Shown here piece by piece: positions 1 through 64,000 of a DNA stretch of 64,000 nt. The stretch comes from Flagellimonas meishanensis (GTDB taxonomy: Bacteria; Bacteroidota; Bacteroidia; Flavobacteriales; Flavobacteriaceae), in NCBI RefSeq assembly GCF_019880545.1, contig NZ_JAINVW010000003.1:186001-250000 (forward strand). The letters run 5' to 3'. Position 1 is the first letter of the stretch. The number at the start of each line of letters is the position of its first letter. The translations under genes were made by a program, and so were the position numbers. The notes under the pieces are model-generated. The model did no database searches. It had not been told where the DNA came from and saw only the letters and a program-made list of their open reading frames with translations.

Positions 1-1
1 T

Positions 2-709
2 TCCCTCGTCTATGTAAGGGTAAGGGCCGATGAACCCATCTTCGAAATGCGTGAGGTAATGTTGGGTTCAAGAAATGGAGAGGAACTGGAAATTATTTCC
101 GGCCTTTCCAAAGGAGAGGAAATTGTGACCAACGGTACTTTTTCGGTGGATGCGGCTGCCCAACTCAAGGGTAAAAAGAGTATGATGAACAAAACTGGGG
201 GTAGGACCATGACCGGACACGAAGGTCATTTGGGGATGCAGACCGGGGGTTCATCAGAAATGATGGAAATGAAGTTTCTGCCGGCATTCCAGGAAGGATT
301 TGAAGAGGCGCTATCGGTCTACTTAAGGCTAAAGGATGCCTTGGTTGCCAGTGATATGCAGCAAACCATGAAAAACGCTAGCGAAATGTTGTCAGTCTTG
401 GGAAAACTTCCTGTAGCTGGCCTAGGCGCAATGGAGAAAACCCATTTGTCCAAAAGTGTCGAGATGCTAGAGGCCATTGCCGCAACCAATGATTTAGCGA
501 ATCAAAGGGCACACTTTGTAGTCCTCAATGAAAATATGGTTGCCATCGCCGGAGGGCTGAAATCGTTGAAAAACACTCTCTATGTGCAGCAATGCCCCAT
601 GGCAAACAGCAACAAGGGAGCGGTCTGGCTAAGTGCCGAAAAGGAAATCCGCAACCCCTATTATGGCGATGCCATGTTGACCTGTGGTAGTGTAATCCAG
701 GAGTTGTGA
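2..709 (+). CDS. RND efflux periplasmic adaptor, C-terminal part (CusB-like with DUF3347)
   Basis: The reading frame is open from the left edge, so this is the C-terminal 235 residues of a gene that begins outside the window. The first residues (SLVYVRVRADEPIFEMREV) and the following GxEVxxGLxxGExVVxxGxF pattern are the membrane-proximal end of a membrane-fusion protein. A Met/His-rich linker follows (GHEGHLGM, SSEMMEM), then a DUF3347-like domain ending with the CPMANSNKG and RNPYYGDAMLTCG motifs. In Bacteroidota this layout belongs to CusB-type adaptors of heavy-metal RND pumps, so copper/silver efflux is the likely role. Family and orientation look secure; the metal is inferred. Confidence 0.88.
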   Translation, partial: SLVYVRVRADEPIFEMREVMLGSRNGEELEIISGLSKGEEIVTNGTFSVDAAAQLKGKKSMMNKTGGRTMTGHEGHLGMQTGGSSEMMEMKFLPAFQEGFEEALSVYLRLKDALVASDMQQTMKNASEMLSVLGKLPVAGLGAMEKTHLSKSVEMLEAIAATNDLANQRAHFVVLNENMVAIAGGLKSLKNTLYVQQCPMANSNKGAVWLSAEKEIRNPYYGDAMLTCGSVIQEL

Positions 710-1366
710 AAGCGGACTAAAAGTTGAAATGTTTCAAAAAGATTTCATCCTTGTTTATGGCTTGCTGAGCACCATTTGGAATATGCGAAATGTTTCTGAA
801 TAGGCTGGAATGCACTGTAGGTGCTCCAATATCAAAAACTTTTACCTATGCCGATAGCCTCCATAATTTGGTGTAACAACACCTAGTTACTAAAAGTCAG
901 CAATAGACTTTGTATGAAATTGAGATTGCAACCTACTTATTTTCAGAATTTTGCATTTTATTCTGAAACTATGGAAAATTAAAGGTATCTTTGCACTATC
1001 AAAATTGGGAAAGCCCAGATTAATTAAGTCTTCTAAGATTCAGAATTCATTCAAGCTCTCTTCATTTTTTTAGTAATAGTGCAATAATAATTTTAAGCTA
1101 AAGGCAGGTACAACGACATCTTTTTAGCCGTTGTTCCGAAGAAGTGCAAGTTTTCTTTCTGAATATTCCTTGTTATCTCCGATCCTAGAACTTATTTGTA
1201 GTATTTGAACTATGCGCCAACAGGTTTGGGATAAAAAAACTATTCGTATCACAATCCTGGAGTTTTGAAAAGTGACAAATCCAAATACCCAATTATGGGG
1301 AAAGGGATGTAAACCGCCCTTCAAAACAAAAATCAAAGTAGAATAGTAAACAATAAACAGTAAGTA
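710..1366. other. 657-bp AT-rich intergenic stretch, probable long cold-shock mRNA leader
   Basis: No convincing gene lies here; a 70-codon minus-strand frame inside it has no protein-like features. It holds a TATCTTTG element at 986-993 with TCTG 20 bp upstream, and a small inverted repeat (ACAACG at 1110-1115, CGTTGT at 1129-1134). If that promoter is used, the mRNA of the cold-shock gene would carry about 365 nt of leader. Long structured leaders are well known for cspA-type genes in other bacteria. Confidence 0.5.
962..993 (+). promoter_or_regulatory. Candidate Bacteroidota promoter upstream of cold-shock gene
   Basis: TATCTTTG at 986-993 matches the TAnnTTTG -7 box exactly. TCTG at 962-965, 20 bp upstream, is one base off the TTTG -33 box. 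It is the best promoter match seen in the 657-bp gap, but it lies about 370 bp before the start codon. Confidence 0.4.
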
Positions 1367-1561
1367 ATGAAAGAAGGAACAGTAAAATTTTTTAATAACG
1401 CAAAAGGATTTGGATTCATCAAACCTTCAGATTCCGATGAGGATATTTTTGTGCACCAAAGTGGACTGATAGACGAAATTCGTGAGAATGACAACGTAAA
1501 GTTTACGGTCGAAAGAGGTCAAAAAGGTATGAATGCGGTCAATGTTGAATTGATTGACTAA
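1367..1561 (+). CDS. Cold-shock protein, CspA family
   Basis: This 64-residue protein is a single OB-fold cold-shock domain of usual family length. RNP1 (KGFGFI, residues 13-18) and RNP2 (DIFVH, residues 26-30) are both intact. The aromatic usually given as WFN before RNP1 is FFN here, still aromatic. Such proteins bind single-stranded RNA or DNA and melt mRNA secondary structure. The gene is monocistronic: it has a long leader upstream and a strong hairpin terminator 22 bp after the stop. Whether it is cold-induced or constitutive cannot be told from the protein. Confidence 0.96.
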   Translation: MKEGTVKFFNNAKGFGFIKPSDSDEDIFVHQSGLIDEIRENDNVKFTVERGQKGMNAVNVELID

Positions 1562-1582
1562 TTCACTTATTATAAAATGATC

Positions 1583-1612
1583 AAAAGCCATCTTTTTAAG
1601 ATGGCTTTTTTT
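1583..1612 (+). terminator. Rho-independent terminator of the cold-shock gene
   Basis: A perfect 12-bp stem (AAAAGCCATCTT / AAGATGGCTTTT) with a TTT loop runs into a T tract ending at 1612. It could also end the convergent gene at 1647-2468, because the other strand begins with an A/T-rich flank. Confidence 0.9.
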
Positions 1613-1646
1613 ATGCCATTTTTTTTGTGCGTCAAACCCCTGAATT

Positions 1647-2468
1647 TTACCGTTTAAACCAATACGCTTGGCCAAAGAAGTTGGGGTCAAAATCGGTGTC
1701 GTTAAGCACCGGGTTGGTGTCAATATCCTTGTAGCGCTCCGTTTGTATGAGTTTGCCATCCACTTTGAACTCAATCCAAGTCTCTATCAAGTGCCCATCT
1801 ATGTCCTGGTAATCGTCATAATTTACCTCATACAGGTCACCTTGTTTCCCTAGGCTAAATCGCCTCAGCACATACAGTTTTTCGGCATCCATCCATATTT
1901 GGGGCTTGTTCACCTCACCCGTTTTGGCCCCGATGATATAAATGGGCCTATCCTTATGGGTTGATTTACTTAAGACCGAGGTGTCTAACCCTAGTTTCTG
2001 GAGCCTGTTCAAGGTTTCCTCAATGGAATAATAGAACAAACCGCCCTCAAGGATAAGAAACTCCTGAATTTCGGGACCACTGTGCACAAGTTTGTTACCG
2101 CGATAGACATAGATGCTGTCGTTTCGGTTGATGTTGGCATTGCCATTCTGGGTATCACCAAAATCAATTCTGAAATCCTTGGGATACCGGATGGCCTCGT
2201 ACCAGGTGGTCGTATCTGTGGGAGTGCCCCCATCATTGAACCTGATGGTCTCCTGAACAAAGGTGAACGCTTTCAAATGACCAGCGGAATGGTTTTCCTT
2301 TATGTGTGCGATAAGGGCTTTGGTATCCCCAAAATCGGAATTTTGCACTGTATTTTCCACTGAATCCTTAGGCTTTATAAGAAAATATACCGCTGCCAGG
2401 AAGAGTAGGATGGAAGCACCAGTGATTACAAAGAGTGATTTTGGTTTCATCTTGGATTTATCAATCAT
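1647..2468 (-). CDS. Exported LolA/LolB-fold-like protein of unknown function
   Basis: This 273-residue protein has one N-terminal hydrophobic segment (about residues 12-31, with KPK before it), acting as a signal anchor or uncleaved signal. The rest resembles the open beta-barrel of LolA-like proteins: strand-rich, with IWMDAEKLYVLRR and TWIEFKVDGKLIQTERY, as seen in proteins that bind acyl chains or monitor envelope lipoproteins. I do not recognise a named family. An ATG six codons in (at 2450) is an alternative start just before MKPKS. A good promoter lies 20 bp upstream. It is divergent from the AraC-type gene, 88 bp apart, and convergent with the cold-shock gene. Confidence 0.75.
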   Translation of the reverse strand: MIDKSKMKPKSLFVITGASILLFLAAVYFLIKPKDSVENTVQNSDFGDTKALIAHIKENHSAGHLKAFTFVQETIRFNDGGTPTDTTTWYEAIRYPKDFRIDFGDTQNGNANINRNDSIYVYRGNKLVHSGPEIQEFLILEGGLFYYSIEETLNRLQKLGLDTSVLSKSTHKDRPIYIIGAKTGEVNKPQIWMDAEKLYVLRRFSLGKQGDLYEVNYDDYQDIDGHLIETWIEFKVDGKLIQTERYKDIDTNPVLNDTDFDPNFFGQAYWFKR

Positions 2469-2487
2469 AAGGAAGTATTAAAAAAAC

Positions 2488-2516
2488 CAAAAGTATGCAC
2501 CGGTCCCTGTAACAAA
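2488..2516 (-). promoter_or_regulatory. Promoter of the LolA-like gene
   Basis: On the minus strand TTTG (2513-2516) is followed after 17 bp by TACTTTTG (2488-2495), an exact match to the Bacteroidota primary-sigma pattern. It lies 20 bp before the first ATG. Confidence 0.65.
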
Positions 2517-2556
2517 TTGTACTTTTTAGACACTAGTAAGGTTAGATAGGAACCGT

Positions 2557-3408
2557 ATGCACCTAAAAGAGTATTATCCGGACGCTTTTTTCTCCAGATA
2601 TATTGATAGCTACTTCACTGTGGATACTTCATTGGTGTACGAGGACATCACGGATCTTGTGGTCCCTGATGGCACCTTTGGACTTCTTTTTATTGATTCC
2701 CAGGATTCCATCAAAAGAAATGTGCCCACCCAGACTCCACCCATCACCTTGAAAAGGTCCAGTCTCTTTGGCCAAAAAACCAGACCGGTCAACTATTACT
2801 ATTCTCCCGGTAAGACCCAATCTTTTGGGATCAAGATAAATCCTGAAGGGCTTCCCCTGTTCTTGAACGATAGCTCCAGGGATTTCAAAAACCTTTATGT
2901 TGAATTGGATTATATAATGGATAGGGGATTGAGGGAACTCGAGGAGCGTGTTTTGGACAAACCTCTTGTTAAGGAGAAAATAGCGGTTGTTGAAGATTTT
3001 TTGCTGAAACGCATTTCCAAGCTGAATGCAAACCCGGACTATCTTCTCTTTGTTGCGCTGGTGGAACACATCAAAGAGAAAAGGGGCGAATTGCGTTTCG
3101 ATGCGCTTACCACCCGTTTTAACATGAACTACAAAAAGATAGAGCGGCTGTTCCAACATTATCTCGGTGTGAACCCAAAGACCTATATCCGAATAATTCG
3201 GTTCAATGCGACCATCCACCTCAAAAACCAACTGAAAGACCTCAGTCTTACCCAAATAGGCAATGAAGTGGGCTTTTTTGACCAATCCCATTTTATACGG
3301 GAGTTTAAATTGTTCTCCAATCTTACGCCAAAGGAGTTTTTTACCAAGGACCTATCATCCTCGGAGCAAATATTGATGGAGATGATTTCCAAACGCTGGA
3401 TTGAATGA
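2557..3408 (+). CDS. AraC-family transcriptional regulator (DUF6597-type sensor domain)
   Basis: This 283-residue protein has two parts. Residues 1-150 form a cupin-like sensor domain starting MHLKEYYPDAFFSRYID, typical of DUF6597 AraC proteins. Residues 165-270 form the double helix-turn-helix; the second helix pair shows LSLTQIGNEVGFFDQSHFIREFK and the closing TPKEF signature. Such proteins bind direct DNA repeats and usually activate adjacent genes when an unknown ligand binds. It stands immediately before, and on the same strand as, a long run of exported enzymes (3.6-15.5 kb), so it is the obvious candidate regulator of that run. That link is inference. The 182-bp gap after it holds no other gene. 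Confidence 0.93.
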   Translation: MHLKEYYPDAFFSRYIDSYFTVDTSLVYEDITDLVVPDGTFGLLFIDSQDSIKRNVPTQTPPITLKRSSLFGQKTRPVNYYYSPGKTQSFGIKINPEGLPLFLNDSSRDFKNLYVELDYIMDRGLRELEERVLDKPLVKEKIAVVEDFLLKRISKLNANPDYLLFVALVEHIKEKRGELRFDALTTRFNMNYKKIERLFQHYLGVNPKTYIRIIRFNATIHLKNQLKDLSLTQIGNEVGFFDQSHFIREFKLFSNLTPKEFFTKDLSSSEQILMEMISKRWIE

Positions 3409-3590
3409 TTGTCTAATTTTTACAATTATGCGTGTGGCACCTATCGTATTATTGGAGTTTTACAAACGATATCAATCAAAAATCAAAACAAAGTTTCTTT
3501 CATCACTCATGGAAGTCTTCCCAAAAGCTCAAAACATTTTCGGGGTTCTTCCAAGCCGTGGACCATCAATGGATAAATACCGATACAATT

Positions 3591-5585
3591 ATGTTTAAAA
3601 AAAGCAGAACAGGCCTTGTGGCCCTATTTCTTGGTTTTTGCATGTTGAATGCACAGCAGGCGAAGGTTGCCCCTTCCGAAGATTTTTATACCTATGTGAA
3701 CCAAGAGTGGATCAATGCCACACAAATCCCCGATGAGTATGGCTCATGGGGCAGTTTTCATGAAGTCTTTCAAAACAACCAAAATTACCTCAAGGAGATA
3801 CTTTCCCAACTGCAAGCAGACAATTTGGACCCAGCCAAAGGCTCCGATAGGCAACTGGTGAAGGACTTTTATAATAGCGGAAAGGATACCATGGCGCTTG
3901 AGCAACTCGGCAAGAAACCACTTTTGCCCTATTTGGCGGAAATTGACAGTGTGAAGTCCATAGAGGATTATTTGACATTGCTCCCCAAGTTCTATGCAAA
4001 GGGAATACAGGCTCCCTTTGGAGTTTGGGCAAGTCCGGACGAAAAGAAAAGCACCGTATATGCGCTTTACATTGCCCAATCTGGACTGGGCATGGCCAAC
4101 CGGGCCTACTATTTGGAGGACAATGACAACTATATAAACATTAGAAAAGAGTATGAGGCACATATTGCCAAAATGTTTCAGCTAGCTGGGCTCAATGCCG
4201 ATAAGGAGAGCGAAAAGGCAAAGAAAATAGTTGAAATGGAAACCCTTATGGCCCGAGTACATAGAACACCTGTACAGGGGAGGGACAGTGAACGGAGTTA
4301 TAACAAAAAGACCTTCGCGGAACTTGAAAACATGACGTTCAATATCAATTGGCCATCCTATTTCAAGGCTTTGGGCATTGAAAATGACGTGGAATATGTG
4401 ATTGTCCAGGAACCAGAGTTCGTTGCCGTGATAGACCGGATGCTGGGCGACTACACCTTGGAAGATTGGAAGAATTATAGCCGATGGAAGCTATTGCAAA
4501 GCACTGGATACTATCTTTCCAAGGATTTCAGGGACCAGCAGTTCCATTTTTACCAAACCGTTTTTTATGGTACACCAAAACAACAACCCCGATGGAAAAC
4601 GGTTCTGGGGGCGGTAAATGGCAACATTGGCCAGCCATTGGGCAAGCTTTATGTTGAAAAACATTTCCCAAAAAGGAACAAGGAGAAAATGTTGGACCTG
4701 GTGGCAGACCTTAAGGAAGCCCTCTCCACACGAATAGATGGTTACGATTGGATGTCCGAACCGACAAAAAAAGCCGCAAAGTTCAAACTGGAAAAAATGG
4801 GGATCAAAATGGGTTATCCCGACCAGTGGCTCGATTATTCCAATCTGGAGATAAGACCAAACGATTACTTTGGAAATATCATTCGCTCCGATGCGTTCAA
4901 TTTTCATAGGGAAATTAACAGAATTGGAGGCCCAATAGACCCCAATTATTGGGGGATGACACCACCGACTGTAAATGCTTACTATTCGCCTACACGTAAC
5001 GAGATTGTATTCCCGGCAGGCATTTTGAATCCCCCTTTCTTTGATTATGAAGCCGATGATGCTACCAACTTTGGTTCGGCGGGAGTGGTCATTGGACATG
5101 AAATCTCACATGGTTTTGACGACAACGGAAGTCTCTACGATGCCGATGGAAACCTAAAATCGTGGTGGACCAAGGAAGATCGGGAGAAGTTTGAAGAGCG
5201 TGCCAAAAAAATCGAGGAACAGTTCGATACGTATAAGGTGTTGGATTCAATCCATTTAAATGGAAAATTGACCTTGGGGGAGAACATTGGCGACCTGGGA
5301 GGTATGGCCATTGCCTTTGAAGCCATGAAATTGAACCAAAAGCGGAAGGGTCCAAAAATTATAAATGGGCTTACCGATGAACAGCGTTTTTTTATTGCCT
5401 ACGCCAAAATGTGGCGTATTAAATTCAGGGACAACGTATTGGCCAATCAAGTGAAGACGGACCCACATTCCCCAGGAGAGTTCCGCACCAATGGCACACT
5501 ATCCAATTTTGAAGAATTTTTTAAGGCCTTTGATATTAAGAAAGGATCAAAAATGAGAAGGGAAGAGATCGTCGAAATTTGGTAA
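3591..5585 (+). CDS. M13-family zinc metallopeptidase (neprilysin/PepO type), exported
   Basis: The frame is open further upstream, but the ATG at 3591 begins a clean signal peptide (MFKKSRTGLVALFLGFCMLNA), giving 664 residues, the normal M13 size. The zinc site HEISH lies at residues 503-507 and the second motif ENIGDLGG begins at 564, where E564 is the third zinc ligand and D568 supports it. The substrate-binding NAYYSP motif and the C-terminal EIW are also present. M13 enzymes cut short oligopeptides; this one should act in the periplasm or on the surface. It heads the enzyme run after the AraC gene and is followed 35 bp later by a serine hydrolase. Confidence 0.95.
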   Translation: MFKKSRTGLVALFLGFCMLNAQQAKVAPSEDFYTYVNQEWINATQIPDEYGSWGSFHEVFQNNQNYLKEILSQLQADNLDPAKGSDRQLVKDFYNSGKDTMALEQLGKKPLLPYLAEIDSVKSIEDYLTLLPKFYAKGIQAPFGVWASPDEKKSTVYALYIAQSGLGMANRAYYLEDNDNYINIRKEYEAHIAKMFQLAGLNADKESEKAKKIVEMETLMARVHRTPVQGRDSERSYNKKTFAELENMTFNINWPSYFKALGIENDVEYVIVQEPEFVAVIDRMLGDYTLEDWKNYSRWKLLQSTGYYLSKDFRDQQFHFYQTVFYGTPKQQPRWKTVLGAVNGNIGQPLGKLYVEKHFPKRNKEKMLDLVADLKEALSTRIDGYDWMSEPTKKAAKFKLEKMGIKMGYPDQWLDYSNLEIRPNDYFGNIIRSDAFNFHREINRIGGPIDPNYWGMTPPTVNAYYSPTRNEIVFPAGILNPPFFDYEADDATNFGSAGVVIGHEISHGFDDNGSLYDADGNLKSWWTKEDREKFEERAKKIEEQFDTYKVLDSIHLNGKLTLGENIGDLGGMAIAFEAMKLNQKRKGPKIINGLTDEQRFFIAYAKMWRIKFRDNVLANQVKTDPHSPGEFRTNGTLSNFEEFFKAFDIKKGSKMRREEIVEIW

Positions 5586-5620
5586 CCCACAAAAACCTCC
5601 GTCAAACCAAAACCAACTTC

Positions 5621-7147
5621 ATGAAAAAACAGAGAAGAATAATTACTTTTTTTTGGATGCTCCTGGCATTATGGTCATTTCAGACAACCGTTGCACAAGA
5701 TTTGTACCAAGAACTGGAATCTGAACTTCAAAAAGAACTGGACTCCATCGTACTGGACAATGGATTACCTGGAATCACTTTTTCCCTGTTGTTTGACCAG
5801 GACCATCAAATCAATTTGGCAGCCGGACTACAGGATAGGGAGCAGGGACCATCAATGCAAGCAGACAGTAAAATGCTGTCTGGTAGTGTGGGAAAAATTT
5901 TCTTCAGCACCTTGGCATTGAAGATGGTGCAGGATGGAAAACTGGATCAAGAAGATCGCATATCCAAGTTTTTGGGTGATAGGAATTGGTTCACGACCTT
6001 TCCTAATCACTCAGAAATCAAGATCATCAACCTCTTGAACCATACATCGGGATTGCCCAGACATTTGTTTCAACCTGAATTTTTACAGGAATTTGTGAAG
6101 GACCCGCTCAAGAAAAGGGATCCAGAGACATGCATACAATCCATAGCCAATAAACCCGCAGTGCACCCTGTAGGGGAGGGGTGGGCCTATTCGGATACGA
6201 ACTATATCCTGCTCGGGCTGATCATTGAACAGTTAACGGGTAAGGATATCTATACTTTGGTTGATACAGAGTTTATACAGCCCTTGGGCCTGGAGCACAC
6301 TGTTCCTTCCATCGATCTTAAGATAGATGGTCTGGTGCAGGGGCATATCGGGCCACAAAACCCCTTTCAGCTTCCCGGAAAGGTAATGAACAGCAACGGA
6401 GAACTGCTTGTGCATCCCGCTTTTGAATGGACAGGTGGCGGTTTTGCCACCACTCCCTCGGATCTCACAAAAATGGTAAAGTTCATCCACGAAAGCGACT
6501 ATTTAAACAAGAAGACGAAGGAAGCGCTTACCTTGGCTGTGAATATGGCCACTGGAATGCCCTTTGATCAAGGTTATGGGTTGGGGTCTTTTGTCTGGAG
6601 CAAAATGGAGGATATCCGATATGGACATTCCGGCTTTTTTCCGGGATATGTTTCCCACGTAGAGTATTCCAAAAACCGCCAATATGCCATGGCCATTCAA
6701 GTGAACAACGATGGGGCATATCCCTATCTACAACAATTTCTATTCGATTTGGAGCAAGTTGTGGAGCACTATTTGGACCGGATTGACGACTTCAAAATCA
6801 GAAATAATTTCAAGAAACAAGAAGAATGTTGGAACCGGGCCGATATTGAATGCTATATGCGGGCCTACGCCACATCGGAACCCATCCAAACGGCATCCCG
6901 AGGGGGGATTACCCACGGTTATGACAACATCATTGGCGATTATCGCAAGTATTTCCCAAAAGAACGAATGGGAAAATTGTACTTTGACAATATAAATACC
7001 CGAAAGCTGAGCGATGAACTTTATTTTGTGACCGGGAGGTTCAACCTGAAATTTCCGGACCGCGAAGATGAATCAAAAGGCTGGTTTTCCGTCAACATGA
7101 AACGAATTGATGGGGAATGGTACATGATAACCGATCATTCAAGTTAA
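5621..7147 (+). CDS. Exported SxxK serine hydrolase (beta-lactamase/class C fold) fused to a DUF4440/SnoaL-like domain
   Basis: The ATG at 5621 gives a signal peptide ending in VAQ and a 508-residue protein; an in-frame upstream codon would add only junk. Residues 30-375 are a class C beta-lactamase/D,D-peptidase fold with S89-V-G-K92, the Y190-S-D motif in place of YxN, and H336-S-G in place of KTG. Residues about 395-508 form a separate NTF2-like DUF4440 domain (WNRADIECYM, THGYDNI, closing ITDHSS). Substrates of such stand-alone enzymes range from peptides to esters, so the reaction is open. It lies between the M13 peptidase and the amidohydrolase, 4 bp before the latter. Confidence 0.92.
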   Translation: MKKQRRIITFFWMLLALWSFQTTVAQDLYQELESELQKELDSIVLDNGLPGITFSLLFDQDHQINLAAGLQDREQGPSMQADSKMLSGSVGKIFFSTLALKMVQDGKLDQEDRISKFLGDRNWFTTFPNHSEIKIINLLNHTSGLPRHLFQPEFLQEFVKDPLKKRDPETCIQSIANKPAVHPVGEGWAYSDTNYILLGLIIEQLTGKDIYTLVDTEFIQPLGLEHTVPSIDLKIDGLVQGHIGPQNPFQLPGKVMNSNGELLVHPAFEWTGGGFATTPSDLTKMVKFIHESDYLNKKTKEALTLAVNMATGMPFDQGYGLGSFVWSKMEDIRYGHSGFFPGYVSHVEYSKNRQYAMAIQVNNDGAYPYLQQFLFDLEQVVEHYLDRIDDFKIRNNFKKQEECWNRADIECYMRAYATSEPIQTASRGGITHGYDNIIGDYRKYFPKERMGKLYFDNINTRKLSDELYFVTGRFNLKFPDREDESKGWFSVNMKRIDGEWYMITDHSS

Positions 7148-7151
7148 AAAC

Positions 7152-8612
7152 ATGAAAGTCAGATTTTTTGATTATTTCCTAGTTGCAATGTTGTTATGTG
7201 GTTGCCAAGAAAATGAGCAACTGGTGGGTGATACTTTAATCACAAATGTCAACATTGTCGATGTTGAAAGTGGTAAAATTATTCCCGAACAGGATGTCTT
7301 GATAAGCGGGGAACGCATCAAAAGCATCCGGCCTTCTAAAAAGGCAAGGTACACAGCCCCAAATCAAATAAATGGGGCAGGGAAATACATGATACCAGGC
7401 CTTTGGGATATGCACGCGCACCCGGATGACCCGGAAGTATGGCGCATGGACCCCAAAACTGAGGAAAAGGACCGGCTACTTCCCCTCTTTGTGATCAATG
7501 GGGTAACAGGGATCAGGGATATGGGTGGAGACATCGATCTTGTGAAGCGTTGGAGGGAAAACTATGCCAGTGGTGAGTTGTTCGCCCCAAAAATTTTTGC
7601 CGGAGGGCCATTGTTGGATGGTCCCAATCCCATGTGGGATGGTTCGGTTGGTATTGAAGGTCCCGAACAGGTCAAAAATGTGGTTGATTCCCTGATCAAT
7701 GCAGGTGTGGATTTTTTAAAGGTGTATTCCCTGCTTCCCAGGGAAACCTACTTGGAACTCAGCAAGTATGCAAATGAGATTGATTTTCCATTTGTGGGAC
7801 ACGTGCCCTTTACCGTTCCCCCATCCGAAGCGGCGGCCACGGGTATGAAAAGTCAGGAACACCTATTGGAAATTCTTAAGGAATGTGCTGCTGAACCCAA
7901 TGAGGAATTCATGAATGCCTTAGGAAAAATGGAAAACCGTATCGACCGCTCCAACAAAATGAATGATTTTAGGCTCAATACCTTTGACAGAATCAAGGCA
8001 GATTCGCTTTATACCACATTCAAGAAGCATGGAATCTGGCACTGCCCAACCTTGAGCATGTGGCAAAAAAATGCATGGTATGAACAAGAATGGGAAAAAG
8101 ACTTGGGGCATACCGAGCTATTGCCACCCTATTTAAGAGCCTATTGGACACCCGAACATAACGACCACCTTCAGAATAGGGACAATGAAGACTATATAAA
8201 AACGAAACAGCGGCTGTATGGGCTTTATCAGGAAATGGTCCGTGAAATGAACAAAAAGGGAGTGTTGCTATTGGCCGGCACCGATGTGGGCGCAAATCCC
8301 CTTTGCCATCCAGGGGTTGGGGTGCACAATGAACTGGAGGCTCTTGTGCAAGCCGGGCTTACCCCTTCGGAAGCCTTAAAAACGGCTACTTTGAATCCTG
8401 CCATATTTTTTAAGATCCAGAACGACTACGGTTCAGTCTCCGAGGGAAAAATTGCAGATTTGGTTTTGTTGAACGGGAATCCCCTGGAACAAATGGACAA
8501 TACCCGAAAAATTGACATGGTAATACGGGAAGGCAACGTATTGGGTTCAGAAAGGATTGCGGAGATAAAAAATGGGATCAGAGCGGCAAACCTGGGAACA
8601 TGGGAAGAGTAA
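7152..8612 (+). CDS. Amidohydrolase-family lipoprotein (imidazolonepropionase-like)
   Basis: This 486-residue metal-dependent hydrolase of the TIM-barrel amidohydrolase superfamily starts with a lipoprotein signal (FLVAMLLCGC, Cys18). Metal ligands are visible: H88-A-H90, a lysine in FLKVYS that could be carbamylated, histidines in GHVPF and QEHL, and D378 in AGTDVGANP. The C-terminal GKIADLVLLNGNPL closes the small composite beta domain. Relatives cleave cyclic amides or dipeptides (prolidase- and imidazolonepropionase-like), so the true substrate is unknown. Only 4 bp separate it from the preceding hydrolase, which argues for one mRNA. Confidence 0.93.
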   Translation: MKVRFFDYFLVAMLLCGCQENEQLVGDTLITNVNIVDVESGKIIPEQDVLISGERIKSIRPSKKARYTAPNQINGAGKYMIPGLWDMHAHPDDPEVWRMDPKTEEKDRLLPLFVINGVTGIRDMGGDIDLVKRWRENYASGELFAPKIFAGGPLLDGPNPMWDGSVGIEGPEQVKNVVDSLINAGVDFLKVYSLLPRETYLELSKYANEIDFPFVGHVPFTVPPSEAAATGMKSQEHLLEILKECAAEPNEEFMNALGKMENRIDRSNKMNDFRLNTFDRIKADSLYTTFKKHGIWHCPTLSMWQKNAWYEQEWEKDLGHTELLPPYLRAYWTPEHNDHLQNRDNEDYIKTKQRLYGLYQEMVREMNKKGVLLLAGTDVGANPLCHPGVGVHNELEALVQAGLTPSEALKTATLNPAIFFKIQNDYGSVSEGKIADLVLLNGNPLEQMDNTRKIDMVIREGNVLGSERIAEIKNGIRAANLGTWEE

Positions 8613-8659
8613 AACGTTGAATCTTCAGTAGGATGCACCTGCCAAAAAAACATAAGAGC

Positions 8660-9853
8660 ATGATAAAAAATATGATGTATTGGGGAATATTTCTTGTTTT
8701 TGGGACGCAAGTATTCTCCCAGCAACTATCTTTTTCCAATATGACCGATGCAAATTTGCCGGAAGTTTCAAAATCCCAAAGAAACTCCATGGATGCCAAG
8801 GTGGGCGATATTGATGGTGACGGTGACCTGGACCTGATTGTGGCGGTTGAGTTCGTCAAGAACATCATTCTAATAAACGACGGAAATGGAAAGTTCTCGG
8901 ATGAAAGCTTCAGACTGCCCGACATACAGGCATTGGCGTCGACAAAACCTTACCCCTACTATCCCTATCACGATACCGAGGATATTGCCCTGGAGGATTT
9001 TGACAATGATGGGGATCTGGATTTGGTGTTCGTTACCGAAGATGACAAGGTAAACGAATTCTACTTGAACAAGGGTAATGGACATTTTGAGGATAGGACA
9101 TCTGAATTTCCAGTTCAAGGGGTTTCCAATGGGGTTTTGGCAGGAGATTTTGATAAGGATGGGTGGATTGACCTGATTGTTGGTAACAATGGCCAAAACA
9201 ATTATCTCAAAAATGACAACGGAAAATTTATGGACATAACTTCTGAAAGATTACCTCTTGTGGAAGACATTACCCAAGATCTGCAAGCCGTTGATTTTGA
9301 TATGGATGGCGACTTGGATATCATCGTAGCCAATGAAAAGGCCAATAGATTTTTATTGAACGATGGCATGGGAAAATTCTCTCATGCGACCCCAATTTTC
9401 TTTGATGATGATGTTCTGGGAGAGGAAACTCGTGAGGCCACTTTTGCCGATATTGACGGTGATGGCGATTATGACCTCTATTTTGCCAACGTTTATATGT
9501 TTCAGCAGGTGGAACCCATACAGCGCTTGTTGGTGAATCAGGGTTTCGGGAAGAAATTTGTTGATGAAACGGAAAAACGCCTTGGGTTCACCAAGGAATA
9601 TAGCATAATTGATGGCACATTTGCCGATTTGGATGCTGATGGGGACCAGGATCTGGTGCTGCTTACCCATCTTGGGCCTAAACTCTTCCAAAATGATGGT
9701 TCGGGGCATTTTAAGGACATTACTAAATCCGCCTTTGGAGAATTGCAAGGTGATGGAGTTGATACCGAGATTGCCGACTTCAACGGAGATGGCAAGCTCG
9801 ATATTTTCATTGGCTGTTTTAGGGGGAGTGACATGCTGTTGATCCAAGATTGA
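8660..9853 (+). CDS. Exported FG-GAP/VCBS repeat protein (beta-propeller, calcium-binding)
   Basis: The ATG at 8660 starts a signal peptide (MIKNMMYWGIFLVFGTQVFSQ); a codon nine residues earlier is in frame but adds an unlikely KKHKS tail. The 397-residue product carries about seven repeats of the D-x-DxDGDxD calcium-loop type (DIDGDGDLDLI, DFDNDGDLDLV, DFDKDGWIDLI, DFDMDGDLDII, DIDGDGDYDLY, DLDADGDQDLV, DFNGDGKLDIF). This predicts a seven-bladed propeller of the integrin-alpha kind. No catalytic residues are recognisable; it probably binds a ligand or partner on the surface. Confidence 0.92.
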   Translation: MIKNMMYWGIFLVFGTQVFSQQLSFSNMTDANLPEVSKSQRNSMDAKVGDIDGDGDLDLIVAVEFVKNIILINDGNGKFSDESFRLPDIQALASTKPYPYYPYHDTEDIALEDFDNDGDLDLVFVTEDDKVNEFYLNKGNGHFEDRTSEFPVQGVSNGVLAGDFDKDGWIDLIVGNNGQNNYLKNDNGKFMDITSERLPLVEDITQDLQAVDFDMDGDLDIIVANEKANRFLLNDGMGKFSHATPIFFDDDVLGEETREATFADIDGDGDYDLYFANVYMFQQVEPIQRLLVNQGFGKKFVDETEKRLGFTKEYSIIDGTFADLDADGDQDLVLLTHLGPKLFQNDGSGHFKDITKSAFGELQGDGVDTEIADFNGDGKLDIFIGCFRGSDMLLIQD

Positions 9854-9960
9854 TGGGGCAAAGACCTGAACAATTGCTGTTAAGGATTGGTTAATGTCTA
9901 AATTATACAATTCGTGCCGGGTTTGTGGAGCTAAGTTCGTTTGAAACTAGCTGCAAAACC

Positions 9961-11100
9961 ATGAGAAACTATTTTTTATTAGCGGTTGCCCTCGTTTTTT
10001 CCTTTTCTACAAATGCGCAGGACGCATTGGCAAACTTGACACCAAAGTATTCCGTGCAATATATATGTCCCCCTTGCGGATGTCCCCAAGATGGAAATCA
10101 CTTCGATGCACCTGGTATTTGTTCAGATTGCAATATGGCCTACAACACACAATTGAAGGGCTTGGAAGATAAGCCTCGCATTCCATCGCCACGAAGAACG
10201 GCGGCCATAGTGCTTTTTAATGGTGCAGACATAATGGATGTAACCGGACCAATGTCCGTGTTCGAACATGCGGGATTCAATGTTGTTACCGTAGCAAAGG
10301 ATGGGGAACCAAAGCGCATAGGTATGCACATGCAGCTTGTTCCGGACCATACTTTTCAATCCCTTCCAGATGTTGATGTCATTATGGTCCCAGGGGGAGG
10401 GCCCGCAGAAAGCAATCAGGATATGGATATCGTAAATTGGTTGAGAGAACGGGATTCCCGAACGGATACCATGTTCTCGGTGTGCAGTGGAGCCTTTTTT
10501 TTGGGATTGGCCGGTATTCTGGACAATAACGAAGCCACTACGTTCGCATCCCTAATACCAAATCTACGAACCCAGTTTCCAAAAGCCAAGGTTTTGGACA
10601 ATGTGAAATATGCGAATAATGGGCATGTAGTGACGTCTTCGGGCTTGTCCTCCGGTATCGATGCGTCCTTTGAAGTTGTGGCCAAATACTATGGAGTGGG
10701 TATCGCCCAGGATATAGCCAACCGAATGGAATATCCCTGGAAACGAAAAAACGACTATGCAAGGTCCCAGCTAGCGGATAATTTTATTGCTACCACAGGC
10801 AACTTGGTCAGACAGTTTGCAACCAAATACCACCACTCCGAAGGAAATATGAATGCCTGGGAATACAGGTATATCCTCTGGAAGGGCACTGATATTGATA
10901 AATTCATGGATTTAATGGCCGAGGAACTTCAAAAGCTGCCAAATTTTGAGTTGAACGCAAAACGGGAAAAAGAATTGAGCGGAACCTACACCCATCCAGT
11001 GGTGGGAAAAGGAGAAGTGTTCCTTGAACTTGTAGAAAAAGAAGGCGCTCATGAAGTCTCCTTGAGTGCAAAAAGACTGGATAATTATTCCATTCAATAA
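9961..11100 (+). CDS. Exported DJ-1/PfpI-family protein with N-terminal metal-binding Cys motif
   Basis: The ATG at 9961 starts a signal peptide (FLLAVALVFSFSTNA), giving 379 residues. After it, a small Cys-rich module (YICPPCGCP, then APGICSDCNMAY) resembles the heavy-metal-binding domain found in copper exporters. Residues about 75-260 are a GATase1-like DJ-1/PfpI domain with the nucleophile elbow SVCSGAFFLGLAG. The last 110 residues are not assigned. DJ-1 proteins are normally cytoplasmic, so a signal peptide plus a metal module is unusual. It sits in the exported-enzyme run, 11 bp before the sialidase-like gene. The chemistry is unknown. Confidence 0.88.
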   Translation: MRNYFLLAVALVFSFSTNAQDALANLTPKYSVQYICPPCGCPQDGNHFDAPGICSDCNMAYNTQLKGLEDKPRIPSPRRTAAIVLFNGADIMDVTGPMSVFEHAGFNVVTVAKDGEPKRIGMHMQLVPDHTFQSLPDVDVIMVPGGGPAESNQDMDIVNWLRERDSRTDTMFSVCSGAFFLGLAGILDNNEATTFASLIPNLRTQFPKAKVLDNVKYANNGHVVTSSGLSSGIDASFEVVAKYYGVGIAQDIANRMEYPWKRKNDYARSQLADNFIATTGNLVRQFATKYHHSEGNMNAWEYRYILWKGTDIDKFMDLMAEELQKLPNFELNAKREKELSGTYTHPVVGKGEVFLELVEKEGAHEVSLSAKRLDNYSIQ

Positions 11101-11111
11101 AACCAAAGACT

Positions 11112-12428
11112 ATGGATTTTTTAATCAACAGGGTCAAGATTTTTTCCATTGTTTTGATGGGCCTTGGTTGTATGGGAAAGGCGCAGAACAGCCCGGAATT
11201 TGCCAATGTTGATGATTCCGAGGATGTTAGGTGCGGTGAAAACATTGCAGTGCCATCACAATTTACCGGTTTCCCCATTGTGGAACCGACAATAGCCGCC
11301 AACCCTGGTAATAACAAACAACTTTTGGCCGCCGCAATGGTGGTCACTGATTCGCAAAGACCATACGAAAGCTGCAGACTTTCAAGTTTTTTTAGTGATG
11401 ATGGAGGCAAAACATGGGAAGAGACCGCACATGATTATTGGGGTTACGACCCCTGGGTGTCCCTATTGCCCAACGGCAACACTGCCATGAGTTGGCTGGG
11501 AACACCTCTGAGTTTTAAACATCAATTCCCACTGCAGATTTTTAGGTCGGAGGATGCTGGCGGAAGTTGGTCGGGCACCATTCAGGTTTTCAACGGTTTT
11601 GGACATGGACATGATGGAACCAAACTTGTTGGTTTGAATGACTCCTTTTATTTGACCACAGTACGTTTCAATGCGGATATGGGTGCCGATGTGGTTTTGT
11701 ATGAATCAAAAAAAGGGGATGCTTTTAGAGAGGTTGCTGTCATCGATGGCAAGGGCAAACGATTGAATTTCTGCGAACCGTCCATACTTACCGATGGTTC
11801 AGTGGTAATCCCCACCATGCATGGGAGTGGAAAAATATGGGTAAACATTTATAATCCGGAAACTGGTCAAATGTCGGAAACACATATCATTTCAGAAAAC
11901 CCAAAGTTGGGCAGGGGATATGCCAGAATGGCTTCGGACACCTGGACAAACTCCAAATTCAAGGATAGAATATATTTTGTAAGAGCCGTAGCTGATGGAA
12001 CCAGCTCCCAGGGCGTATGGTTAAATTTTTCCAAGGACAAAGGAAAAACGTGGACCAACGAAAAAAGGGTGGACCTTTTCAAAAATGATTTGCCCAGCAA
12101 GGCCAATGTACCGAGTGTGGCTGTTAACAAAAATGGCGTAGTGGGTATTTCCTGGGTTGATGGACAGCATTCCGAGGACCAGAAATCGTACGATGTTTAT
12201 TTTGCCATTTCCAAAGATGGAGGTGAAAGTTTTCAACGTCCAATCCGTGTCACGGAGGTGAGTTCCAATCCCAGAACCGAACAAAATGCCGATGTAGCCA
12301 ACAAATTTATTGGAGGAGGGCACTATTTGGGAATTACAGCCCGGGAGGACGGAAGTTTTCAACTGATCTGGAGCGATAGTAGAACATGGATTTTCAAGTT
12401 GCAAACTTGTCAGATAACCATCAACTGA
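11112..12428 (+). CDS. Exported BNR-repeat, sialidase-fold protein
   Basis: This 438-residue protein has a signal peptide ending near GKAQN. At least four Asp-box (BNR) motifs follow: SDDGGKTW, SEDAGGSW, SKDKGKTW and SKDGGESF, the marks of a six-bladed sialidase-type propeller. The arginine triad and Tyr/Glu pair of true sialidases are not obvious from sequence alone, so it may bind or cleave some other glycan or be non-catalytic. It follows the DJ-1 gene by 11 bp and precedes the S41 peptidase by 70 bp. Confidence 0.88.
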   Translation: MDFLINRVKIFSIVLMGLGCMGKAQNSPEFANVDDSEDVRCGENIAVPSQFTGFPIVEPTIAANPGNNKQLLAAAMVVTDSQRPYESCRLSSFFSDDGGKTWEETAHDYWGYDPWVSLLPNGNTAMSWLGTPLSFKHQFPLQIFRSEDAGGSWSGTIQVFNGFGHGHDGTKLVGLNDSFYLTTVRFNADMGADVVLYESKKGDAFREVAVIDGKGKRLNFCEPSILTDGSVVIPTMHGSGKIWVNIYNPETGQMSETHIISENPKLGRGYARMASDTWTNSKFKDRIYFVRAVADGTSSQGVWLNFSKDKGKTWTNEKRVDLFKNDLPSKANVPSVAVNKNGVVGISWVDGQHSEDQKSYDVYFAISKDGGESFQRPIRVTEVSSNPRTEQNADVANKFIGGGHYLGITAREDGSFQLIWSDSRTWIFKLQTCQITIN

Positions 12429-12498
12429 GCAGCAATCGTTTGTATTCCTCCCTTAAAAAACCTTGGAAAGTCCATCATCAATTTAAGACGACATAAAA

Positions 12499-13479
12499 AT
12501 GAAAGCAAAAAGTAAAAAACTATTGGTTGTTTGTTTGATTGTGATTGTTGCCCATTCACCACATGTGGATGGGCAATCCACTATGCTTCCCAAGGCCTAC
12601 GTAGATTCTTTGGTAGCTAAAACCAGCGCGCTTTTTGTCGAAAACTATGTGTTTCCGGACAAAGGGAAGGAGGTGGAGCAATATCTTTCACAAAGGCATC
12701 AAAATGGACTATACAGCGGGTTTGCAACCACGGACAGTCTTACAGCCCAATTAAAAAAGGACATTTTGCATGTCACAAGGGATAAACATGTCAATTTCAT
12801 TATTAAAAAGCCAAGTGAAAAATCAAACCAAGACGAGGACCCCATGGCAAGCTTTTTTAATAGCTTGAATAATTTTGGATTGAGTAAGGTTGAAGTTTTA
12901 CCGGGCGATATCGGACTGTTGGAAATATCTTTTTTTTACCCAATCCGGATGAATCCTAAAGCGGCGGCAGCTGCGGCAGCTGCCATGGAACGATTTCAGG
13001 ACTGCAAGTCCATCATTTTTGATGTAAGAAATTGTAAGGGAGGAGATCCAGAAATGTTGAACTACCTGATTACCTATTTGTATCCAGAAGACCGTAAGGT
13101 ACACCTGAATACGTTTTATTTTCGTCCCCTGGATCAATACGAAAAGACTTATACCTTGGATAAGGTGCCGGGTAAACGAATGGCGGACATTCCCGTTTAC
13201 GTTTTAACCAGCAGTAGCACATTCAGTTGCGGGGAAGAGTTTGCTTACGACATAAAGCATCTCAAACGGGGAATTTTGGTAGGGGAGGTCACTGGAGGTG
13301 CTGCGCACCCAGTCCAACCCATGCGGGTGAATGAAGAAATACAGGCACTAATCCCCGTAGGTAGGGCAATCAACCCCATCACAGGCACAAATTGGGAGGG
13401 GATTGGCGTAAAGCCCCATTTAGAGACCAGCGGGGACCGGGCACTTGAGAAAACTTTGGAGTTAATAAACGCCAAATAA
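12499..13479 (+). CDS. Exported S41-family (C-terminal processing/IRBP-like) serine peptidase
   Basis: This 326-residue protein has a signal peptide ending near VDGQS. The N-terminal helical domain (AKTSALFVENYVFPDKGKEVEQYL) is that of IRBP-like S41 peptidases, which lack a PDZ domain. The catalytic fold follows, with the nucleophile in SSSTFSCGEEFAY (Ser243), GEVTGGAAHP after it, and a preceding FDVRNCKGGDPE strand. A run of eight alanines near residue 156 contains an exact tandem 9-bp duplication at 12964-12981. These enzymes remove C-terminal residues or cut unfolded peptides. It is 11 bp upstream of the DoxX gene. Confidence 0.92.
   Translation: MKAKSKKLLVVCLIVIVAHSPHVDGQSTMLPKAYVDSLVAKTSALFVENYVFPDKGKEVEQYLSQRHQNGLYSGFATTDSLTAQLKKDILHVTRDKHVNFIIKKPSEKSNQDEDPMASFFNSLNNFGLSKVEVLPGDIGLLEISFFYPIRMNPKAAAAAAAAMERFQDCKSIIFDVRNCKGGDPEMLNYLITYLYPEDRKVHLNTFYFRPLDQYEKTYTLDKVPGKRMADIPVYVLTSSSTFSCGEEFAYDIKHLKRGILVGEVTGGAAHPVQPMRVNEEIQALIPVGRAINPITGTNWEGIGVKPHLETSGDRALEKTLELINAK
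12964..12981 (+). repeat. Tandem 9-bp in-frame duplication in the S41 gene
   Basis: GCGGCAGCT occurs twice in a row within a poly-alanine stretch, so gain or loss of one copy would change the protein by three alanines without shifting the frame. Confidence 0.85.
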
Positions 13480-13490
13480 AACCTAAGGAT

Positions 13491-13946
13491 ATGTTCAAAA
13501 TATTGCTTAAAACCAATGCCAATGACGTGACCGCGTTAATTTTGAGAGTGGTTCTTGGACTGATCATTTTTGCCCATGGGGCCCAAAAGCTTTTTGGAAT
13601 ATGGGGCGGCCATGGCCCAAGATGGACGGTGGAGGCATGGGGACAATGGTGGGGAATACCTGCTTTGCTCACCTATTTGGTAATCTTAATTGAATCCGCA
13701 GGGGCAATTTTGTTGGTTTTCGGATTTTTGACTCGGATTTGGACAATCTTAATGGGCGGTGTCATGCTAGTAGCGGTTTATCTGGTCCATTTCAGATGGG
13801 GATTCTACATGAACTGGTACATGCAACCGCAAACTGGGGAAGGTTTTGAGTATCACCTGTTGGTTCTAGCCATCCTGATTGTCTTATTCATCAAAGGCGC
13901 AGGAAAGTGGTCTTTGGATGGGCTTTTATTCCAAAAATTTGGGTAA
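13491..13946 (+). CDS. DoxX-family membrane protein
   Basis: This 151-residue protein has four predicted membrane helices. The DoxX pattern is visible: LILRVVLGLIIFAHGAQKLFG in helix 1, AGAILLVFGFLTR, and an HFRWGFYMNW loop. DoxX proteins are small inner-membrane partners of quinone-linked or disulfide-handling redox proteins; the function in this case is unknown. It lies 11 bp after the S41 peptidase and probably ends that transcript, because a 95-bp gap follows. Confidence 0.93.
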   Translation: MFKILLKTNANDVTALILRVVLGLIIFAHGAQKLFGIWGGHGPRWTVEAWGQWWGIPALLTYLVILIESAGAILLVFGFLTRIWTILMGGVMLVAVYLVHFRWGFYMNWYMQPQTGEGFEYHLLVLAILIVLFIKGAGKWSLDGLLFQKFG

Positions 13947-14041
13947 ATAATGGTTGTGAAGCTCTCTTTATAACATTGGAACTAGGAACCATTTGGGGGC
14001 TATACAATTGAATCAAGACCCATTCTTTTGTAACTTGCGCC

Positions 14042-14770
14042 ATGCAGTGGTCACAAGTCTTGCTTAGAATTTATCTCCTCGGAGCTCTGTTCCTATTACA
14101 GTGCTGTTCTGCGCAGAGCCAACTGGTAAGCGACGAAATGCAAACAACATTGCATGAAAACCTCAAGTACTACTTGTATTTTCCAAAGGAATATGCTGCC
14201 CAACCAGAGTCCGAATTTGGCCTGCTACTTTTTTTGCATGGAGGAGGGGAGTCTGGTGGTGATCTGGAGGACATCAAAAAAAATGGACCCCCCAAGCTTT
14301 TGGTGGAGGGCAAACAGTTTCCCTTCCTGGTTTTGGCGCCCCAAAATCCACACGCCAGAAAATGGTGGAATACCGAGGCTGTTGTACAGTTGTTGGATTC
14401 TGTGATAGCATCAACCCGTGTGGATAGCAAGCGCATATATCTTTCCGGACTCAGTCGCGGGGGGAGCGCTGCCTGGGAAATGGCCACACAATATCCCAAC
14501 AAATTTGCGGCCCTCTCCGTGGTATGTGGCATGGCTCCATTACCCTACGCCCATTGGATAGATAAAGATATGCCCATGTGGATTTTTCATGGGGACAAGG
14601 ATGAGGTAATTGCTGTTGATGAATCGGATAAAATGGTCCGGAAACTTCGCAAAATGGGTTATGATGTGCGCTATACCCGCTATAAGGATGTTGGCCATAA
14701 CTCTTGGGAACGAGCCTATACCACAGATTCACTTTATACATGGATGGCCAATCAAAAACGGATGGATTAG
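14042..14770 (+). CDS. Exported alpha/beta hydrolase (feruloyl-esterase/PHB-depolymerase-like)
   Basis: This 242-residue protein has an N-terminal signal, probably a lipoprotein or cleaved type (LYLLGALFLLQCCSA). The nucleophile elbow is GLSRGG (Ser in LSGLSRGGSAAWEM), the acid lies in HGDKDEVI and the histidine in DVGHNSWERAY, a complete Ser-Asp-His triad. LFLHGGGESGGD forms the oxyanion region. The family includes carbohydrate esterases and short-chain carboxylesterases, so an ester attached to a glycan or polymer is the likely target. It ends 4 bp before the dipeptidase gene. Confidence 0.92.
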   Translation: MQWSQVLLRIYLLGALFLLQCCSAQSQLVSDEMQTTLHENLKYYLYFPKEYAAQPESEFGLLLFLHGGGESGGDLEDIKKNGPPKLLVEGKQFPFLVLAPQNPHARKWWNTEAVVQLLDSVIASTRVDSKRIYLSGLSRGGSAAWEMATQYPNKFAALSVVCGMAPLPYAHWIDKDMPMWIFHGDKDEVIAVDESDKMVRKLRKMGYDVRYTRYKDVGHNSWERAYTTDSLYTWMANQKRMD

Positions 14771-14774
14771 GGCG

Positions 14775-15488
14775 ATGAGACAACTACTACACCTATGCAT
14801 TGTATTTTTCATCTTTGGATGCCGAGGGAAAGAAGGCCCAGTCCAACAGACTGAAAAACAATCCATCTCCATTGTTGAAATTGATACTCCAAAAGTGGCG
14901 AATAAGAAGAAGGAACTGAAAAGTTTTGAAGGGTTGTCCGATACTGTTTTTGTACGATTGGCGGATTTTAGCTATGATTTTGCCTACGACATGCGCTATG
15001 CCACCGACAACAATTTTCTAAAGGCTAAGGTGTATGACTGTGCTGAGTGCTATACCCGGGTAAAAACCGCCAAAGCACTCATAGCGGCGAATGCCAATTT
15101 CATGCAAAAGGGTGTCAAGATCAAGTTTTTTGATTGCTACAGGCCCAATTCGGTGCAATATAAGATGTGGAAGATTGTGCCAAATCCACAGTATGTGGCC
15201 AGCCCTGTAAAGGGCTCCATTCACAACAAAGGTGGGGCGGTGGACATTACTTTGGTCGATTTGGAGGGAAACGAACTGGACATGGGAACGGACTTTGATT
15301 TTTTTGGTAAAAAGGCTTACCATGACAACCTGGAGTTGCCTGAGCAAGTCTTGAAGAACAGGAGGCTTTTGAAGGAAACAATGGAGGCACATGGATTCTG
15401 GTCTATTAGGACCGAATGGTGGCACTATAATCTTTCAGCGGCATCCAACGACCCGGTGGCCAACTTCAAATGGGAATGTCCAGACTAA
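14775..15488 (+). CDS. M15-family D-Ala-D-Ala dipeptidase-like lipoprotein (VanX/DdpX type)
   Basis: The frame is open upstream, but the ATG at 14775, 4 bp after the esterase stop, gives a lipoprotein signal (LCIVFFIFGC) and 237 residues. The zinc and catalytic motifs of M15D enzymes are present: SIHNKGGAVDITL (SxHxxGxAxD) and EWWHYNL (ExxWH). VanX-like enzymes hydrolyse D-Ala-D-Ala or other dipeptides. A lipid-anchored form would act on peptides outside the cytoplasm rather than on the precursor pool. It is the last gene of the run and its stop overlaps the convergent methyltransferase stop by 4 bp. Confidence 0.93.
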   Translation: MRQLLHLCIVFFIFGCRGKEGPVQQTEKQSISIVEIDTPKVANKKKELKSFEGLSDTVFVRLADFSYDFAYDMRYATDNNFLKAKVYDCAECYTRVKTAKALIAANANFMQKGVKIKFFDCYRPNSVQYKMWKIVPNPQYVASPVKGSIHNKGGAVDITLVDLEGNELDMGTDFDFFGKKAYHDNLELPEQVLKNRRLLKETMEAHGFWSIRTEWWHYNLSAASNDPVANFKWECPD

Positions 15489-16663
15489 ACCTTTTTGCAT
15501 TCCAAAACTGTTAAACCATCATTTAGGTCCGTGGTGAAAAACAGATAAGCATCACCCCCATCCTTGATTTTATGTTTTTTCCGGATTGCGGCCACGGATA
15601 TCGGAAAGTTCCTTGTGGTAATGTTGGCCTTCGATTTCTCAAAAAGCTTCAAATCCTTTTTGGAATATGGAAAAACCTTTAAAACCTTGAATATCCTTCC
15701 AGGAAAATCCATCAACATTGAAGATGTGTAAAGATGCGAGTTTGGATGGAGTTTTTTCAGGCCGAACTTTTCACCCACCACTTTGAAGCCTCCTGATTTC
15801 ATAATCGCTGCATTGGGCTCATACAAATACTTTTCGGGAGCTCCCAGATTTGATTCCACCATCATTTCTTCCTGCCAACTGAAAGCAAATTCCGCAAGCT
15901 TTCCAGATTTCAGGTTGTTCGTTTTCACGACCACTTCCCCGGTAAAATTTTGTTCCAAAACGAAAAGCAGTTCCTTCACTTCGTTCTTAAGGGCAACACA
16001 ATGGATCTCTTTTACACATTGAAGCTCTTCCAAACCCTGTTTAATGTCCAAGAGGGGTGAGGTCTTCACCAAAACGTTTCTTGAATGTTTAAAAATAAGT
16101 GGAAGCTGTTCAGGGAGGTTGGGCAAACAATCCTTAAGCAAAAAAACTTTGGCCTTTGAGTCATCTCTTCGAGATGGATCCACATAGATCCAATCAAAAG
16201 AAAGTTGGCTTTTCTTTAGAAATGCAATGCCATCTTCTGCAACGCATCTTATATTTTGCCTTCCCAGCGTATTGAAATTATGTGCGGCAATCGCACTGAG
16301 ATTTGCATCTATTTCGCAATGTGTGACCTGCCCCAATTTTTTTGAAAAGAAGAAGGAGTCCACACCAAAACCTCCGGTGAGGTCCAATAGTGATTTTCCA
16401 TCAACGAGTTCAGCCTTGTAATGGGCCGTGATTTCCGAACTGCTCTGTTCAATGTTCAACCTATTGGGATAATAAATACCTGGTGTCTTGAACCACGTGG
16501 GCAACTTGTCCCTGCACTTCTCCCGGGCTTCCAGCTGCTCTACCAATTCTTTTTGGGAAACACCTTCAAAAAAAGGCTTTTTTAATAAAACTGACAGTAT
16601 GTCAGCATTCTTATAATTTTTTATAAATTCTTGAACACCAGTATTTAATATCAATTTATTCAA
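15485..16663 (-). CDS. Class I SAM-dependent methyltransferase with THUMP-like C-terminal domain
   Basis: This 392-residue cytoplasmic protein starts with TTG (minus strand, 16663); no ATG lies upstream in frame, and MNKLILNTGVQEFI reads as a normal start. The methyltransferase core shows motif I LLDLTGGFGVDSFFF, motif II CEID and the catalytic-type DPSRRD. The C-terminal third resembles the THUMP-like domain of a conserved Bacteroidota family. An RNA substrate is likely but unproven. It is the third gene of a minus-strand set (DUF4159, AI-2E, this gene) with gaps of 3 and 7 bp. Confidence 0.9.
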   Translation of the reverse strand: MNKLILNTGVQEFIKNYKNADILSVLLKKPFFEGVSQKELVEQLEAREKCRDKLPTWFKTPGIYYPNRLNIEQSSSEITAHYKAELVDGKSLLDLTGGFGVDSFFFSKKLGQVTHCEIDANLSAIAAHNFNTLGRQNIRCVAEDGIAFLKKSQLSFDWIYVDPSRRDDSKAKVFLLKDCLPNLPEQLPLIFKHSRNVLVKTSPLLDIKQGLEELQCVKEIHCVALKNEVKELLFVLEQNFTGEVVVKTNNLKSGKLAEFAFSWQEEMMVESNLGAPEKYLYEPNAAIMKSGGFKVVGEKFGLKKLHPNSHLYTSSMLMDFPGRIFKVLKVFPYSKKDLKLFEKSKANITTRNFPISVAAIRKKHKIKDGGDAYLFFTTDLNDGLTVLECKKV

Positions 16664-16670
16664 ACTGATG

Positions 16671-17771
16671 CTATAAGTTTTTAGTCAATTTTTTTACAAT
16701 GGAATATTCCGCCAGAAACTCCTTTAAAACTACCTTGATCGCGGTATATCCGGGAACGGCCACCACCATGCCCACCACACCAAAAAGCAAACCTGCTATG
16801 ATGATGATCAAAAATATTTCAAGGGGATGCGATTTAACGCTGGTGGAAAAAATGAAGGGTTGTGAAAAGAAATTGTCAATCAACTGGCCTATAACCAAAC
16901 CTATCAAAACATACAGGGCCTTGGGTAAAATTACGGCACTGAAATCCGCACCCAAAAAGCTGGTCATGGTAAGGGTAAGCATAATTGCCCCACCAATCAG
17001 CGGGCCTATATAGGGAATGATGTTGAACAAAGCACACAAGAAGGCGATGACAATCGCATTTTCAACACCAACAATCAAAAGCGCAATGGTATAGATGACA
17101 AACAGGATGAACAATTGCAACAAGATCCCGGCAAAGTACCTGGAGAGGAGCCCATTTATCTTATCGATGGATTTTACCACTCCGCTTTCCCTAGTATCTG
17201 GAATGAATACCAGCATGCCTTTTTGGAACAGATTGCTGTCCTTTAAAAAGAAAAAGGAAATGAAAAGGACAGAGAAAAAGCCTATGCTGAAATTGCTAAG
17301 CATATTGACAAACGAATTCAGGAAGTTGGGAATGAATCCCAGGTCCAATCCTTGGAGCATATTTTCTTCCAATTTGGAATCCTTTAGCAGCTCGGTCACA
17401 TTGCCCGAAGTGGCACCGAAGTAGTCCAGAATTTCAACATAAAGGGTATTGATATCCGACTTTAGACTTTCGATGTCCAACAAGGATAGATTTTTGCTTT
17501 GCTCCGCAATCAAGGGTACAAACAAGGCCAAAATACCGACGAATATGCCCAGCATAAAAATCATTGTGGCAACCACAGCCAGGGTATTTGGAAATTTCAG
17601 CTTTCTCCTAAGAAATAGGACTATCGGTCTTCCCAATAAGGCAATAACGGCTGCGATGATCAAATAGGCCACTACGGACCTCACAGCATAAAGGAAGTAA
17701 GCCAACAAGGCCACGCCCAAAATGACGGCAACGGCCCTAAGAATGCCATTAGCAATGATTCTTGAGTTCAT
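16671..17771 (-). CDS. AI-2E family transporter (TqsA/PerM-like permease)
   Basis: This 366-residue membrane protein has a pair of helices near the N terminus, a large polar middle segment (residues about 90-170), and then five or more helices. The family mark is the IGPLIGG region (FNIIPYIGPLIGGAIML) followed by LIDNFFSQPFIF. Members export small molecules or exchange Na+/H+; only a few are tied to autoinducer-2. It lies 7 bp before the methyltransferase and 3 bp after the DUF4159 gene, so the three are probably co-transcribed. Confidence 0.94.
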   Translation of the reverse strand: MNSRIIANGILRAVAVILGVALLAYFLYAVRSVVAYLIIAAVIALLGRPIVLFLRRKLKFPNTLAVVATMIFMLGIFVGILALFVPLIAEQSKNLSLLDIESLKSDINTLYVEILDYFGATSGNVTELLKDSKLEENMLQGLDLGFIPNFLNSFVNMLSNFSIGFFSVLFISFFFLKDSNLFQKGMLVFIPDTRESGVVKSIDKINGLLSRYFAGILLQLFILFVIYTIALLIVGVENAIVIAFLCALFNIIPYIGPLIGGAIMLTLTMTSFLGADFSAVILPKALYVLIGLVIGQLIDNFFSQPFIFSTSVKSHPLEIFLIIIIAGLLFGVVGMVVAVPGYTAIKVVLKEFLAEYSIVKKLTKNL

Positions 17772-17774
17772 TAT

Positions 17775-18425
17775 TCAGTTTTTAAATGCGTATTCTAAAA
17801 TATTGGCGCCCATTTGCAAAGCTTTGAGCCTAATGTCCTCGGGGTCGTTGTGTACTGTGGGGTCCTCCCAACCATCTCCCAGATCACTTTCGTAGGTGAA
17901 GAGCAGCAATAGTCTACCTTCATCAAAGATACCGAACGCCTGAGGTCTTTTGCCATCGTGTTCATGAATCTTGGGCAATCCTGTGGGGAAGGTATATTTT
18001 TGACTGAAGATGGGATGGTCCGCACCCAGTTCTTCCAATGCCCTATCGGGGAAAACCTTTATCAGTTCTTTTCTGACATAAGGCTCCATACCATAATTGT
18101 CATCAATATGAATAAATCCACCCGAAAGCAGGTAGATCCGTAGGTTCTGTGCCTCTTCCTCTGAAAAAAAGACATTGCCATGGCCGGTCATGTGGATATA
18201 TGGGTATTTGAAAATGGTAGTGCTCCCGGCTTCAACAGTTTCAGGTTTTGGTTCTATTCGGGTTCCGATGTTCGCATTGCAAAATTGGATCAAGTTGGGC
18301 AAGGCCGTAGGGTTGGAATACCAATCACCACCACCCCCATATTTTAGGACCGCGATTTCCTGCCCTCGGGTTCCATGAAAGGTTAAAAAAGTTAAAAAAA
18401 ACAGAATGCAGGTAAGTTGTTTCAT
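17775..18425 (-). CDS. DUF4159 domain protein, exported
   Basis: This 216-residue protein has a signal peptide (LTCILFFLTFLTFHGTRG). The rest is a DUF4159 domain, a class I glutamine-amidotransferase-like fold (FIHIDDNYGMEPYVRKEL, YPYIHMTGHGNVFFSEEE, HEHDGKRPQAFGIF). In Bacteroidota such genes occur singly or beside MoxR/VWA operons; the function is unknown. It heads a tight minus-strand set of three genes and is divergent from the DUF1223 gene with only 39 bp between starts. Confidence 0.9.
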   Translation of the reverse strand: MKQLTCILFFLTFLTFHGTRGQEIAVLKYGGGGDWYSNPTALPNLIQFCNANIGTRIEPKPETVEAGSTTIFKYPYIHMTGHGNVFFSEEEAQNLRIYLLSGGFIHIDDNYGMEPYVRKELIKVFPDRALEELGADHPIFSQKYTFPTGLPKIHEHDGKRPQAFGIFDEGRLLLLFTYESDLGDGWEDPTVHNDPEDIRLKALQMGANILEYAFKN

Positions 18426-18464
18426 GAATCAACGAATAACCATTTAACCAAAAATACAGCATTC

Positions 18465-19244
18465 ATGTTTAAAAAAATCATAATTCTCTCACTGGTATTT
18501 TTTGGATTATCGGTAATGGTAATGGCCAAGATTCATATAACAAGTGAAAGTAATGAAGTACTCGTTGAAAATAAGGAATTGGCTTATCCACCGGTGGTGG
18601 TCCTAGAACTTTTCACCTCCCAAGGTTGCTCCAGCTGCCCGCCTGCGGATGCACTCTTACAAAAAGTGAGTAAAGAACATCCTGAGCAGGTGTTTGCACT
18701 ATCCTATCACGTGGATTATTGGAACTACATTGGTTGGAGAGACCCTTTTTCAAAGGCTGCCTATACCAAAAAGCAAAGTGAGTACAATAGAAAGTTTGGT
18801 TATAGTGGTAATTATACTCCAGAGCTTGTCGTTAATGGAAGGGAACATTTTGTGGGATCTAACCGTGTGAAACTCTATTCGAGCATTGAAGACCATCGGC
18901 TCAAGACTTCTGAAAACAGTGTGATGATTTCCCGGGTTCATGTTGAGGGTGGAAAGGTGTCTTTCCATTATGCCATAAACGGGCCATTTTCAGGAAAACA
19001 GCTTCGAACAGTTCTGGTACTGGATGAAAAAACCACTCAGGTCACCCGCGGAGAAAACCGTAATCGAGAACTGCGCAACACCCATATAGTAGTTGCCGAG
19101 GATTATGTTCCCTTATTCGCTTCTGAAGGGACTTCCTCCATTCCCATTCCTGAAATGGCCAAGCGGGATAAAATTACCTTGATGATACTTGTGGAGCACG
19201 AGAACCTTGAAATTGTGGGAGCAGCAAAGGTATCCGTCCCTTAG
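18465..19244 (+). CDS. DUF1223 protein, exported thioredoxin-fold
   Basis: The ATG at 18465 starts a signal peptide (MFKKIIILSLVFFGLSVMVMA); codons upstream in frame overlap the divergent DUF4159 start and are unlikely. The 259-residue product has VVLELFTSQGCSSCPPAD, placing a C55-S-S-C58 redox motif in a thioredoxin-like domain, then a beta-sandwich C-terminal half, as in the DUF1223 family. A disulfide-exchange or peroxide-related role in the periplasm is plausible. Its stop overlaps the convergent rsmE stop by 4 bp. Confidence 0.93.
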   Translation: MFKKIIILSLVFFGLSVMVMAKIHITSESNEVLVENKELAYPPVVVLELFTSQGCSSCPPADALLQKVSKEHPEQVFALSYHVDYWNYIGWRDPFSKAAYTKKQSEYNRKFGYSGNYTPELVVNGREHFVGSNRVKLYSSIEDHRLKTSENSVMISRVHVEGGKVSFHYAINGPFSGKQLRTVLVLDEKTTQVTRGENRNRELRNTHIVVAEDYVPLFASEGTSSIPIPEMAKRDKITLMILVEHENLEIVGAAKVSVP

Positions 19245-19945
19245 CTGTTGATTAGGACAATGGTTGTGCAGGCAACCACGGCAGCAGTCTCTGTGCGCAA
19301 CCGATTTTTACCCAATGAAATGGGAACGTAGCCCCGTTCACGTGCCAAATCTATTTCGTACTTGGAAAAATCACCTTCCGGACCTATCAGGATGGTGATG
19401 TCCTTGTCCGCCGGAGCCCTTCTTCTCAATTCCATTTTTTCGCCATCAGCACAATGGGCAATGAACTTAAACCCAGAATTCTCCTTATTGACAAACTCTT
19501 CAAGGGTTACCATAGGGTTGAGTTTGGGAAGAATGGTTTGAAGGGATTGTTTCATAGCGGATTGCAGCACCCGGTCCATTCTTTCCTTTTTTACTGTTTT
19601 GCGTTCGGAATGCTCGCAAAGTACGGGGGTGATCTCATCGACTCCTATTTCAGTGGCTTTTTCCAGGAACCATTCAAATCGGTCGTTCATTTTGGTTGGA
19701 GCCACCGCTAGGTGCAGGCTATATCTTTTTGGGACAGATTTTTTGGAAGATACAATTTCTGCCTTACATTTCTGTTGGTCTGCCACTACGATTTCCGCTT
19801 TAAAAAGATATCCCTTACCGTTGGTTATGTGGACAATATCCTTTTCCTTTTTCCGAAGCACCCGCACAATGTGTTTGCTTTCCTCTGGCCCAAAATGGAA
19901 TTGCTTATAGCTGTTGTCCAAAGATGGATCATAGAATAATTGCAT
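19241..19945 (-). CDS. rsmE: 16S rRNA (uracil(1498)-N(3))-methyltransferase
   Basis: This 234-residue SPOUT-family enzyme methylates U1498 of 16S rRNA. An N-terminal PUA-like part (HFGPEESKHIVRVLRKKEKD) is followed by the knotted methyltransferase domain with LIGPEGDFSKYE and the C-terminal SLGKNRLRTETAAV, where SAM binds in the knot. Length is typical. It is the last gene of a minus-strand set tsaD, TfoX-like, rsmE, with 3 bp before it. Confidence 0.96.
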   Translation of the reverse strand: MQLFYDPSLDNSYKQFHFGPEESKHIVRVLRKKEKDIVHITNGKGYLFKAEIVVADQQKCKAEIVSSKKSVPKRYSLHLAVAPTKMNDRFEWFLEKATEIGVDEITPVLCEHSERKTVKKERMDRVLQSAMKQSLQTILPKLNPMVTLEEFVNKENSGFKFIAHCADGEKMELRRRAPADKDITILIGPEGDFSKYEIDLARERGYVPISLGKNRLRTETAAVVACTTIVLINS

Positions 19946-19948
19946 GGG

Positions 19949-20275
19949 CTAAAGTTTGCTTTTGGCGTGTTCCAATCCCAATTCCATCCATCGGGACAAT
20001 TGTTCTTCGGTGCCAAAACCACCGGGAGAAACAAAGATAAATTCTTTCATGGGTTTCCCGGTAAAATCCATTGGCCTTACATGGTCCTCTTTCAAGACGG
20101 AATCCATTTTTGCGCTCAGGACACGGACAACAAGATCATCCTTCACCACTCCAATGGCCATCTTGCCTTTATACAAGAAGGCAATTCCTCCGAACATTTT
20201 CTTTTCCGACAATTCTTCGGAAAACAAAGTGCCAGCAACCCTAATTTGTCTGGTTGTTTCTTCGTTAAAGGGCAT
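19949..20275 (-). CDS. TfoX/Sxy N-terminal domain protein
   Basis: I choose the ATG at 20275 (MPFNEETTRQIR), giving 108 residues; the longer frame starting 23 codons earlier adds a hydrophobic stretch that the family lacks. KKMFGGIAFLYKGKMAIGV is the family signature, followed by MDFTGKPMKEFIFVSP. Stand-alone TfoX N-domains are common in bacteria that lack known natural competence; the role is unknown. It lies between tsaD and rsmE on the same strand, 3 bp from rsmE. Confidence 0.92.
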   Translation of the reverse strand: MPFNEETTRQIRVAGTLFSEELSEKKMFGGIAFLYKGKMAIGVVKDDLVVRVLSAKMDSVLKEDHVRPMDFTGKPMKEFIFVSPGGFGTEEQLSRWMELGLEHAKSKL

Positions 20276-20327
20276 AAATTTTCTATTGTACAAGTAAGGT
20301 ACTAAAAATATGTAAAGAAAACCGTGA

Positions 20328-21359
20328 TCAACTGCCAATGGCAAAACGGGCCTTGGCCGCTACGCGCTGGTTGGAAAAGTGTCCTTTTAAATACTTTAGA
20401 TATCCGGTGATTCCTATCATTGCGGCATTGTCGGTGCAATATTGAAACTTTGGGATATAGGTCTGCCACCCCAATTCCGCTTCCGCATTTCTTAAGCGTG
20501 CCCGGATTCCGGAATTGGCCGCAACCCCACCCCCAATGGCAATTTGACTGATACCGGTTTGTTCTGCCGCCAACTGGAGCTTTTCCATTAAAATGTCCAA
20601 TATGGTTTCTTGTACGGAGGCACAGATATCATCGATGTTCTCCGAAATGAAATCAGGGTTTCTTTTGGTCTCCCTTTGCAGGAAATACAGAATGCCGGTC
20701 TTAAGACCGCTAAAGCTGAAATTGAGGCCATCCACTTTGGGTTTTGGAAAATCAAAGGCCTTTGGGTTCCCCTTTTGGGCGTGTTTGTCCACAAGCGGCC
20801 CTCCGGGATAGGGTAGTCCCATAAGCTTTGCGCTTTTGTCAAAAGCCTCACCTACCGCATCATCCAAGGTCTCTCCCATGATTTCCATATCAAAATAATC
20901 CTTAACCAATACAATTTGGGTGTGCCCCCCACTTATGGTCAGGGCCAAAAAGGGAAATTTGGGCTCGCCGGAATGTTCATCATCATCAATAAAGTGTGCC
21001 AAAATATGGGCTTCCATATGATTCACCGCAATTAAGGGTATATCCAACCCCAGTGCCAGGGACTTGGCAAACGAGGTCCCGACCAACAGGGAACCCATAA
21101 GGCCTGGTCCCTTGGTAAAAGCTATGGCCGATAGGTCTTTTTTGTCGATATTTGCCTTGGCCAAGGCCTGGTGTACTACGGGAACTATGTTTTGTTGATG
21201 GGCCCTTGAGGCCAACTCTGGAACTACGCCCCCATATTGCCTATGGATGTCTTGTGTTGCCACCACGTTGCTCAGGACCTTTTTGTTGCACAAAACGGCC
21301 GCGGAAGTGTCATCACAGGAAGATTCAATACCAAGAATATAAGTTTTTTTGGTTGTCAC
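20328..21359 (-). CDS. tsaD: tRNA N6-adenosine threonylcarbamoyltransferase
   Basis: This 343-residue Kae1/TsaD ASKHA-fold enzyme transfers threonylcarbamoyl to A37 of ANN-reading tRNAs with TsaB and TsaE. The metal ligands H114 and H118 (NHMEAHILAH) are visible, as are ILGIESSCDDT at the start, SGGHTQ and the GGVAANSGIR loop. The start codon is GTG (MTTKKTYIL), supported by the family's N-terminal pattern. The promoter overlaps the 5' region of the divergent tamB gene. It leads a three-gene minus-strand set. Confidence 0.97.
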   Translation of the reverse strand: MTTKKTYILGIESSCDDTSAAVLCNKKVLSNVVATQDIHRQYGGVVPELASRAHQQNIVPVVHQALAKANIDKKDLSAIAFTKGPGLMGSLLVGTSFAKSLALGLDIPLIAVNHMEAHILAHFIDDDEHSGEPKFPFLALTISGGHTQIVLVKDYFDMEIMGETLDDAVGEAFDKSAKLMGLPYPGGPLVDKHAQKGNPKAFDFPKPKVDGLNFSFSGLKTGILYFLQRETKRNPDFISENIDDICASVQETILDILMEKLQLAAEQTGISQIAIGGGVAANSGIRARLRNAEAELGWQTYIPKFQYCTDNAAMIGITGYLKYLKGHFSNQRVAAKARFAIGS

Positions 21360-21384
21360 GGGTTTTGGAATAAAAATTGGAGGT

Positions 21385-21412
21385 CAAAGGTAAAACATAA
21401 AGCCCTATCAAA
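21385..21412 (-). promoter_or_regulatory. Promoter of tsaD
   Basis: On the minus strand TTTG (21409-21412) is followed after 16 bp by TACCTTTG (21385-21392), an exact -7 box. It ends about 25 bp before the GTG start. The -33 box overlaps the probable N-terminal coding extension of tamB. Confidence 0.55.
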
Positions 21413-21442
21413 AAACTGCGTAAAATACTGTTTCGGTCTATC

Positions 21443-24400
21443 ATGGTCATCTTGTTGATCATGGTATTGGGCTCTTTGATCCTGTCATTGCCGATAGTGC
21501 AGACACGACTGGCTAAATATGCAACGGATAGCATCAACGAAGAGTTTGGCACCAACATTTCCCTGGACCGGGTGAGCCTTTCCCTTTTCAATTTAAATGC
21601 AGGGCTTCGGGGCATCTATGTTGAAGATTACAAAAACGACACTTTGGTCTACATCAGGAAGTTGAACACCTCCGTTTTGAACTTGAAGAATATGGCCAAT
21701 GGGAAAATGGAGTTTGGCGATGTGGAGATGGAGGGCCTCTTTTTCAATCTAAAGACTTATAAGGGCGAAAGCGATACCAATCTTGATGTGTTTGTGGACA
21801 AACTTGATGATGGACAGCCGCGCCAGCCAGGAACACCACCTTTTTTCCTGTCCGCCGATGGGATACAGGTGTTCCAAGGAAGGTTTTTGCTCACAGATGA
21901 GAATCTTGAAAAGCCGGAAGTGCTCAACTTCTCAAATCTTGAGGTGCTCGCCAAGGATTTTCAGATCCTGGGCCCAGATGTGAGCCTTGCCATTGAAGAT
22001 CTCTCCTTGGACGCTGCCCGTGGGGTTCGGTTACAGAAACTTTCCACCAATTTTTCCTATACCAAGGAGAAAATGCAATTTGATGCACTACAGCTCAATA
22101 CCAGGGAATCGCAGATCAACGGTGACCTTCAATTCTCATATAACCGGGAAGATTTTGCGGAGTTCACGGACCGCGTTCAAATTAACGGAGAGTTTACAGA
22201 GTCAATCGTGGCCCTAAACGACATCAACACTTTTTACAATGAGTTTGGCAAGGACATAAAAGTGACATTTTCCAGCAAGGTCAGTGGGGTACTCAACAAC
22301 TTGGTGACAGAGGACCTTCTAGTCCAAACCGAGAACACCGGTATTTATGGCGATTTTGAGTTCGACAATATGTTCAGTGCCGAGGCTCCCTTCATTATGC
22401 GGGCCGATATTGACAACCTTACTTCCAGCTACTATCAGCTACGGGCATTGCTGCCGAATATCCTGGGAAGAAACATTCCATCATCATTCCAAAAAATGGG
22501 ACAGTTTACCATCCGTGGTGATGCCGAGGTCACCGAGACCTCCTTGGACGTCCAGATAAACCTGAACACGGCCATTGGAAAAAGTTACACCGACCTGCAA
22601 ATGACCAATATCCAGTCCATAGATAATGCATCGTACATTGGTTTTATATCCTTGGTCGATTTTGACTTGGGCAATTTTACGGACACAAAAAATTTGGGGC
22701 TCACTTCCCTGGATGTAAATGTGGAAGGCAAGGGCTTTATTTCCGAAAACCTGAACACTGAGGTCATTGGAGAGGTGCACAAGCTGGAATACAATGGGTA
22801 TGAGTACAACAATTTGAGGGTATCTGGTATTTTGAAGGAACAGCTATTTGACGGTTCCTTGGTGAGCAGCGATGAGAACATCAATTTTGACTTTAAAGGG
22901 TTGGCCGATTTTGGGGAAGACCAGAACACATTCAATTTTATTGCCTCCGTGGCCTATGCCGACCTAAAAAAGCTCAATTTCATCAACGACAGCGTGTCCA
23001 TTTTTAAAGGTGACCTGAACATGGATATTGAGGGAAACACCTTGGATGACATTATTGGGCAGATCCGTTTTTCCAACACCACCTATCAAAACAAAAATGA
23101 CACCTACTATTTTGAGGATTTCTCCGTGACCTCCTCTTTTGAAACAGATTCAGTGAGGACAGTGGAGATCAATTCCCCGGATATTATCACAGGGTACGCC
23201 AAGGGAAGATTTAAGGTGGCCGAACTGGGTAGATTGGTCCAGAACTCTGTGGGAAGTATTTACACCAACTACAAACCCTACGAAATATCCAGTGGGCAGC
23301 GCTTGAATTTCAATTTTAGGATCTACAATAAAATTGTGGATGTTTTCTTTCCAGAAGTCACTTTTGACGCCAATACCTTTATACGGGGGAACATTATCGC
23401 AGACGAAGGGGATTTCAAACTGACCTTCAAATCACCAAGCATAAGTGCTTTTGGCAATGAGTTTGATAATGTGGAACTGAAGATAGATAACAAAAACCCG
23501 CTTTTCAACACCTTCGTTTCAGTCCAGGATATGTCAACGGTCTATTATAACGTAAAGGACTTCAGTTTGATCAACACCACCCTGAAGGACACGCTATTTT
23601 TTAGAACAGAATTTAAGGGGGGCAGTGGGTTTGATGACAGTTATAACCTAAACTTCTATCACACGTTCAATAAGGACAACAAATCGGTGATAGGGTTGAA
23701 AAAATCCGACATCAATTTCAAGGGAAATACCTGGGTATTGAACAAGGATGGAAACAATCGGAACAAGGTCATCATCAACAGGACTTTGGACAGTATCCAG
23801 ATTGAAGATGTGGTAATGGACAATGAAAATAGGGAGCAGATAAGGCTAAGGGGCGAGCTTGCCGACTCCACATACAAGGATTTGGACCTGCAGTTCAAGA
23901 TTGTGTCCCTCAACAAAATCACCCCGGTCATTGATAGTCTCAGATTGGATGGCTCCGTGGATGGATTTTTGAACATTTTGCAAAAAGAAGGAAAATATCT
24001 GCCCACATCAAGCTTGAATGTAAGTGACTTTACTGTCAACAATATGCGGTTGGGCGATTTGGAAGTAGGCATTTTTGGTAACAACGACCTTACCCAATTT
24101 GGAGTAAGCACCTGGTTGAACGATAATGGAAGGGAAAAAATGAGCATCAACGGCAAGGTGACCAACATAAACAATCAACAAGAACTGGATTTGGCCGCCA
24201 ATTTTACCGATTTCAACCTAGAACCCTTCAGTCCACTGGGAGAGGATGTGATATCCAATATTCGCGGTCTCCTGAGTGGCAGTGTGAAGATTGAGGGAAG
24301 GGCCAACAATCCTTCCATCAATGGCAACCTGAGCCTGAACCAGGCGGGCATTGGCATTCCCTATCTAAATGTTGATTATGACTTTGCCCCCTATTCAAGG

Positions 24401-25882
24401 GTTCGCCTTTTTGACCAAACTTTTTACTTTGAAGAGGTTGGACTATCCGACGTGGCCGAAGGAACAAAAGCCACTCTGGATGGGACTATCAACCACGTTG
24501 CCTTTGGGGATTGGTCACTGGATTTGGATGTCAACACAGAGAACGGACGTTTTATGATATTGAACACGGAGTATAACGAAGAAGCACTGTACTATGGAAA
24601 AGGGTTCATCAATGGAACCGGAAGCATATATGGCTCAACGGATGCGCTGAACATTACCGTGGATGCGGCCACAGCAAGGGGCACTTCATTGAAGATTCCC
24701 CTTAGCGATGTGACCAGTGTCGGGGATTATTCCTTCATTAATTTCATAGAAAAAAGCGGTGTGGAATCCTTCAGCCAGGAACGCGTCCTAAAAGACTATC
24801 AAGGATTGGAGATGGCTTTTGATTTGGCCGTGACACCCGATGCAGAAGTGGAGATCGTGGTGGACCAGAACACAGGCAGTTCCTTAAAAGGAACAGGGGA
24901 GGGGATCCTGTTGATAGAGATCAACACCAACGGAAAGTTCAACATGTACGGTGAGTTTGTTGCTGTGACCGGGGAATACAACTTTAAATATGGCGGCGTA
25001 ATTGATAAAACCTTTAAAGTAAGGCCCGGTGGTACCATTTTATGGGAAAGGGACCCCCTCGCCGCCCAGTTAAATCTGGAAGCCGTGTATTCCCTAAATG
25101 CAAATCCAGCGCCGCTTTTGGATAACCCAGGATTTACAGGAAGGATTCCTACGGAAGTCGTGGTGAGGCTGGACGGGGAGCTTGAGAGTCCTAACATCAA
25201 TTTTGACATCGACTTTCCCGGGACCAATTCCGTGGTTCAATCCGAGTTGCAATATCGTTTACAGGACCCGACCGTAAAAGAGCGCAACGCATTTTTTCTT
25301 TTGGCCCAGGGGACTTTCGTGAATGAACAAACTGGAATCAACCAACAAGCTGTTACGGGAAATCTTATACAGACTGCTTCGGGTTTACTGAACCAGATAT
25401 TGTCTGGAAACAACGATAAATTCAATTTTGGGGTTTCCTACGAGCAAGGGCTATTGGACCCCAATGCGGATATACGCACGGAAAATAGGATTGGGGTTAC
25501 CGTATCCACCCAGATATCGGACAGAATTTTGGTCAACGGCAGGGTAGGGGTGCCCGTGGGGGGTGTCTCGGAGACCGTTGTGGCGGGCGATGTGGAAGTA
25601 CAGGTACTGCTGAATGAGCAGGGTACCCTCAGCGCAAAAATATTCAACCGTGAAAACCAGATACAGCAATTTTTGTCAGAAAGACAGGGATATACACAGG
25701 GATTGGGGCTTTCCTACCAAGTGGATTTCAACAGTTTTAAGGAGTTGATGCAGAAAATTTTCAAGAAAAAGGAAAAACAAAGTCCACTGACACCTGAAAA
25801 AGCATCTACTGAGATCATGGGGAAGGATAGTTTGATCCGGTTCCGTTCCAAACCTAAAATCACCGGAAAATCTCAAAAATGA
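21443..25882 (+). CDS. tamB: Translocation/assembly module TamB (DUF490 domain)
   Basis: This 1479-residue protein has an N-terminal signal anchor, a very long beta-strand-rich middle and the C-terminal DUF490 domain (about residues 1090-1440, with FDLAVTPDAEVEIVVD, GGTILWERDPLAA and FNFGVSYEQGL). TamB spans the periplasm and helps move lipids or outer-membrane proteins with TamA/BamA. The first ATG (21443) leaves the hydrophobic helix without positive residues ahead of it, whereas the frame is open back to 21401 and reads KKLRKILFRSI. The true start is therefore probably a rare codon upstream. Divergent from tsaD, an arrangement common in flavobacteria. Confidence 0.93.
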   Translation: MVILLIMVLGSLILSLPIVQTRLAKYATDSINEEFGTNISLDRVSLSLFNLNAGLRGIYVEDYKNDTLVYIRKLNTSVLNLKNMANGKMEFGDVEMEGLFFNLKTYKGESDTNLDVFVDKLDDGQPRQPGTPPFFLSADGIQVFQGRFLLTDENLEKPEVLNFSNLEVLAKDFQILGPDVSLAIEDLSLDAARGVRLQKLSTNFSYTKEKMQFDALQLNTRESQINGDLQFSYNREDFAEFTDRVQINGEFTESIVALNDINTFYNEFGKDIKVTFSSKVSGVLNNLVTEDLLVQTENTGIYGDFEFDNMFSAEAPFIMRADIDNLTSSYYQLRALLPNILGRNIPSSFQKMGQFTIRGDAEVTETSLDVQINLNTAIGKSYTDLQMTNIQSIDNASYIGFISLVDFDLGNFTDTKNLGLTSLDVNVEGKGFISENLNTEVIGEVHKLEYNGYEYNNLRVSGILKEQLFDGSLVSSDENINFDFKGLADFGEDQNTFNFIASVAYADLKKLNFINDSVSIFKGDLNMDIEGNTLDDIIGQIRFSNTTYQNKNDTYYFEDFSVTSSFETDSVRTVEINSPDIITGYAKGRFKVAELGRLVQNSVGSIYTNYKPYEISSGQRLNFNFRIYNKIVDVFFPEVTFDANTFIRGNIIADEGDFKLTFKSPSISAFGNEFDNVELKIDNKNPLFNTFVSVQDMSTVYYNVKDFSLINTTLKDTLFFRTEFKGGSGFDDSYNLNFYHTFNKDNKSVIGLKKSDINFKGNTWVLNKDGNNRNKVIINRTLDSIQIEDVVMDNENREQIRLRGELADSTYKDLDLQFKIVSLNKITPVIDSLRLDGSVDGFLNILQKEGKYLPTSSLNVSDFTVNNMRLGDLEVGIFGNNDLTQFGVSTWLNDNGREKMSINGKVTNINNQQELDLAANFTDFNLEPFSPLGEDVISNIRGLLSGSVKIEGRANNPSINGNLSLNQAGIGIPYLNVDYDFAPYSRVRLFDQTFYFEEVGLSDVAEGTKATLDGTINHVAFGDWSLDLDVNTENGRFMILNTEYNEEALYYGKGFINGTGSIYGSTDALNITVDAATARGTSLKIPLSDVTSVGDYSFINFIEKSGVESFSQERVLKDYQGLEMAFDLAVTPDAEVEIVVDQNTGSSLKGTGEGILLIEINTNGKFNMYGEFVAVTGEYNFKYGGVIDKTFKVRPGGTILWERDPLAAQLNLEAVYSLNANPAPLLDNPGFTGRIPTEVVVRLDGELESPNINFDIDFPGTNSVVQSELQYRLQDPTVKERNAFFLLAQGTFVNEQTGINQQAVTGNLIQTASGLLNQILSGNNDKFNFGVSYEQGLLDPNADIRTENRIGVTVSTQISDRILVNGRVGVPVGGVSETVVAGDVEVQVLLNEQGTLSAKIFNRENQIQQFLSERQGYTQGLGLSYQVDFNSFKELMQKIFKKKEKQSPLTPEKASTEIMGKDSLIRFRSKPKITGKSQK

Positions 25883-25988
25883 GATTGAATTTTTATCGAT
25901 TCCACAGCAAAAAAACTACGAAAACGTTTGCGAAAATCCCTGAAAACAAATAAGTTAATAAGGCATTCCAATTTTGGATAAAGTTTCC

Positions 25989-25996
25989 TAGTTTTG
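25989..25996 (+). promoter_or_regulatory. Possible -7 box before pfkA
   Basis: TAGTTTTG matches TAnnTTTG and ends 18 bp before the pfkA ATG. No TTTG is found at the usual distance upstream; the nearest is 12 bp away. It is a weak candidate. Confidence 0.3.
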
Positions 25997-26014
25997 ATCT
26001 CTTAAAATTTTTGA

Positions 26015-27001
26015 ATGGCTTCAGAAATCAAGAAAATTGGCGTGTTCACCTCCGGGGGTGATTCGCCCGGAATGAATGCAGCGATTCGTTCCGTGGTGCG
26101 TACCTGTGCTTATCTTAACATACAATGTGTGGGCATCTACCGTGGGTATCAGGGAATGATCGAAGGAGATTTCAAGCAATTGGACGCCCGTAGTGTCAAT
26201 AATATCATCAATAAAGGGGGGACCATTTTAAAATCGGCCCGATGCGAAGAATTCCGTACCCCGGAAGGACGTAAGAAGGCTTACGACCAATTAAGAAAGG
26301 AAGGCATCGATGCTTTTGTGGTTATTGGGGGCAATGGAAGTTTTGCCGGAGCGGAAAAATTCAACCAAGAATTTGATTTTCCGGTCATTGGCATCCCTGG
26401 CACCATAGACAATGATATTTTGGGTTCCTCGTACACCATTGGGTTCGATACGGCCATTAACACCGTAGTGGAGGCCATCGATAAGATAAGGGATACCGCA
26501 AGCTCGCACAACCGACTCTTTTTTGTGGAGGTTATGGGCAGGGATGTGGGCCATATAGCACTGAATGCCGGAGTAGGGGCGGGTGCCGAGGAAATTTTGA
26601 TTCCCGAACAGAATTTGGGACTTGAGCGCTTGTTGGATTCCCTGAAACGAAGCAAGAAATCTGGGAAATCATCCAGTATTGTGATTGTTGCCGAAGGCGA
26701 TAAGATAGGGAAGAATGTTTTTGAGCTAAAGGAATATGTGGAGCAGCACTTGCCCATTTATGACGTAAGGGTTTCCGTATTGGGACACATGCAACGCGGG
26801 GGAAACCCAACGTGTTTTGATCGGGTCCTTGCCAGTAGAATGGGTGTAAAGGCAGTGGAGAGCCTTTTGGAGGGAAAAAGTAATTATATGGTAGGTATTC
26901 GCGACACAAAGCTAATACTGACGCCGATACACGATGCCATTAAGGCGCATACTGAAATTGATGAGGAACTCATCAAGGTTTCGGACATAATGACAACATA
27001 A
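26015..27001 (+). CDS. pfkA: 6-phosphofructokinase
   Basis: This 328-residue enzyme has the usual bacterial PfkA size. FTSGGDSPGMNAAIR forms the first nucleotide loop and PGTIDND (T130, D132, D134) carries the catalytic aspartate. It phosphorylates fructose 6-phosphate in glycolysis. The second nucleotide loop reads IGGNGS (N107) where E. coli PfkA has GGDGS, with Asp103 facing Mg-ATP; the glycine that marks ATP rather than pyrophosphate enzymes is kept. It is 22 bp upstream of gap, so the two glycolytic genes probably share an mRNA. Confidence 0.96.
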   Translation: MASEIKKIGVFTSGGDSPGMNAAIRSVVRTCAYLNIQCVGIYRGYQGMIEGDFKQLDARSVNNIINKGGTILKSARCEEFRTPEGRKKAYDQLRKEGIDAFVVIGGNGSFAGAEKFNQEFDFPVIGIPGTIDNDILGSSYTIGFDTAINTVVEAIDKIRDTASSHNRLFFVEVMGRDVGHIALNAGVGAGAEEILIPEQNLGLERLLDSLKRSKKSGKSSSIVIVAEGDKIGKNVFELKEYVEQHLPIYDVRVSVLGHMQRGGNPTCFDRVLASRMGVKAVESLLEGKSNYMVGIRDTKLILTPIHDAIKAHTEIDEELIKVSDIMTT

Positions 27002-27011
27002 ATCAACTTAA

Positions 27012-28025
<1,014 letters not shown>

Positions 28026-28042
28026 TTTATTATCTTGAACCA

Positions 28043-28072
28043 ATCCCGGAGGGTCTTTGGCTCTTCCGGGAT
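28043..28072 (+). other. Hairpin between gap and the kinase gene
   Basis: ATCCCGGA (28043-28050) pairs perfectly with TCCGGGAT (28065-28072) around a 14-nt loop whose outer bases can extend the stem. No T tract follows, so it is not a standard terminator. It could stabilise the 3' end of the gap mRNA or partly separate expression of the two genes. Confidence 0.6.
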
Positions 28073-28096
28073 ACCAACCTTAAAAAAACCGTACCT

Positions 28097-28948
28097 ATGA
28101 TATTGATTGTGGATAGCGGGGCCACCAAGTCCGACTGGATAGCCTTGAACAACAATGGTGACAGGATTTTCCTAACCCAAACGTTGGGGCTGAGCCCAGA
28201 GGTATTGACCAGGGAGGTCATAGAAGACCGACTTGCCAACAATTTTGAACTGTCCCAGAATCGCGAGGCCGTTAGTCACTTATATTTTTATGGTGCAGGC
28301 TGTGGTACGGACCGGATGAAAAGATTTCTGAAAGATATATTCAAGGATTTTTTTCCAAAGGCAAAAGCCGAGGTTAGGGAAGATACCTTCGCCGCAATCT
28401 ACGCCACTACCAAAATAGGGCATCAGGGAATTGTGTGCATTTTGGGCACGGGCTCCAACTGCAGTTACTACGACGGGCATCAGCTTTTCCAGAAAGTAAC
28501 TTCTCTTGGCTATATATTGATGGACGACGGTAGCGGCAATTTTTTTGGAAGGAAACTGCTCAGGGACTATTATTTCCACAAAATGCCTCAAGACCTTGGG
28601 ATTAAATTCGCAAAGGAGTATGACCTCGATGCAGACGTGATCAAGGAAAACCTATACAAGCAGCCCAATCCGAACACCTATTTGGCCACTTTTGCCCGTT
28701 TTATCATAGAGAATAAGAGCCATCCCTATTGCAAGGGCGTCATAGAGAAAGGATTGCAGCAATTTGTGAACAACTACATCATGCAGTTTGAACTGGCGAC
28801 CAAGGTGCCCATCAGTTTTGTGGGCAGCATAGCCTATTTTTTAAGGGACGAACTAGCCACTGTCCTTGAACGCAACGATTTGATCTTAGGCGTTATAAGA
28901 CAACGACCCATTGATGGCCTTGTGGAATTTCACCGGGAGACTATTTGA
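28097..28948 (+). CDS. BadF/BadG/BcrA/BcrD-family ATPase, N-acetylglucosamine kinase-like
   Basis: This 283-residue ASKHA kinase has phosphate 1 loop LIVDSGATKSDW, a GTGSNCSYYDG loop and DDGSGNFFGRKLL. Closest known functions are eukaryote-type N-acetylglucosamine kinases; a recycling role feeding GlcNAc 6-phosphate is likely but unproven. It follows gap by 71 bp with a hairpin between. Its last 8 bp overlap the convergent ridA gene. Confidence 0.9.
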   Translation: MILIVDSGATKSDWIALNNNGDRIFLTQTLGLSPEVLTREVIEDRLANNFELSQNREAVSHLYFYGAGCGTDRMKRFLKDIFKDFFPKAKAEVREDTFAAIYATTKIGHQGIVCILGTGSNCSYYDGHQLFQKVTSLGYILMDDGSGNFFGRKLLRDYYFHKMPQDLGIKFAKEYDLDADVIKENLYKQPNPNTYLATFARFIIENKSHPYCKGVIEKGLQQFVNNYIMQFELATKVPISFVGSIAYFLRDELATVLERNDLILGVIRQRPIDGLVEFHRETI

Positions 28949-29321
28949 CGGCAATCATAGAGATTTCAACATTCACAAATTTTGGTAGATTGGCCACTTC
29001 CACCGTTTCCCTGGCAGGGGCGGTATCCGAGTCAAAATAACTGCCATACACTTCGTTCACTTCGCCAAACTGGTGCATATCCTTTAGGAAAATTGTGGTT
29101 TTTATCACATGGTCAAAGGTCATGTTCGCTTCTTCCAGGATAGCCTTAAGGTTTTCCATGCTCCGCTTGGTCTCTTTTCTAATATCGCCTTCCACCAATT
29201 TGCCAGTGGCCGGGTCAATCGGAATTTGACCGGATATATACAAGGTGTCCTTGACCAGCACTGCTTGGTTATATGGGCCTATGGGGGCTGGTGCGTTCTG
29301 GGTGTTGATTATTTTTTTCAT
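28941..29321 (-). CDS. RidA-family reactive intermediate/imine deaminase
   Basis: This 126-residue protein is a complete YjgF/RidA trimer subunit. It shows PIGPYNQAV near the N terminus, YISGQIPIDP, the substrate-binding arginine in DTAPARETVEVANLP and the closing VNVEISMIA. RidA hydrolyses 2-aminoacrylate and other enamines released by PLP enzymes. It is 47 bp downstream of lptD on the same strand and overlaps the convergent kinase gene. Confidence 0.95.
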   Translation of the reverse strand: MKKIINTQNAPAPIGPYNQAVLVKDTLYISGQIPIDPATGKLVEGDIRKETKRSMENLKAILEEANMTFDHVIKTTIFLKDMHQFGEVNEVYGSYFDSDTAPARETVEVANLPKFVNVEISMIAVK

Positions 29322-29368
29322 GGAGTCTGTTTATTTAGTTCAATTTAAGGTATTAAAAAATGAAATTG

Positions 29369-32110
29369 TTAGCGCCTATTACTAAAAGGCTGGCTTCTGT
29401 TTTCCCATTTAAGATCGCTGAGTATGGAGCTCTTTATACCAATGAAGAAGTACCACCGCTCAAACCTTCCAAAAGGGGTCCAATCAAAACTCAACCGGAA
29501 GCTGTCCAAATCCCTTCTAAAATTAAAACGGGTATCTGCAAATCCTTTGTTCTTAAAATCATAGCCCGAGTTAAACCCTACTTCCCATTTGGGAGTTAGC
29601 TGCACATTACCCGAAAACATTAAAGAGTGGTTGGTTATTTCCTTTTCCCTGTTCCTGTTGCTATAGGTTGCCACGTAGGTCAAACGCACATCCCAGGGTA
29701 TTTTGTTACCGTACAGTGCATTGTCTGCATCCTCTGCTTCTGCATCCTTGTTTTCAAAAAATGGCTGCGCGTCCCTGGCCCCTCTCAGTTCAAAAGGATT
29801 GGCACCATAATTGGGATCCTGATTCTTGCCGTCTTGTTTTTGCTTTGCGCCTCCCTTGGTAAACATATCACTGTTCAAGGAGAATCCCGTATTGATCCGT
29901 GCTGATGTCAATCGCACCAAACCCCCGCCATTGGATATGTTAAAGGTGTTTATTCTTCGTCCATTGTTGTCGATGGCATAGGGATCAAAACTTGCTGAAA
30001 AGTTGATGGGCACATTCTTTATTATCTCGGTACCCCCTGTCATGCTGATGGGACTCAGTTTTAAAGAATCGGCCTCCAGATTGTAACTGGTGGAGAATGT
30101 AAGGTTGCTCAATATTTTGACCTTTCTAGGTTCCAGCACCGTCGTGTCCTTGTCCCGCACCTTGGCCTCCAAAGAGTTTTGCAGGGAAAAACTGAGGGAG
30201 CTGCCCCGGTTTAGCGAGGGTCTTCCATAAAGGCTCGTCTCAAAGGGCGTGTATTGCACTTCTTCTCCATCACCATCCACGTAAGATTCGTAAAACTGCT
30301 CAAATGATGGCGTGTAAGAGTACCCGATGGACGGGCTCATTACATGGCGGATGGCCTGAATTTTTTTATCCTCCCCAAAATTGAACGTCCCATACAATGT
30401 GGTACCGACACTTGCGCCCAAATTGTACCTATTAAATCGGTCAAAGCCAGCTATGGTATCGGTGACGACGGCCTGTTCCTCCTCATCAAACCTTCTTCTT
30501 ATTGTTTCCAGGGCCCAAATATCCTCATAGGCCCCGTTAAGGGACATACTGAGGTATTTTGCCACTTTAAAATTGGTGCCTATCGGGATTCGATGGCGTG
30601 CACCTATTCTGGCCCCGTCGAACATTTCACTGGTAAAAAAATCCTCTTCCGTAGTGGTTATGCTGTTCTGGGCGTTTACATCATATTGGAAGTTGATATT
30701 GTCAATCAGTCCTTTTTTAATGCCATCCCTTTTAACAAATGGAAAAATACGTTCCATGCTGGCCTGAAAAGTGGGGAGGGACATGTTTACCGATTGCGTC
30801 CTGGAGTTCTGGGTGTGACTCAAGGTCATACTGGCATTCACTGAGGGATAAGCGGGAAAAATCTTGGAATAACTTATGGACGATTGGAAAACGTTGGTCT
30901 GTGTATTGTTTCGGTTTATTTGGTTCAGCGAATTGGTAAAGAACTCACTACTTCCCAAGTTGACCGATGCCGAAAATCGTGAATTGGGATTGGCCTTGGC
31001 GTCCTGGGTATGCCGTATTTGGATATTGTAGTTGCTCGTCCGGCTAAAGTCATCAAATCCCTTTTGGCTTTGTATCAGGTTTTCATAGTTGAAGTTGATG
31101 TTGCCCTGGAATTTATATCTTTTGGCGTAGATGGACTGTCCTCGGAAACCATAGCTCCCATTGGTATAAAAGTCACCCGTAATACTTAGGTCCACATACT
31201 CGCTGATGGGCAGGTAATATCCCCCATTCTGTAGAAAATACCCCCGCTGGGGGTCGTTCCCAAAAGTGGGGAACAATAGCCCGGCTACCCTGCCAGTGGT
31301 CAATGGAAAATAGGCGAAGGGAAGTGCTATCGGGGTAGGGACATCCACAATGTACATGTTGCTGAACCCAGCAATAATTTTCTTTTTGGGCACAAATTTG
31401 GCCTTACGGACACGGATATAGTAATCGGGGTTCACCGTGTCCTTGGAGGTGGTGAGCTTGCCTTCTTTCAAAAAATAGACGGAATCGTTCTCCTTTTTGG
31501 TGATTTCGGCATATACTTTCATGTTATCACTGCCCAGCTGGCCCAATCCAGCCTGCTGCTCGGTCCTGGAATTCCAGATAAGGGCTTTTTGGGTATCAAA
31601 ATTAAAGCGTATCGAATCGGGCCTCACCTCGTTCTCACCTTGTTTAAAATAGGGGAGTTGTGAATAATTGCCCAAGGTATCCTTCAATCGTCCGGCATAC
31701 ACTTCGTTTCTCACATAGTCCATGATGATCACTCCCGCCTTCAACTCAGTGTCCTGATAATAGATCTCCGCCTCGTTGTACAAATAAATTTTGTTTTCAC
31801 TCTGACTGAGCTTTACATAATCTTTCGCCTTATATTTGATTTTATCCAGCAGTAGGGGTTCCTTTCCAGCAGTGGAATCTACCTCAGCGGAATCAACTAC
31901 TATGGAGTCGTTCAGAATGTTTGCGGGCAGCAAGGGAGCGGTAATGGAGTCCTGCATGGCCTTAATGGGCATGGGCTTTATAAGATCCTCCTGAGCCACT
32001 GCACTAAATTTGCCACAAAGAAGAACAAATAGGAAAACTAAAAGATGTTTGTTTGATTGCAACGTGATAAATCCTATTTTTGTGCTGGTTTGGCTCGATT
32101 TTTGGATCAA
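29369..32110 (-). CDS. LptD-like LPS-assembly outer-membrane protein
   Basis: This protein of about 913 residues has a signal peptide ending AVAQ, an N-terminal OstA-like region (KIYLYNEAEIYYQDTELKAG, RNEVYAGRLKD) and a large C-terminal beta-barrel that starts after the FAYFPLTTGRVAGLLFPTFG segment. This is the layout of flavobacterial LptD homologues, which insert LPS into the outer leaflet. The start is uncertain: the frame opens with TTG at 32110, while TTG at 32062 gives a tighter signal peptide (MQSNKHLLVFLFVLLCGKF), and a -7-like box overlaps the first start. Divergent from the amidase, upstream of ridA. Confidence 0.9.
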   Translation of the reverse strand: MIQKSSQTSTKIGFITLQSNKHLLVFLFVLLCGKFSAVAQEDLIKPMPIKAMQDSITAPLLPANILNDSIVVDSAEVDSTAGKEPLLLDKIKYKAKDYVKLSQSENKIYLYNEAEIYYQDTELKAGVIIMDYVRNEVYAGRLKDTLGNYSQLPYFKQGENEVRPDSIRFNFDTQKALIWNSRTEQQAGLGQLGSDNMKVYAEITKKENDSVYFLKEGKLTTSKDTVNPDYYIRVRKAKFVPKKKIIAGFSNMYIVDVPTPIALPFAYFPLTTGRVAGLLFPTFGNDPQRGYFLQNGGYYLPISEYVDLSITGDFYTNGSYGFRGQSIYAKRYKFQGNINFNYENLIQSQKGFDDFSRTSNYNIQIRHTQDAKANPNSRFSASVNLGSSEFFTNSLNQINRNNTQTNVFQSSISYSKIFPAYPSVNASMTLSHTQNSRTQSVNMSLPTFQASMERIFPFVKRDGIKKGLIDNINFQYDVNAQNSITTTEEDFFTSEMFDGARIGARHRIPIGTNFKVAKYLSMSLNGAYEDIWALETIRRRFDEEEQAVVTDTIAGFDRFNRYNLGASVGTTLYGTFNFGEDKKIQAIRHVMSPSIGYSYTPSFEQFYESYVDGDGEEVQYTPFETSLYGRPSLNRGSSLSFSLQNSLEAKVRDKDTTVLEPRKVKILSNLTFSTSYNLEADSLKLSPISMTGGTEIIKNVPINFSASFDPYAIDNNGRRINTFNISNGGGLVRLTSARINTGFSLNSDMFTKGGAKQKQDGKNQDPNYGANPFELRGARDAQPFFENKDAEAEDADNALYGNKIPWDVRLTYVATYSNRNREKEITNHSLMFSGNVQLTPKWEVGFNSGYDFKNKGFADTRFNFRRDLDSFRLSFDWTPFGRFERWYFFIGIKSSILSDLKWENRSQPFSNRR

Positions 32111-32115
32111 ACTTA
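32108..32115 (-). promoter_or_regulatory. -7-like box overlapping the first lptD start
   Basis: On the minus strand TAAGTTTG matches TAnnTTTG and covers the TTG at 32110. If used, the mRNA would begin after that codon and translation would start at the TTG at 32062. No good -33 box is seen. Confidence 0.35.
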
Positions 32116-32191
32116 CATATATTTTTCGTTCTGTTACTTGGGGATTACAATATTTTTAACCAATAAGGAACACCATAAATAAACAGTTCTT

Positions 32192-33403
32192 ATGAATAAA
32201 AGTTGGATTACATTTTTCGTTTTATTATTCATAACCCCAACGCTGATTTCATTTAATATTGCTGATTTACAAAGACCTCCCAAGGACAAATTCGTTGTTG
32301 TTCTTGATGCCGGCCATGGTGGGCATGACCCTGGAAACTTGGGCAATGGCTATCTGGAGAAGAGCATTGCGCTCGGTATAGTGCTCAAGGCGGGAGAAGA
32401 ATTGGCAAAGAACCCCGACGTAAAAGTCGTTTATACCCGAAAGGACGATACCTTCGTGGATCTTTTCAAGCGGGGAGAAATTGCCAATCAGGCCAATGCC
32501 GATCTTTTTGTCTCGGTGCACTGTGATTCCCACAGTTCCGACGCCAATGGCGCAGGCACTTTTGTTTTGGGGCTGCATGCCAATAGACAAAATTTTGAGG
32601 TGGCAAAGAAAGAGAACTCCGTTATCTATCTTGAGGATGACTATGAGAAAAGGTACGCTGAATATGACATAAACTCGCCAGAATCCATCATTGGGCTGAC
32701 CATTATGCAAGAGGAATTTCTGGATCAAAGCATTCTTTTGGGAAAGAAGTTACAGGACAATTTCACAAAAAAGCTCAACCGGAAGGACAGAAAGGTGAAA
32801 CAGGCCGGGTTCATTGTGCTGCACCAAACCTTTATGCCGAGTGTGTTGATAGAAACCGGATTTTTGACCAATAAGAACGAGGGCAGTTACCTGAACTCAA
32901 AAAAAGGCCAGGCCGAAATGGGCAAAGCCATTGCCGATGCCATTCTTGCTTACAAGGAAGACTTTGCAAAAGGAATTGCCCTAAGCGAGACTCCCAAATT
33001 GGAAGATGCCGAGGTAACGGTAAGTGTGCCCATCGAAAAAGAAGAGGTGAAACAACCAAAAAATGAAAGTACCGTTGTTCAGGCAAGTACAAATATGGGT
33101 TCAAAACCAGCCTCCGATACCAATTCGGGCACAACCGCTTCCAGTAAAAAAGATGTTGTTTTTAAGGTCCAGTTGCTGGCCAGTGCCAAAAATATTCCCT
33201 TGAGGGCCGAAAATTTTAAGGGATTGGATGTTTTGTCAAAGGAGCCTTATAAAAACCTGTACCGGTATATGTATGGTGAGGCAAGCTCTTTAGAGGAGGC
33301 CAAAAAGCTTAAAAGCAAGGCGGACGCACACGGATATCCCACCTCATATATAGTCGCCTATAAAAATGGAAATCGGGTTACCATTTCCCAAGCACTCAAA
33401 TAG
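32192..33403 (+). CDS. N-acetylmuramoyl-L-alanine amidase (Amidase_3) with SPOR-like C terminus
   Basis: This 403-residue exported enzyme has a signal peptide up to about residue 24. Zinc ligands are H42 (DAGHGGHDPG), E56 and H110 (SVHCDSHSSDANGAG); the catalytic Glu is E221 (VLIETGFLTN). A Ser/Thr/Lys-rich linker (residues about 270-315) leads to a C-terminal SPOR-like fold (FKVQLLASAKNIP, YMYGEASSLEEAKKL), which would target denuded septal glycan. It cuts the amide between MurNAc and the stem peptide during cell separation. Divergent from lptD. Confidence 0.95.
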   Translation: MNKSWITFFVLLFITPTLISFNIADLQRPPKDKFVVVLDAGHGGHDPGNLGNGYLEKSIALGIVLKAGEELAKNPDVKVVYTRKDDTFVDLFKRGEIANQANADLFVSVHCDSHSSDANGAGTFVLGLHANRQNFEVAKKENSVIYLEDDYEKRYAEYDINSPESIIGLTIMQEEFLDQSILLGKKLQDNFTKKLNRKDRKVKQAGFIVLHQTFMPSVLIETGFLTNKNEGSYLNSKKGQAEMGKAIADAILAYKEDFAKGIALSETPKLEDAEVTVSVPIEKEEVKQPKNESTVVQASTNMGSKPASDTNSGTTASSKKDVVFKVQLLASAKNIPLRAENFKGLDVLSKEPYKNLYRYMYGEASSLEEAKKLKSKADAHGYPTSYIVAYKNGNRVTISQALK

Positions 33404-33418
33404 GTTGGCGAGGGAAGG

Positions 33419-33447
33419 CTTGCTTGTGAAAAATATTCCTAATTTTG
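33419..33447 (+). promoter_or_regulatory. Promoter of the MlaD-like gene
   Basis: TAATTTTG (33440-33447) matches the -7 box exactly, with CTTG (33419-33422) 17 bp upstream. It lies 22 bp before the TTG start, giving a short leader. Confidence 0.5.
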
Positions 33448-33469
33448 TTTAAACCATAAACCGAATCTT

Positions 33470-34435
33470 TTGAAACTATCCAGGGAAGTCAAAACTGGGA
33501 TTATAGTGTTGGCAGGAATAATAGCCTTTATTTTTGGGCTCAACTATCTAAAATCATCACCCTTTTTTGAAAACGACCAAATATTCTACGCAATTTACGA
33601 TCATGTGGGCGGGCTGCAACCGGGCACCCAGGTATCCATCAACGGCCTCAACGTGGGCAATGTCCAGGACATAAAGTTCAAGGACAACTCTGGCAAGCTG
33701 GTGGTCACCTTTTCGGTGGGCAAGGACTTTGAATTTTCAAAGAACAGCGTGGCCGAAATATACGATACAGGCATAATAGGGGGAAAGGGCATCCAGATCA
33801 ACCCTGTGTTTGATGAAGCCCCAAGAGCTAAATCTGGAGATACCCTGATATCCAACATCAAACCGGGGCTCACGGAATTGGTGCAACAAAAGCTTACTCC
33901 CTTACAAATGAAAATTGAGGGAGCCTTTTCGCATGCAGATTCCCTTTTGATGAATGTGAACGAAGTGCTGGACGACCCAACAAAAAGGGATTTAAGGCAA
34001 GCCATAGCTGCGTTGAGCGAGGGAGTGGGTTCCTTCAAGGAAAGTGCCAAAGAGTTGAACGTGCTGCTGAGCAATAACAAAGAACAGCTTGACAATTCCC
34101 TTAAAAATGTGGACAAGATTACCGGTAATTTTTCAAAACTTTCCGATTCCCTTGCCAAAGCAGGACTTGGGGAGGCGGTCACGAACCTAAAAACCACCGT
34201 GGAACGATTGAACGGGATATTGGCCAAAATTGAAAAAGGAGAGGGTACTTTGGGCAAGATGGCCCATGATGATGCCCTCTACATCAATTTGACCGAGGCG
34301 TCAAGGGAGCTGGATCTGCTTTTGCAGGACTTTAGGTTGAACCCAAAACGATATGTCAACGTTTCCGTCTTTGGAAAAAAGCAAAAAGAGTACGAACTTC
34401 CTGAAAACGATCCTGCCTCCGAAAAACAGAACTAA
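33470..34435 (+). CDS. MlaD/MCE-family lipid-transport protein
   Basis: This 321-residue protein starts with TTG (MKLSREVKTGIIVLAGI), which gives the expected short cytoplasmic tail and one membrane helix. The MCE domain spans residues about 35-115 (YDHVGGLQPGTQVSINGLNVGNV, IYDTGIIGGKGIQI); a long helical tail follows. MCE proteins shuttle phospholipids across the periplasm. No MlaE/MlaF permease or ATPase lies in the window; flavobacterial mlaD genes are often separate. It is 3 bp upstream of the Fe-S gene. Confidence 0.93.
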   Translation: MKLSREVKTGIIVLAGIIAFIFGLNYLKSSPFFENDQIFYAIYDHVGGLQPGTQVSINGLNVGNVQDIKFKDNSGKLVVTFSVGKDFEFSKNSVAEIYDTGIIGGKGIQINPVFDEAPRAKSGDTLISNIKPGLTELVQQKLTPLQMKIEGAFSHADSLLMNVNEVLDDPTKRDLRQAIAALSEGVGSFKESAKELNVLLSNNKEQLDNSLKNVDKITGNFSKLSDSLAKAGLGEAVTNLKTTVERLNGILAKIEKGEGTLGKMAHDDALYINLTEASRELDLLLQDFRLNPKRYVNVSVFGKKQKEYELPENDPASEKQN

Positions 34436-34438
34436 AAT

Positions 34439-35764
34439 ATGGACTACCTGCCCAATATCATCTTTACCATTGCCCTGTTCGTCGGGATTGGTTTTTTTGC
34501 AAGGAATGTAAAAAAATTGATTCGTAACATTAGGCTTGGAAGAGATGTTGAGGTTGGCGACAACAAGCCCCAACGATGGAAAAATATGGCGAAAATAGCC
34601 CTGGGACAGACCAAAATGGTGGTTAGGCCCATTGCTGGCCTCATGCACATCATCGTTTACGTTGGGTTTATTATCATCAACATTGAAGTACTCGAGATCA
34701 TATTGGATGGGATATTGGGAACCCATCGACTTTTTGCGCCCCTGGGCAGCGCTTATAATTTTTTGATAGGGTCCTTTGAAATATTGGCATTATTGGTCAT
34801 TGTGGCCGTAGTGATTTTTTGGATCCGAAGAAACGTCATCAAATTGGCAAGGTTCATTAAGCCCGAAATGAAAGGCTGGCCGGAGAAGGACGGCAATATG
34901 ATCCTATACATCGAATTGGTATTGATGCTGCTGTTTTTGACCATGAACGCTGCCGATTTTAGCTTGCAGCAAATGGGAGCGGAGCACTACGCAGCTGCAG
35001 GGGCCTTTCCCGTGAGCCAGTTCATCGTTCCTCTTTTTGATGGCCTGTCCATCCCCACAATAATCGGTATTGAACGTACGGCTTGGTGGCTGCACATTTT
35101 GGGCATACTGGCCTTTTTGAACTATCTGTACTATTCAAAACACCTGCATATACTGCTGGCATTCCCCAACACCTATTACGGAAAGTTGAAACCACAGGGG
35201 GAATTTGACAATTTGGAGGCGGTCACCAATGAGGTAAAATTGATGATGGACCCTTCCGCTGATCCTTATGCCGCTCCCTCCGATGGTGCAACAGAACCGG
35301 AAAAGTTCGGTGCGTCCGATGTGATGGACTTGAACTGGGTCCAATTGCTCAATGCCTATACCTGTACCGAATGTGGGCGATGTACTTCCGAATGCCCCGC
35401 CAATCAAACCGGAAAGAAGTTGTCTCCCAGAAAGATAATGATGGATACTCGCGACCGTTTGGAGGAGGTGGGCAAAAATATGGATGCCAATAAAGGGGAG
35501 TTCGTTCCCGATGGAAAACAACTCTTGGACGACTACATCAGCCGAGAGGAGCTCTGGGCCTGCACTACGTGCAACGCCTGTGTTCAAGCTTGTCCCGTGA
35601 GCATAGACCCACTTTCCATAATCATGGAAATGAGACGCTTCCTGGTGATGGAACAATCGGCAGCCCCATTGGAATTGAACAACATGATGGGAAATTTGGA
35701 AAACAACGGCGCACCATGGCCGTTCAATCAAATGGACAGGTTGAACTGGGCACAAGAACCATAA
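34439..35764 (+). CDS. Membrane Fe-S oxidoreductase subunit (HdrC/DsrK-like N-half with cytochrome-type helices)
   Basis: This 441-residue protein has four to six helices in residues 1-240 (narG-gamma-like), then two 4Fe-4S ferredoxin motifs, CTECGRCTSECP and CTTCNACVQACP. It pairs with the next gene, which carries the CCG domains, so together they resemble a heterodisulfide-reductase or glycolate/lactate-oxidase type electron-transfer unit linked to the quinone pool. The substrate is unknown. It lies 3 bp after the MlaD-like gene and 12 bp before its partner. Confidence 0.92.
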   Translation: MDYLPNIIFTIALFVGIGFFARNVKKLIRNIRLGRDVEVGDNKPQRWKNMAKIALGQTKMVVRPIAGLMHIIVYVGFIIINIEVLEIILDGILGTHRLFAPLGSAYNFLIGSFEILALLVIVAVVIFWIRRNVIKLARFIKPEMKGWPEKDGNMILYIELVLMLLFLTMNAADFSLQQMGAEHYAAAGAFPVSQFIVPLFDGLSIPTIIGIERTAWWLHILGILAFLNYLYYSKHLHILLAFPNTYYGKLKPQGEFDNLEAVTNEVKLMMDPSADPYAAPSDGATEPEKFGASDVMDLNWVQLLNAYTCTECGRCTSECPANQTGKKLSPRKIMMDTRDRLEEVGKNMDANKGEFVPDGKQLLDDYISREELWACTTCNACVQACPVSIDPLSIIMEMRRFLVMEQSAAPLELNNMMGNLENNGAPWPFNQMDRLNWAQEP

Positions 35765-35776
35765 AATGGAAAGAAA

Positions 35777-36568
35777 ATGGCAAACGAAATGAATGTACCC
35801 ACCATGGCAGCCCTTTTTGCAGAGGGAAAGCAACCCGAAATACTCTTTTGGGTAGGTTGTGCGGGCAGTTTTGATGATAGGGCCAAGAAAATCACCAAAG
35901 CCTTTGTGAAGATTTTGAACAGGGCCGGAGTAAGCTTTGCCGTGTTGGGCACCGAGGAAAGTTGCACCGGCGACCCGGCCAAACGGGCGGGCAATGAGTT
36001 TCTGTTTCAAATGCAGGCCATGACCAATATAGAGGTGATGAATGGTTATGAAGTGAAAAAAGTGGTCACCGCATGCCCACATTGCTTCAATACCATTAAG
36101 AACGAATACCCTGGATTAGGAGGCAATTATGAAGTGCTTCACCACACCCAGTTTCTGAAACAGCTGGTGGAAGAGGGCAAGATCACCTTGGAGGGCGGAA
36201 CCTACAAGGGAAAACGGATTACCTATCACGACCCCTGCTATTTGGGCAGGGCCAACGACGTATATGAAGCACCACGGGAGCTTATCCAAAAATTGGATGC
36301 AGAGCTCTTGGAAATGAAAAATTGTAGAAAAAGGGGACTTTGCTGTGGAGCGGGAGGAGCCCAAATGTTCAAGGAGCCGGAAAAAGGGGACAAGGATGTG
36401 AACGTGGAGCGCACCGAGCAGGCCATGGAGACCCAACCCGAAATTATTGCCGCTGCATGTCCATTTTGCAATACCATGATGACAGACGGAGTAAAGAACA
36501 AGGAAAAAGAGACATCAATCGCTGTTTTGGATATCGCCGAACTGGTGGCCAATGCGCAAGACCTTTAA
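35777..36568 (+). CDS. CCG-domain Fe-S protein (HdrB/GlpC/LldE-like)
   Basis: This 263-residue cytoplasmic protein has two CCG-type cysteine-rich domains: WVGCAGSFDDRAKK in the first, then YHDPCYLGR and CCGAGGAQMF in the second. Such domains hold noncubane Fe-S clusters in HdrB or link dehydrogenases to quinones. It is the partner of the membrane ferredoxin subunit immediately upstream and is 3 bp before the following gene. Confidence 0.94.
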   Translation: MANEMNVPTMAALFAEGKQPEILFWVGCAGSFDDRAKKITKAFVKILNRAGVSFAVLGTEESCTGDPAKRAGNEFLFQMQAMTNIEVMNGYEVKKVVTACPHCFNTIKNEYPGLGGNYEVLHHTQFLKQLVEEGKITLEGGTYKGKRITYHDPCYLGRANDVYEAPRELIQKLDAELLEMKNCRKRGLCCGAGGAQMFKEPEKGDKDVNVERTEQAMETQPEIIAAACPFCNTMMTDGVKNKEKETSIAVLDIAELVANAQDL

Positions 36569-36571
36569 AAA

Positions 36572-37054
36572 ATGTTGGTAGACTTTTCAAAATTGCCGGA
36601 CAACGCTAGAATATGGATTTACCAATCCGAGCGTAGTTTTTCAGAACAGGAATTGGATGAAATCGAACAATCTGTTACTGATTTTTTGAAGGAATGGACC
36701 GCGCATGGCAACCAATTGCAGGCAGGTTTTGAGATCAAATACGACAGATTTATCATAATAGGCTTAGATCAATCCCTTGCAAGCGCCTCCGGTTGTTCCA
36801 TTGATGCCTCCGTACATTTTATCCAAGGATTGGAAAAAAAATACGAGGTATCATTACTGGACAGAATGAACGTTTCCTTCAAACAGGGAGATTATGTTGC
36901 CTATAAGCCCTTAACCGATTTTAAGAAAATGGCCAAGGACAAAGCGGTTTCCAAGAATACCATTGTTTTCAATAATCTGGTGGCCACCAAACTCGATTAT
37001 TTGGAAAATTGGGAAGTTCCCGCGAGCGAAAGCTGGCATGCCCGTTTTGTTTAA
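36572..37054 (+). CDS. Conserved Bacteroidota protein of unknown function, often misnamed ABC transporter ATPase
   Basis: This 160-residue soluble protein has no signal peptide or membrane segment. It has no Walker A, Walker B or ABC signature, so it is not an ATPase of the ABC class. It is mixed alpha/beta, with ARIWIYQSERSF at the start, a DQSLASASGCSIDASVHF centre and a C-terminal LDYLENWEVPASESWHARF. Gene order after the Fe-S pair (3-bp gap) suggests co-expression with it. The function is unknown. Confidence 0.85.
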   Translation: MLVDFSKLPDNARIWIYQSERSFSEQELDEIEQSVTDFLKEWTAHGNQLQAGFEIKYDRFIIIGLDQSLASASGCSIDASVHFIQGLEKKYEVSLLDRMNVSFKQGDYVAYKPLTDFKKMAKDKAVSKNTIVFNNLVATKLDYLENWEVPASESWHARFV

Positions 37055-37103
37055 AAGAACCTCAATTAACCCAAAATTAGGTATTTACCTCGATGGAATG
37101 CAA

Positions 37104-37111
37104 TAATTTTG
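37104..37111 (+). promoter_or_regulatory. Candidate -7 box of the GH3/beta-lactamase fusion gene
   Basis: TAATTTTG matches TAnnTTTG exactly and lies 35 bp before the ATG at 37146. No good TTTG is seen at -33, only TTTA 16 bp upstream. Confidence 0.45.
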
Positions 37112-37145
37112 CAGGTGATAAGTTCATGTCCTAGACCAATTGTTT

Positions 37146-40058
37146 ATGCGGATAAACCTCTACATCCCACTTTTTTTCTTATTTGTTTCGGTGGCGCAGG
37201 GCCAGGGCAATCCCTTGATTGCGAAAGATTCTGTGGACCAATTCACATGGGTGGAGGAAAAATACGCCAGCTTGTCGCTTAAGGAAAGGGTAGCGCAGCT
37301 TTTCATGGTTAGTGTGGCTTCTGAAGGAGACAATGCGGCAGCCGATAAGGTAGAACAGCTTATAGAGGAAGAACAAATAGGCGGAGTGATTTTTTCCCGA
37401 GGCGGTCCCTTACGTCAGGCTAGGTTGACGAATAAATATCAGGCAAAATCGAAGATACCCTTGTTGATTGGAATGGACGCCGAGTGGGGTTTGGCCATGC
37501 GCCTTGATTCCACGTATGCCTTTCCATGGAACATGACACTAGGGGCCATTCAGGACAATGCTACGGTGGAGCAAGTTGGCTATCAAATTGGGAAACATGC
37601 CAGGAGGCTAGGGGTCCACATCAACTTTGCCCCGGATATTGACGTGAACAACAATCCCAAGAACCCTATTATTGGTAACCGTTCCTTTGGGGAAGATCCT
37701 GCAAATGTTGCCCAAAAAGGAATGGCCATCATGAAAGGGATGGCGCGCGCAGGTGTCTTGTCCTGTGGCAAGCATTTTCCGGGTCATGGGGATACCGCGA
37801 CCGATTCGCATAAGGCTTTGCCCACCATCAACTCCAGTAGGGAACGGTTGGACTCCATCGAACTGTATCCGTTCAAAGAATTGATAGACAGCGGTTTAAA
37901 TTCCGTAATGGTAGCACATTTGAATGTGCCGAGTTTGGAACAGAAGGAAGAACATCCATCCACATTATCCAGAAAAATTGTCTCCGGGGTATTACAGGGA
38001 GAACTGGGATTTAAAGGCTTGGTTTTCACAGATGCCCTGAACATGAAGGCGGTTTCAGAATTTGCTGCGGAAGGGGAAGTGGAGCTGGAAGCTTTTTTGG
38101 CAGGGAATGATGTACTGTTGATGCCATTGGACGTTCAGAAAGCCAAATCGAAACTTGTAGAGGCCTATGAAAAAGGCATTATACCGGAGCAGCGATTGGC
38201 CTATTCCGTAAAAAAGATATTGATGGCCAAATATAAGGCCGGACTAAGCCAGTTTCTCCCGGTTGAAATGGAAAATCTGGTTGAAGATTTGAATCAAGTG
38301 GAGAATGATGTGGTGTATGAAGATGCCATTGAAAAGGCAATTACCGTGGCAAAAAACAATTTTTCACTGCTGCCGATAAAAAAATTGGAAAATAAGAGAA
38401 TAGCCTACGTGCAATTTGGTGAAGACCCTGGATCAACTTTTTTAAAAACCCTTTCCAAATACACAACCATCACCAAGATTGATGCCAAGGATATCTCCGG
38501 TTACAAGGACGCCCTTGCACAATATAATCTGGTGATCATAGGTGTCCATAAAAGCAATGAAAGCCCATGGAAAAACTATCAGCTTTCCAAAAATGAGCTT
38601 TTCTGGCTCCAAGAAATCTCGAAAATGAGGACGAGCAATACCATTTTGACCCTTTTTGCGCGACCCTATGCACTTTTGGATGTTTTTGATTTTGCTTCGA
38701 TTGATGCCTTGGTGATGGCCTATCAAAATAGTGATGTTGCCCAAGAGAAGGCCGCCGAGGCTATTTTTGGCGCTTTCGGGGCCAATGGAAGACTTCCCGT
38801 TTCAGCACATCCTGAGTTTCCTGTGGGCACGGGGACCAACCTTCAGTCGTTGCAACGTTTGGGGTATTGCGTTCCGGAAAGTGTGGGATTGAGCTCGCAT
38901 AGCTTGGCCAAAGTGGACAGTCTGGTGCAGATTGGTCTTGATTCCTTGATGTTTCCGGGAGCACAGGTGCTGATTGCAAGAAGGGGAAAGGTGATCTATG
39001 ACAAAAGTTTTGGCAAGCCTACCTACACTTCCAAAGATACGGTAAGCGGGGAGCATATCTATGACCTTGCCTCTTTGACCAAGATTTTGGCCACTCTGCC
39101 GTTGATCATGAAAATGGAAGAGGACGGCAAAATCGCTCTCAATGACACCTTTAAAGAATTGATACCAGAATATGAAGAAACGGAATTGAAGGATGTTACG
39201 GTACTCAAGGCACTTTCCCATTATGGCAGGCTGCCGGCATGGATAGCCTTTTATTTGGAAACATTGAACAAGGATAGGAAACCTTCTTCGGATTTTTACA
39301 GAAACCATCCGGCTGAGGGGTTTTCGAATAAGGTAGCGGACCGACTTTATATCACCGATGCCTACAAGGATTCCATTTACAACAGAATAGGCCGTCAGAG
39401 CCTTAAATCCAATCGGTATAGGTACAGTGACGTGGGTTATTACGTATTTAAAAAATACATAGAGGAAACCTATCGGAAATCGCTGGATAAACTTATAGAC
39501 TCTTTTCTGTTCACGCCCATGGGCTTGCAGCACACCACATTCAATCCACTGGCCAAGTTTACCAAGGAGAACATTGTCCCCACCGAAGAGGACGATTATT
39601 ATCGATACCAGACTGTGCACGGTTATGTCCATGACATGGGAGCTGCTATGCAGGGTGGTGTGGGAGGCCATGCGGGCCTTTTTGGCAATGCCAATGATGT
39701 GGCCAAGATCATGCAGATGTACTTACAGGGTGGGACTTATGGTGGAGAACGTTTTTTGGATGATCGAACCATCAAAAAGTTCAATACGTGCTATTTCTGT
39801 AACAAAAATGTACGAAGGGGTGTTGGTTTTGACAAACCCCAACTGGAGGAAAGTGGTCCAACCTGTGGATGTGTGTCCAGAAAAAGTTTTGGGCACAGCG
39901 GATTTACGGGCACCTATACTTGGGCCGATCCGGAGGAGGAACTCATCTATGTGTTCTTGTCCAACCGGACCTACCCAAAATCTTCCAACACCTTGTTGAT
40001 CAAATCAGGACTGCGCACCAGGATCCAACAAGCGATTTATGATTCCATTATAAATTAG
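37146..40058 (+). CDS. GH3 N-acetylglucosaminidase fused to a serine beta-lactamase-fold hydrolase
   Basis: This 970-residue exported protein starts at ATG 37146 (a TTG two codons earlier is in frame), with a signal peptide ending AQGQG. Residues about 35-380 are a NagZ-type GH3 domain: KHFPGHGDTATDSH (His210/Asp dyad loop) and the nucleophile in FTDALNMKA (Asp296). A GH3 C-domain-like segment follows to about 580. Residues about 590-970 are a class C beta-lactamase fold with S643-L-T-K646, a YSD motif and GHSGFTGTY. A dual role in trimming GlcNAc-MurNAc peptides is likely. This two-domain layout recurs in Bacteroidota. Confidence 0.95.
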   Translation: MRINLYIPLFFLFVSVAQGQGNPLIAKDSVDQFTWVEEKYASLSLKERVAQLFMVSVASEGDNAAADKVEQLIEEEQIGGVIFSRGGPLRQARLTNKYQAKSKIPLLIGMDAEWGLAMRLDSTYAFPWNMTLGAIQDNATVEQVGYQIGKHARRLGVHINFAPDIDVNNNPKNPIIGNRSFGEDPANVAQKGMAIMKGMARAGVLSCGKHFPGHGDTATDSHKALPTINSSRERLDSIELYPFKELIDSGLNSVMVAHLNVPSLEQKEEHPSTLSRKIVSGVLQGELGFKGLVFTDALNMKAVSEFAAEGEVELEAFLAGNDVLLMPLDVQKAKSKLVEAYEKGIIPEQRLAYSVKKILMAKYKAGLSQFLPVEMENLVEDLNQVENDVVYEDAIEKAITVAKNNFSLLPIKKLENKRIAYVQFGEDPGSTFLKTLSKYTTITKIDAKDISGYKDALAQYNLVIIGVHKSNESPWKNYQLSKNELFWLQEISKMRTSNTILTLFARPYALLDVFDFASIDALVMAYQNSDVAQEKAAEAIFGAFGANGRLPVSAHPEFPVGTGTNLQSLQRLGYCVPESVGLSSHSLAKVDSLVQIGLDSLMFPGAQVLIARRGKVIYDKSFGKPTYTSKDTVSGEHIYDLASLTKILATLPLIMKMEEDGKIALNDTFKELIPEYEETELKDVTVLKALSHYGRLPAWIAFYLETLNKDRKPSSDFYRNHPAEGFSNKVADRLYITDAYKDSIYNRIGRQSLKSNRYRYSDVGYYVFKKYIEETYRKSLDKLIDSFLFTPMGLQHTTFNPLAKFTKENIVPTEEDDYYRYQTVHGYVHDMGAAMQGGVGGHAGLFGNANDVAKIMQMYLQGGTYGGERFLDDRTIKKFNTCYFCNKNVRRGVGFDKPQLEESGPTCGCVSRKSFGHSGFTGTYTWADPEEELIYVFLSNRTYPKSSNTLLIKSGLRTRIQQAIYDSIIN

Positions 40059-40087
40059 TCAACAAATATTGCGTTAGATTTGTTACC

Positions 40088-41230
40088 ATGAAGATAGCAA
40101 TTGTATGTTACCCCACATTTGGTGGAAGCGGTGTTGTTGCCACCGAACTGGGGATTGCGCTGGCCGGAAGGGGCCATGAGGTTCATTTTATTACCTACAA
40201 ACAGCCTGTGCGACTGGAGCTTCTGGGAAACAATATTCATTTTCATGAAGTGCATGTACCTGAATATCCCCTTTTTCATTATCAACCCTATGAGCTGGCA
40301 CTGTCCAGTAAATTGGTGGATACCGTAAAACTGTACGGCATTGAACTTTTACATGTGCACTATGCCATTCCCCACGCCTATGCTGGATATATGGCAAAGA
40401 AAATGCTACAGGAGGAGGGCATATTCATACCCATGATAACCACCTTGCACGGTACCGATATCACCTTGGTGGGCAAACATCCCTTTTACAAACCTGCGGT
40501 CAACTTCAGCATCAATAAATCCGATGTAGTCACTTCGGTTTCTGAAGCGCTGAGGCAAAGCACCTTACAGATTTTTGATATCAAAAAAGAAATTGAGGTG
40601 GTTCCCAATTTCATCGATATCTCAAAATACAGTCAAGAATATACCGATTGCCAGCGTTCCCTAATGGCCAATGAGGATGAACGTATAATCACACATATCA
40701 GTAATTTTAGAAAGGTCAAGCGCATTCCGGATGTGATCAAGGTCTTTTTTAAGATTCAAAAAGAGATTCCCTCCAAGCTCATTATGGTGGGAGAGGGACC
40801 GGAAAAAGAGTATGCCGAACAGTTGTGTGACGAGTTGAAAATAAAGGACAAAGTGCTGTTTTTGGGAAATAGCACGGAAATAGACCGAATTTTGTGTTTC
40901 TCGGACCTCTTTTTGTTGCCTTCTGAATCGGAGAGTTTTGGATTGGCGGCACTGGAGGCGATGATCAACAAAGTGGCCGTGGTCTCCAGTAACGTGGGGG
41001 GCATACCGGAAGTCAACAAGCAAGGCGTTTCCGGTTATTTGACCGAGGTTGGGGACGTCGCGGGAATGGCAGCTAAAGCCCTAGAAATCTTAAAGGATGA
41101 TGCGACACTTGAAAAATTCAAGGAAAACGCTTACAAGACCGCTACTAAGTTTGATATAGTGCACATATTGCCCTTATATGAGGAGATCTACGAAAAAGCA
41201 TACAAATCCCGTTACAAGAACACCTATTGA
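40088..41230 (+). CDS. bshA: N-acetyl-alpha-D-glucosaminyl L-malate synthase (bacillithiol synthesis)
   Basis: This 380-residue GT4 glycosyltransferase joins GlcNAc from UDP-GlcNAc to L-malate, the first step of bacillithiol synthesis. The start MKIAIVCYPTFGGSGVVATELG is diagnostic for BshA, as are HGTDITLVG, NFRKVKRIPDV and the ESFGLAALEAM donor-binding motif. Length is typical. It is 29 bp after the GH3 fusion gene and 1 bp before a small lipoprotein gene. Other bsh genes are not in the window. Confidence 0.96.
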   Translation: MKIAIVCYPTFGGSGVVATELGIALAGRGHEVHFITYKQPVRLELLGNNIHFHEVHVPEYPLFHYQPYELALSSKLVDTVKLYGIELLHVHYAIPHAYAGYMAKKMLQEEGIFIPMITTLHGTDITLVGKHPFYKPAVNFSINKSDVVTSVSEALRQSTLQIFDIKKEIEVVPNFIDISKYSQEYTDCQRSLMANEDERIITHISNFRKVKRIPDVIKVFFKIQKEIPSKLIMVGEGPEKEYAEQLCDELKIKDKVLFLGNSTEIDRILCFSDLFLLPSESESFGLAALEAMINKVAVVSSNVGGIPEVNKQGVSGYLTEVGDVAGMAAKALEILKDDATLEKFKENAYKTATKFDIVHILPLYEEIYEKAYKSRYKNTY

Positions 41231-41231
41231 A

Positions 41232-41693
41232 GTGAAGCAAGCATTGGCCATACTTTTTATTTGCCTTTTATCCTGCAAGGCCCAAAAGAAAGCAGATTTG
41301 CAGATGTTGGAGAACATGGAGGGGATGACCCTGCTCACACATGATTACTACAGTGGGTTTCAGGAATATGAGGTCACGGTAATAAAGGATACCAAAACAT
41401 TGAACAAGCTTTATTCCCAAATAAACAAAACAAGAAAGCCAGGCCTTCCGGTGCCCATGGTCGATTTTACCGAAAATCAAGTCATCATGCTTTGTCTTGG
41501 AAAACTTCAAGGAGAAAAGACGCCGGTATTGGCCAAATCTGAAGAGACCGAGGACCATCTCTTGGTTACAGTTTCCCTGATGGCGGAAAAGGAAGGGAAT
41601 CAGGCAGATACGAGTATTGTTTCGTACCCTTTCTATATTTATAAAATGCCATATACCTCCAAAACCATGGATTTCAAAAAGGTGGATTGGTAA
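41232..41693 (+). CDS. Small lipoprotein, PrcB-like C-terminal fold
   Basis: I start it at the GTG at 41232, one base after the bshA stop, which gives a lipoprotein signal (LAILFICLLSC) and 153 residues. The domain pattern (TVIKDTKTLNKLYSQIN, VPMVDFTENQVIMLCLG) resembles the PrcB C-terminal or protease-complex regulator fold. This is a weak match. It is probably translated together with bshA. No catalytic residues are apparent. Confidence 0.72.
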   Translation: MKQALAILFICLLSCKAQKKADLQMLENMEGMTLLTHDYYSGFQEYEVTVIKDTKTLNKLYSQINKTRKPGLPVPMVDFTENQVIMLCLGKLQGEKTPVLAKSEETEDHLLVTVSLMAEKEGNQADTSIVSYPFYIYKMPYTSKTMDFKKVDW

Positions 41694-41752
41694 CCTACTG
41701 GACTTCCCAATTTTACTCCTTGTCGAAAATTAGGGCACTTGAAAGTACAAAA

Positions 41753-41783
41753 TTCGCCTTTTATGAGGGTTGACCTAGTTTTG
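41753..41783 (+). promoter_or_regulatory. Promoter of the OmpA-family gene
   Basis: TAGTTTTG (41776-41783) matches the -7 box and TTCG (41753-41756), 19 bp upstream, is one base off TTTG. It lies 25 bp before the ATG. Confidence 0.5.
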
Positions 41784-41808
41784 TCCCAATAAACCTCAAA
41801 TCTTGTTT

Positions 41809-42987
41809 ATGAAAACTTCAAGACCTCTATTGGCGGCTATATTCTTTGTTTTTTCCATAGCCATTTCCGCACAAGAGATAGAATTGACCAAAAAGGACAG
41901 CATTGTCCAAAGTTTTTGGATGGTGGGCCTTGGGATAAATATTGTGGACGATTCGGGTGATGAATTTGGTGACCTACTGGATTTGAGCGATGGATGGAAC
42001 ATGGTACCCTTTCCATCCAGAATCAGTATCGGGCGCTATTTCAAGAACGGTTTGGGCGTGGAGGCCATTGGATCATATAATCGATATAAAGCGGGCAAGA
42101 TTGTTGACAACAACGTCAATCCCGAGGATGTGGACTACTTAGGTCTGGACTTTAGGGTGAGCTATGACCTGAATATGATTTTGGGAGAAACGGGCTTTTT
42201 TGACCCCTATATTGGTATAGGTGCAGGTTATACGGATGCGAACAACCAAGGAAGGGGCACCTACAACGCAGTTGTCGGTTTCAGGACATGGTTTTCGGAG
42301 CATTGGGGATTGGATTTCAATTCCACCGGAAAGTGGACCATGAACACGGAGAACTCGTCCAACCATATCCAACACGCCTTGGGGGTTGCCTATCGTTTTG
42401 AAGTTGAAAAGGGACTTTCAAGAAAAGGCGAGGAAAAATTGGCTCTGCTTAAGGAAATGGAGAAAGAACAGCAACGTGTTCTGGACTCCATAGCTGCCAA
42501 AGAAAGGGCGGATGAAGAGGCCCGCTTGCTTGCTGAACGCCTTAAAAAAGAGCAGGAAGCTGCAGAACTTGCCGCCTTGGAGAAAGCAAAAAGGGATGCG
42601 GAGGATGCGGAAAGGAACAAAATCAAAAGCGAGATAGAGCAACTTTCCAATGTATATTTCAAGCTAAACTCGTCGTACCTCACCACGCAGGACAAGGCCA
42701 TATTGGACAAATTGGTCAGCTTGATGCAGACTAACCCGGACCTTGTCATCGAAGTAAGTGCACATACCGATTCCAGAGGTACTGATACATACAATCAATG
42801 GCTTTCGGAACGAAGGGCAGAAAGAACTGTTGAGTATGTTTTATCTAAAGGGATTTCGGGGGACCGAATTAAACGGGAAGCTTTTGGAGAGACCAAATTG
42901 ACCAACGAATGTGAGGATGGGGTTAACTGCCCAGAGGAAAAGCACCGCAAAAACAGGAGGTCTGAGTTTACCATTTTAAAAATATGA
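41809..42987 (+). CDS. OmpA-family outer-membrane protein with coiled-coil linker
   Basis: The ATG at 41809 starts a signal peptide (LAAIFFVFSIAISAQ), giving 392 residues; a TTG two codons upstream is also in frame. Residues about 25-200 form an eight-stranded barrel-like region with aromatic end residues. Residues about 205-280 are an E/K/A-rich coiled coil. Residues about 285-390 are an OmpA peptidoglycan-binding domain (EVSAHTDSRGTD, LSERRAERTVEYVL, GETKLTNEC). It would tether the outer membrane to the wall. A good promoter precedes it. Confidence 0.95.
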   Translation: MKTSRPLLAAIFFVFSIAISAQEIELTKKDSIVQSFWMVGLGINIVDDSGDEFGDLLDLSDGWNMVPFPSRISIGRYFKNGLGVEAIGSYNRYKAGKIVDNNVNPEDVDYLGLDFRVSYDLNMILGETGFFDPYIGIGAGYTDANNQGRGTYNAVVGFRTWFSEHWGLDFNSTGKWTMNTENSSNHIQHALGVAYRFEVEKGLSRKGEEKLALLKEMEKEQQRVLDSIAAKERADEEARLLAERLKKEQEAAELAALEKAKRDAEDAERNKIKSEIEQLSNVYFKLNSSYLTTQDKAILDKLVSLMQTNPDLVIEVSAHTDSRGTDTYNQWLSERRAERTVEYVLSKGISGDRIKREAFGETKLTNECEDGVNCPEEKHRKNRRSEFTILKI

Positions 42988-42992
42988 TTTCC

Positions 42993-43036
42993 TAAAAAAA
43001 ACAAAGAAGCCGGAGGTTGTTCCCCCGGCTTCTTTG
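42993..43036 (-). terminator. Strong terminator for the minus-strand polysaccharide genes
   Basis: A perfect 12-bp stem (43002-43013 with 43025-43036, CAAAGAAGCCGG/CCGGCTTCTTTG) is followed on the minus strand by a run of eight T. On the plus strand only a short T run follows, so it acts mainly on the ATP-grasp gene, although it may also slow transcripts leaving the OmpA gene. Confidence 0.88.
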
Positions 43037-43050
43037 CTTTGGCCCAAATC

Positions 43051-44073
43051 CTAAAGTTTTATGGGCATCATTTTGTCATATTTTGAAAACATCTTGCCAG
43101 CTTCAAACGTATTGAACCTATCCACATCTTTTTCACCTCTGAGCCATGCCACATAGATTGCTGGCGTGTTTATGCCTGCTTCATGCGAAAAGGGATAACC
43201 CCCTCCAAACCTTGGATTCATTTCCAGATAATAGACTTGCCCGTCCTTCACAAAAAAATCACAATCCATATTGCCAATATGCCTGGTATTCTCAGCGATT
43301 ATCCGAGCTGTTCTTGAAAATTCAGCATTGATCACGGATATGGCCTTGTCCGTTTCTCCGGAACGCATGGCCATTTTCTTTCTGATGAACGAGCCATAAT
43401 GGTTTCCCTCAAAATCATTCAAGATATCTATCCCATACTCTTCACCATCTATTTTTTCTTGGATTAAGATGCTCCTTTCGATATCGGCGGCACTGGCATC
43501 CTTTAAGATGGATTTTTTCACCTTTAGGGTCTGAAGTATATAAGCGAGCCTTAGCTCATCCTCATTTTCCGCAATGTCAATCGCAATTGAAGCGCTTCCC
43601 CATCTCGGTTTGATGATCAAGGGATACGTTACCTCACCTTGCTCTATGGCTTGGACGACTTCATCCACGGTTAGGTATGTTTTAGGTGTGCCAATCCCAA
43701 GGTTCTTGAAAAAGTTGAATGTTTTGTATTTATCGAAGGCAATGTCAATTACTCCTGTATCTGAAATAATCACCTTGGCACCTTCGGATTCCAATGCATC
43801 CTTGTGTTTTGATAAGATGGGCAGTTCAAGGTCGTTTAAAGAAATAATGGCATCGATTTCATGTTCACGGACCAACTTCTTAAGGATTAAAATATAGTCT
43901 TTATTGTAGATTGATGGAACTTGTATCGCCAGGTCGGCATCGACCAATGCAGGTGCGGTAAGTTGGCTGTCGGCCGCCATAACCATACCCTTGCCTTCAA
44001 GAGCTTCTTTAAAATAGTTGATCAAGTAATTGCGACGACCGGCGCAGGTAAAAAGAATGTTGGTTTTTTTCAT
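43051..44073 (-). CDS. ATP-grasp ligase (carbamoyl-phosphate-synthase/PylC-like)
   Basis: This 340-residue cytoplasmic enzyme has a Rossmann-like N-domain (ILFTCAGRRNYLINYF), then an ATP-grasp core (YPLIIKPRWGSASIAI, ILIQEKIDGEEYGIDI) and the metal-binding end YLEMNPRFGGGYP. ATP-grasp ligases join a carboxylate to an amine or thiol. Beside a CapK-like adenylating enzyme it may attach amino acids to sugars, or build amino-acyl groups, in a surface polymer. That role is inference. It is 12 bp after the CapK-like gene and ends at a strong terminator. Confidence 0.92.
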   Translation of the reverse strand: MKKTNILFTCAGRRNYLINYFKEALEGKGMVMAADSQLTAPALVDADLAIQVPSIYNKDYILILKKLVREHEIDAIISLNDLELPILSKHKDALESEGAKVIISDTGVIDIAFDKYKTFNFFKNLGIGTPKTYLTVDEVVQAIEQGEVTYPLIIKPRWGSASIAIDIAENEDELRLAYILQTLKVKKSILKDASAADIERSILIQEKIDGEEYGIDILNDFEGNHYGSFIRKKMAMRSGETDKAISVINAEFSRTARIIAENTRHIGNMDCDFFVKDGQVYYLEMNPRFGGGYPFSHEAGINTPAIYVAWLRGEKDVDRFNTFEAGKMFSKYDKMMPIKL

Positions 44074-44085
44074 GAAACAAGACTC

Positions 44086-45438
44086 CTAATGGGTTAAGGA
44101 TTTTTCTTTACGATTGTCTTTGGGGTTTTCAAGAAGCAAATTACGGGTGATTTTTCGTTTTTTGGAATTTAAAAGCGGGATTTCATTCACGTGCTCAACT
44201 GTAACCATTGCATCATCACCAATGATTTCCTTAAAGGACCGCACGAGTTCCATCTCCCTTGTGAAGGTTTCGTCAACGTTGAGTTTAATGGTGTATCTAT
44301 TCTTTTCATTTTGAACAAATTGCACTTGATTCAGTTCGGGGAACGAGGGCAGGAGGCTCATATACTTATAGGGACTGGTCATTTTTCCTTTGGTGTCCAT
44401 TAAAATGTCCGCTTTCCTTCCCTCAACCGATTTCAACACCGGGAATGGGCAGGAAGGTACCGTGATGAGTGCACCCACATCGCCAGTATCATATCGAATC
44501 ATAGGGGTGGCGTGGTTATATAGGTCAGTGATCACGATACGCCCAAGTTGTCCATGTTTTGCAGGTTTGTCTTCATTAAAATCCAGGATTTCCACAACAT
44601 AGCTGGCCCAATTGATGATGAAATAATCACCATCTATTGGTTGTTGGGCAATAATTCCATTCTCAAAATTGGAATATCGGGAAACCATGGGCGTGTTAAA
44701 ATAGTACCACATTTTGCTTCGAACGTGGTCGCCGAGACTTTCGGACATTCCAATTATGGATCGCACATTGCATTGCAATGGTTTTGAATTTGTTTTATCC
44801 AAATAATCGCAAATCTTCTCCAAACCAGAGGGGTAGCCCAGCCAAGCTTTGGGAGAGGGGTCCTTCTGAAGTTTTAGGAGCAGGTTTTTGATGTAACCCT
44901 CGTTTTTCAAGGCATCAATATTGATTTGGACTATATTCTGCAAGAAAGCAGGCAGTTTCTTTTTTTTCAGGTTCTTGTTCCACAATCGTACGTAAAGTAA
45001 CTTTTCACCAATGGTATATCCTGCTTGCGACGCAAAGTAGATGGTATCTGCTGTATTCCTTTCTTTTTTTCGCTGGGTTTGGTAGACCATAAAAGGAATT
45101 CCAGTGGACCCGCTGGTAAACATTTGATGGATCCTTTCCTTGGAAGCGTTTTTTATTAGCGTGCGATCAAAATTCGTTTTGATGATATTTTTATTGGTGA
45201 TTGGAAAATCTTCGAGTGTGCTGTAATTTTTCAGGTCACTATAGAATTCAGAATGGGTTACCGCTTTATCAAGCAATTCTCGTAAAGGCTTTTCCGTCCT
45301 TTTTTGCAAAGAATCAAAAGAATTTTCACCAAGGGTTTTTTGTATGTCCAAGAAATCATGCCGAATATTTCTACCTTTTATTCTATCCAAGGTCCAGAAG
45401 GCATGATAGCGCAAGTAGTTAAGGAGGCTACGTGTCAT
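44086..45438 (-). CDS. CapK-like adenylate-forming enzyme (phenylacetate-CoA ligase family), copy 1
   Basis: I place the start at 45438 (MTRSLLNYLRYHAFWTLD), because it matches the start of the paralogue at 52849 (MIRTLEKLRKGAFWTLD). The longer frame adds 20 residues with no match. The 450-residue protein shows TSGSTGIPF (phosphate loop), SRYSNFENGI and RYDTGDVG, the adenylation core. CapK-like members in polysaccharide loci activate an acyl or amino-acyl group, probably for transfer to a sugar. It pairs with the ATP-grasp gene 12 bp downstream. Confidence 0.92.
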   Translation of the reverse strand: MTRSLLNYLRYHAFWTLDRIKGRNIRHDFLDIQKTLGENSFDSLQKRTEKPLRELLDKAVTHSEFYSDLKNYSTLEDFPITNKNIIKTNFDRTLIKNASKERIHQMFTSGSTGIPFMVYQTQRKKERNTADTIYFASQAGYTIGEKLLYVRLWNKNLKKKKLPAFLQNIVQINIDALKNEGYIKNLLLKLQKDPSPKAWLGYPSGLEKICDYLDKTNSKPLQCNVRSIIGMSESLGDHVRSKMWYYFNTPMVSRYSNFENGIIAQQPIDGDYFIINWASYVVEILDFNEDKPAKHGQLGRIVITDLYNHATPMIRYDTGDVGALITVPSCPFPVLKSVEGRKADILMDTKGKMTSPYKYMSLLPSFPELNQVQFVQNEKNRYTIKLNVDETFTREMELVRSFKEIIGDDAMVTVEHVNEIPLLNSKKRKITRNLLLENPKDNRKEKSLTH

Positions 45439-45791
45439 TAATTTGAGGTTAAGGGGGCATTGTGACCGATAAAATAAACCCACATGTTGAAATTTCAATA
45501 TAAATACAGTTTATACCTACCGATTGATGTAAATATAAGCCATCCCTGGCAATTTGTTTTAAAATCTGTTTGTTCGTTAAGAAACTAACGTTGCATTCGA
45601 AAAAAAATTATTTGGAATTTAACACGGCGAACATTTAGGTAGTACTACTTTTTCTTGACACTTAAAAGAATACGATAATAGTTTTTTTTTGCATTTCATC
45701 GATAATTTATGCCAAAAATAAGTGAGACCCTTTAGGTGCTATAACTTTGTTATAAACACTGTTTCCGCTTCAGCCTTAAAGCCAGAATTAA
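45439..45791. other. 353-bp divergent regulatory region
   Basis: This AT-rich gap lies between the CapK copy 1 start (minus) and the FN3 gene start (plus). It contains the GTAGTACTAC palindrome at 45639-45648, an ATTTCATCGATAATT motif at 45693-45707 that recurs near 55.0 kb, and a TATAACTTTGTTATA palindrome at 45740-45754 that includes a -7 box. No gene is seen in it. Confidence 0.6.
45742..45749 (+). promoter_or_regulatory. -7 box of the FN3 gene inside a palindrome
   Basis: TAACTTTG matches TAnnTTTG exactly and lies 42 bp before the ATG. It is embedded in the perfect palindrome TATAAC-TTT-GTTATA (45740-45754), so a dimeric protein bound there would block the promoter. No consensus -33 box is found. 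Confidence 0.5.
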
Positions 45792-48152
45792 ATGATAAAA
45801 AAAATACTCTACTCCTTTGTTTTTCTTGGGACTTCTTTTGCTTTTGCACAGAACCTATATGATGATTCCAATGCCGCTTCCCCAGCAAATGAAGCCGATG
45901 CAACGACCGGTTGGGCAGGAACCGCCAATATTTTCTCAGATAATACGGATGTACAGTCAGGGAACTTTTCCTTGAGGGCTGTATCAAATGGCAACAATGG
46001 AACCTATGTTGCCTACACTTTTGATGCAGTTGTGGGCCAGGATTACAACATTACCATTTGGGCAAGGAGAGGTGCACAGTTCAACAATCCAGCATTTGCC
46101 AATTGGCAGGGAATGGCTGGATTTAGTACTACGCCCATAGGAACTGGTGTATGGACTCAATATAATTGGACTGTAACAGCGAATTCTGCCACACCTCAAA
46201 TACGTGTATACGTTAGTCCATGGTCTGCACGGCTGGTTGCTGGGAACACGGTATTTATTGATAATATTACTATTGTTGCTGATGGGTCGGATACTGAGGC
46301 GCCTAGCGCGGTAACGGATTTGTCGTCATCCAATACTACATTTAATTCCACTGATTTATCTTGGAGTGCATCCACGGACAATGTAGGGGTGACCAATTAC
46401 GAAGTTTTTCAGGATGGAGTTAGCATTGGTAATACGGGAACTACAACCTTTAATGTTACAGGCCTTGCTGAACTGACCAGCTATGATTTCACGGTCTTTG
46501 CCCAAGACGCTGCCGGTAACACTTCTCCCGTTAGTAACACAGAAACTGTGCTAACCCTTCAAGCTCCCGATACCGAAGCTCCTTCTGCGATAACAGATTT
46601 GGCCTCAGCCAATACCACCACAACCACAACTGACCTTTCATGGAGTGCTTCCACGGATAATGTAGGCGTGACCAATTACGAAGTCTTTCAGGATGGGGTA
46701 AGCATTGCCAACACGGGGACGACCACAGCTTTTAATGTCACAGGTCTTGCGCCTAGCACGAGTTACGACTTTACAGTTTTTGCAGAAGATGCAGCAGGGA
46801 ATGTTTCAACTGTGAGCAACACGGAAACGGTTGTTACGGCAGGTGTACCTGATACGGAAGCTCCAAGTGCTGTTACGGACCTGTCTTCAGCAAATACCAC
46901 TTTCAACAGCACTGACCTTTCCTGGAGTTCAGCAATAGACAATGTGGGTGTGACCAACTATGAAGTGTTCCAGGATGGGGTGAGCATTGGTAACACGGGA
47001 ACCACAACCTTTAATGTTACAGACCTTGCTGAACTGACCAGTTATGATTTTACGGTTTTTGCCCAGGATGCCGCAGGTAATACTTCCTTGGTAAGCAATA
47101 CAGAGACCGTGGTAACGCTTCAGGCTCCTGATACAGAAGCACCAACATCAGTTTCGGATTTAACTTCCTCAAACACTACCGCAACAACAACAGATTTGAC
47201 GTGGAGCCCATCCACAGACAATGTAGGAGTTACAAACTACGAAGTTTTTCAGGACGGGTTTAGTATTGCCAACACTGGTACTGCCACAACACTTAATGTT
47301 ACGGGCCTGACCCCGAGTACCAGCTATGATTTCACTGTCTTTGCACAAGATGCTGCCGGAAATGTCTCCCCGGTCAGCAATACAGAAACGGTTAGCACCC
47401 AGGGCGTTCCGGACACAGAGGCTCCCAGTGCTGTGACTGACCTATCCTCCTCTTCCACAACATCCACAAGCACAAGTCTCTCCTGGAGTGCATCTACAGA
47501 CAATGTCGCTGTCACCAACTATGAGGTTTTTCAGGATGGGGTCGGCATTGGAAATACTGGAACCAACACCACATTAAATGTAACGGGACTAACTCCAAAC
47601 ACTAGTTATGACTTCACCGTTTTTGCGCAGGATGCGGCATCAAATATTTCAACAGTGAGCAATACAGAAACAGTTGTTACCTTGGCTGGTACAGGGATTG
47701 TGGATTATACTTCCGAAAATTCCAACATGACCACTGTGGACTGGACGGCAAGGGATTTGTTCGCGAATAGAAATCTGGGAATTGGAACCACGGACACGCA
47801 GGGCTATCGATTGGCAGTTGCCGGGAATATGATAGCAGAAGGTGTTAGGGTGGAACTTCAAGGTAATTGGCCGGATTATGTTTTTGAGCCCGATTTTGAT
47901 TTGAAAGCATTGGAAGAGGTGAAAAAGTTTATTGAAGAAAATGGGCATTTACCCAATATTCCTAGTGCAAAGCAAATTGAAAAGGAAGGTATTGATTTGG
48001 GCACGATGAACGCCAAGTTACTCGAGAAAATAGAAGAGCTTACACTTTATTTATTGGCTCAAGATGCCAAGATTAAGCAACTGGAGTTAAAGAATGCCAA
48101 AATTGAAGATCTTTTGAAAAGGATTGAACAATTGGAGAGGAAACAAGAATAA
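45792..48152 (+). CDS. Surface protein with N-terminal carbohydrate-binding-like domain, five FN3 repeats and a chaperone-like C terminus
   Basis: This 786-residue exported protein has a signal peptide to about residue 20, then a beta-sandwich module resembling carbohydrate-binding domains. Five fibronectin type III repeats begin at residue 167, 93 or 94 residues each (DTEAPSAVTDL...TNYEVFQDG...SYDFTVFAQDAAGN). The last 150 residues (RNLGIGTTDTQGYRLAVAG, NGHLPNIPSAK, LLEKIEELTLYLL) match the Bacteroidota tail-fibre-type C-terminal segment ending in a coiled coil. Adhesion or matrix binding is likely. It starts a plus-strand set with the tyrosinase. Confidence 0.92.
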   Translation: MIKKILYSFVFLGTSFAFAQNLYDDSNAASPANEADATTGWAGTANIFSDNTDVQSGNFSLRAVSNGNNGTYVAYTFDAVVGQDYNITIWARRGAQFNNPAFANWQGMAGFSTTPIGTGVWTQYNWTVTANSATPQIRVYVSPWSARLVAGNTVFIDNITIVADGSDTEAPSAVTDLSSSNTTFNSTDLSWSASTDNVGVTNYEVFQDGVSIGNTGTTTFNVTGLAELTSYDFTVFAQDAAGNTSPVSNTETVLTLQAPDTEAPSAITDLASANTTTTTTDLSWSASTDNVGVTNYEVFQDGVSIANTGTTTAFNVTGLAPSTSYDFTVFAEDAAGNVSTVSNTETVVTAGVPDTEAPSAVTDLSSANTTFNSTDLSWSSAIDNVGVTNYEVFQDGVSIGNTGTTTFNVTDLAELTSYDFTVFAQDAAGNTSLVSNTETVVTLQAPDTEAPTSVSDLTSSNTTATTTDLTWSPSTDNVGVTNYEVFQDGFSIANTGTATTLNVTGLTPSTSYDFTVFAQDAAGNVSPVSNTETVSTQGVPDTEAPSAVTDLSSSSTTSTSTSLSWSASTDNVAVTNYEVFQDGVGIGNTGTNTTLNVTGLTPNTSYDFTVFAQDAASNISTVSNTETVVTLAGTGIVDYTSENSNMTTVDWTARDLFANRNLGIGTTDTQGYRLAVAGNMIAEGVRVELQGNWPDYVFEPDFDLKALEEVKKFIEENGHLPNIPSAKQIEKEGIDLGTMNAKLLEKIEELTLYLLAQDAKIKQLELKNAKIEDLLKRIEQLERKQE
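46290..47690 (+). repeat. Five tandem FN3-coding repeats
   Basis: Units start at 46290, 46569, 46851, 47130 and 47412; the steps are 279, 282, 279 and 282 bp. Units 1 and 3 resemble each other more than their neighbours (AELTSYDF versus APSTSYDF in units 2 and 4), pointing to duplication of a two-unit block. Confidence 0.9.
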
Positions 48153-48215
48153 TTGAGAAGATTGTCAAGAACTATACACATGCCCACTAAATCTTATTTA
48201 TTTCAGGTAAAGCAA

Positions 48216-49577
48216 ATGAAAGGGATCTTTTTTTTACTTGGTCTTTTAATTCTGCAATCCGGTTTTGGACAGAGTATCCGAAAAGGCTTTGATGAGATGA
48301 CCGATTACGAAATCTCAGAATTGGTAGATGCCTTTTACGAGTTAAGAAATGGCCCAGACCTATTTAATGATTTGGCGACCTTTCACGGAAATTTCTTCAA
48401 TTTTGACAATACTGCAGATCCAACGCGCCCGGACCTTCATTTTAATCTTCCCGATGAGTCGGAAAGGGAAATATTCCTGGCCTGGCACAGAAGACAAATG
48501 TTTGAAATGGAGCAAGCGGTGCAGGAAATCAATCCAGAAATTAGCTTGGGCTATTGGAACTCCATTATCTATCAATCACCGACCGATGCTATTTGGGATG
48601 AAAGCTTTTTAGGTAGTTTTAATGCTAATTGGTCATTAAATAGAAATCTTGCGAGTAACGGACCAATGCCAACTGCTACCGATCTTGACAACCTCATAAC
48701 CGAAACCAATTTTTTTACTTTTTCAAATAGATTAGAACGGCAGGCAATTCACAGGGGAGCCCACGTTTGGACCGGAGGAGCTATGCCTACACCACTTTCG
48801 CCAAGAGACCCGGTATTTTATTTCCACCATTCTCACGTAGATAAAGTTTGGCAGGACTGGGAAGAAATTCACCAAAGTTCTTCTTATATAACGACTTCCA
48901 TGTTACGGTATGATGGAACCTATGTATTTAATGGGGAGACAATTCCATTGGTTGACCCCAATGATATAACTGATTCAAGGGTCTATGGAGTGTTTTATGC
49001 CGAGAATGGTTTGGCACAGTTGGACAACTATATTGTAAGTAACACCTACAACCCTGAAGAGATTTTTTACTATCAATTTAATATCGAGGCTGGAAACAAC
49101 TTCATAGTTCCAGCGGGCACTGTGGCACGTTTTGAATCGGTTAACGAAATTAATTTGACACCAGGATTTGAGGCAGCCCCTGGTTCATCGTTTGAGGCGA
49201 GTATAGATGTGGTAAATGGAGGATTAAACAAGTCCTTAAGCCCAAGTAGATTGTTTAAACCCTATCCTTTCTCTGAAAAGCTTTTTGAACCCATTGTTTG
49301 GGAAGAAGGAGGTGATTTGCTGGAGGATAAGCCTGTTATAATCACTGCCCATCCCAATCCATTTACTGAAAAGATTACCATCAAACTTAGCAAACGAAGG
49401 GACTGTGTTATAGAGGTATTCAACATGATGGGCATGTTGATCAGGGAAGAAGCTTTTCAAAACACCGATACTTTGGTCATCAAAGATCTCTACGGACTAT
49501 CCTCAGGATTCTATGTCATACGTGTTACAGATGCTGAGGGAAACCTGCTTGTTGTAAAGCGCTTGATAAAAATGTAG
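48216..49577 (+). CDS. Tyrosinase-family copper enzyme with T9SS sorting domain
   Basis: I choose the ATG at 48216 (signal peptide MKGIFFLLGLLILQSGFGQ); an ATG at 48180 is possible. The 453-residue protein has a type 3 copper core. CuA histidines are H57 (TFHGNF), H75 and H91 (LAWHRRQMFEME); CuB histidines are H179 and H183 (HRGAHVWTGGA) plus H205 (DPVFYFHHSHVDKVW). A short beta segment (VPAGTVARFESVNEINL) follows, then a T9SS type A tail (HPNPFTEKITIKL, SSGFYVIRV). It would oxidise phenols outside the cell. It lies 63 bp after the FN3 gene. Confidence 0.94.
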   Translation: MKGIFFLLGLLILQSGFGQSIRKGFDEMTDYEISELVDAFYELRNGPDLFNDLATFHGNFFNFDNTADPTRPDLHFNLPDESEREIFLAWHRRQMFEMEQAVQEINPEISLGYWNSIIYQSPTDAIWDESFLGSFNANWSLNRNLASNGPMPTATDLDNLITETNFFTFSNRLERQAIHRGAHVWTGGAMPTPLSPRDPVFYFHHSHVDKVWQDWEEIHQSSSYITTSMLRYDGTYVFNGETIPLVDPNDITDSRVYGVFYAENGLAQLDNYIVSNTYNPEEIFYYQFNIEAGNNFIVPAGTVARFESVNEINLTPGFEAAPGSSFEASIDVVNGGLNKSLSPSRLFKPYPFSEKLFEPIVWEEGGDLLEDKPVIITAHPNPFTEKITIKLSKRRDCVIEVFNMMGMLIREEAFQNTDTLVIKDLYGLSSGFYVIRVTDAEGNLLVVKRLIKM

Positions 49578-49590
49578 GAAGCAGAATAAT

Positions 49591-49624
49591 AAAAGGGAGA
49601 GAGAAAATCGTCTCCCTTTTTTTT
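49591..49624 (+). terminator. Terminator of the tyrosinase gene
   Basis: AAAAGGGAGA (49591-49600) pairs with TCTCCCTTTT (49611-49620) around a 10-nt loop and runs into TTTT. The stem is symmetric with an A run on the other side, so it may also end the convergent HMA gene. Confidence 0.88.
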
Positions 49625-49626
49625 GC

Positions 49627-49989
49627 TCAATGCTTTCCATGGTCCATATGCATGGTATTTGGATCCCTGTATTTACAACATTCGGGAAGACTATCATACA
49701 CCTTCTGGGGAGCGGTAAATCCGTCAGAATCATGTCCCACAAGGGCAATTTCTTTTTTGATGGCATCAATGGAAGATTTATGCTCATCGATAATGGCATG
49801 GAATTCCTTGGTTTCGGAGTTCCAAGAGGCAAATTTGACCCCCTTAATTTTTATGGCAGCTTTTTCAATTCTGTTCTTGCACATACTGCAATTGCCCTTT
49901 ATTTCAAAATTCACTGATTTATTCTTGTCCTGGCCGTGGCCAAAAGCGACCGTTAAAATCGTCAATAAGATGAGAAACGTATTTTTCAT
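49627..49989 (-). CDS. Exported HMA-domain metal-binding protein
   Basis: This 120-residue protein has a signal peptide to about residue 19, then a heavy-metal-associated domain with GNCSMC (C34, C37), and a His-rich tail (PNTMHMDHGKH) plus a CC pair (PECCKY). It would bind copper or another soft metal in the periplasm. It lies 9 bp downstream of the TonB receptor on the same strand, a pairing common in flavobacteria. Next to the tyrosinase it could serve as a copper carrier; that is inference. Confidence 0.92.
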   Translation of the reverse strand: MKNTFLILLTILTVAFGHGQDKNKSVNFEIKGNCSMCKNRIEKAAIKIKGVKFASWNSETKEFHAIIDEHKSSIDAIKKEIALVGHDSDGFTAPQKVYDSLPECCKYRDPNTMHMDHGKH

Positions 49990-49998
49990 AGCTAAAAG

Positions 49999-52233
49999 TT
50001 AAATTTTATATCTGAATCCCGCATAGCAGGCACTACCCAAAACCGGACCAAACAGCACGGTACTGTCAAAAAAAGTTCCGAAAGGATCATTTGGCGCAAT
50101 AATAGGGGAGGACTGGGTAAAGTTATTGATATTTTCCCCACCAATATAGAACTCCAACTTGTTGGAGAAAACTTTGGTGACTTGGGCATTGATCAAAGTA
50201 TATGATGGTGCCCATCCATCCAATTGAAATTCACTTGGGTTTGACGAGGTATCTGGAAGACGCTGCCTTCCCAAGGTATTGGCAGTGAAATCAAAACGCC
50301 ATTGGCTTTCATTTTTCATTTGTGTTTCATAGCCCAAATTAATAAAGAACCGATAGGATGGTTGAAGTGGCCTGTCCAATGTGCCACTGTTGTAATCTGT
50401 GACCACATCAAAATACTTGTACGTGGCCCTCAAATAAAAATCTTGGAGTATTTCGTAGTTCAGGTCAACCTGGATGCTGTTGGAATAACTTTTCCCAGAA
50501 AGATTATAGAAAGAAATTGCCCTTGGATTTTCCCAGTCCACCACCACTTGGTCCTCAAAATCGGTTCTATAGTAGTCAATCGAGATATCCATGACCCGAT
50601 TCCACAGATACAATTTTTGGATGAAGCTAAGCCCGTAGTTCCAAGCTTTTTCAGGATTCAGGCCATAGTAGTTGCCATTGGTGCCGTTGATTACAATTTG
50701 TCTTGAGGAAGCGAACAATTGTTGGTTCTCGGCAAAAATATTTGCCCCACGTTTGCCGCGACCAAAGGAAGCCCTGAGGCTTGCCTTATCCCACAAGGAA
50801 TATCTCATATGGAATCGTGGTGTGAGAAAAGTGCCCAAATTGTTATGATTGTCCACCCGAAGCCCGGCAACAAGGCTCAACCCTTCCAAATTGTCATAAG
50901 AATATTCAAAAAAAGCACCAATTGCGTTGTCATTTCTTCTAAAAGGGATAGTGTTCACCATCTCCTTAAAACCATCATAGGTGAAACTTGCCCCTGTTTT
51001 GAACTTATTCTGGGTACTTCCAATGATACTGCTAAATATGAAATTGGAGTAAAAGGATTGGTGGTCAATGTCGTATTGGTTCAAGCCATAAAAGGAATTT
51101 TGGTCGTGGTTGCTGTAAGCAGTTTGAAATCCAAAACTTTGATAGGGCAGCTCGGGAAACACATAGCCCACTTTGGCGGAAAGGTCCAATCTTGATGTGG
51201 CGATCTCGCTTCCCCAAGCATTGGTGGTCAGCTTATCGGTTTCCAAATCAAAATCAGTTTGGCCAATTTCTTTGGTATCCGAAAGATATTGGATATTGGC
51301 GTAGCCCACCCATCCGCTCTCGGAATCCACAAATTGCCAGCGGTTCATTAGATTGACCTGTCTGGACAGGGGAGTGTCGAAAAAAGAATCATCATTGTTA
51401 TCAATATACCCATTTCTTAGATTGGCGTGAACGTACAAACCCACGCCCAACTCATCGGTAATGACATGGTTGAACCTGGAGTTGAATTCATAGCGTTCAA
51501 AATTGTTCGCGTACATGTTCAAAAAGAACCGTTTGTCCGTCAAGGGTTTCACCAATTCACTATTGATGTGTCCCGAGATACTCTCAAAGCCATTCAAAAC
51601 ACTTCCGGCACCCTTTGTGATCTGTATGCTCTCGATCCACGATCCGGGAATAAAGGAGAGTCCAAAAACTTGAGATGCTCCGCGAATTGCGGGCATATTC
51701 TCCTGGGTGAACATTAAATAAGGGCTGGTCAATCCCAACATTTGGATTTGTTTGGCGCCAAGAACGGCATCGGAAAGATTGACATCAACGGACGGATTGG
51801 TCTCAAAACTTTCGGAGAGATTGCAGCAGGCGGCCTTGAGCATTTCCCGACTGTCCACCGTGACCACATTCTGCGCCTTAAAAAGCGATTTTTGAAGCGG
51901 GGCCACCTGTTTTTCAACCACTACTTCATCCAGAACCACATTGGATATCAAAACAATGTTGCCCAAGTTAGGGCGGTTTACCGGAATGGTATCGGAACGG
52001 TAGCCCACAGAGCTGATCACAAGTTGTTTTAAACTGGGCTGATAGGAAATCTCGAACTTTCCCATGGAATCGGTGGTGGTGCCAATGGTACTGGACAGCC
52101 AATAAACATTTGCGTTAGGTAGAGGTATGGTTTTCCCCTTATCGTTGTATTCTACCACCCTTCCGTTCACCTGAAATTGCGCCTGGGCCTGCGAAAAAGC
52201 AAACATTATTAACAGAAGCAAAGATAATCTCAT
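49999..52233 (-). CDS. TonB-dependent receptor, probably for a metal
   Basis: This 744-residue protein has a signal peptide ending AQAQ, an N-terminal carboxypeptidase-like regulatory domain (FQVNGRVVEYNDKGKTIPLPNANVYW), a plug (KAACCNLSESFETNPSVDV, VFGLSFIPGSWIESIQITKGAGSVLNG) and a 22-strand barrel to the C terminus. The AACCNLSESFETN plug and an HMA gene 9 bp downstream are typical of receptors grouped with copper or other metal genes, not of SusC-type glycan receptors; there is no SusD gene. Metal uptake is the likely role. Confidence 0.93.
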   Translation of the reverse strand: MRLSLLLLIMFAFSQAQAQFQVNGRVVEYNDKGKTIPLPNANVYWLSSTIGTTTDSMGKFEISYQPSLKQLVISSVGYRSDTIPVNRPNLGNIVLISNVVLDEVVVEKQVAPLQKSLFKAQNVVTVDSREMLKAACCNLSESFETNPSVDVNLSDAVLGAKQIQMLGLTSPYLMFTQENMPAIRGASQVFGLSFIPGSWIESIQITKGAGSVLNGFESISGHINSELVKPLTDKRFFLNMYANNFERYEFNSRFNHVITDELGVGLYVHANLRNGYIDNNDDSFFDTPLSRQVNLMNRWQFVDSESGWVGYANIQYLSDTKEIGQTDFDLETDKLTTNAWGSEIATSRLDLSAKVGYVFPELPYQSFGFQTAYSNHDQNSFYGLNQYDIDHQSFYSNFIFSSIIGSTQNKFKTGASFTYDGFKEMVNTIPFRRNDNAIGAFFEYSYDNLEGLSLVAGLRVDNHNNLGTFLTPRFHMRYSLWDKASLRASFGRGKRGANIFAENQQLFASSRQIVINGTNGNYYGLNPEKAWNYGLSFIQKLYLWNRVMDISIDYYRTDFEDQVVVDWENPRAISFYNLSGKSYSNSIQVDLNYEILQDFYLRATYKYFDVVTDYNSGTLDRPLQPSYRFFINLGYETQMKNESQWRFDFTANTLGRQRLPDTSSNPSEFQLDGWAPSYTLINAQVTKVFSNKLEFYIGGENINNFTQSSPIIAPNDPFGTFFDSTVLFGPVLGSACYAGFRYKI

Positions 52234-52425
52234 TCCAAAGAGGCTTTGAAGGTGTAAAATTAAAGGTTTGCACAGTCAAGATTGAATTATTGCCCAGTAT
52301 TTAACACAGGGATGCAGTTCATAGATTTTTTTGACCTTTAACGGATTTTAAAATCTCTCGGATCCGTTTAGTGGTAATTTTACTTTGGATACGTGGGAAC
52401 ACTTCTGTTCGCATTATTTTTGTGT

Positions 52426-52791
52426 GTGATCAAGAATATCATTGTTTTTCTGTTGTTGGGTTGCACGATTTTGTTTTGGTGTTGTGGTGCTCATTTGTTT
52501 CAAAAAGAGAAATCGACCCAGATACGTGTGATCAACAGTTCAACGAATAGTTTTACCCATGTTTCCATGTTCTCCATGCCATTTAAGGATTTGCAACCAG
52601 GTGACAGTTCGGAGTTTAGGCTGCTCAGATATGATTCCTTAAGGCATGACCCGTTGATTTATTGTGTAAGTGGGGGCGTCAACTACGGGCGCTATTTAAA
52701 AATTCCCGAGGAGGGAGTTGATAAATACACTTACGTGATCGACAGTATCGGAAATGGACTGTTGCATATAAGCTCACGGGAGGGATTATAA
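52426..52791 (+). CDS. Small hypothetical envelope protein
   Basis: The frame opens at GTG 52393 and again at GTG 52426; I favour 52426 (MIKNIIVFLLLGCTILFWCCG, 121 residues) because it gives a compact hydrophobic N terminus with possible lipobox LLLGC. The rest is polar and strand-rich (IRVINSSTNSFTHVSMF, GDSSEFRLLRYDSLRHDP). I do not recognise a family. It is divergent from the TonB receptor and 57 bp upstream of CapK copy 2. Start and even coding status are uncertain. Confidence 0.6.
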   Translation: MIKNIIVFLLLGCTILFWCCGAHLFQKEKSTQIRVINSSTNSFTHVSMFSMPFKDLQPGDSSEFRLLRYDSLRHDPLIYCVSGGVNYGRYLKIPEEGVDKYTYVIDSIGNGLLHISSREGL

Positions 52792-52848
52792 GTTTTGATT
52801 TTTGATAACCATGTATAAAATGTTTCCCCACAAGTAGTTATACCCAAT

Positions 52849-54234
52849 ATGATAAGAACATTGGAAAAACTTCGCAAAGGTGCTTTTTGGACCCTCGATT
52901 GGCTTAAAGGTGCTCGAGTGTGGAAGCATTACAGGGAAATTACATATATTCAGGGCAACCCACTTTCCCAAAGAGCCACGGCAATCCGACAGGAACACCT
53001 TTCCAAAATATTGGACCATGCGGTGAGGACGGTCCCCTTTTATTCAGCACTGGCCGCAAGGAAAATGGACTTGGCAAAGTTTCCAATCGTTGACAAACAA
53101 TTGATACGAGAAAACTTTGAGGCATTCCGGAGCGATTCCTATAAAGACAAACACACCCATCAGGTGTTGACGAGCGGTTCCACCGGTAAACCTTTTAAAA
53201 TCCTTCAGGACAAAGCGAAGCGTGACCGCAACACTGCGGACACTCTTTTTTTCGCCAAGCGAGCAGGATACAATGTTGGTGCACGGCTTTACTATTTGAG
53301 ATTATGGGATAAACAGTACCAAAAAGGAAAAATCAAGTCCTTTGTGCAGAATATGGTCACTTATTCCGTTGATGAGCTTAACGATTCAAATTTGGCCAAG
53401 CTAGTAAGTGAATTGAACAAGGACAGGTCTTGCATTAACATCTTGGCTTACACCTCAGCCTTGCAGACCATCTGCGATTATTTGGAAAAAAACAATGCGG
53501 AACCTTTAAAAGGAAGGTTTTGCTCCATAATTGCCGTTGCCGAGGCACTTGGAAACGACGTACGGGAACAGATTGGCAAATACTTTGGTGTGGAAGCCAT
53601 ATCTAGATATTCCAACAGTGAAAATGGAATTTTGGCGCAACGGTTTCCCAAAACCGAATCCACGTCATTTGAGATTAATTGGGCCAGCTATCATGTTGAA
53701 CTTTTAGACCTCAATGAGGATAAACCGGTGGAGTTGGGGAAACCTGGCAGGATCGTGGTGACGGATTTGTTCAACTACTCCATGCCCATGTTGCGGTATG
53801 ACACTGGCGATGTTGGGATTATGGAAAAGGATGTAATCAGTGGCCATCTTACGTTCACCAAAATTGAGGGAAGAAAGATGGATATGTTCACCAATACCAA
53901 AGGCGAGTATATTTCATCACATATCATTCACCATATCCTTCAATTTAGGGGGATTGAACAATTTCAGTTCATACAGGAAGATTTTGATGAATATGTGATC
54001 AAATTGAAAGCATCAAAAAAGTTGGATGAGGAAGACGAAGGGGCACTTGTGAGGCAATATCAGGGATATTTTGGTCCTGAAGCCCATATCTCACTCATTT
54101 ATGTAGAGGATATTCCGTTATTACCATCCGGGAAAAGAAAGCTGGTATGGAACAATGCCATCCTTAAGCAGAAAAAATTGACAGAAAGGAAATCGGAGGA
54201 ATTATCCGGGTCTATCCCTGAACTCAACCCATGA
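52849..54234 (+). CDS. CapK-like adenylate-forming enzyme (phenylacetate-CoA ligase family), copy 2
   Basis: This 461-residue cytoplasmic enzyme is a paralogue of the gene at 44086-45438, sharing LTSGSTGKPF, FAKRAGYNVGARLYYLRLWD, SRYSNSENGILAQ, the ELLDLNEDKP region and LRYDTGDVG. The phosphate loop and adenylation motifs are intact. In capsule loci such enzymes activate an acyl or amino-acyl group. It is convergent with the sugar transferase and ends 23 bp before it. Confidence 0.92.
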   Translation: MIRTLEKLRKGAFWTLDWLKGARVWKHYREITYIQGNPLSQRATAIRQEHLSKILDHAVRTVPFYSALAARKMDLAKFPIVDKQLIRENFEAFRSDSYKDKHTHQVLTSGSTGKPFKILQDKAKRDRNTADTLFFAKRAGYNVGARLYYLRLWDKQYQKGKIKSFVQNMVTYSVDELNDSNLAKLVSELNKDRSCINILAYTSALQTICDYLEKNNAEPLKGRFCSIIAVAEALGNDVREQIGKYFGVEAISRYSNSENGILAQRFPKTESTSFEINWASYHVELLDLNEDKPVELGKPGRIVVTDLFNYSMPMLRYDTGDVGIMEKDVISGHLTFTKIEGRKMDMFTNTKGEYISSHIIHHILQFRGIEQFQFIQEDFDEYVIKLKASKKLDEEDEGALVRQYQGYFGPEAHISLIYVEDIPLLPSGKRKLVWNNAILKQKKLTERKSEELSGSIPELNP

Positions 54235-54257
54235 AAACCATATGGAGGCTTACCGTA

Positions 54258-54881
54258 TTAGTCCGAGAGCTTCCCCTTCCTGTAGGTATCGAAGTCCGGC
54301 ATTCCAGATTCCGCATCCAACGCCACATCTTTACGTGTCAAGACTTTTAGGGCTGTTTTAAAAATGATTTTAATGTCCAATGCAAAGGAAAGGTTTTGGA
54401 CGTACTCAATATCCTTTTGCAGCCTGGTGTCCCAATCCAAATTGTTTCTCCCGGAAATTTGGGCCAGTCCAGTTATTCCTGGCCTAACCGTATGCCTAAT
54501 CTGTTCCGCTTTTGTATAATAAGGAAGATATCTGACCCGCAAGGGTCTGGGCCCAACCAGGCTCATGTCACCTTTTATAATGGAAAGGAGTTGGGGAATC
54601 TCATCCAAGGAAGATTTTCTGAGGAAAGTTCCAAATTTGGTCACCCGAAGCTCATCTGGCAGTAAATTCCCTTTCTCATCTTTCTTATCCGTCATGGTCT
54701 TGAATTTTAGGATATTGAAAATCTTTTCATCCCTACCGGGACGTGGTTGCTGGAAGAAGGGCTTACCATTGTTTACGAATAGCAATAGGAACCAAATCAA
54801 TACAAAAATTGGAAAAAGGAATATGAAACCAGTGGTGCAAAGAATAAGATCTAAAAGCCTCTTGAAAAAAACCTGGTACAT
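54258..54881 (-). CDS. Priming sugar-phosphate transferase (WcaJ/PglC type)
   Basis: This 207-residue membrane-anchored polyprenyl-phosphate sugar-1-phosphate transferase has one N-terminal helix (LLDLILCTTGFIFLFPIFVL). The PglC-type catalytic block follows: FKTMTD, RKSSLDEIPQLLSIIKGDMSLVGPRPL (DE pair) and RPGITGLAQISGRN. It puts the first sugar phosphate on undecaprenyl phosphate, starting repeat-unit synthesis. The gene is alone on the minus strand, divergent from the beta-helix lipoprotein. Confidence 0.95.
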   Translation of the reverse strand: MYQVFFKRLLDLILCTTGFIFLFPIFVLIWFLLLFVNNGKPFFQQPRPGRDEKIFNILKFKTMTDKKDEKGNLLPDELRVTKFGTFLRKSSLDEIPQLLSIIKGDMSLVGPRPLRVRYLPYYTKAEQIRHTVRPGITGLAQISGRNNLDWDTRLQKDIEYVQNLSFALDIKIIFKTALKVLTRKDVALDAESGMPDFDTYRKGKLSD

Positions 54882-55185
54882 TCTGTTGGGTTATTAATTG
54901 GGTCGTGATATCTTTACGGTACTAAAGTAAAAACTAAAACTAATCTGGAGCCATTTCCGTAGGATTTATGTCAACAAATAATTGACGAGGGAATTGGGGC
55001 TTGGCTCCCAGAGGTTGTTAAAAGGTGTTAAATAATACTGTATTTCATCGATAAACTCACTTCGCCGAAAACTTTTTTGGGGATATCTGCGTAAAGTGAA
55101 TGTATTTCGTCGAATAATTGCGTTTTTGAACGAATTTACTTTTGAGTTATAGTATTTTTAAGACCCAAATGAATTTAACAACCTT
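54882..55185. other. 304-bp regulatory gap with repeated TTTCRTCGAWAA motifs
   Basis: No gene is seen. The motif occurs as ATTTCATCGATAAA (55042-55055), a degenerate TTCGCCGAAAA (55061-55071) and TATTTCGTCGAATAATT (55103-55119). A matching copy is in the FN3 upstream region (45693-45707). Confidence 0.55.
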
Positions 55186-57246
55186 ATGAAAATTTCATAT
55201 CCCCACCTACCTACTATGCTTTTTATGGTCGTTTTTTTGCTCACTTTTGCATCCTGTGAAAAAGATAGCGACCTTTTTTACGAGGCGATCATAGAACAAG
55301 AAGAGGAAATTGAGGAACAAAGTGATTCTCAAGATGGTACTTCAGATGGTTCAGACAACGATAATGAAGCCAATGGCGGAAACAGTGGTTCTGATGGTCC
55401 TCCTCCTCCTCCAGAGGATCCGAATTTTGAAAATACCAACAAAATTTCTGGAGTCTACTATCCTAAGTCTGCAGCGGATATTTCGGACCCGAATTATGCC
55501 GAGTATAAAGCGGTTATTAACAATTCTTTCGATTGTTCAGGTTGTACATTTTCTGAAAATCAGACCATCGAACCTGCAGGAGGTATCATTACCGGAACAA
55601 ATATCAATTTGAACGGAGCTTTTATTGAGACCGCTTACAAGCAGGCTTTTTCTCCTGAGGTAACGTTTACGGAAATATACAGCAAATCCAGATTGACTCC
55701 CGAAATTTTTGGTGGGAATGGAGGGGACAACATTGCTGATGATGCTCCAATATTGGCTATGATAAGGAATAGTACTTATGCTTTGGGAGCAACAAATGCT
55801 GTTTACATAAAAAATCGAGAAGACACATATAATAGAGCTGGAGAATTCAATTGGAACATGAATGGAAGTATCGTAAGAACTACCAACTCTTCTAATTTGA
55901 GTCATGGAGGTGACGTCAGTAATCAAACTAAGTACCTGTTTAAATTCCAGATTCCCGTACTCGTTTTATATGATGGTGAGTTTGACGGTCAGGATTTAGC
56001 TAGTAGAGCCATTTACATTGTCAACAATGAGCGATATGATATTAGAAACATTCATGTCCATAACTATCTTGCACCTGCAGGGGCATACGCACGAGGCACG
56101 GGGATTAAGTGGGAAATTGGAGATAATTTTGTGGAAGGGCAGTTTCATGGAAACGTCATTGAAAATATAGGTGCTACGACTGATGGAAATGCAAACAATG
56201 CGCCCTATGGAATAGCTAAGGCAATTTCGTTTCATATAAAGACAAACAACGAATCAAATCTGTATTTTTCCGGAAACAGATATGAGAACATCTATGGTGA
56301 CGATGCTGAGGGATTCATCAATAATCGAGGTTCTGGTTATAGTTATGCTAATAATAAAACCAACTTTTACTTTGAAAACGATCAGTTTATTGCATGTCAA
56401 AGGCGAGCGGTTAAAGTAAATGCTTCAAATGTTCATTTTAACAATTGTCTTTTTAGAAGTGCTACAAATCCACCTATATTCAATGGTGCCCAAGCGGCGT
56501 TGGTAAATGTTTTTTCCATTTCAAGCGGTCAGGAAATACGTAATATAAGAATGACAAATTGTGATGTTGAGATTGTTGGTGAATCATCAAATAGCGCGTT
56601 CGCTGTCACCGATGCTACCGATGCGGTATTCGAATACAATACATTTAGTGCGAATTATATAAGAAGTAGCGGTTCAGTCGGTTTTGCAGCCAACGGTACC
56701 CAAAATGGATTGTATGATGGGTACTTGGACAATTCTGTAATCTTTAGAAACAACACCATTGAAAATCTCCGTATTAATCTTGGGGTAGTATATAACCCTC
56801 AGAATGGAGGCCCAATTGTTGAAAATAATATCCAGAACCTTACACTGGATAGAAGTGTAGGATTGTACTGGGCGGCATTACGTCTTGTTTCAACTTCGGG
56901 ACAGAGCAACGACTTCACATTGAAAGACCATACCGTAAATGTTGACATTCAATCAACTACAGGCCTTAATCTATTTGGCGGTGTTCTAAATACGCAAGGA
57001 TCGGAACCAAAAAACTTAACTTTTGATAACGTTGCCATCAACTATAGTGGAGGTTCTCCTGTTTATGCATTTGCCTATACGGGAAAGAATAATACTTCAG
57101 CAGATTTTGATAACTCAAATATGATAAAGGATTGTTCCATTTCAGGTGCAAGTGGAAATGGAGCTATTTTTGTCAAAGGTTCAGATAAATCGGTAGTAAT
57201 TCAAAATAGCTTTGGGGACAATAATTCTGCAATAACTACTAATTAA
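55186..57246 (+). CDS. Right-handed beta-helix-like lipoprotein of unknown function
   Basis: This 686-residue protein has a lipoprotein signal (FLLTFASC), then an acidic linker (about residues 30-80, EEEIEE and repeated DGSD, ending PPPPPEDP). The body is N-rich and strand-rich with repeats of the x-N-N-x-F/I type (FHGNVIENIG, NLYFSGNRYENIY, VHFNNCLFRS, VIFRNNTIENLR), the mark of a right-handed parallel beta-helix. Such folds often are polysaccharide lyases or epimerases, but no known catalytic motif is visible. Its codon use is clearly AT-richer than the housekeeping genes. It faces a sugar transferase and precedes gmd, followed by a good terminator. Confidence 0.82.
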   Translation: MKISYPHLPTMLFMVVFLLTFASCEKDSDLFYEAIIEQEEEIEEQSDSQDGTSDGSDNDNEANGGNSGSDGPPPPPEDPNFENTNKISGVYYPKSAADISDPNYAEYKAVINNSFDCSGCTFSENQTIEPAGGIITGTNINLNGAFIETAYKQAFSPEVTFTEIYSKSRLTPEIFGGNGGDNIADDAPILAMIRNSTYALGATNAVYIKNREDTYNRAGEFNWNMNGSIVRTTNSSNLSHGGDVSNQTKYLFKFQIPVLVLYDGEFDGQDLASRAIYIVNNERYDIRNIHVHNYLAPAGAYARGTGIKWEIGDNFVEGQFHGNVIENIGATTDGNANNAPYGIAKAISFHIKTNNESNLYFSGNRYENIYGDDAEGFINNRGSGYSYANNKTNFYFENDQFIACQRRAVKVNASNVHFNNCLFRSATNPPIFNGAQAALVNVFSISSGQEIRNIRMTNCDVEIVGESSNSAFAVTDATDAVFEYNTFSANYIRSSGSVGFAANGTQNGLYDGYLDNSVIFRNNTIENLRINLGVVYNPQNGGPIVENNIQNLTLDRSVGLYWAALRLVSTSGQSNDFTLKDHTVNVDIQSTTGLNLFGGVLNTQGSEPKNLTFDNVAINYSGGSPVYAFAYTGKNNTSADFDNSNMIKDCSISGASGNGAIFVKGSDKSVVIQNSFGDNNSAITTN

Positions 57247-57300
57247 TTGTTCGATGTATTTTTGATACCATTTCTTTGGTATTCTAAAAATAAACTTTTA

Positions 57301-57333
57301 AAAAAGAACTGCATAAATTGCAGTTCTTTTTTT
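57301..57333 (+). terminator. Terminator of the beta-helix lipoprotein gene
   Basis: A perfect stem (AAAAAGAACTGCA at 57301-57313 with TGCAGTTCTTTTT at 57319-57331) and a 5-nt TAAAT loop end in a T tract. Confidence 0.92.
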
Positions 57334-57493
57334 ATCCAATTGAGATCTAGTCCTTTTATATCTTCAAAACTAAAACTGCTTGTTTTTGAATGTAGACTTG
57401 AATAACTTAATTCATTGCTGAATTTGGCACAAACCATTTTTATTGGTTCTCCGATTATTTCAACCAAATAATTGACCCTTTAAAGTATTAAAC

Positions 57494-57524
57494 TTTGGAT
57501 AATGCGGTTTAATAATCATCTTTG
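57494..57524 (+). promoter_or_regulatory. Promoter of the gmd-fcl cluster
   Basis: TTTG (57494-57497) is followed after 19 bp by CATCTTTG (57517-57524), one base off the -7 box. It lies 21 bp before the GTG start of gmd. Confidence 0.6.
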
Positions 57525-57545
57525 TGTCTCAAAACAAAACAAAAC

Positions 57546-58661
57546 GTGACAAAAAAAGCATTGATTACAGGGGTGACCGGCCAGGATGGCGCCTATCTTA
57601 GCGAATTTCTTCTGAAAAAAGGATACGAGGTACATGGTCTTAAAAGACGTTCTTCGCTATTCAATACAGACCGTATTGATCATCTATACCAAGACCCTCA
57701 TGTAGAAAACCGAAATTTTATCTTGCATTATGGGGACATGACGGACAGTACTAACTTAATTCGGTTGATTCAGGAGATTCAGCCAGATGAAATATACAAC
57801 CTAGCTGCTATGAGCCATGTCCATGTCAGCTTTGAAACTCCGGAATATACGGGTAATGCCGATGGCTTGGGGACTTTACGAGTTTTGGATGCGGTTAGGC
57901 TTTTGGGATTGGAGAAAAAAACAAGAATATATCAAGCATCAACCTCTGAGCTCTACGGAAAAGTGCAGGAAGTACCTCAAACTGAGACGACACCTTTTTA
58001 CCCTAGAAGCCCATATGCCGTTGCGAAAATGTACGCCTATTGGATTACGGTAAACTATCGGGAGGCCTACAGGATGTTTGCTTGTAACGGAATTTTGTTC
58101 AATCATGAGTCGCCTATTCGAGGGGAGACTTTTGTGACAAGAAAAATTACTAGAGCCACTTCCCGAATCGCCTTGGGATTGCAGGATAAGCTTTATCTCG
58201 GGAATTTGGACGCCCAGAGAGATTGGGGTCATGCGAAAGACTATGTTCGAATGATGTGGATGATTTTACAGGCCGATGAGGCCGAAGATTGGGTTATCGC
58301 TACGGGCAAGACCACACCTGTTCGAGAATTTGTGCGAATGAGTTTCAATGAGGTAGGGATAGAATTGGAGTTTAAGGGAAAAGGCGTGGATGAAAAGGCC
58401 TATGTTAAAGCTTGCAATAACCCTAAATATCAAATTGAAATTGGTAAGGAAGTGTTGGCGGTAGATCCCAAGTATTTTAGGCCAACGGAAGTGGACCTTT
58501 TGATAGGGGATGCCACCAAAGCCAGAACCAAGTTGGGTTGGGTACCTGAATATGACCTGCAAGGACTTGTAAGCGATATGATGCAGAGTGATGTAAAGCT
58601 CATGCAAAAGGAGCAATATCTCAAGGAAGGTGGATATCGAATTCTCAATTATTTCGAGTAA
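57546..58661 (+). CDS. gmd: GDP-mannose 4,6-dehydratase
   Basis: I use the GTG at 57546 ([18 protein letters not shown]), giving 371 residues; the TTG upstream overlaps the promoter. The NAD loop [10 protein letters not shown], the catalytic triad region with SPYAVAK (YxxxK), and [17 protein letters not shown] are all present. It turns GDP-D-mannose into GDP-4-keto-6-deoxymannose, the first step to GDP-L-fucose. It is 2 bp upstream of fcl, so both steps are made together. Confidence 0.97.
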
Positions 58662-58663
58662 GT

Positions 58664-59752
58664 ATGGAGGTCGGCGCCAAAATTTATGTGGCTGGTCATC
58701 GAGGTTTGGTGGGCAGCGCCTTGATCAATAACCTTAAGTCCAAAGGATACACCAACATTGTTACCCGGACCCACTCGGAATTGGATTTGACCAATACCTT
58801 TGAGGTTGCTGAATTTTTTGAAAAGGAAAAGCCCAAGTATGTCTTTTTAGCCGCAGCCAAAGTAGGTGGTATTGTCGCCAATAATACCTATAGAGCAGAA
58901 TTCATCTATGAAAACTTGATGATTCAAAACAACGTGGTGCATCAGAGTTATCTTCATGGGGTAAAAAAGCTGCTCTTTTTGGGGAGTACCTGTATTTACC
59001 CCAAGCATTGCCCGCAGCCCATGCGGGAAGACTATTTATTGACTGATGTTTTGGAATATACCAATGAACCCTACGCTATTGCCAAAATCGCTGGAATAAA
59101 GCTTTGCGAAAGTTACAACCTACAGTATGGGACCAACTTTATTTCGGTAATGCCTACCAATTTGTATGGGCCCAATGACAATTTTGACTTGGAAAGATCC
59201 CATGTGCTGCCGGCATTGATTCGCAAAATCCATCTGGGAAAAGCACTTGAGAAAGATGATTGGGACACCCTTAACCAGGATTTGGATAGACTACCCATTG
59301 AAAACATTTCTGGTACAGCTTCCGAGGGCGCAAAGTTGAAAATTTTGGAGAAATACGGCGTGCAAAGAAATCAGGATGGGGCTGTCACTGTTGAAATATG
59401 GGGTTCGGGAAAACCTAAACGAGAGTTCCTTTGGTCAGAGGAAATGGCCGATGCTTGCGTCTTTATCATGCAGGAGCGGGATTTCTCGGATACCTATGGA
59501 GAAAATCAGAAGGAAATTCGGAATACCCATATAAATATTGGAACTGGAGTTGATATTTCCATAGGGGATTTGGCCAACGAAATCAAAGAACAAATTGGTT
59601 TTAAGGGGGCTTTTAGTTTCAATACCGATAAACCCGACGGGACGATGGTAAAGCGCACCGACGTAACCAAACTGAATCGGTTGGGCTGGAAACATTCCAT
59701 TGATATTTCAGATGGGATAGGACTAATGTATGAATACTATCTGGCTCAATAG
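58664..59752 (+). CDS. fcl: GDP-L-fucose synthase
   Basis: This 362-residue short-chain dehydrogenase shows GHRGLVGSAL (nucleotide loop), LGSTCIYPKHCPQP, and the active site PYAIAKIAGIKLCESYN (YxxxK). It epimerises and reduces the Gmd product to GDP-L-fucose. It is somewhat longer than E. coli Fcl because of an insert near residues 205-240. It follows gmd by 2 bp; the flippase starts 42 bp later. Confidence 0.97.
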   Translation: MEVGAKIYVAGHRGLVGSALINNLKSKGYTNIVTRTHSELDLTNTFEVAEFFEKEKPKYVFLAAAKVGGIVANNTYRAEFIYENLMIQNNVVHQSYLHGVKKLLFLGSTCIYPKHCPQPMREDYLLTDVLEYTNEPYAIAKIAGIKLCESYNLQYGTNFISVMPTNLYGPNDNFDLERSHVLPALIRKIHLGKALEKDDWDTLNQDLDRLPIENISGTASEGAKLKILEKYGVQRNQDGAVTVEIWGSGKPKREFLWSEEMADACVFIMQERDFSDTYGENQKEIRNTHINIGTGVDISIGDLANEIKEQIGFKGAFSFNTDKPDGTMVKRTDVTKLNRLGWKHSIDISDGIGLMYEYYLAQ

Positions 59753-59794
59753 CCATTTACAATTAAATTCAATTAACCTCTATCTTTCGCTAAA

Positions 59795-61120
59795 TTGATT
59801 GCCAAACTCTCATCGTATTTAAGGAACAACTCGGGTTTTACAAAATACCTAAAAAACACCTCCTGGCTAATGTCCGAAAAGGTAATACGACTCTTGATTG
59901 CCTTGAGTATTGGAGTTTGGGTAACACGATATCTTGGTCCAGACCAATATGGAATTTTGAGCTATGCACAGAGTTTTGTAGCCATTTTTGGGGCCTTTTC
60001 CTCTCTTGGGCTCAACGATATCATCATAAGGGAATTGGTGAAATCCGATGAAAAGGAGAATGTTATTCTTGGATCCTCATTTGTACTTCAAACTTTGGGT
60101 TCAACGCTAATTATTGTTATGATTATGATTAGCATAATGCTGAACAACAATGAGCCAATAACCAATGAAATAATTGTAATTCTAGGTCTTTTGACATTTG
60201 TGAAAAGCTTTGACGTTATTGGGTCCTATTTCCACAGTAAAGTCAGAAGTAAGTTTATGGCAATCACGGGACTTGTAGGATTATTGATTTCTTCGGGAAT
60301 GAAGATATTTTTAATACTCAATGAATTTTCATTGATATATTTTGTTTACGTTCTAGCGTTTGATGTAGTTTTCTTGGCATTTGGTAAACTATGGTACTAT
60401 AGGAAGTTTGGAAAGTCGCTGTTAAATTGGCGTTTTTCATGGAGCATTTCAAAATCCCTTCTAAATGATTCCTGGCCTTTAATTTTGAGCAGTATTGTAA
60501 TTTCAGTTTACATGAGGGTGGATCAGGTGATGATTAAAGAATTCTTGGAAAATAGTGATGTGGGTCAATATTCTGCGGCAGTCCGCTTAAGCGAAGCCTG
60601 GTACTTCATTCCAACAATTATTTGTAGTTCCCTCTTCCCTGCAATTATTAATGCTAAAATGCGAAGTGATGAGCTTTATAAAGAAAGGTTTCAACGACTT
60701 TATAACTTAATGGTTGTGCTTGGGCTTTCGATAATTCTGCCTGTGGTTTTTATAAGCGATTGGATTATTCAAGTGTTATATGGATCAGCATTCAGTGAGT
60801 CAGCTGCGGTATTAAATATCCATATCATTAGCAGTGTATTTGTTTTTCTTGGTGTGGCCAACCAGAAATGGTTTATAAGCGAGAACTTTCAAGCGTATAA
60901 TATTATCTGTTTGGGATTTGGAATGGTCGCCAATGTCTTTTTAAATTTATTTTTGATTCCAAACTACGGTATTATAGGAGCTGCTTACGCCACTTTAATT
61001 TCGCAATTCATTGCCTCTGTTCTTGGACCTTTGGTCTTCTCGAAAACAAGAAGTTCATTTTTTATGATGATACGGGCACTCTTTCTTGTTCAGGTATTTA
61101 AAGATAAAAGGTTATTGTGA
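59795..61120 (+). CDS. Wzx-type polysaccharide flippase (MOP superfamily)
   Basis: This 441-residue membrane protein has about twelve helices, GVWVTRYLGPDQYGILSY near the start and a SLGLNDIIIREL loop, typical of O-antigen/capsule flippases. The start is TTG at 59795; the first in-frame ATG would cut the conserved N-terminal segment SWLMSEKVIRLL. It moves undecaprenyl-linked repeat units across the inner membrane. The gene is AT-richer than its surroundings, as flippases often are. Confidence 0.94.
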   Translation: MIAKLSSYLRNNSGFTKYLKNTSWLMSEKVIRLLIALSIGVWVTRYLGPDQYGILSYAQSFVAIFGAFSSLGLNDIIIRELVKSDEKENVILGSSFVLQTLGSTLIIVMIMISIMLNNNEPITNEIIVILGLLTFVKSFDVIGSYFHSKVRSKFMAITGLVGLLISSGMKIFLILNEFSLIYFVYVLAFDVVFLAFGKLWYYRKFGKSLLNWRFSWSISKSLLNDSWPLILSSIVISVYMRVDQVMIKEFLENSDVGQYSAAVRLSEAWYFIPTIICSSLFPAIINAKMRSDELYKERFQRLYNLMVVLGLSIILPVVFISDWIIQVLYGSAFSESAAVLNIHIISSVFVFLGVANQKWFISENFQAYNIICLGFGMVANVFLNLFLIPNYGIIGAAYATLISQFIASVLGPLVFSKTRSSFFMMIRALFLVQVFKDKRLL

Positions 61121-61171
61121 TTTAAACAATGAGGATAAATGATTATAGGCTTAGAATTGGTTTTAGGTTGT

Positions 61172-61179
61172 TAAGTTTG
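61172..61179 (+). promoter_or_regulatory. Possible -7 box before asnB
   Basis: TAAGTTTG matches TAnnTTTG and lies 42 bp before the ATG. The nearest TTG is only 12 bp upstream, so the -33 box is poor. Confidence 0.4.
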
Positions 61180-61221
61180 TTCAATTATAGATTCTTATAA
61201 ACAAAAATTAAAGAAAACAAA

Positions 61222-63072
61222 ATGTGTGGAATACTAGGAACGGTCCCCTCCTCAGAAAATGAATTGTTTGAGAATGCACTGAACACCATGACCCATAGGG
61301 GTCCTGATAGCTATGGAATTGAAAATATTGCAGATGAAGTCTCCCTAGGGCACAGAAGATTGTCCATATTGGATGTTTCTGCTAATGGACACCAGCCCAT
61401 GTTCCATGAAAGCAGGCGATATGCAGTTATTTTCAATGGAGAAATCTATAATTTTCTGGAAATACAAAAGGAACTGCAGACATTGGGTCATATTTTCAGG
61501 TCAACCTCGGATACCGAAGTACTGTTAAAGGCCTATATCCAATGGGGAGAGGACTGTGTCCTGAAGTTCAATGGCATGTGGGCCCTGGCCATTTGGGACG
61601 CAGAAACAAAAAAGCTGTTCATGTCCCGGGATCGATACGGCAAAAAACCTCTGTTCTATGCCCATATCAACGGAAAGTTTGTCTTTGCCTCTGAGATGAA
61701 GGCCATTTTTCCCTTCATGGTCAAACTGGAAGTTTCCGATGATTTCCATTGGATGAAGAAAAATATCTTTTTCTATGAGGCGACGGAAAAATGCCTGGTT
61801 AAAGGCATAAAACGATTTCCCGCTGGACATAGTGGACACTATCAAGATGGAGAATTAAAGTTGTATAGATATTGGAACACCTTGGACCATTTGGTGGAGG
61901 TTCCTAAGAGTTATGAAGACCAGGTCGAACTTTTTAGGGAATTGTTTATGGATTCCTGTAAGTTGCGAATGCGTTCCGATGTCACCATAGGAACGGCGCT
62001 CAGTGGGGGACTGGATAGCAGCGCAACCATAGCGGCCATGGCTAATTTGGCCAAGAACAATAACAGTTATTCCAACGATTGGCAACATGCCTTCGTAGCT
62101 TCCTTTCCTGGCACACCCTTGGACGAGTCCCACTACGCCAAATTGGTCACTGACCATTTGGGAATTGGGGCAACGTTTGTGGACATTGATCCATTGAAGC
62201 ATTGGGACAAGTTGGAGCACTATTTTTATCTTTTTGAGGATTTATATATCACTTCACCCTTGCCCATGATCATGTTGTACGGCACCGTAAAAGAGAACGG
62301 TACCACGGTGACCTTAGATGGTCACGGAGCGGATGAACTTCTTAGTGGTTATAAGCAAGGAATACTCGAAAGCCTTTGGGATGCAAGATTCAATTTGAAG
62401 GATACCAAAGATATCTTGAACATTTACCAAGGAACCATGAATGAAAATAAAGACCAATTCACTAGAAATTCTTCATCAAGATTGTATTTTGATTATATAA
62501 TAAGGAAGATGGGAAAAAAGATTATGGGAAAAAAGATGACTTCTATGGATAATAGTCATCCTAATTTCAGCAAACTGGATAATCTTTCCCAGTATCTATA
62601 TAGTATGTTTCATGAAAATATCTTACCAACTCTTTTAAGAAATTATGATAGATATTCTATGATCAATGGTGTGGAAATTCGAATGCCTTTTATGGACCAT
62701 AGGATTGTAAGCTTTGTAAATTCCTTGCCTTATTCCAGCAAAATAGGCAATGGGTATACTAAAAGAATAGTGAGAGATGCCCTGGACCCCTATTTGCCCA
62801 AAGAGGTAACTTGGAGAAAGACCAAAATAGGATTTAGTTCCCCAATAGTGGATTGGATGCAAAACGATTTGAAAGAATGGTTTTCTGATACTATTCATTC
62901 CTTGGATTTTAACAGCTCCGACCTTGTGACCGAGCATGAGCTGATCAAGGCCGAAGCCACCAAAATATTGGATGGTAGTACAAGTGATTACACCTTGGCC
63001 ACAAAAGTTTGGAAAGAAATCTCTGCTTATATGTGGGAAAAAGCGATTTTAAAGAGTAGAACAAAAGTGTAG
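61222..63072 (+). CDS. AsnB-type glutamine amidotransferase (asparagine-synthase family)
   Basis: This 616-residue enzyme starts with MCGILG, exposing Cys2 as the glutaminase nucleophile. The N-terminal NTN domain shows RGPDSYG and FNGEIYNF; the C-terminal synthetase domain has the PP-loop ALSGGLDSSA and the GHGADELLSGY motif. In polysaccharide loci such enzymes often amidate a sugar carboxylate or serve an amino-acylation step rather than make free asparagine. It lies between the flippase and an acetyltransferase gene. Confidence 0.93.
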   Translation: MCGILGTVPSSENELFENALNTMTHRGPDSYGIENIADEVSLGHRRLSILDVSANGHQPMFHESRRYAVIFNGEIYNFLEIQKELQTLGHIFRSTSDTEVLLKAYIQWGEDCVLKFNGMWALAIWDAETKKLFMSRDRYGKKPLFYAHINGKFVFASEMKAIFPFMVKLEVSDDFHWMKKNIFFYEATEKCLVKGIKRFPAGHSGHYQDGELKLYRYWNTLDHLVEVPKSYEDQVELFRELFMDSCKLRMRSDVTIGTALSGGLDSSATIAAMANLAKNNNSYSNDWQHAFVASFPGTPLDESHYAKLVTDHLGIGATFVDIDPLKHWDKLEHYFYLFEDLYITSPLPMIMLYGTVKENGTTVTLDGHGADELLSGYKQGILESLWDARFNLKDTKDILNIYQGTMNENKDQFTRNSSSRLYFDYIIRKMGKKIMGKKMTSMDNSHPNFSKLDNLSQYLYSMFHENILPTLLRNYDRYSMINGVEIRMPFMDHRIVSFVNSLPYSSKIGNGYTKRIVRDALDPYLPKEVTWRKTKIGFSSPIVDWMQNDLKEWFSDTIHSLDFNSSDLVTEHELIKAEATKILDGSTSDYTLATKVWKEISAYMWEKAILKSRTKV

Positions 63073-63105
63073 TATAAAGCTTTATAGTAATACAACCAAG
63101 CACAA

Positions 63106-63810
63106 ATGAAATCTTTCTTAAAGAAAATAGTACTATCTAATCGAATACTTTCATACTTGGCGGTTTCAATAAGAAAAATACAATTGAGAAGAACAAAGCA
63201 AATCGTTTTTAAAAAGGGAAGCTTCATTGGTTTTTCCGTAAAATGTGAGGGAAAGAATGCATTTGGAAAAAATAGTGCCATAGTTGGCTCAAAAATAGGG
63301 TTTGGCTCTTATATTGCAGAAGGAGCCAAATTGGCCAAAGCCAACATAGGAAGATATTGTTCTATCGGGCAGAACGTTGATTGCATATTTGGCAGACATC
63401 CTGCCAACACATTTGTATCCACGCATCCTTCATTTTTTGCCCTAAAAACCCCCGTAGGTTTCACCTATGCAGATAAACAGTATTTCGAGGAGTTTGCGGC
63501 ACGCCATGAGGGAGGTTTCAGTATAACCATAGGCAATGATGTTTGGATAGGAGCCAATGTATCTTTGATGGATGGTATAATAATAGGCGATGGAGCCATA
63601 GTGGCCGCCAATGCGCTGGTAACCAAAGATGTAGAACCTTACACCATCGTTGGCGGAGTACCGGCCAAACCCATTAAGAAAAGATTTACCGAAAACCAAA
63701 TAAAGTTTCTTTTGCAATTGAAATGGTGGGAAAAACCTGCTTCCTGGATTGAAGAACACGCATCATATTTCAGAAATATCGAGGCCCTGGAAGAACATCT
63801 AAATACATAG
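63106..63810 (+). CDS. CatB-like hexapeptide O-acetyltransferase
   Basis: This 234-residue left-handed beta-helix protein has repeated hexapeptides (IGSGSYIAEGAKLAKANIGRYCSIGQ region and IGNDVWIGANVSLMDGIIIGDGAIVAANALV). The insertion with HPANTFVSTHPSFFA is typical of CatB/VatD-type xenobiotic and sugar acetyltransferases. It probably O-acetylates the surface polymer. It lies 33 bp after asnB and 4 bp before the next gene. Confidence 0.94.
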   Translation: MKSFLKKIVLSNRILSYLAVSIRKIQLRRTKQIVFKKGSFIGFSVKCEGKNAFGKNSAIVGSKIGFGSYIAEGAKLAKANIGRYCSIGQNVDCIFGRHPANTFVSTHPSFFALKTPVGFTYADKQYFEEFAARHEGGFSITIGNDVWIGANVSLMDGIIIGDGAIVAANALVTKDVEPYTIVGGVPAKPIKKRFTENQIKFLLQLKWWEKPASWIEEHASYFRNIEALEEHLNT

Positions 63811-63814
63811 AGTT

Positions 63815-64000
63815 GTGAGCACTCCAATAGTTGTTGTCGCATATAATAGGCCGAGGTCGTTGTCCAGATTGCTTCAGTCAGTATCGGAAGCGATATATTC
63901 TCATAAGGAAATTGATTTGATTATTAGCATAGATAGGGCTGACAATAACCAGGAAGTTTTTAAAATAGCCGAAGATTTTAAATGGGAATTTGGCTTCAAA
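63815..64000 (+). CDS. Glycosyltransferase, family 2-like, N-terminal part
   Basis: The frame begins at GTG 63815, 4 bp after the acetyltransferase stop, and stays open to the right edge (62 codons). The sequence STPIVVVAYNRPRSLSRLLQSV and later LIISIDRADN are the nucleotide-binding start of GT-A glycosyltransferases. The acceptor sugar cannot be told. The gene continues outside the window. Confidence 0.88.
   Translation, partial: MSTPIVVVAYNRPRSLSRLLQSVSEAIYSHKEIDLIISIDRADNNQEVFKIAEDFKWEFGFK

Follow-up and report, generated by a model that had tools for sequence, protein, structure and literature searches.

Several described systems resemble parts of the locus analyzed here, which lies in a window of 64,000 nucleotides (the whole stretch of Flagellimonas meishanensis DNA that was examined). 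In the mel operon of Streptomyces, a secreted-type tyrosinase, MelC2, is encoded together with a small secreted partner, the caddie MelC1, which helps load copper (PMC6312201; PMC11608171). The window enzyme has the same core fold as the tyrosinase of the caddie complex (Z 21.8), but it is T9SS-tagged and scores 98.8 with the MelC2 model, whose cut-off is 450 (NCBIfam-type models). To our knowledge, scaffold, ligase, and receptor partners are absent from Streptomyces mel. The best structural match of the window enzyme is the tyrosinase of Bacillus (Priestia) megaterium, with which its AF2 model aligns over 226 residues (Z 22.4, rmsd 2.6, 30% identity). It differs from that protein by two extra C-terminal domains, by a CuA spacing of X15 instead of X8, and by the residue at HisB1+1, which is Asn in B. 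megaterium (PMC11608171) and Arg or Ala in window-type enzymes.

Two TonB-dependent receptors, OprC and CrtA, are tied to copper (PMC11213822; PMC12914433). The OprC-type copper-binding motif, CxxxM and HxM (PMC11213822), is absent from both receptors tested, that of the window and its housekeeping counterpart in this genome. CrtA, said to be devoid of conserved Cys (PMC12914433), differs from the receptor type linked to tyrosinase, in which a Cys-Cys near the plug start is invariant. This Cys-Cys is common to the receptors of a housekeeping cluster of the Flavobacteriaceae (HYC_CC_PP, receptor, HMA), which also has the same receptor and carrier families and the same receptor-then-carrier order; in contrast, no HYC_CC_PP gene is evident in the window locus, and its receptor branch and carrier tail are its own. 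A ligase and a tyrosinase-like oxidase also belong to one system in the case of bagremycin/ferroverdin, namely the BagE/FevW synthetase and the BagH/FevF o-aminophenol oxidase, but the models match at only 24 bits (cut-off 800) and 61 (cut-off 630). We know of neither an export tag nor a scaffold in that system. No description of a module like the present one was found in the open-licence literature, as searched by titles and abstract openings.

Organization of the Locus

The features at positions 48216-52233 and in the flanks are as follows:

45792..48152, + strand: scaffold protein "FN3", directly 5′ of the tyrosinase gene; fn3 matches, weak CBM_4_9 match
48216..49577, + strand: tyrosinase, type 3 copper oxidase; PF00264, Por_Secre_tail, TIGR04183
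49588..49623, no strand: inverted repeat, possible two-way terminator; 13-nt arms, 92% complementary
49627..49989, − strand: HMA-like CxxC carrier, small, secreted-type, His/Met-rich tail; weak HMA/CopZ/MerP matches
49999..52233, − strand: TonB-dependent receptor of the tyrosinase-linked subfamily; CarbopepD_reg_2 and Plug above cut-off
52393..52791, + strand: ORF132, small secreted or lipoprotein-like protein with relatives that adjoin tyrosinase; start codon uncertain
52849..54234, + strand: AMPb, CapK/PaaK-like adenylate-forming ligase, next gene 3′ of ORF132; models below cut-off

The original prediction, in which a type 3 copper oxidase with a T9SS tag is convergent with a TonB receptor and an HMA-like carrier, is borne out with respect to both coordinates and gene order. 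The inverted repeat sits between the convergent 3′ ends of the tyrosinase and carrier genes and carries a terminator-like match on the − strand, which is weak on its own since the region holds seven such sites where 4.3 are expected.

The receptor is present in 27 of the 40 tyrosinase loci compared, which places the tyrosinase-receptor gene order beyond chance. Of the 39 distinct loci, 12 are without it beside the enzyme: nine clear cases, one (G030) whose receptor is encoded elsewhere, and two that end early; L044 and L053 stop too soon after tyrosinase for the following genes to be judged. Among the 37 judgeable loci, nine are thus without a linked receptor, and G030 has its receptor elsewhere in the genome. 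The widest conserved unit is made up of the scaffold, tyrosinase, ORF132, and ligase AMPb, which are linked and co-occur. The four genes originally named are not the set that is conserved most widely.

The Tyrosinase

The assignment to PF00264 is clear (E 2.7e-23, 83.9 bits against a Pfam gathering cut-off of 22.6), and the matches, two stretches of one ORF, represent the single PF00264 gene found in the genome. The protein has a signal-like N-terminus, a 3-coathanger stack domain, and a C-terminal sorting domain of type A that exceeds the cut-offs of both PF18962 Por_Secre_tail (35.9 against 27) and TIGR04183 (35.3 against 23), and it is hence predicted to be a T9SS cargo.

Six His residues, H57, H75, H91, H179, H183, and H205, are invariant in 25/25 aligned rows (the window and 24 of the 39 loci); the alignment and the fold designate them as putative copper ligands, with residues 64-84 around H75 modeled at pLDDT <50. 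The CuA spacing in the same 25 rows is H-X17-H-X15-H, where the textbook motif is H-Xn-H-X8-H (PMC11608171), and the enzyme is therefore filed under the PF00264 domain family rather than in the canonical MelC2/BmTYR subgroup. All 25 have Arg or Ala at HisB1+1. According to one review, tyrosinases need not have Asn at this position, and a Lys here left a plant enzyme with about 3% and 0.2% of its activity (PMC11608171). Given this drop, phenol hydroxylation by the window enzyme may be weak.

Tyrosinase is patchily distributed, in 2/16 genomes of the genus and 11/249 of the family. In a draw of 395 genomes from the phylum, only the window's own genome had a relative at E ≤ 1e-15; because the 21 rows listed from that draw all belong to this one family, the result is hardly informative on other classes.

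Scaffold, ORF132, and Ligase

The scaffold protein has a signal-like N-terminus, five fn3 stretches (E 1.8e-41, Pfam), and a conserved C-terminal region that by eye has a coiled-coil appearance. Its N-domain (approximately residues 20-164) matches CBM_4_9 weakly (E 0.12), and that of a distant relative matches at E 4.4e-15. The scaffold gene adjoins that of tyrosinase on the upstream side in 35/40 loci, and strong matches to the N-domain (E ≤ 1e-30) occur in 10/11 tyrosinase genomes as opposed to 0/69 without tyrosinase (Fisher p 7e-12, kinship ignored). Tyr amounts to 2.7% of the scaffold, which is hence not tyrosine-rich. The proposal that the FN3 protein or a surface polymer is the target of the enzyme is strengthened by this near-constant partnership.

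Relatives of ORF132 were found in 7/249 family genomes, all seven of which carry tyrosinase with the two genes adjoining (7/11 tyrosinase genomes against 0/238 others; Fisher p 3e-11, kinship ignored), and a profile search located ORF132 in 31/40 tyrosinase loci. Where the receptor is missing, ORF132 is the gene right after tyrosinase. The scaffold N-domain, ORF132, and a close ligase are all missing from G017, the genome with the most divergent tyrosinase.

AMPb had no Pfam match at E ≤ 0.01, and its matches to the DVU_1553 AMP ligase, FlxY, PaaK, and BagE/FevW models score far under the cut-offs. A ligase lies downstream of tyrosinase in 29/40 loci, separated from it by no more than one further gene (receptor, carrier, and ORF132 uncounted); the 11 loci without such a ligase include the Arenibacter loci L035 and L037-L039 as well as L036, and two of the 11 end too early. 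In the ligase tree, the tyrosinase-linked ligases form two clades of 25 and 8 rows (SH-aLRT 94 and 89), whose 33 rows all come from tyrosinase genomes; the 20 rows from 19 tyrosinase-less genomes all fall outside. Ligase matches occur in 27 tyrosinase-less genomes, 19 of which are represented in the tree, and the ORFs included are of at least 400 aa; one gene is present twice (L052/L174), and the ligases of L045 and L046 are identical.

Receptor and Carrier

The window receptor exceeds the Pfam cut-offs for Plug (34.2 against 23.9 bits) and CarbopepD_reg_2, and it may be a metal receptor. The carrier begins with a signal-like N-terminus, contains a CxxC motif, and ends in a tail rich in His and Met. 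Its score with PF00403 HMA is 17.8 bits, under the Pfam cut-off of 24.8, and the CopZ and MerP NCBIfam models are also below their cut-offs; it is for this reason called HMA-like only, and of the "HMA protein" first announced, the CxxC carrier is confirmed while the family assignment is weak. In an alignment that leaves out the carrier of L018 (wrong ORF call), CxxC is found in 26/26 linked carriers and in 19/19 others, that of G030 among the latter. The tail motif [DN]P-x4-[ML]-x-H is present in all 26 linked carriers and in that of G030, as opposed to 0/18 housekeeping carriers.

Receptors fall into a linked and a housekeeping type. In the receptor tree, 27 linked receptors and the unlinked one of G030 lie on one side (SH-aLRT 100), with 36 others opposite. 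Linked-type receptors were found in five of 263 genomes, all five of which carry tyrosinase. When family genomes were compared with two queries (best four candidates per genome, scores compared by eye among the matches listed), four receptors in the 249 genomes were nearer to the linked type, all within the 11 tyrosinase genomes. In the genus, both queries gave one linked-type receptor in one tyrosinase genome and 0/13 in genomes without tyrosinase (14 searched, excluding G642).

The housekeeping receptor is encoded near purH/mreB in 17/20 neighborhoods and near groEL in 15/20. A gene of the HYC_CC_PP cluster, a name that rests on the copy of the window genome only, adjoins or nearly adjoins 19/19 housekeeping receptors, but not the linked-type receptor of G030. 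An HMA-membrane protein is often encoded nearby, with CopZ as the nearest models, below cut-off. No copper exporter was found among the clusters that recur in the 20 neighborhoods, in which the neighbors are partly named, and an argument for copper from this neighborhood was accordingly rejected. A paper on the copper genes of a member of the Flavobacteriaceae names an OprC-like receptor instead (PMC11213822).

Function and Alternative Explanations

The locus as a whole may be a conserved extracellular phenol-oxidation module with a putative metal supply and a role in coat cross-linking, a reading that we put forward tentatively and place a little short of even. Copper, possibly as a chelate, would cross the outer membrane through the receptor and be held in the periplasm by the CxxC carrier, and tyrosinase would be loaded before or during type IX export. 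At the surface, the enzyme would oxidize phenolic groups of the scaffold, of an aryl group on an exopolymer, or of both; AMPb would activate the aryl group for attachment to the exopolymer, and the resulting quinones would cross-link or harden the coat. Support declines from the dedicated metal supply to the exopolymer or scaffold target, then to aryl-acid activation by AMPb, and finally to cross-linking. We infer with good reason that the linked receptor and carrier supply copper to tyrosinase, although another metal is possible, and putative cross-linking of the polymer or scaffold is plausible.

The enzyme might instead oxidize external phenols, such as algal phenolics, phlorotannins, or catechols, for detoxification or competition, with the CBM-like scaffold anchoring it to algal polysaccharide or to that of the bacterium itself and the ligase belonging to a neighboring polysaccharide locus. 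The patchy spread of tyrosinase (2/16 and 11/249 genomes), the CBM4/9-like scaffold domain, and the habitats of the host genera, which are marine and often alga-associated, would agree with this view. We nevertheless consider it unlikely, as the ligase follows tyrosinase even at the Mangrovimonas-type loci L041, L045, and L049, where no sugar-transferase gene is found alongside, and the tyrosinase-linked ligases form clades of their own. That the set makes melanin or another small aromatic pigment or metabolite appears very improbable: the likenesses of the ligase to FlxY and BagE/FevW and of the oxidase to BagH/FevF do involve both partners of one pathway, though below cut-off, but the enzyme is T9SS-tagged, the scaffold is its near-constant partner, and no further pathway gene recurs in the gene-order table, in which most neighbors are clustered and unnamed.

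A different question is whether the receptor/carrier pair is a mere passenger, a copy of a housekeeping metal pair that came to lie between the tyrosinase and ORF132 genes and whose task is the general uptake of copper or some other thiophilic metal. Relatives are common in the family (receptor in 155/249 genomes, HMA in 189/249) and occur mostly without tyrosinase; recurrence of the pair in tyrosinase-less genomes, the first half of what the original prediction had held would count against it, is thus found at the family level. Moreover, the pair lies antisense between tyrosinase and ORF132, two genes whose matches are separated by no more than ~75 bases where the pair is missing, and G000, G229, G245, and G643 keep a housekeeping receptor besides the linked pair beside the enzyme. 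In four of the 11 tyrosinase genomes (G021, G077, G080, and G182), no relative of the receptor was found at E ≤ 1e-60, and three others (G017, G040, and G113) have only the housekeeping type, so the enzyme can do without a dedicated pair. Passenger status is rather doubtful, however, as the linked receptors are a separate branch found only with tyrosinase, the linked carrier tail is distinct, and the 28 sampled descendants have all retained the linked type, G030 even away from the enzyme. The supply originally envisaged as dedicated to tyrosinase thereby gains support, tempered by the four genomes without a receptor relative.

The tyrosinase tree bears on the history of the pair. In it, the linked loci group with G030 in one clade (SH-aLRT 92), all 28 members of which are known to have a linked-type receptor. 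What fits best is that a pair of widespread type was recruited once and kept in all sampled descendants, even in G030, where it is unlinked. A single recruitment in a single clade would mean that much of the co-occurrence could be due to kinship. The tree omits L046, a near-double of L045 (their 21-kb stretches are not identical), and the 1017-aa tyrosinase-like ORF of L051; the tyrosinase, receptor, and ligase trees are quick, unrooted (no outgroup) trees with one support value.

A Putative Coat-Hardening Kit

Judged by its genes, the module resembles a tool set with which the outer coat might be modified or hardened. If this is true, metal uptake at the outer membrane would be tied to a specific extracellular copper enzyme, and marine bacteria would provide a compact genetic system in which to study enzymatic hardening of a bacterial coat, with G030 and the lineages that lack the pair as natural controls. 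A bolder and, in our opinion, improbable extension would make it a bacterial counterpart of sclerotization or mussel-type adhesion, in which the ligase adds phenolic acyl groups to an exopolymer or scaffold, the CBM-FN3 protein, variable in its number of repeats, organizes this material, and the T9SS-exported oxidase cures it to a cross-linked coat; one lineage would have its own copper receptor and carrier, and ORF132 would be a new maturation or docking factor.

Since ORF132 is small, of secreted type, and encoded beside the enzyme, a caddie role was considered. There was no Pfam match to a caddie for ORF132 and two relatives and no MelC1 among the fold matches listed, such fold lists not being decisive. 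A Pfam match of one relative to AlgF (E 0.15) is too weak for use, and AlgF domains in the fold comparison, at Z 6.7, are inside the range of common arrangements. The protein is predicted to be β-rich with an Ig-like fold (AF2 pLDDT 89), and its top Foldseek match is an extracellular domain of PepT2 (E 4.2e-4).

The tyrosinase and its convergent neighbours

The existence and layout of a tyrosinase convergent with an HMA-like gene and a TonB receptor, as originally predicted, are borne out by domain matches, coordinates and strands:

48216-49577, + strand: tyrosinase; its tyrosinase domain scores above the cut-off of Pfam, its T9SS sorting domain above two cut-offs
49627-49989, - strand: HMA-like protein, convergent with the tyrosinase
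49999-52233, - strand: TonB-dependent receptor, convergent with the tyrosinase

A 3-coathanger stack domain lies between the two domains of the tyrosinase. No other PF00264 gene was found in this genome. An inverted repeat separates the end of the tyrosinase gene from that of the HMA-like gene. The AlphaFold2 model of the enzyme (mean pLDDT 68), which is poor near the second CuA histidine, superposes on the tyrosinases of Bacillus megaterium (Z 22.4, rmsd 2.6, 226 residues aligned) and Streptomyces (Z 21.8). When the enzyme was aligned with those of 24 of the 39 other loci, six histidines and Glu 174 were invariant in all 25 rows. The spacing between the second and third CuA histidines is 15 residues in 25/25 rows, whereas the textbook motif has 8 (PMC11608171), and the position after HisB1, whose role is treated in the same source, is Arg or Ala. 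The enzyme is thus a type 3 copper protein that these two features place outside the canonical bacterial tyrosinases; it may hydroxylate phenols or merely oxidise catechols.

In one genome, a second ORF of 1017 aa with a tyrosinase-like stretch adjoins the first tyrosinase (G080, L051:12507-13310). Mangrovimonas sp. TPBH4 carries two closely similar tyrosinase loci (L045 and L046) with identical ligases; they lie on a single contig, separated by about 330 kb, and reflect either a duplication or an assembly artefact.

A tyrosinase-linked subfamily of receptor and carrier

The receptor and carrier families as such are ordinary, with relatives in 155 and 189 of 249 genomes, respectively. Among 20 receptor neighbourhoods examined, 19 were of the housekeeping type, all with a HYC_CC_PP-type gene close by; purH/mreB lay near the receptor in 17/20 and groEL in 15/20. 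The window genome also has a housekeeping receptor, 58% identical to the linked one, in a cluster shared by its relatives (L114:7840-11761, near groEL) that comprises a HYC_CC_PP gene, the receptor with a Cys-Cys plug, a CxxC carrier and an HMA-membrane protein.

The receptors found beside tyrosinases form a type of their own. One side of the receptor tree holds 27 of them plus that of G030 (SH-aLRT support 100), a genome whose tyrosinase is on another contig and whose pair adjoins a ligase from the second of the two linked clades described below. When the best four candidates per genome were scored with both queries across 249 genomes, four receptors scored higher with the linked than with the housekeeping query, all in tyrosinase genomes. 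Within the genus, tyrosinase occurs in 2/16 genomes; of the 14 searched for the receptor, the sole tyrosinase genome has the linked type (81% identical), none of the 13 tyrosinase-less ones does, and seven have the housekeeping type. A carrier tail, [DN]P-x4-[ML]-x-H, is present in 26/26 linked carriers and that of G030 and in 0/18 housekeeping carriers.

In the tyrosinase tree, the pair-bearing loci and G030 form one clade of 28 (support 92), and the simplest reading is that the pair would have been recruited once and then retained in 28/28. This co-inheritance argues for a role of the linked pair in the service of the tyrosinase. That the enzyme needs them is opposed by 4/11 tyrosinase genomes in which no receptor relative was found and 3/11 with the housekeeping receptor alone. 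The pair is dispensable, since there are lineages that lack it. The scaffold protein FN3 is encoded directly upstream of the tyrosinase in 35/40 loci.

ORF132, a small secreted or lipoprotein-like protein (52393-52791, + strand), helps to locate the insertion point. Its relatives occur in 7/249 genomes of the family; each of the seven is one of the 11 tyrosinase genomes, and in each the match adjoins the enzyme. By profile, ORF132 was found at 31/40 tyrosinase loci. Where the pair is absent, the ORF132 match starts at most about 75 bases after the tyrosinase match, so that the pair forms an antisense insertion between otherwise neighbouring genes.

Scaffold and ligase

The locus comparison comprised 40 tyrosinase loci: the window, 32 others and 7 further ones from genomes of the family; nearly all belong to one family and several come from metagenome bins. 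One ATP-grasp-like gene separates FN3 from the tyrosinase in 3/40, and FN3 was not found at two loci, L032 and L053; the genome of the former (G245) has the N-domain elsewhere, at a contig end. FN3 is highly variable in length and repeat number, its N-domain and C-terminal region being retained in most copies, and is not tyrosine-rich (2.7% tyrosine). The N-domain looks CBM4/9-like, its own match being weak (E 0.12) and that of a distant relative reaching 4.4e-15. At E<=1e-30, the level taken as strong, the N-domain is matched in 10/11 tyrosinase genomes and 0/69 others, two of which have weak matches. Fisher values for co-occurrence ignore kinship, and the genomes are not independent evidence. 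G017, the most divergent tyrosinase genome, is without N-domain, ORF132 and close ligase.

A 1629-aa protein, RHS-like by eye (L143:3743-8632), also carries two N-domains at its N-terminal end, and shorter N-domain/FN3 proteins with similar genes nearby occur at L141:4214-5683 and L142:5278-6531; the domain may serve as a tag for sorting or anchoring. A lipoprotein-like secreted protein of 686 aa (window 55186-57246), which matches no model of Pfam (E<=0.01) or NCBIfam (E<=0.001), has similarly placed relatives in many Flagellimonas/Allomuricauda loci.

A CapK/PaaK-like ligase follows the tyrosinase in 29/40 loci with at most one intervening gene, receptor, carrier and ORF132 being left uncounted, including Mangrovimonas-type loci without an adjoining sugar-transferase gene; the other 11 have no such ligase downstream. 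In a 72-row tree, these ligases form two clades of 25 (support 94) and 8 rows (support 89), all 33 from tyrosinase-bearing genomes and two (G030, G245) not adjoining tyrosinase; the 20 rows that represent genomes without tyrosinase fall outside them, as do the 14 remaining ligases encoded at the loci. Matches at E<=1e-90 occur in 9/11 tyrosinase genomes versus 27/238 others. Among named models, FlxY, PaaK and BagE/FevW are some of the closest, but all score far below cut-off, and an aryl acid substrate is for this reason a lead only. A second such ligase (AMPa, window 44086-45498), outside both clades, lies upstream of FN3 on the opposite strand, accompanied by a PylC-like ATP-grasp gene (43051-44073).

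Possible function

A carrier of the CxxC type would suit a thiophilic metal, and this, together with co-inheritance with a copper enzyme, makes copper the best guess for the linked pair. The near-constant partner genes argue that the putative oxidase acts at the cell surface on a substrate provided by the cell, which might be the scaffold, a ligase-modified polymer, or both. By quinone chemistry, cross-linking would be the outcome; we infer both the surface substrate and this step.

Some 47 kb from the tyrosinase, window 47-709 weakly resembles, below cut-off, the C-terminal portion of a CusB/CzcB-type RND periplasmic adaptor, probably with a DUF3347-like tail.
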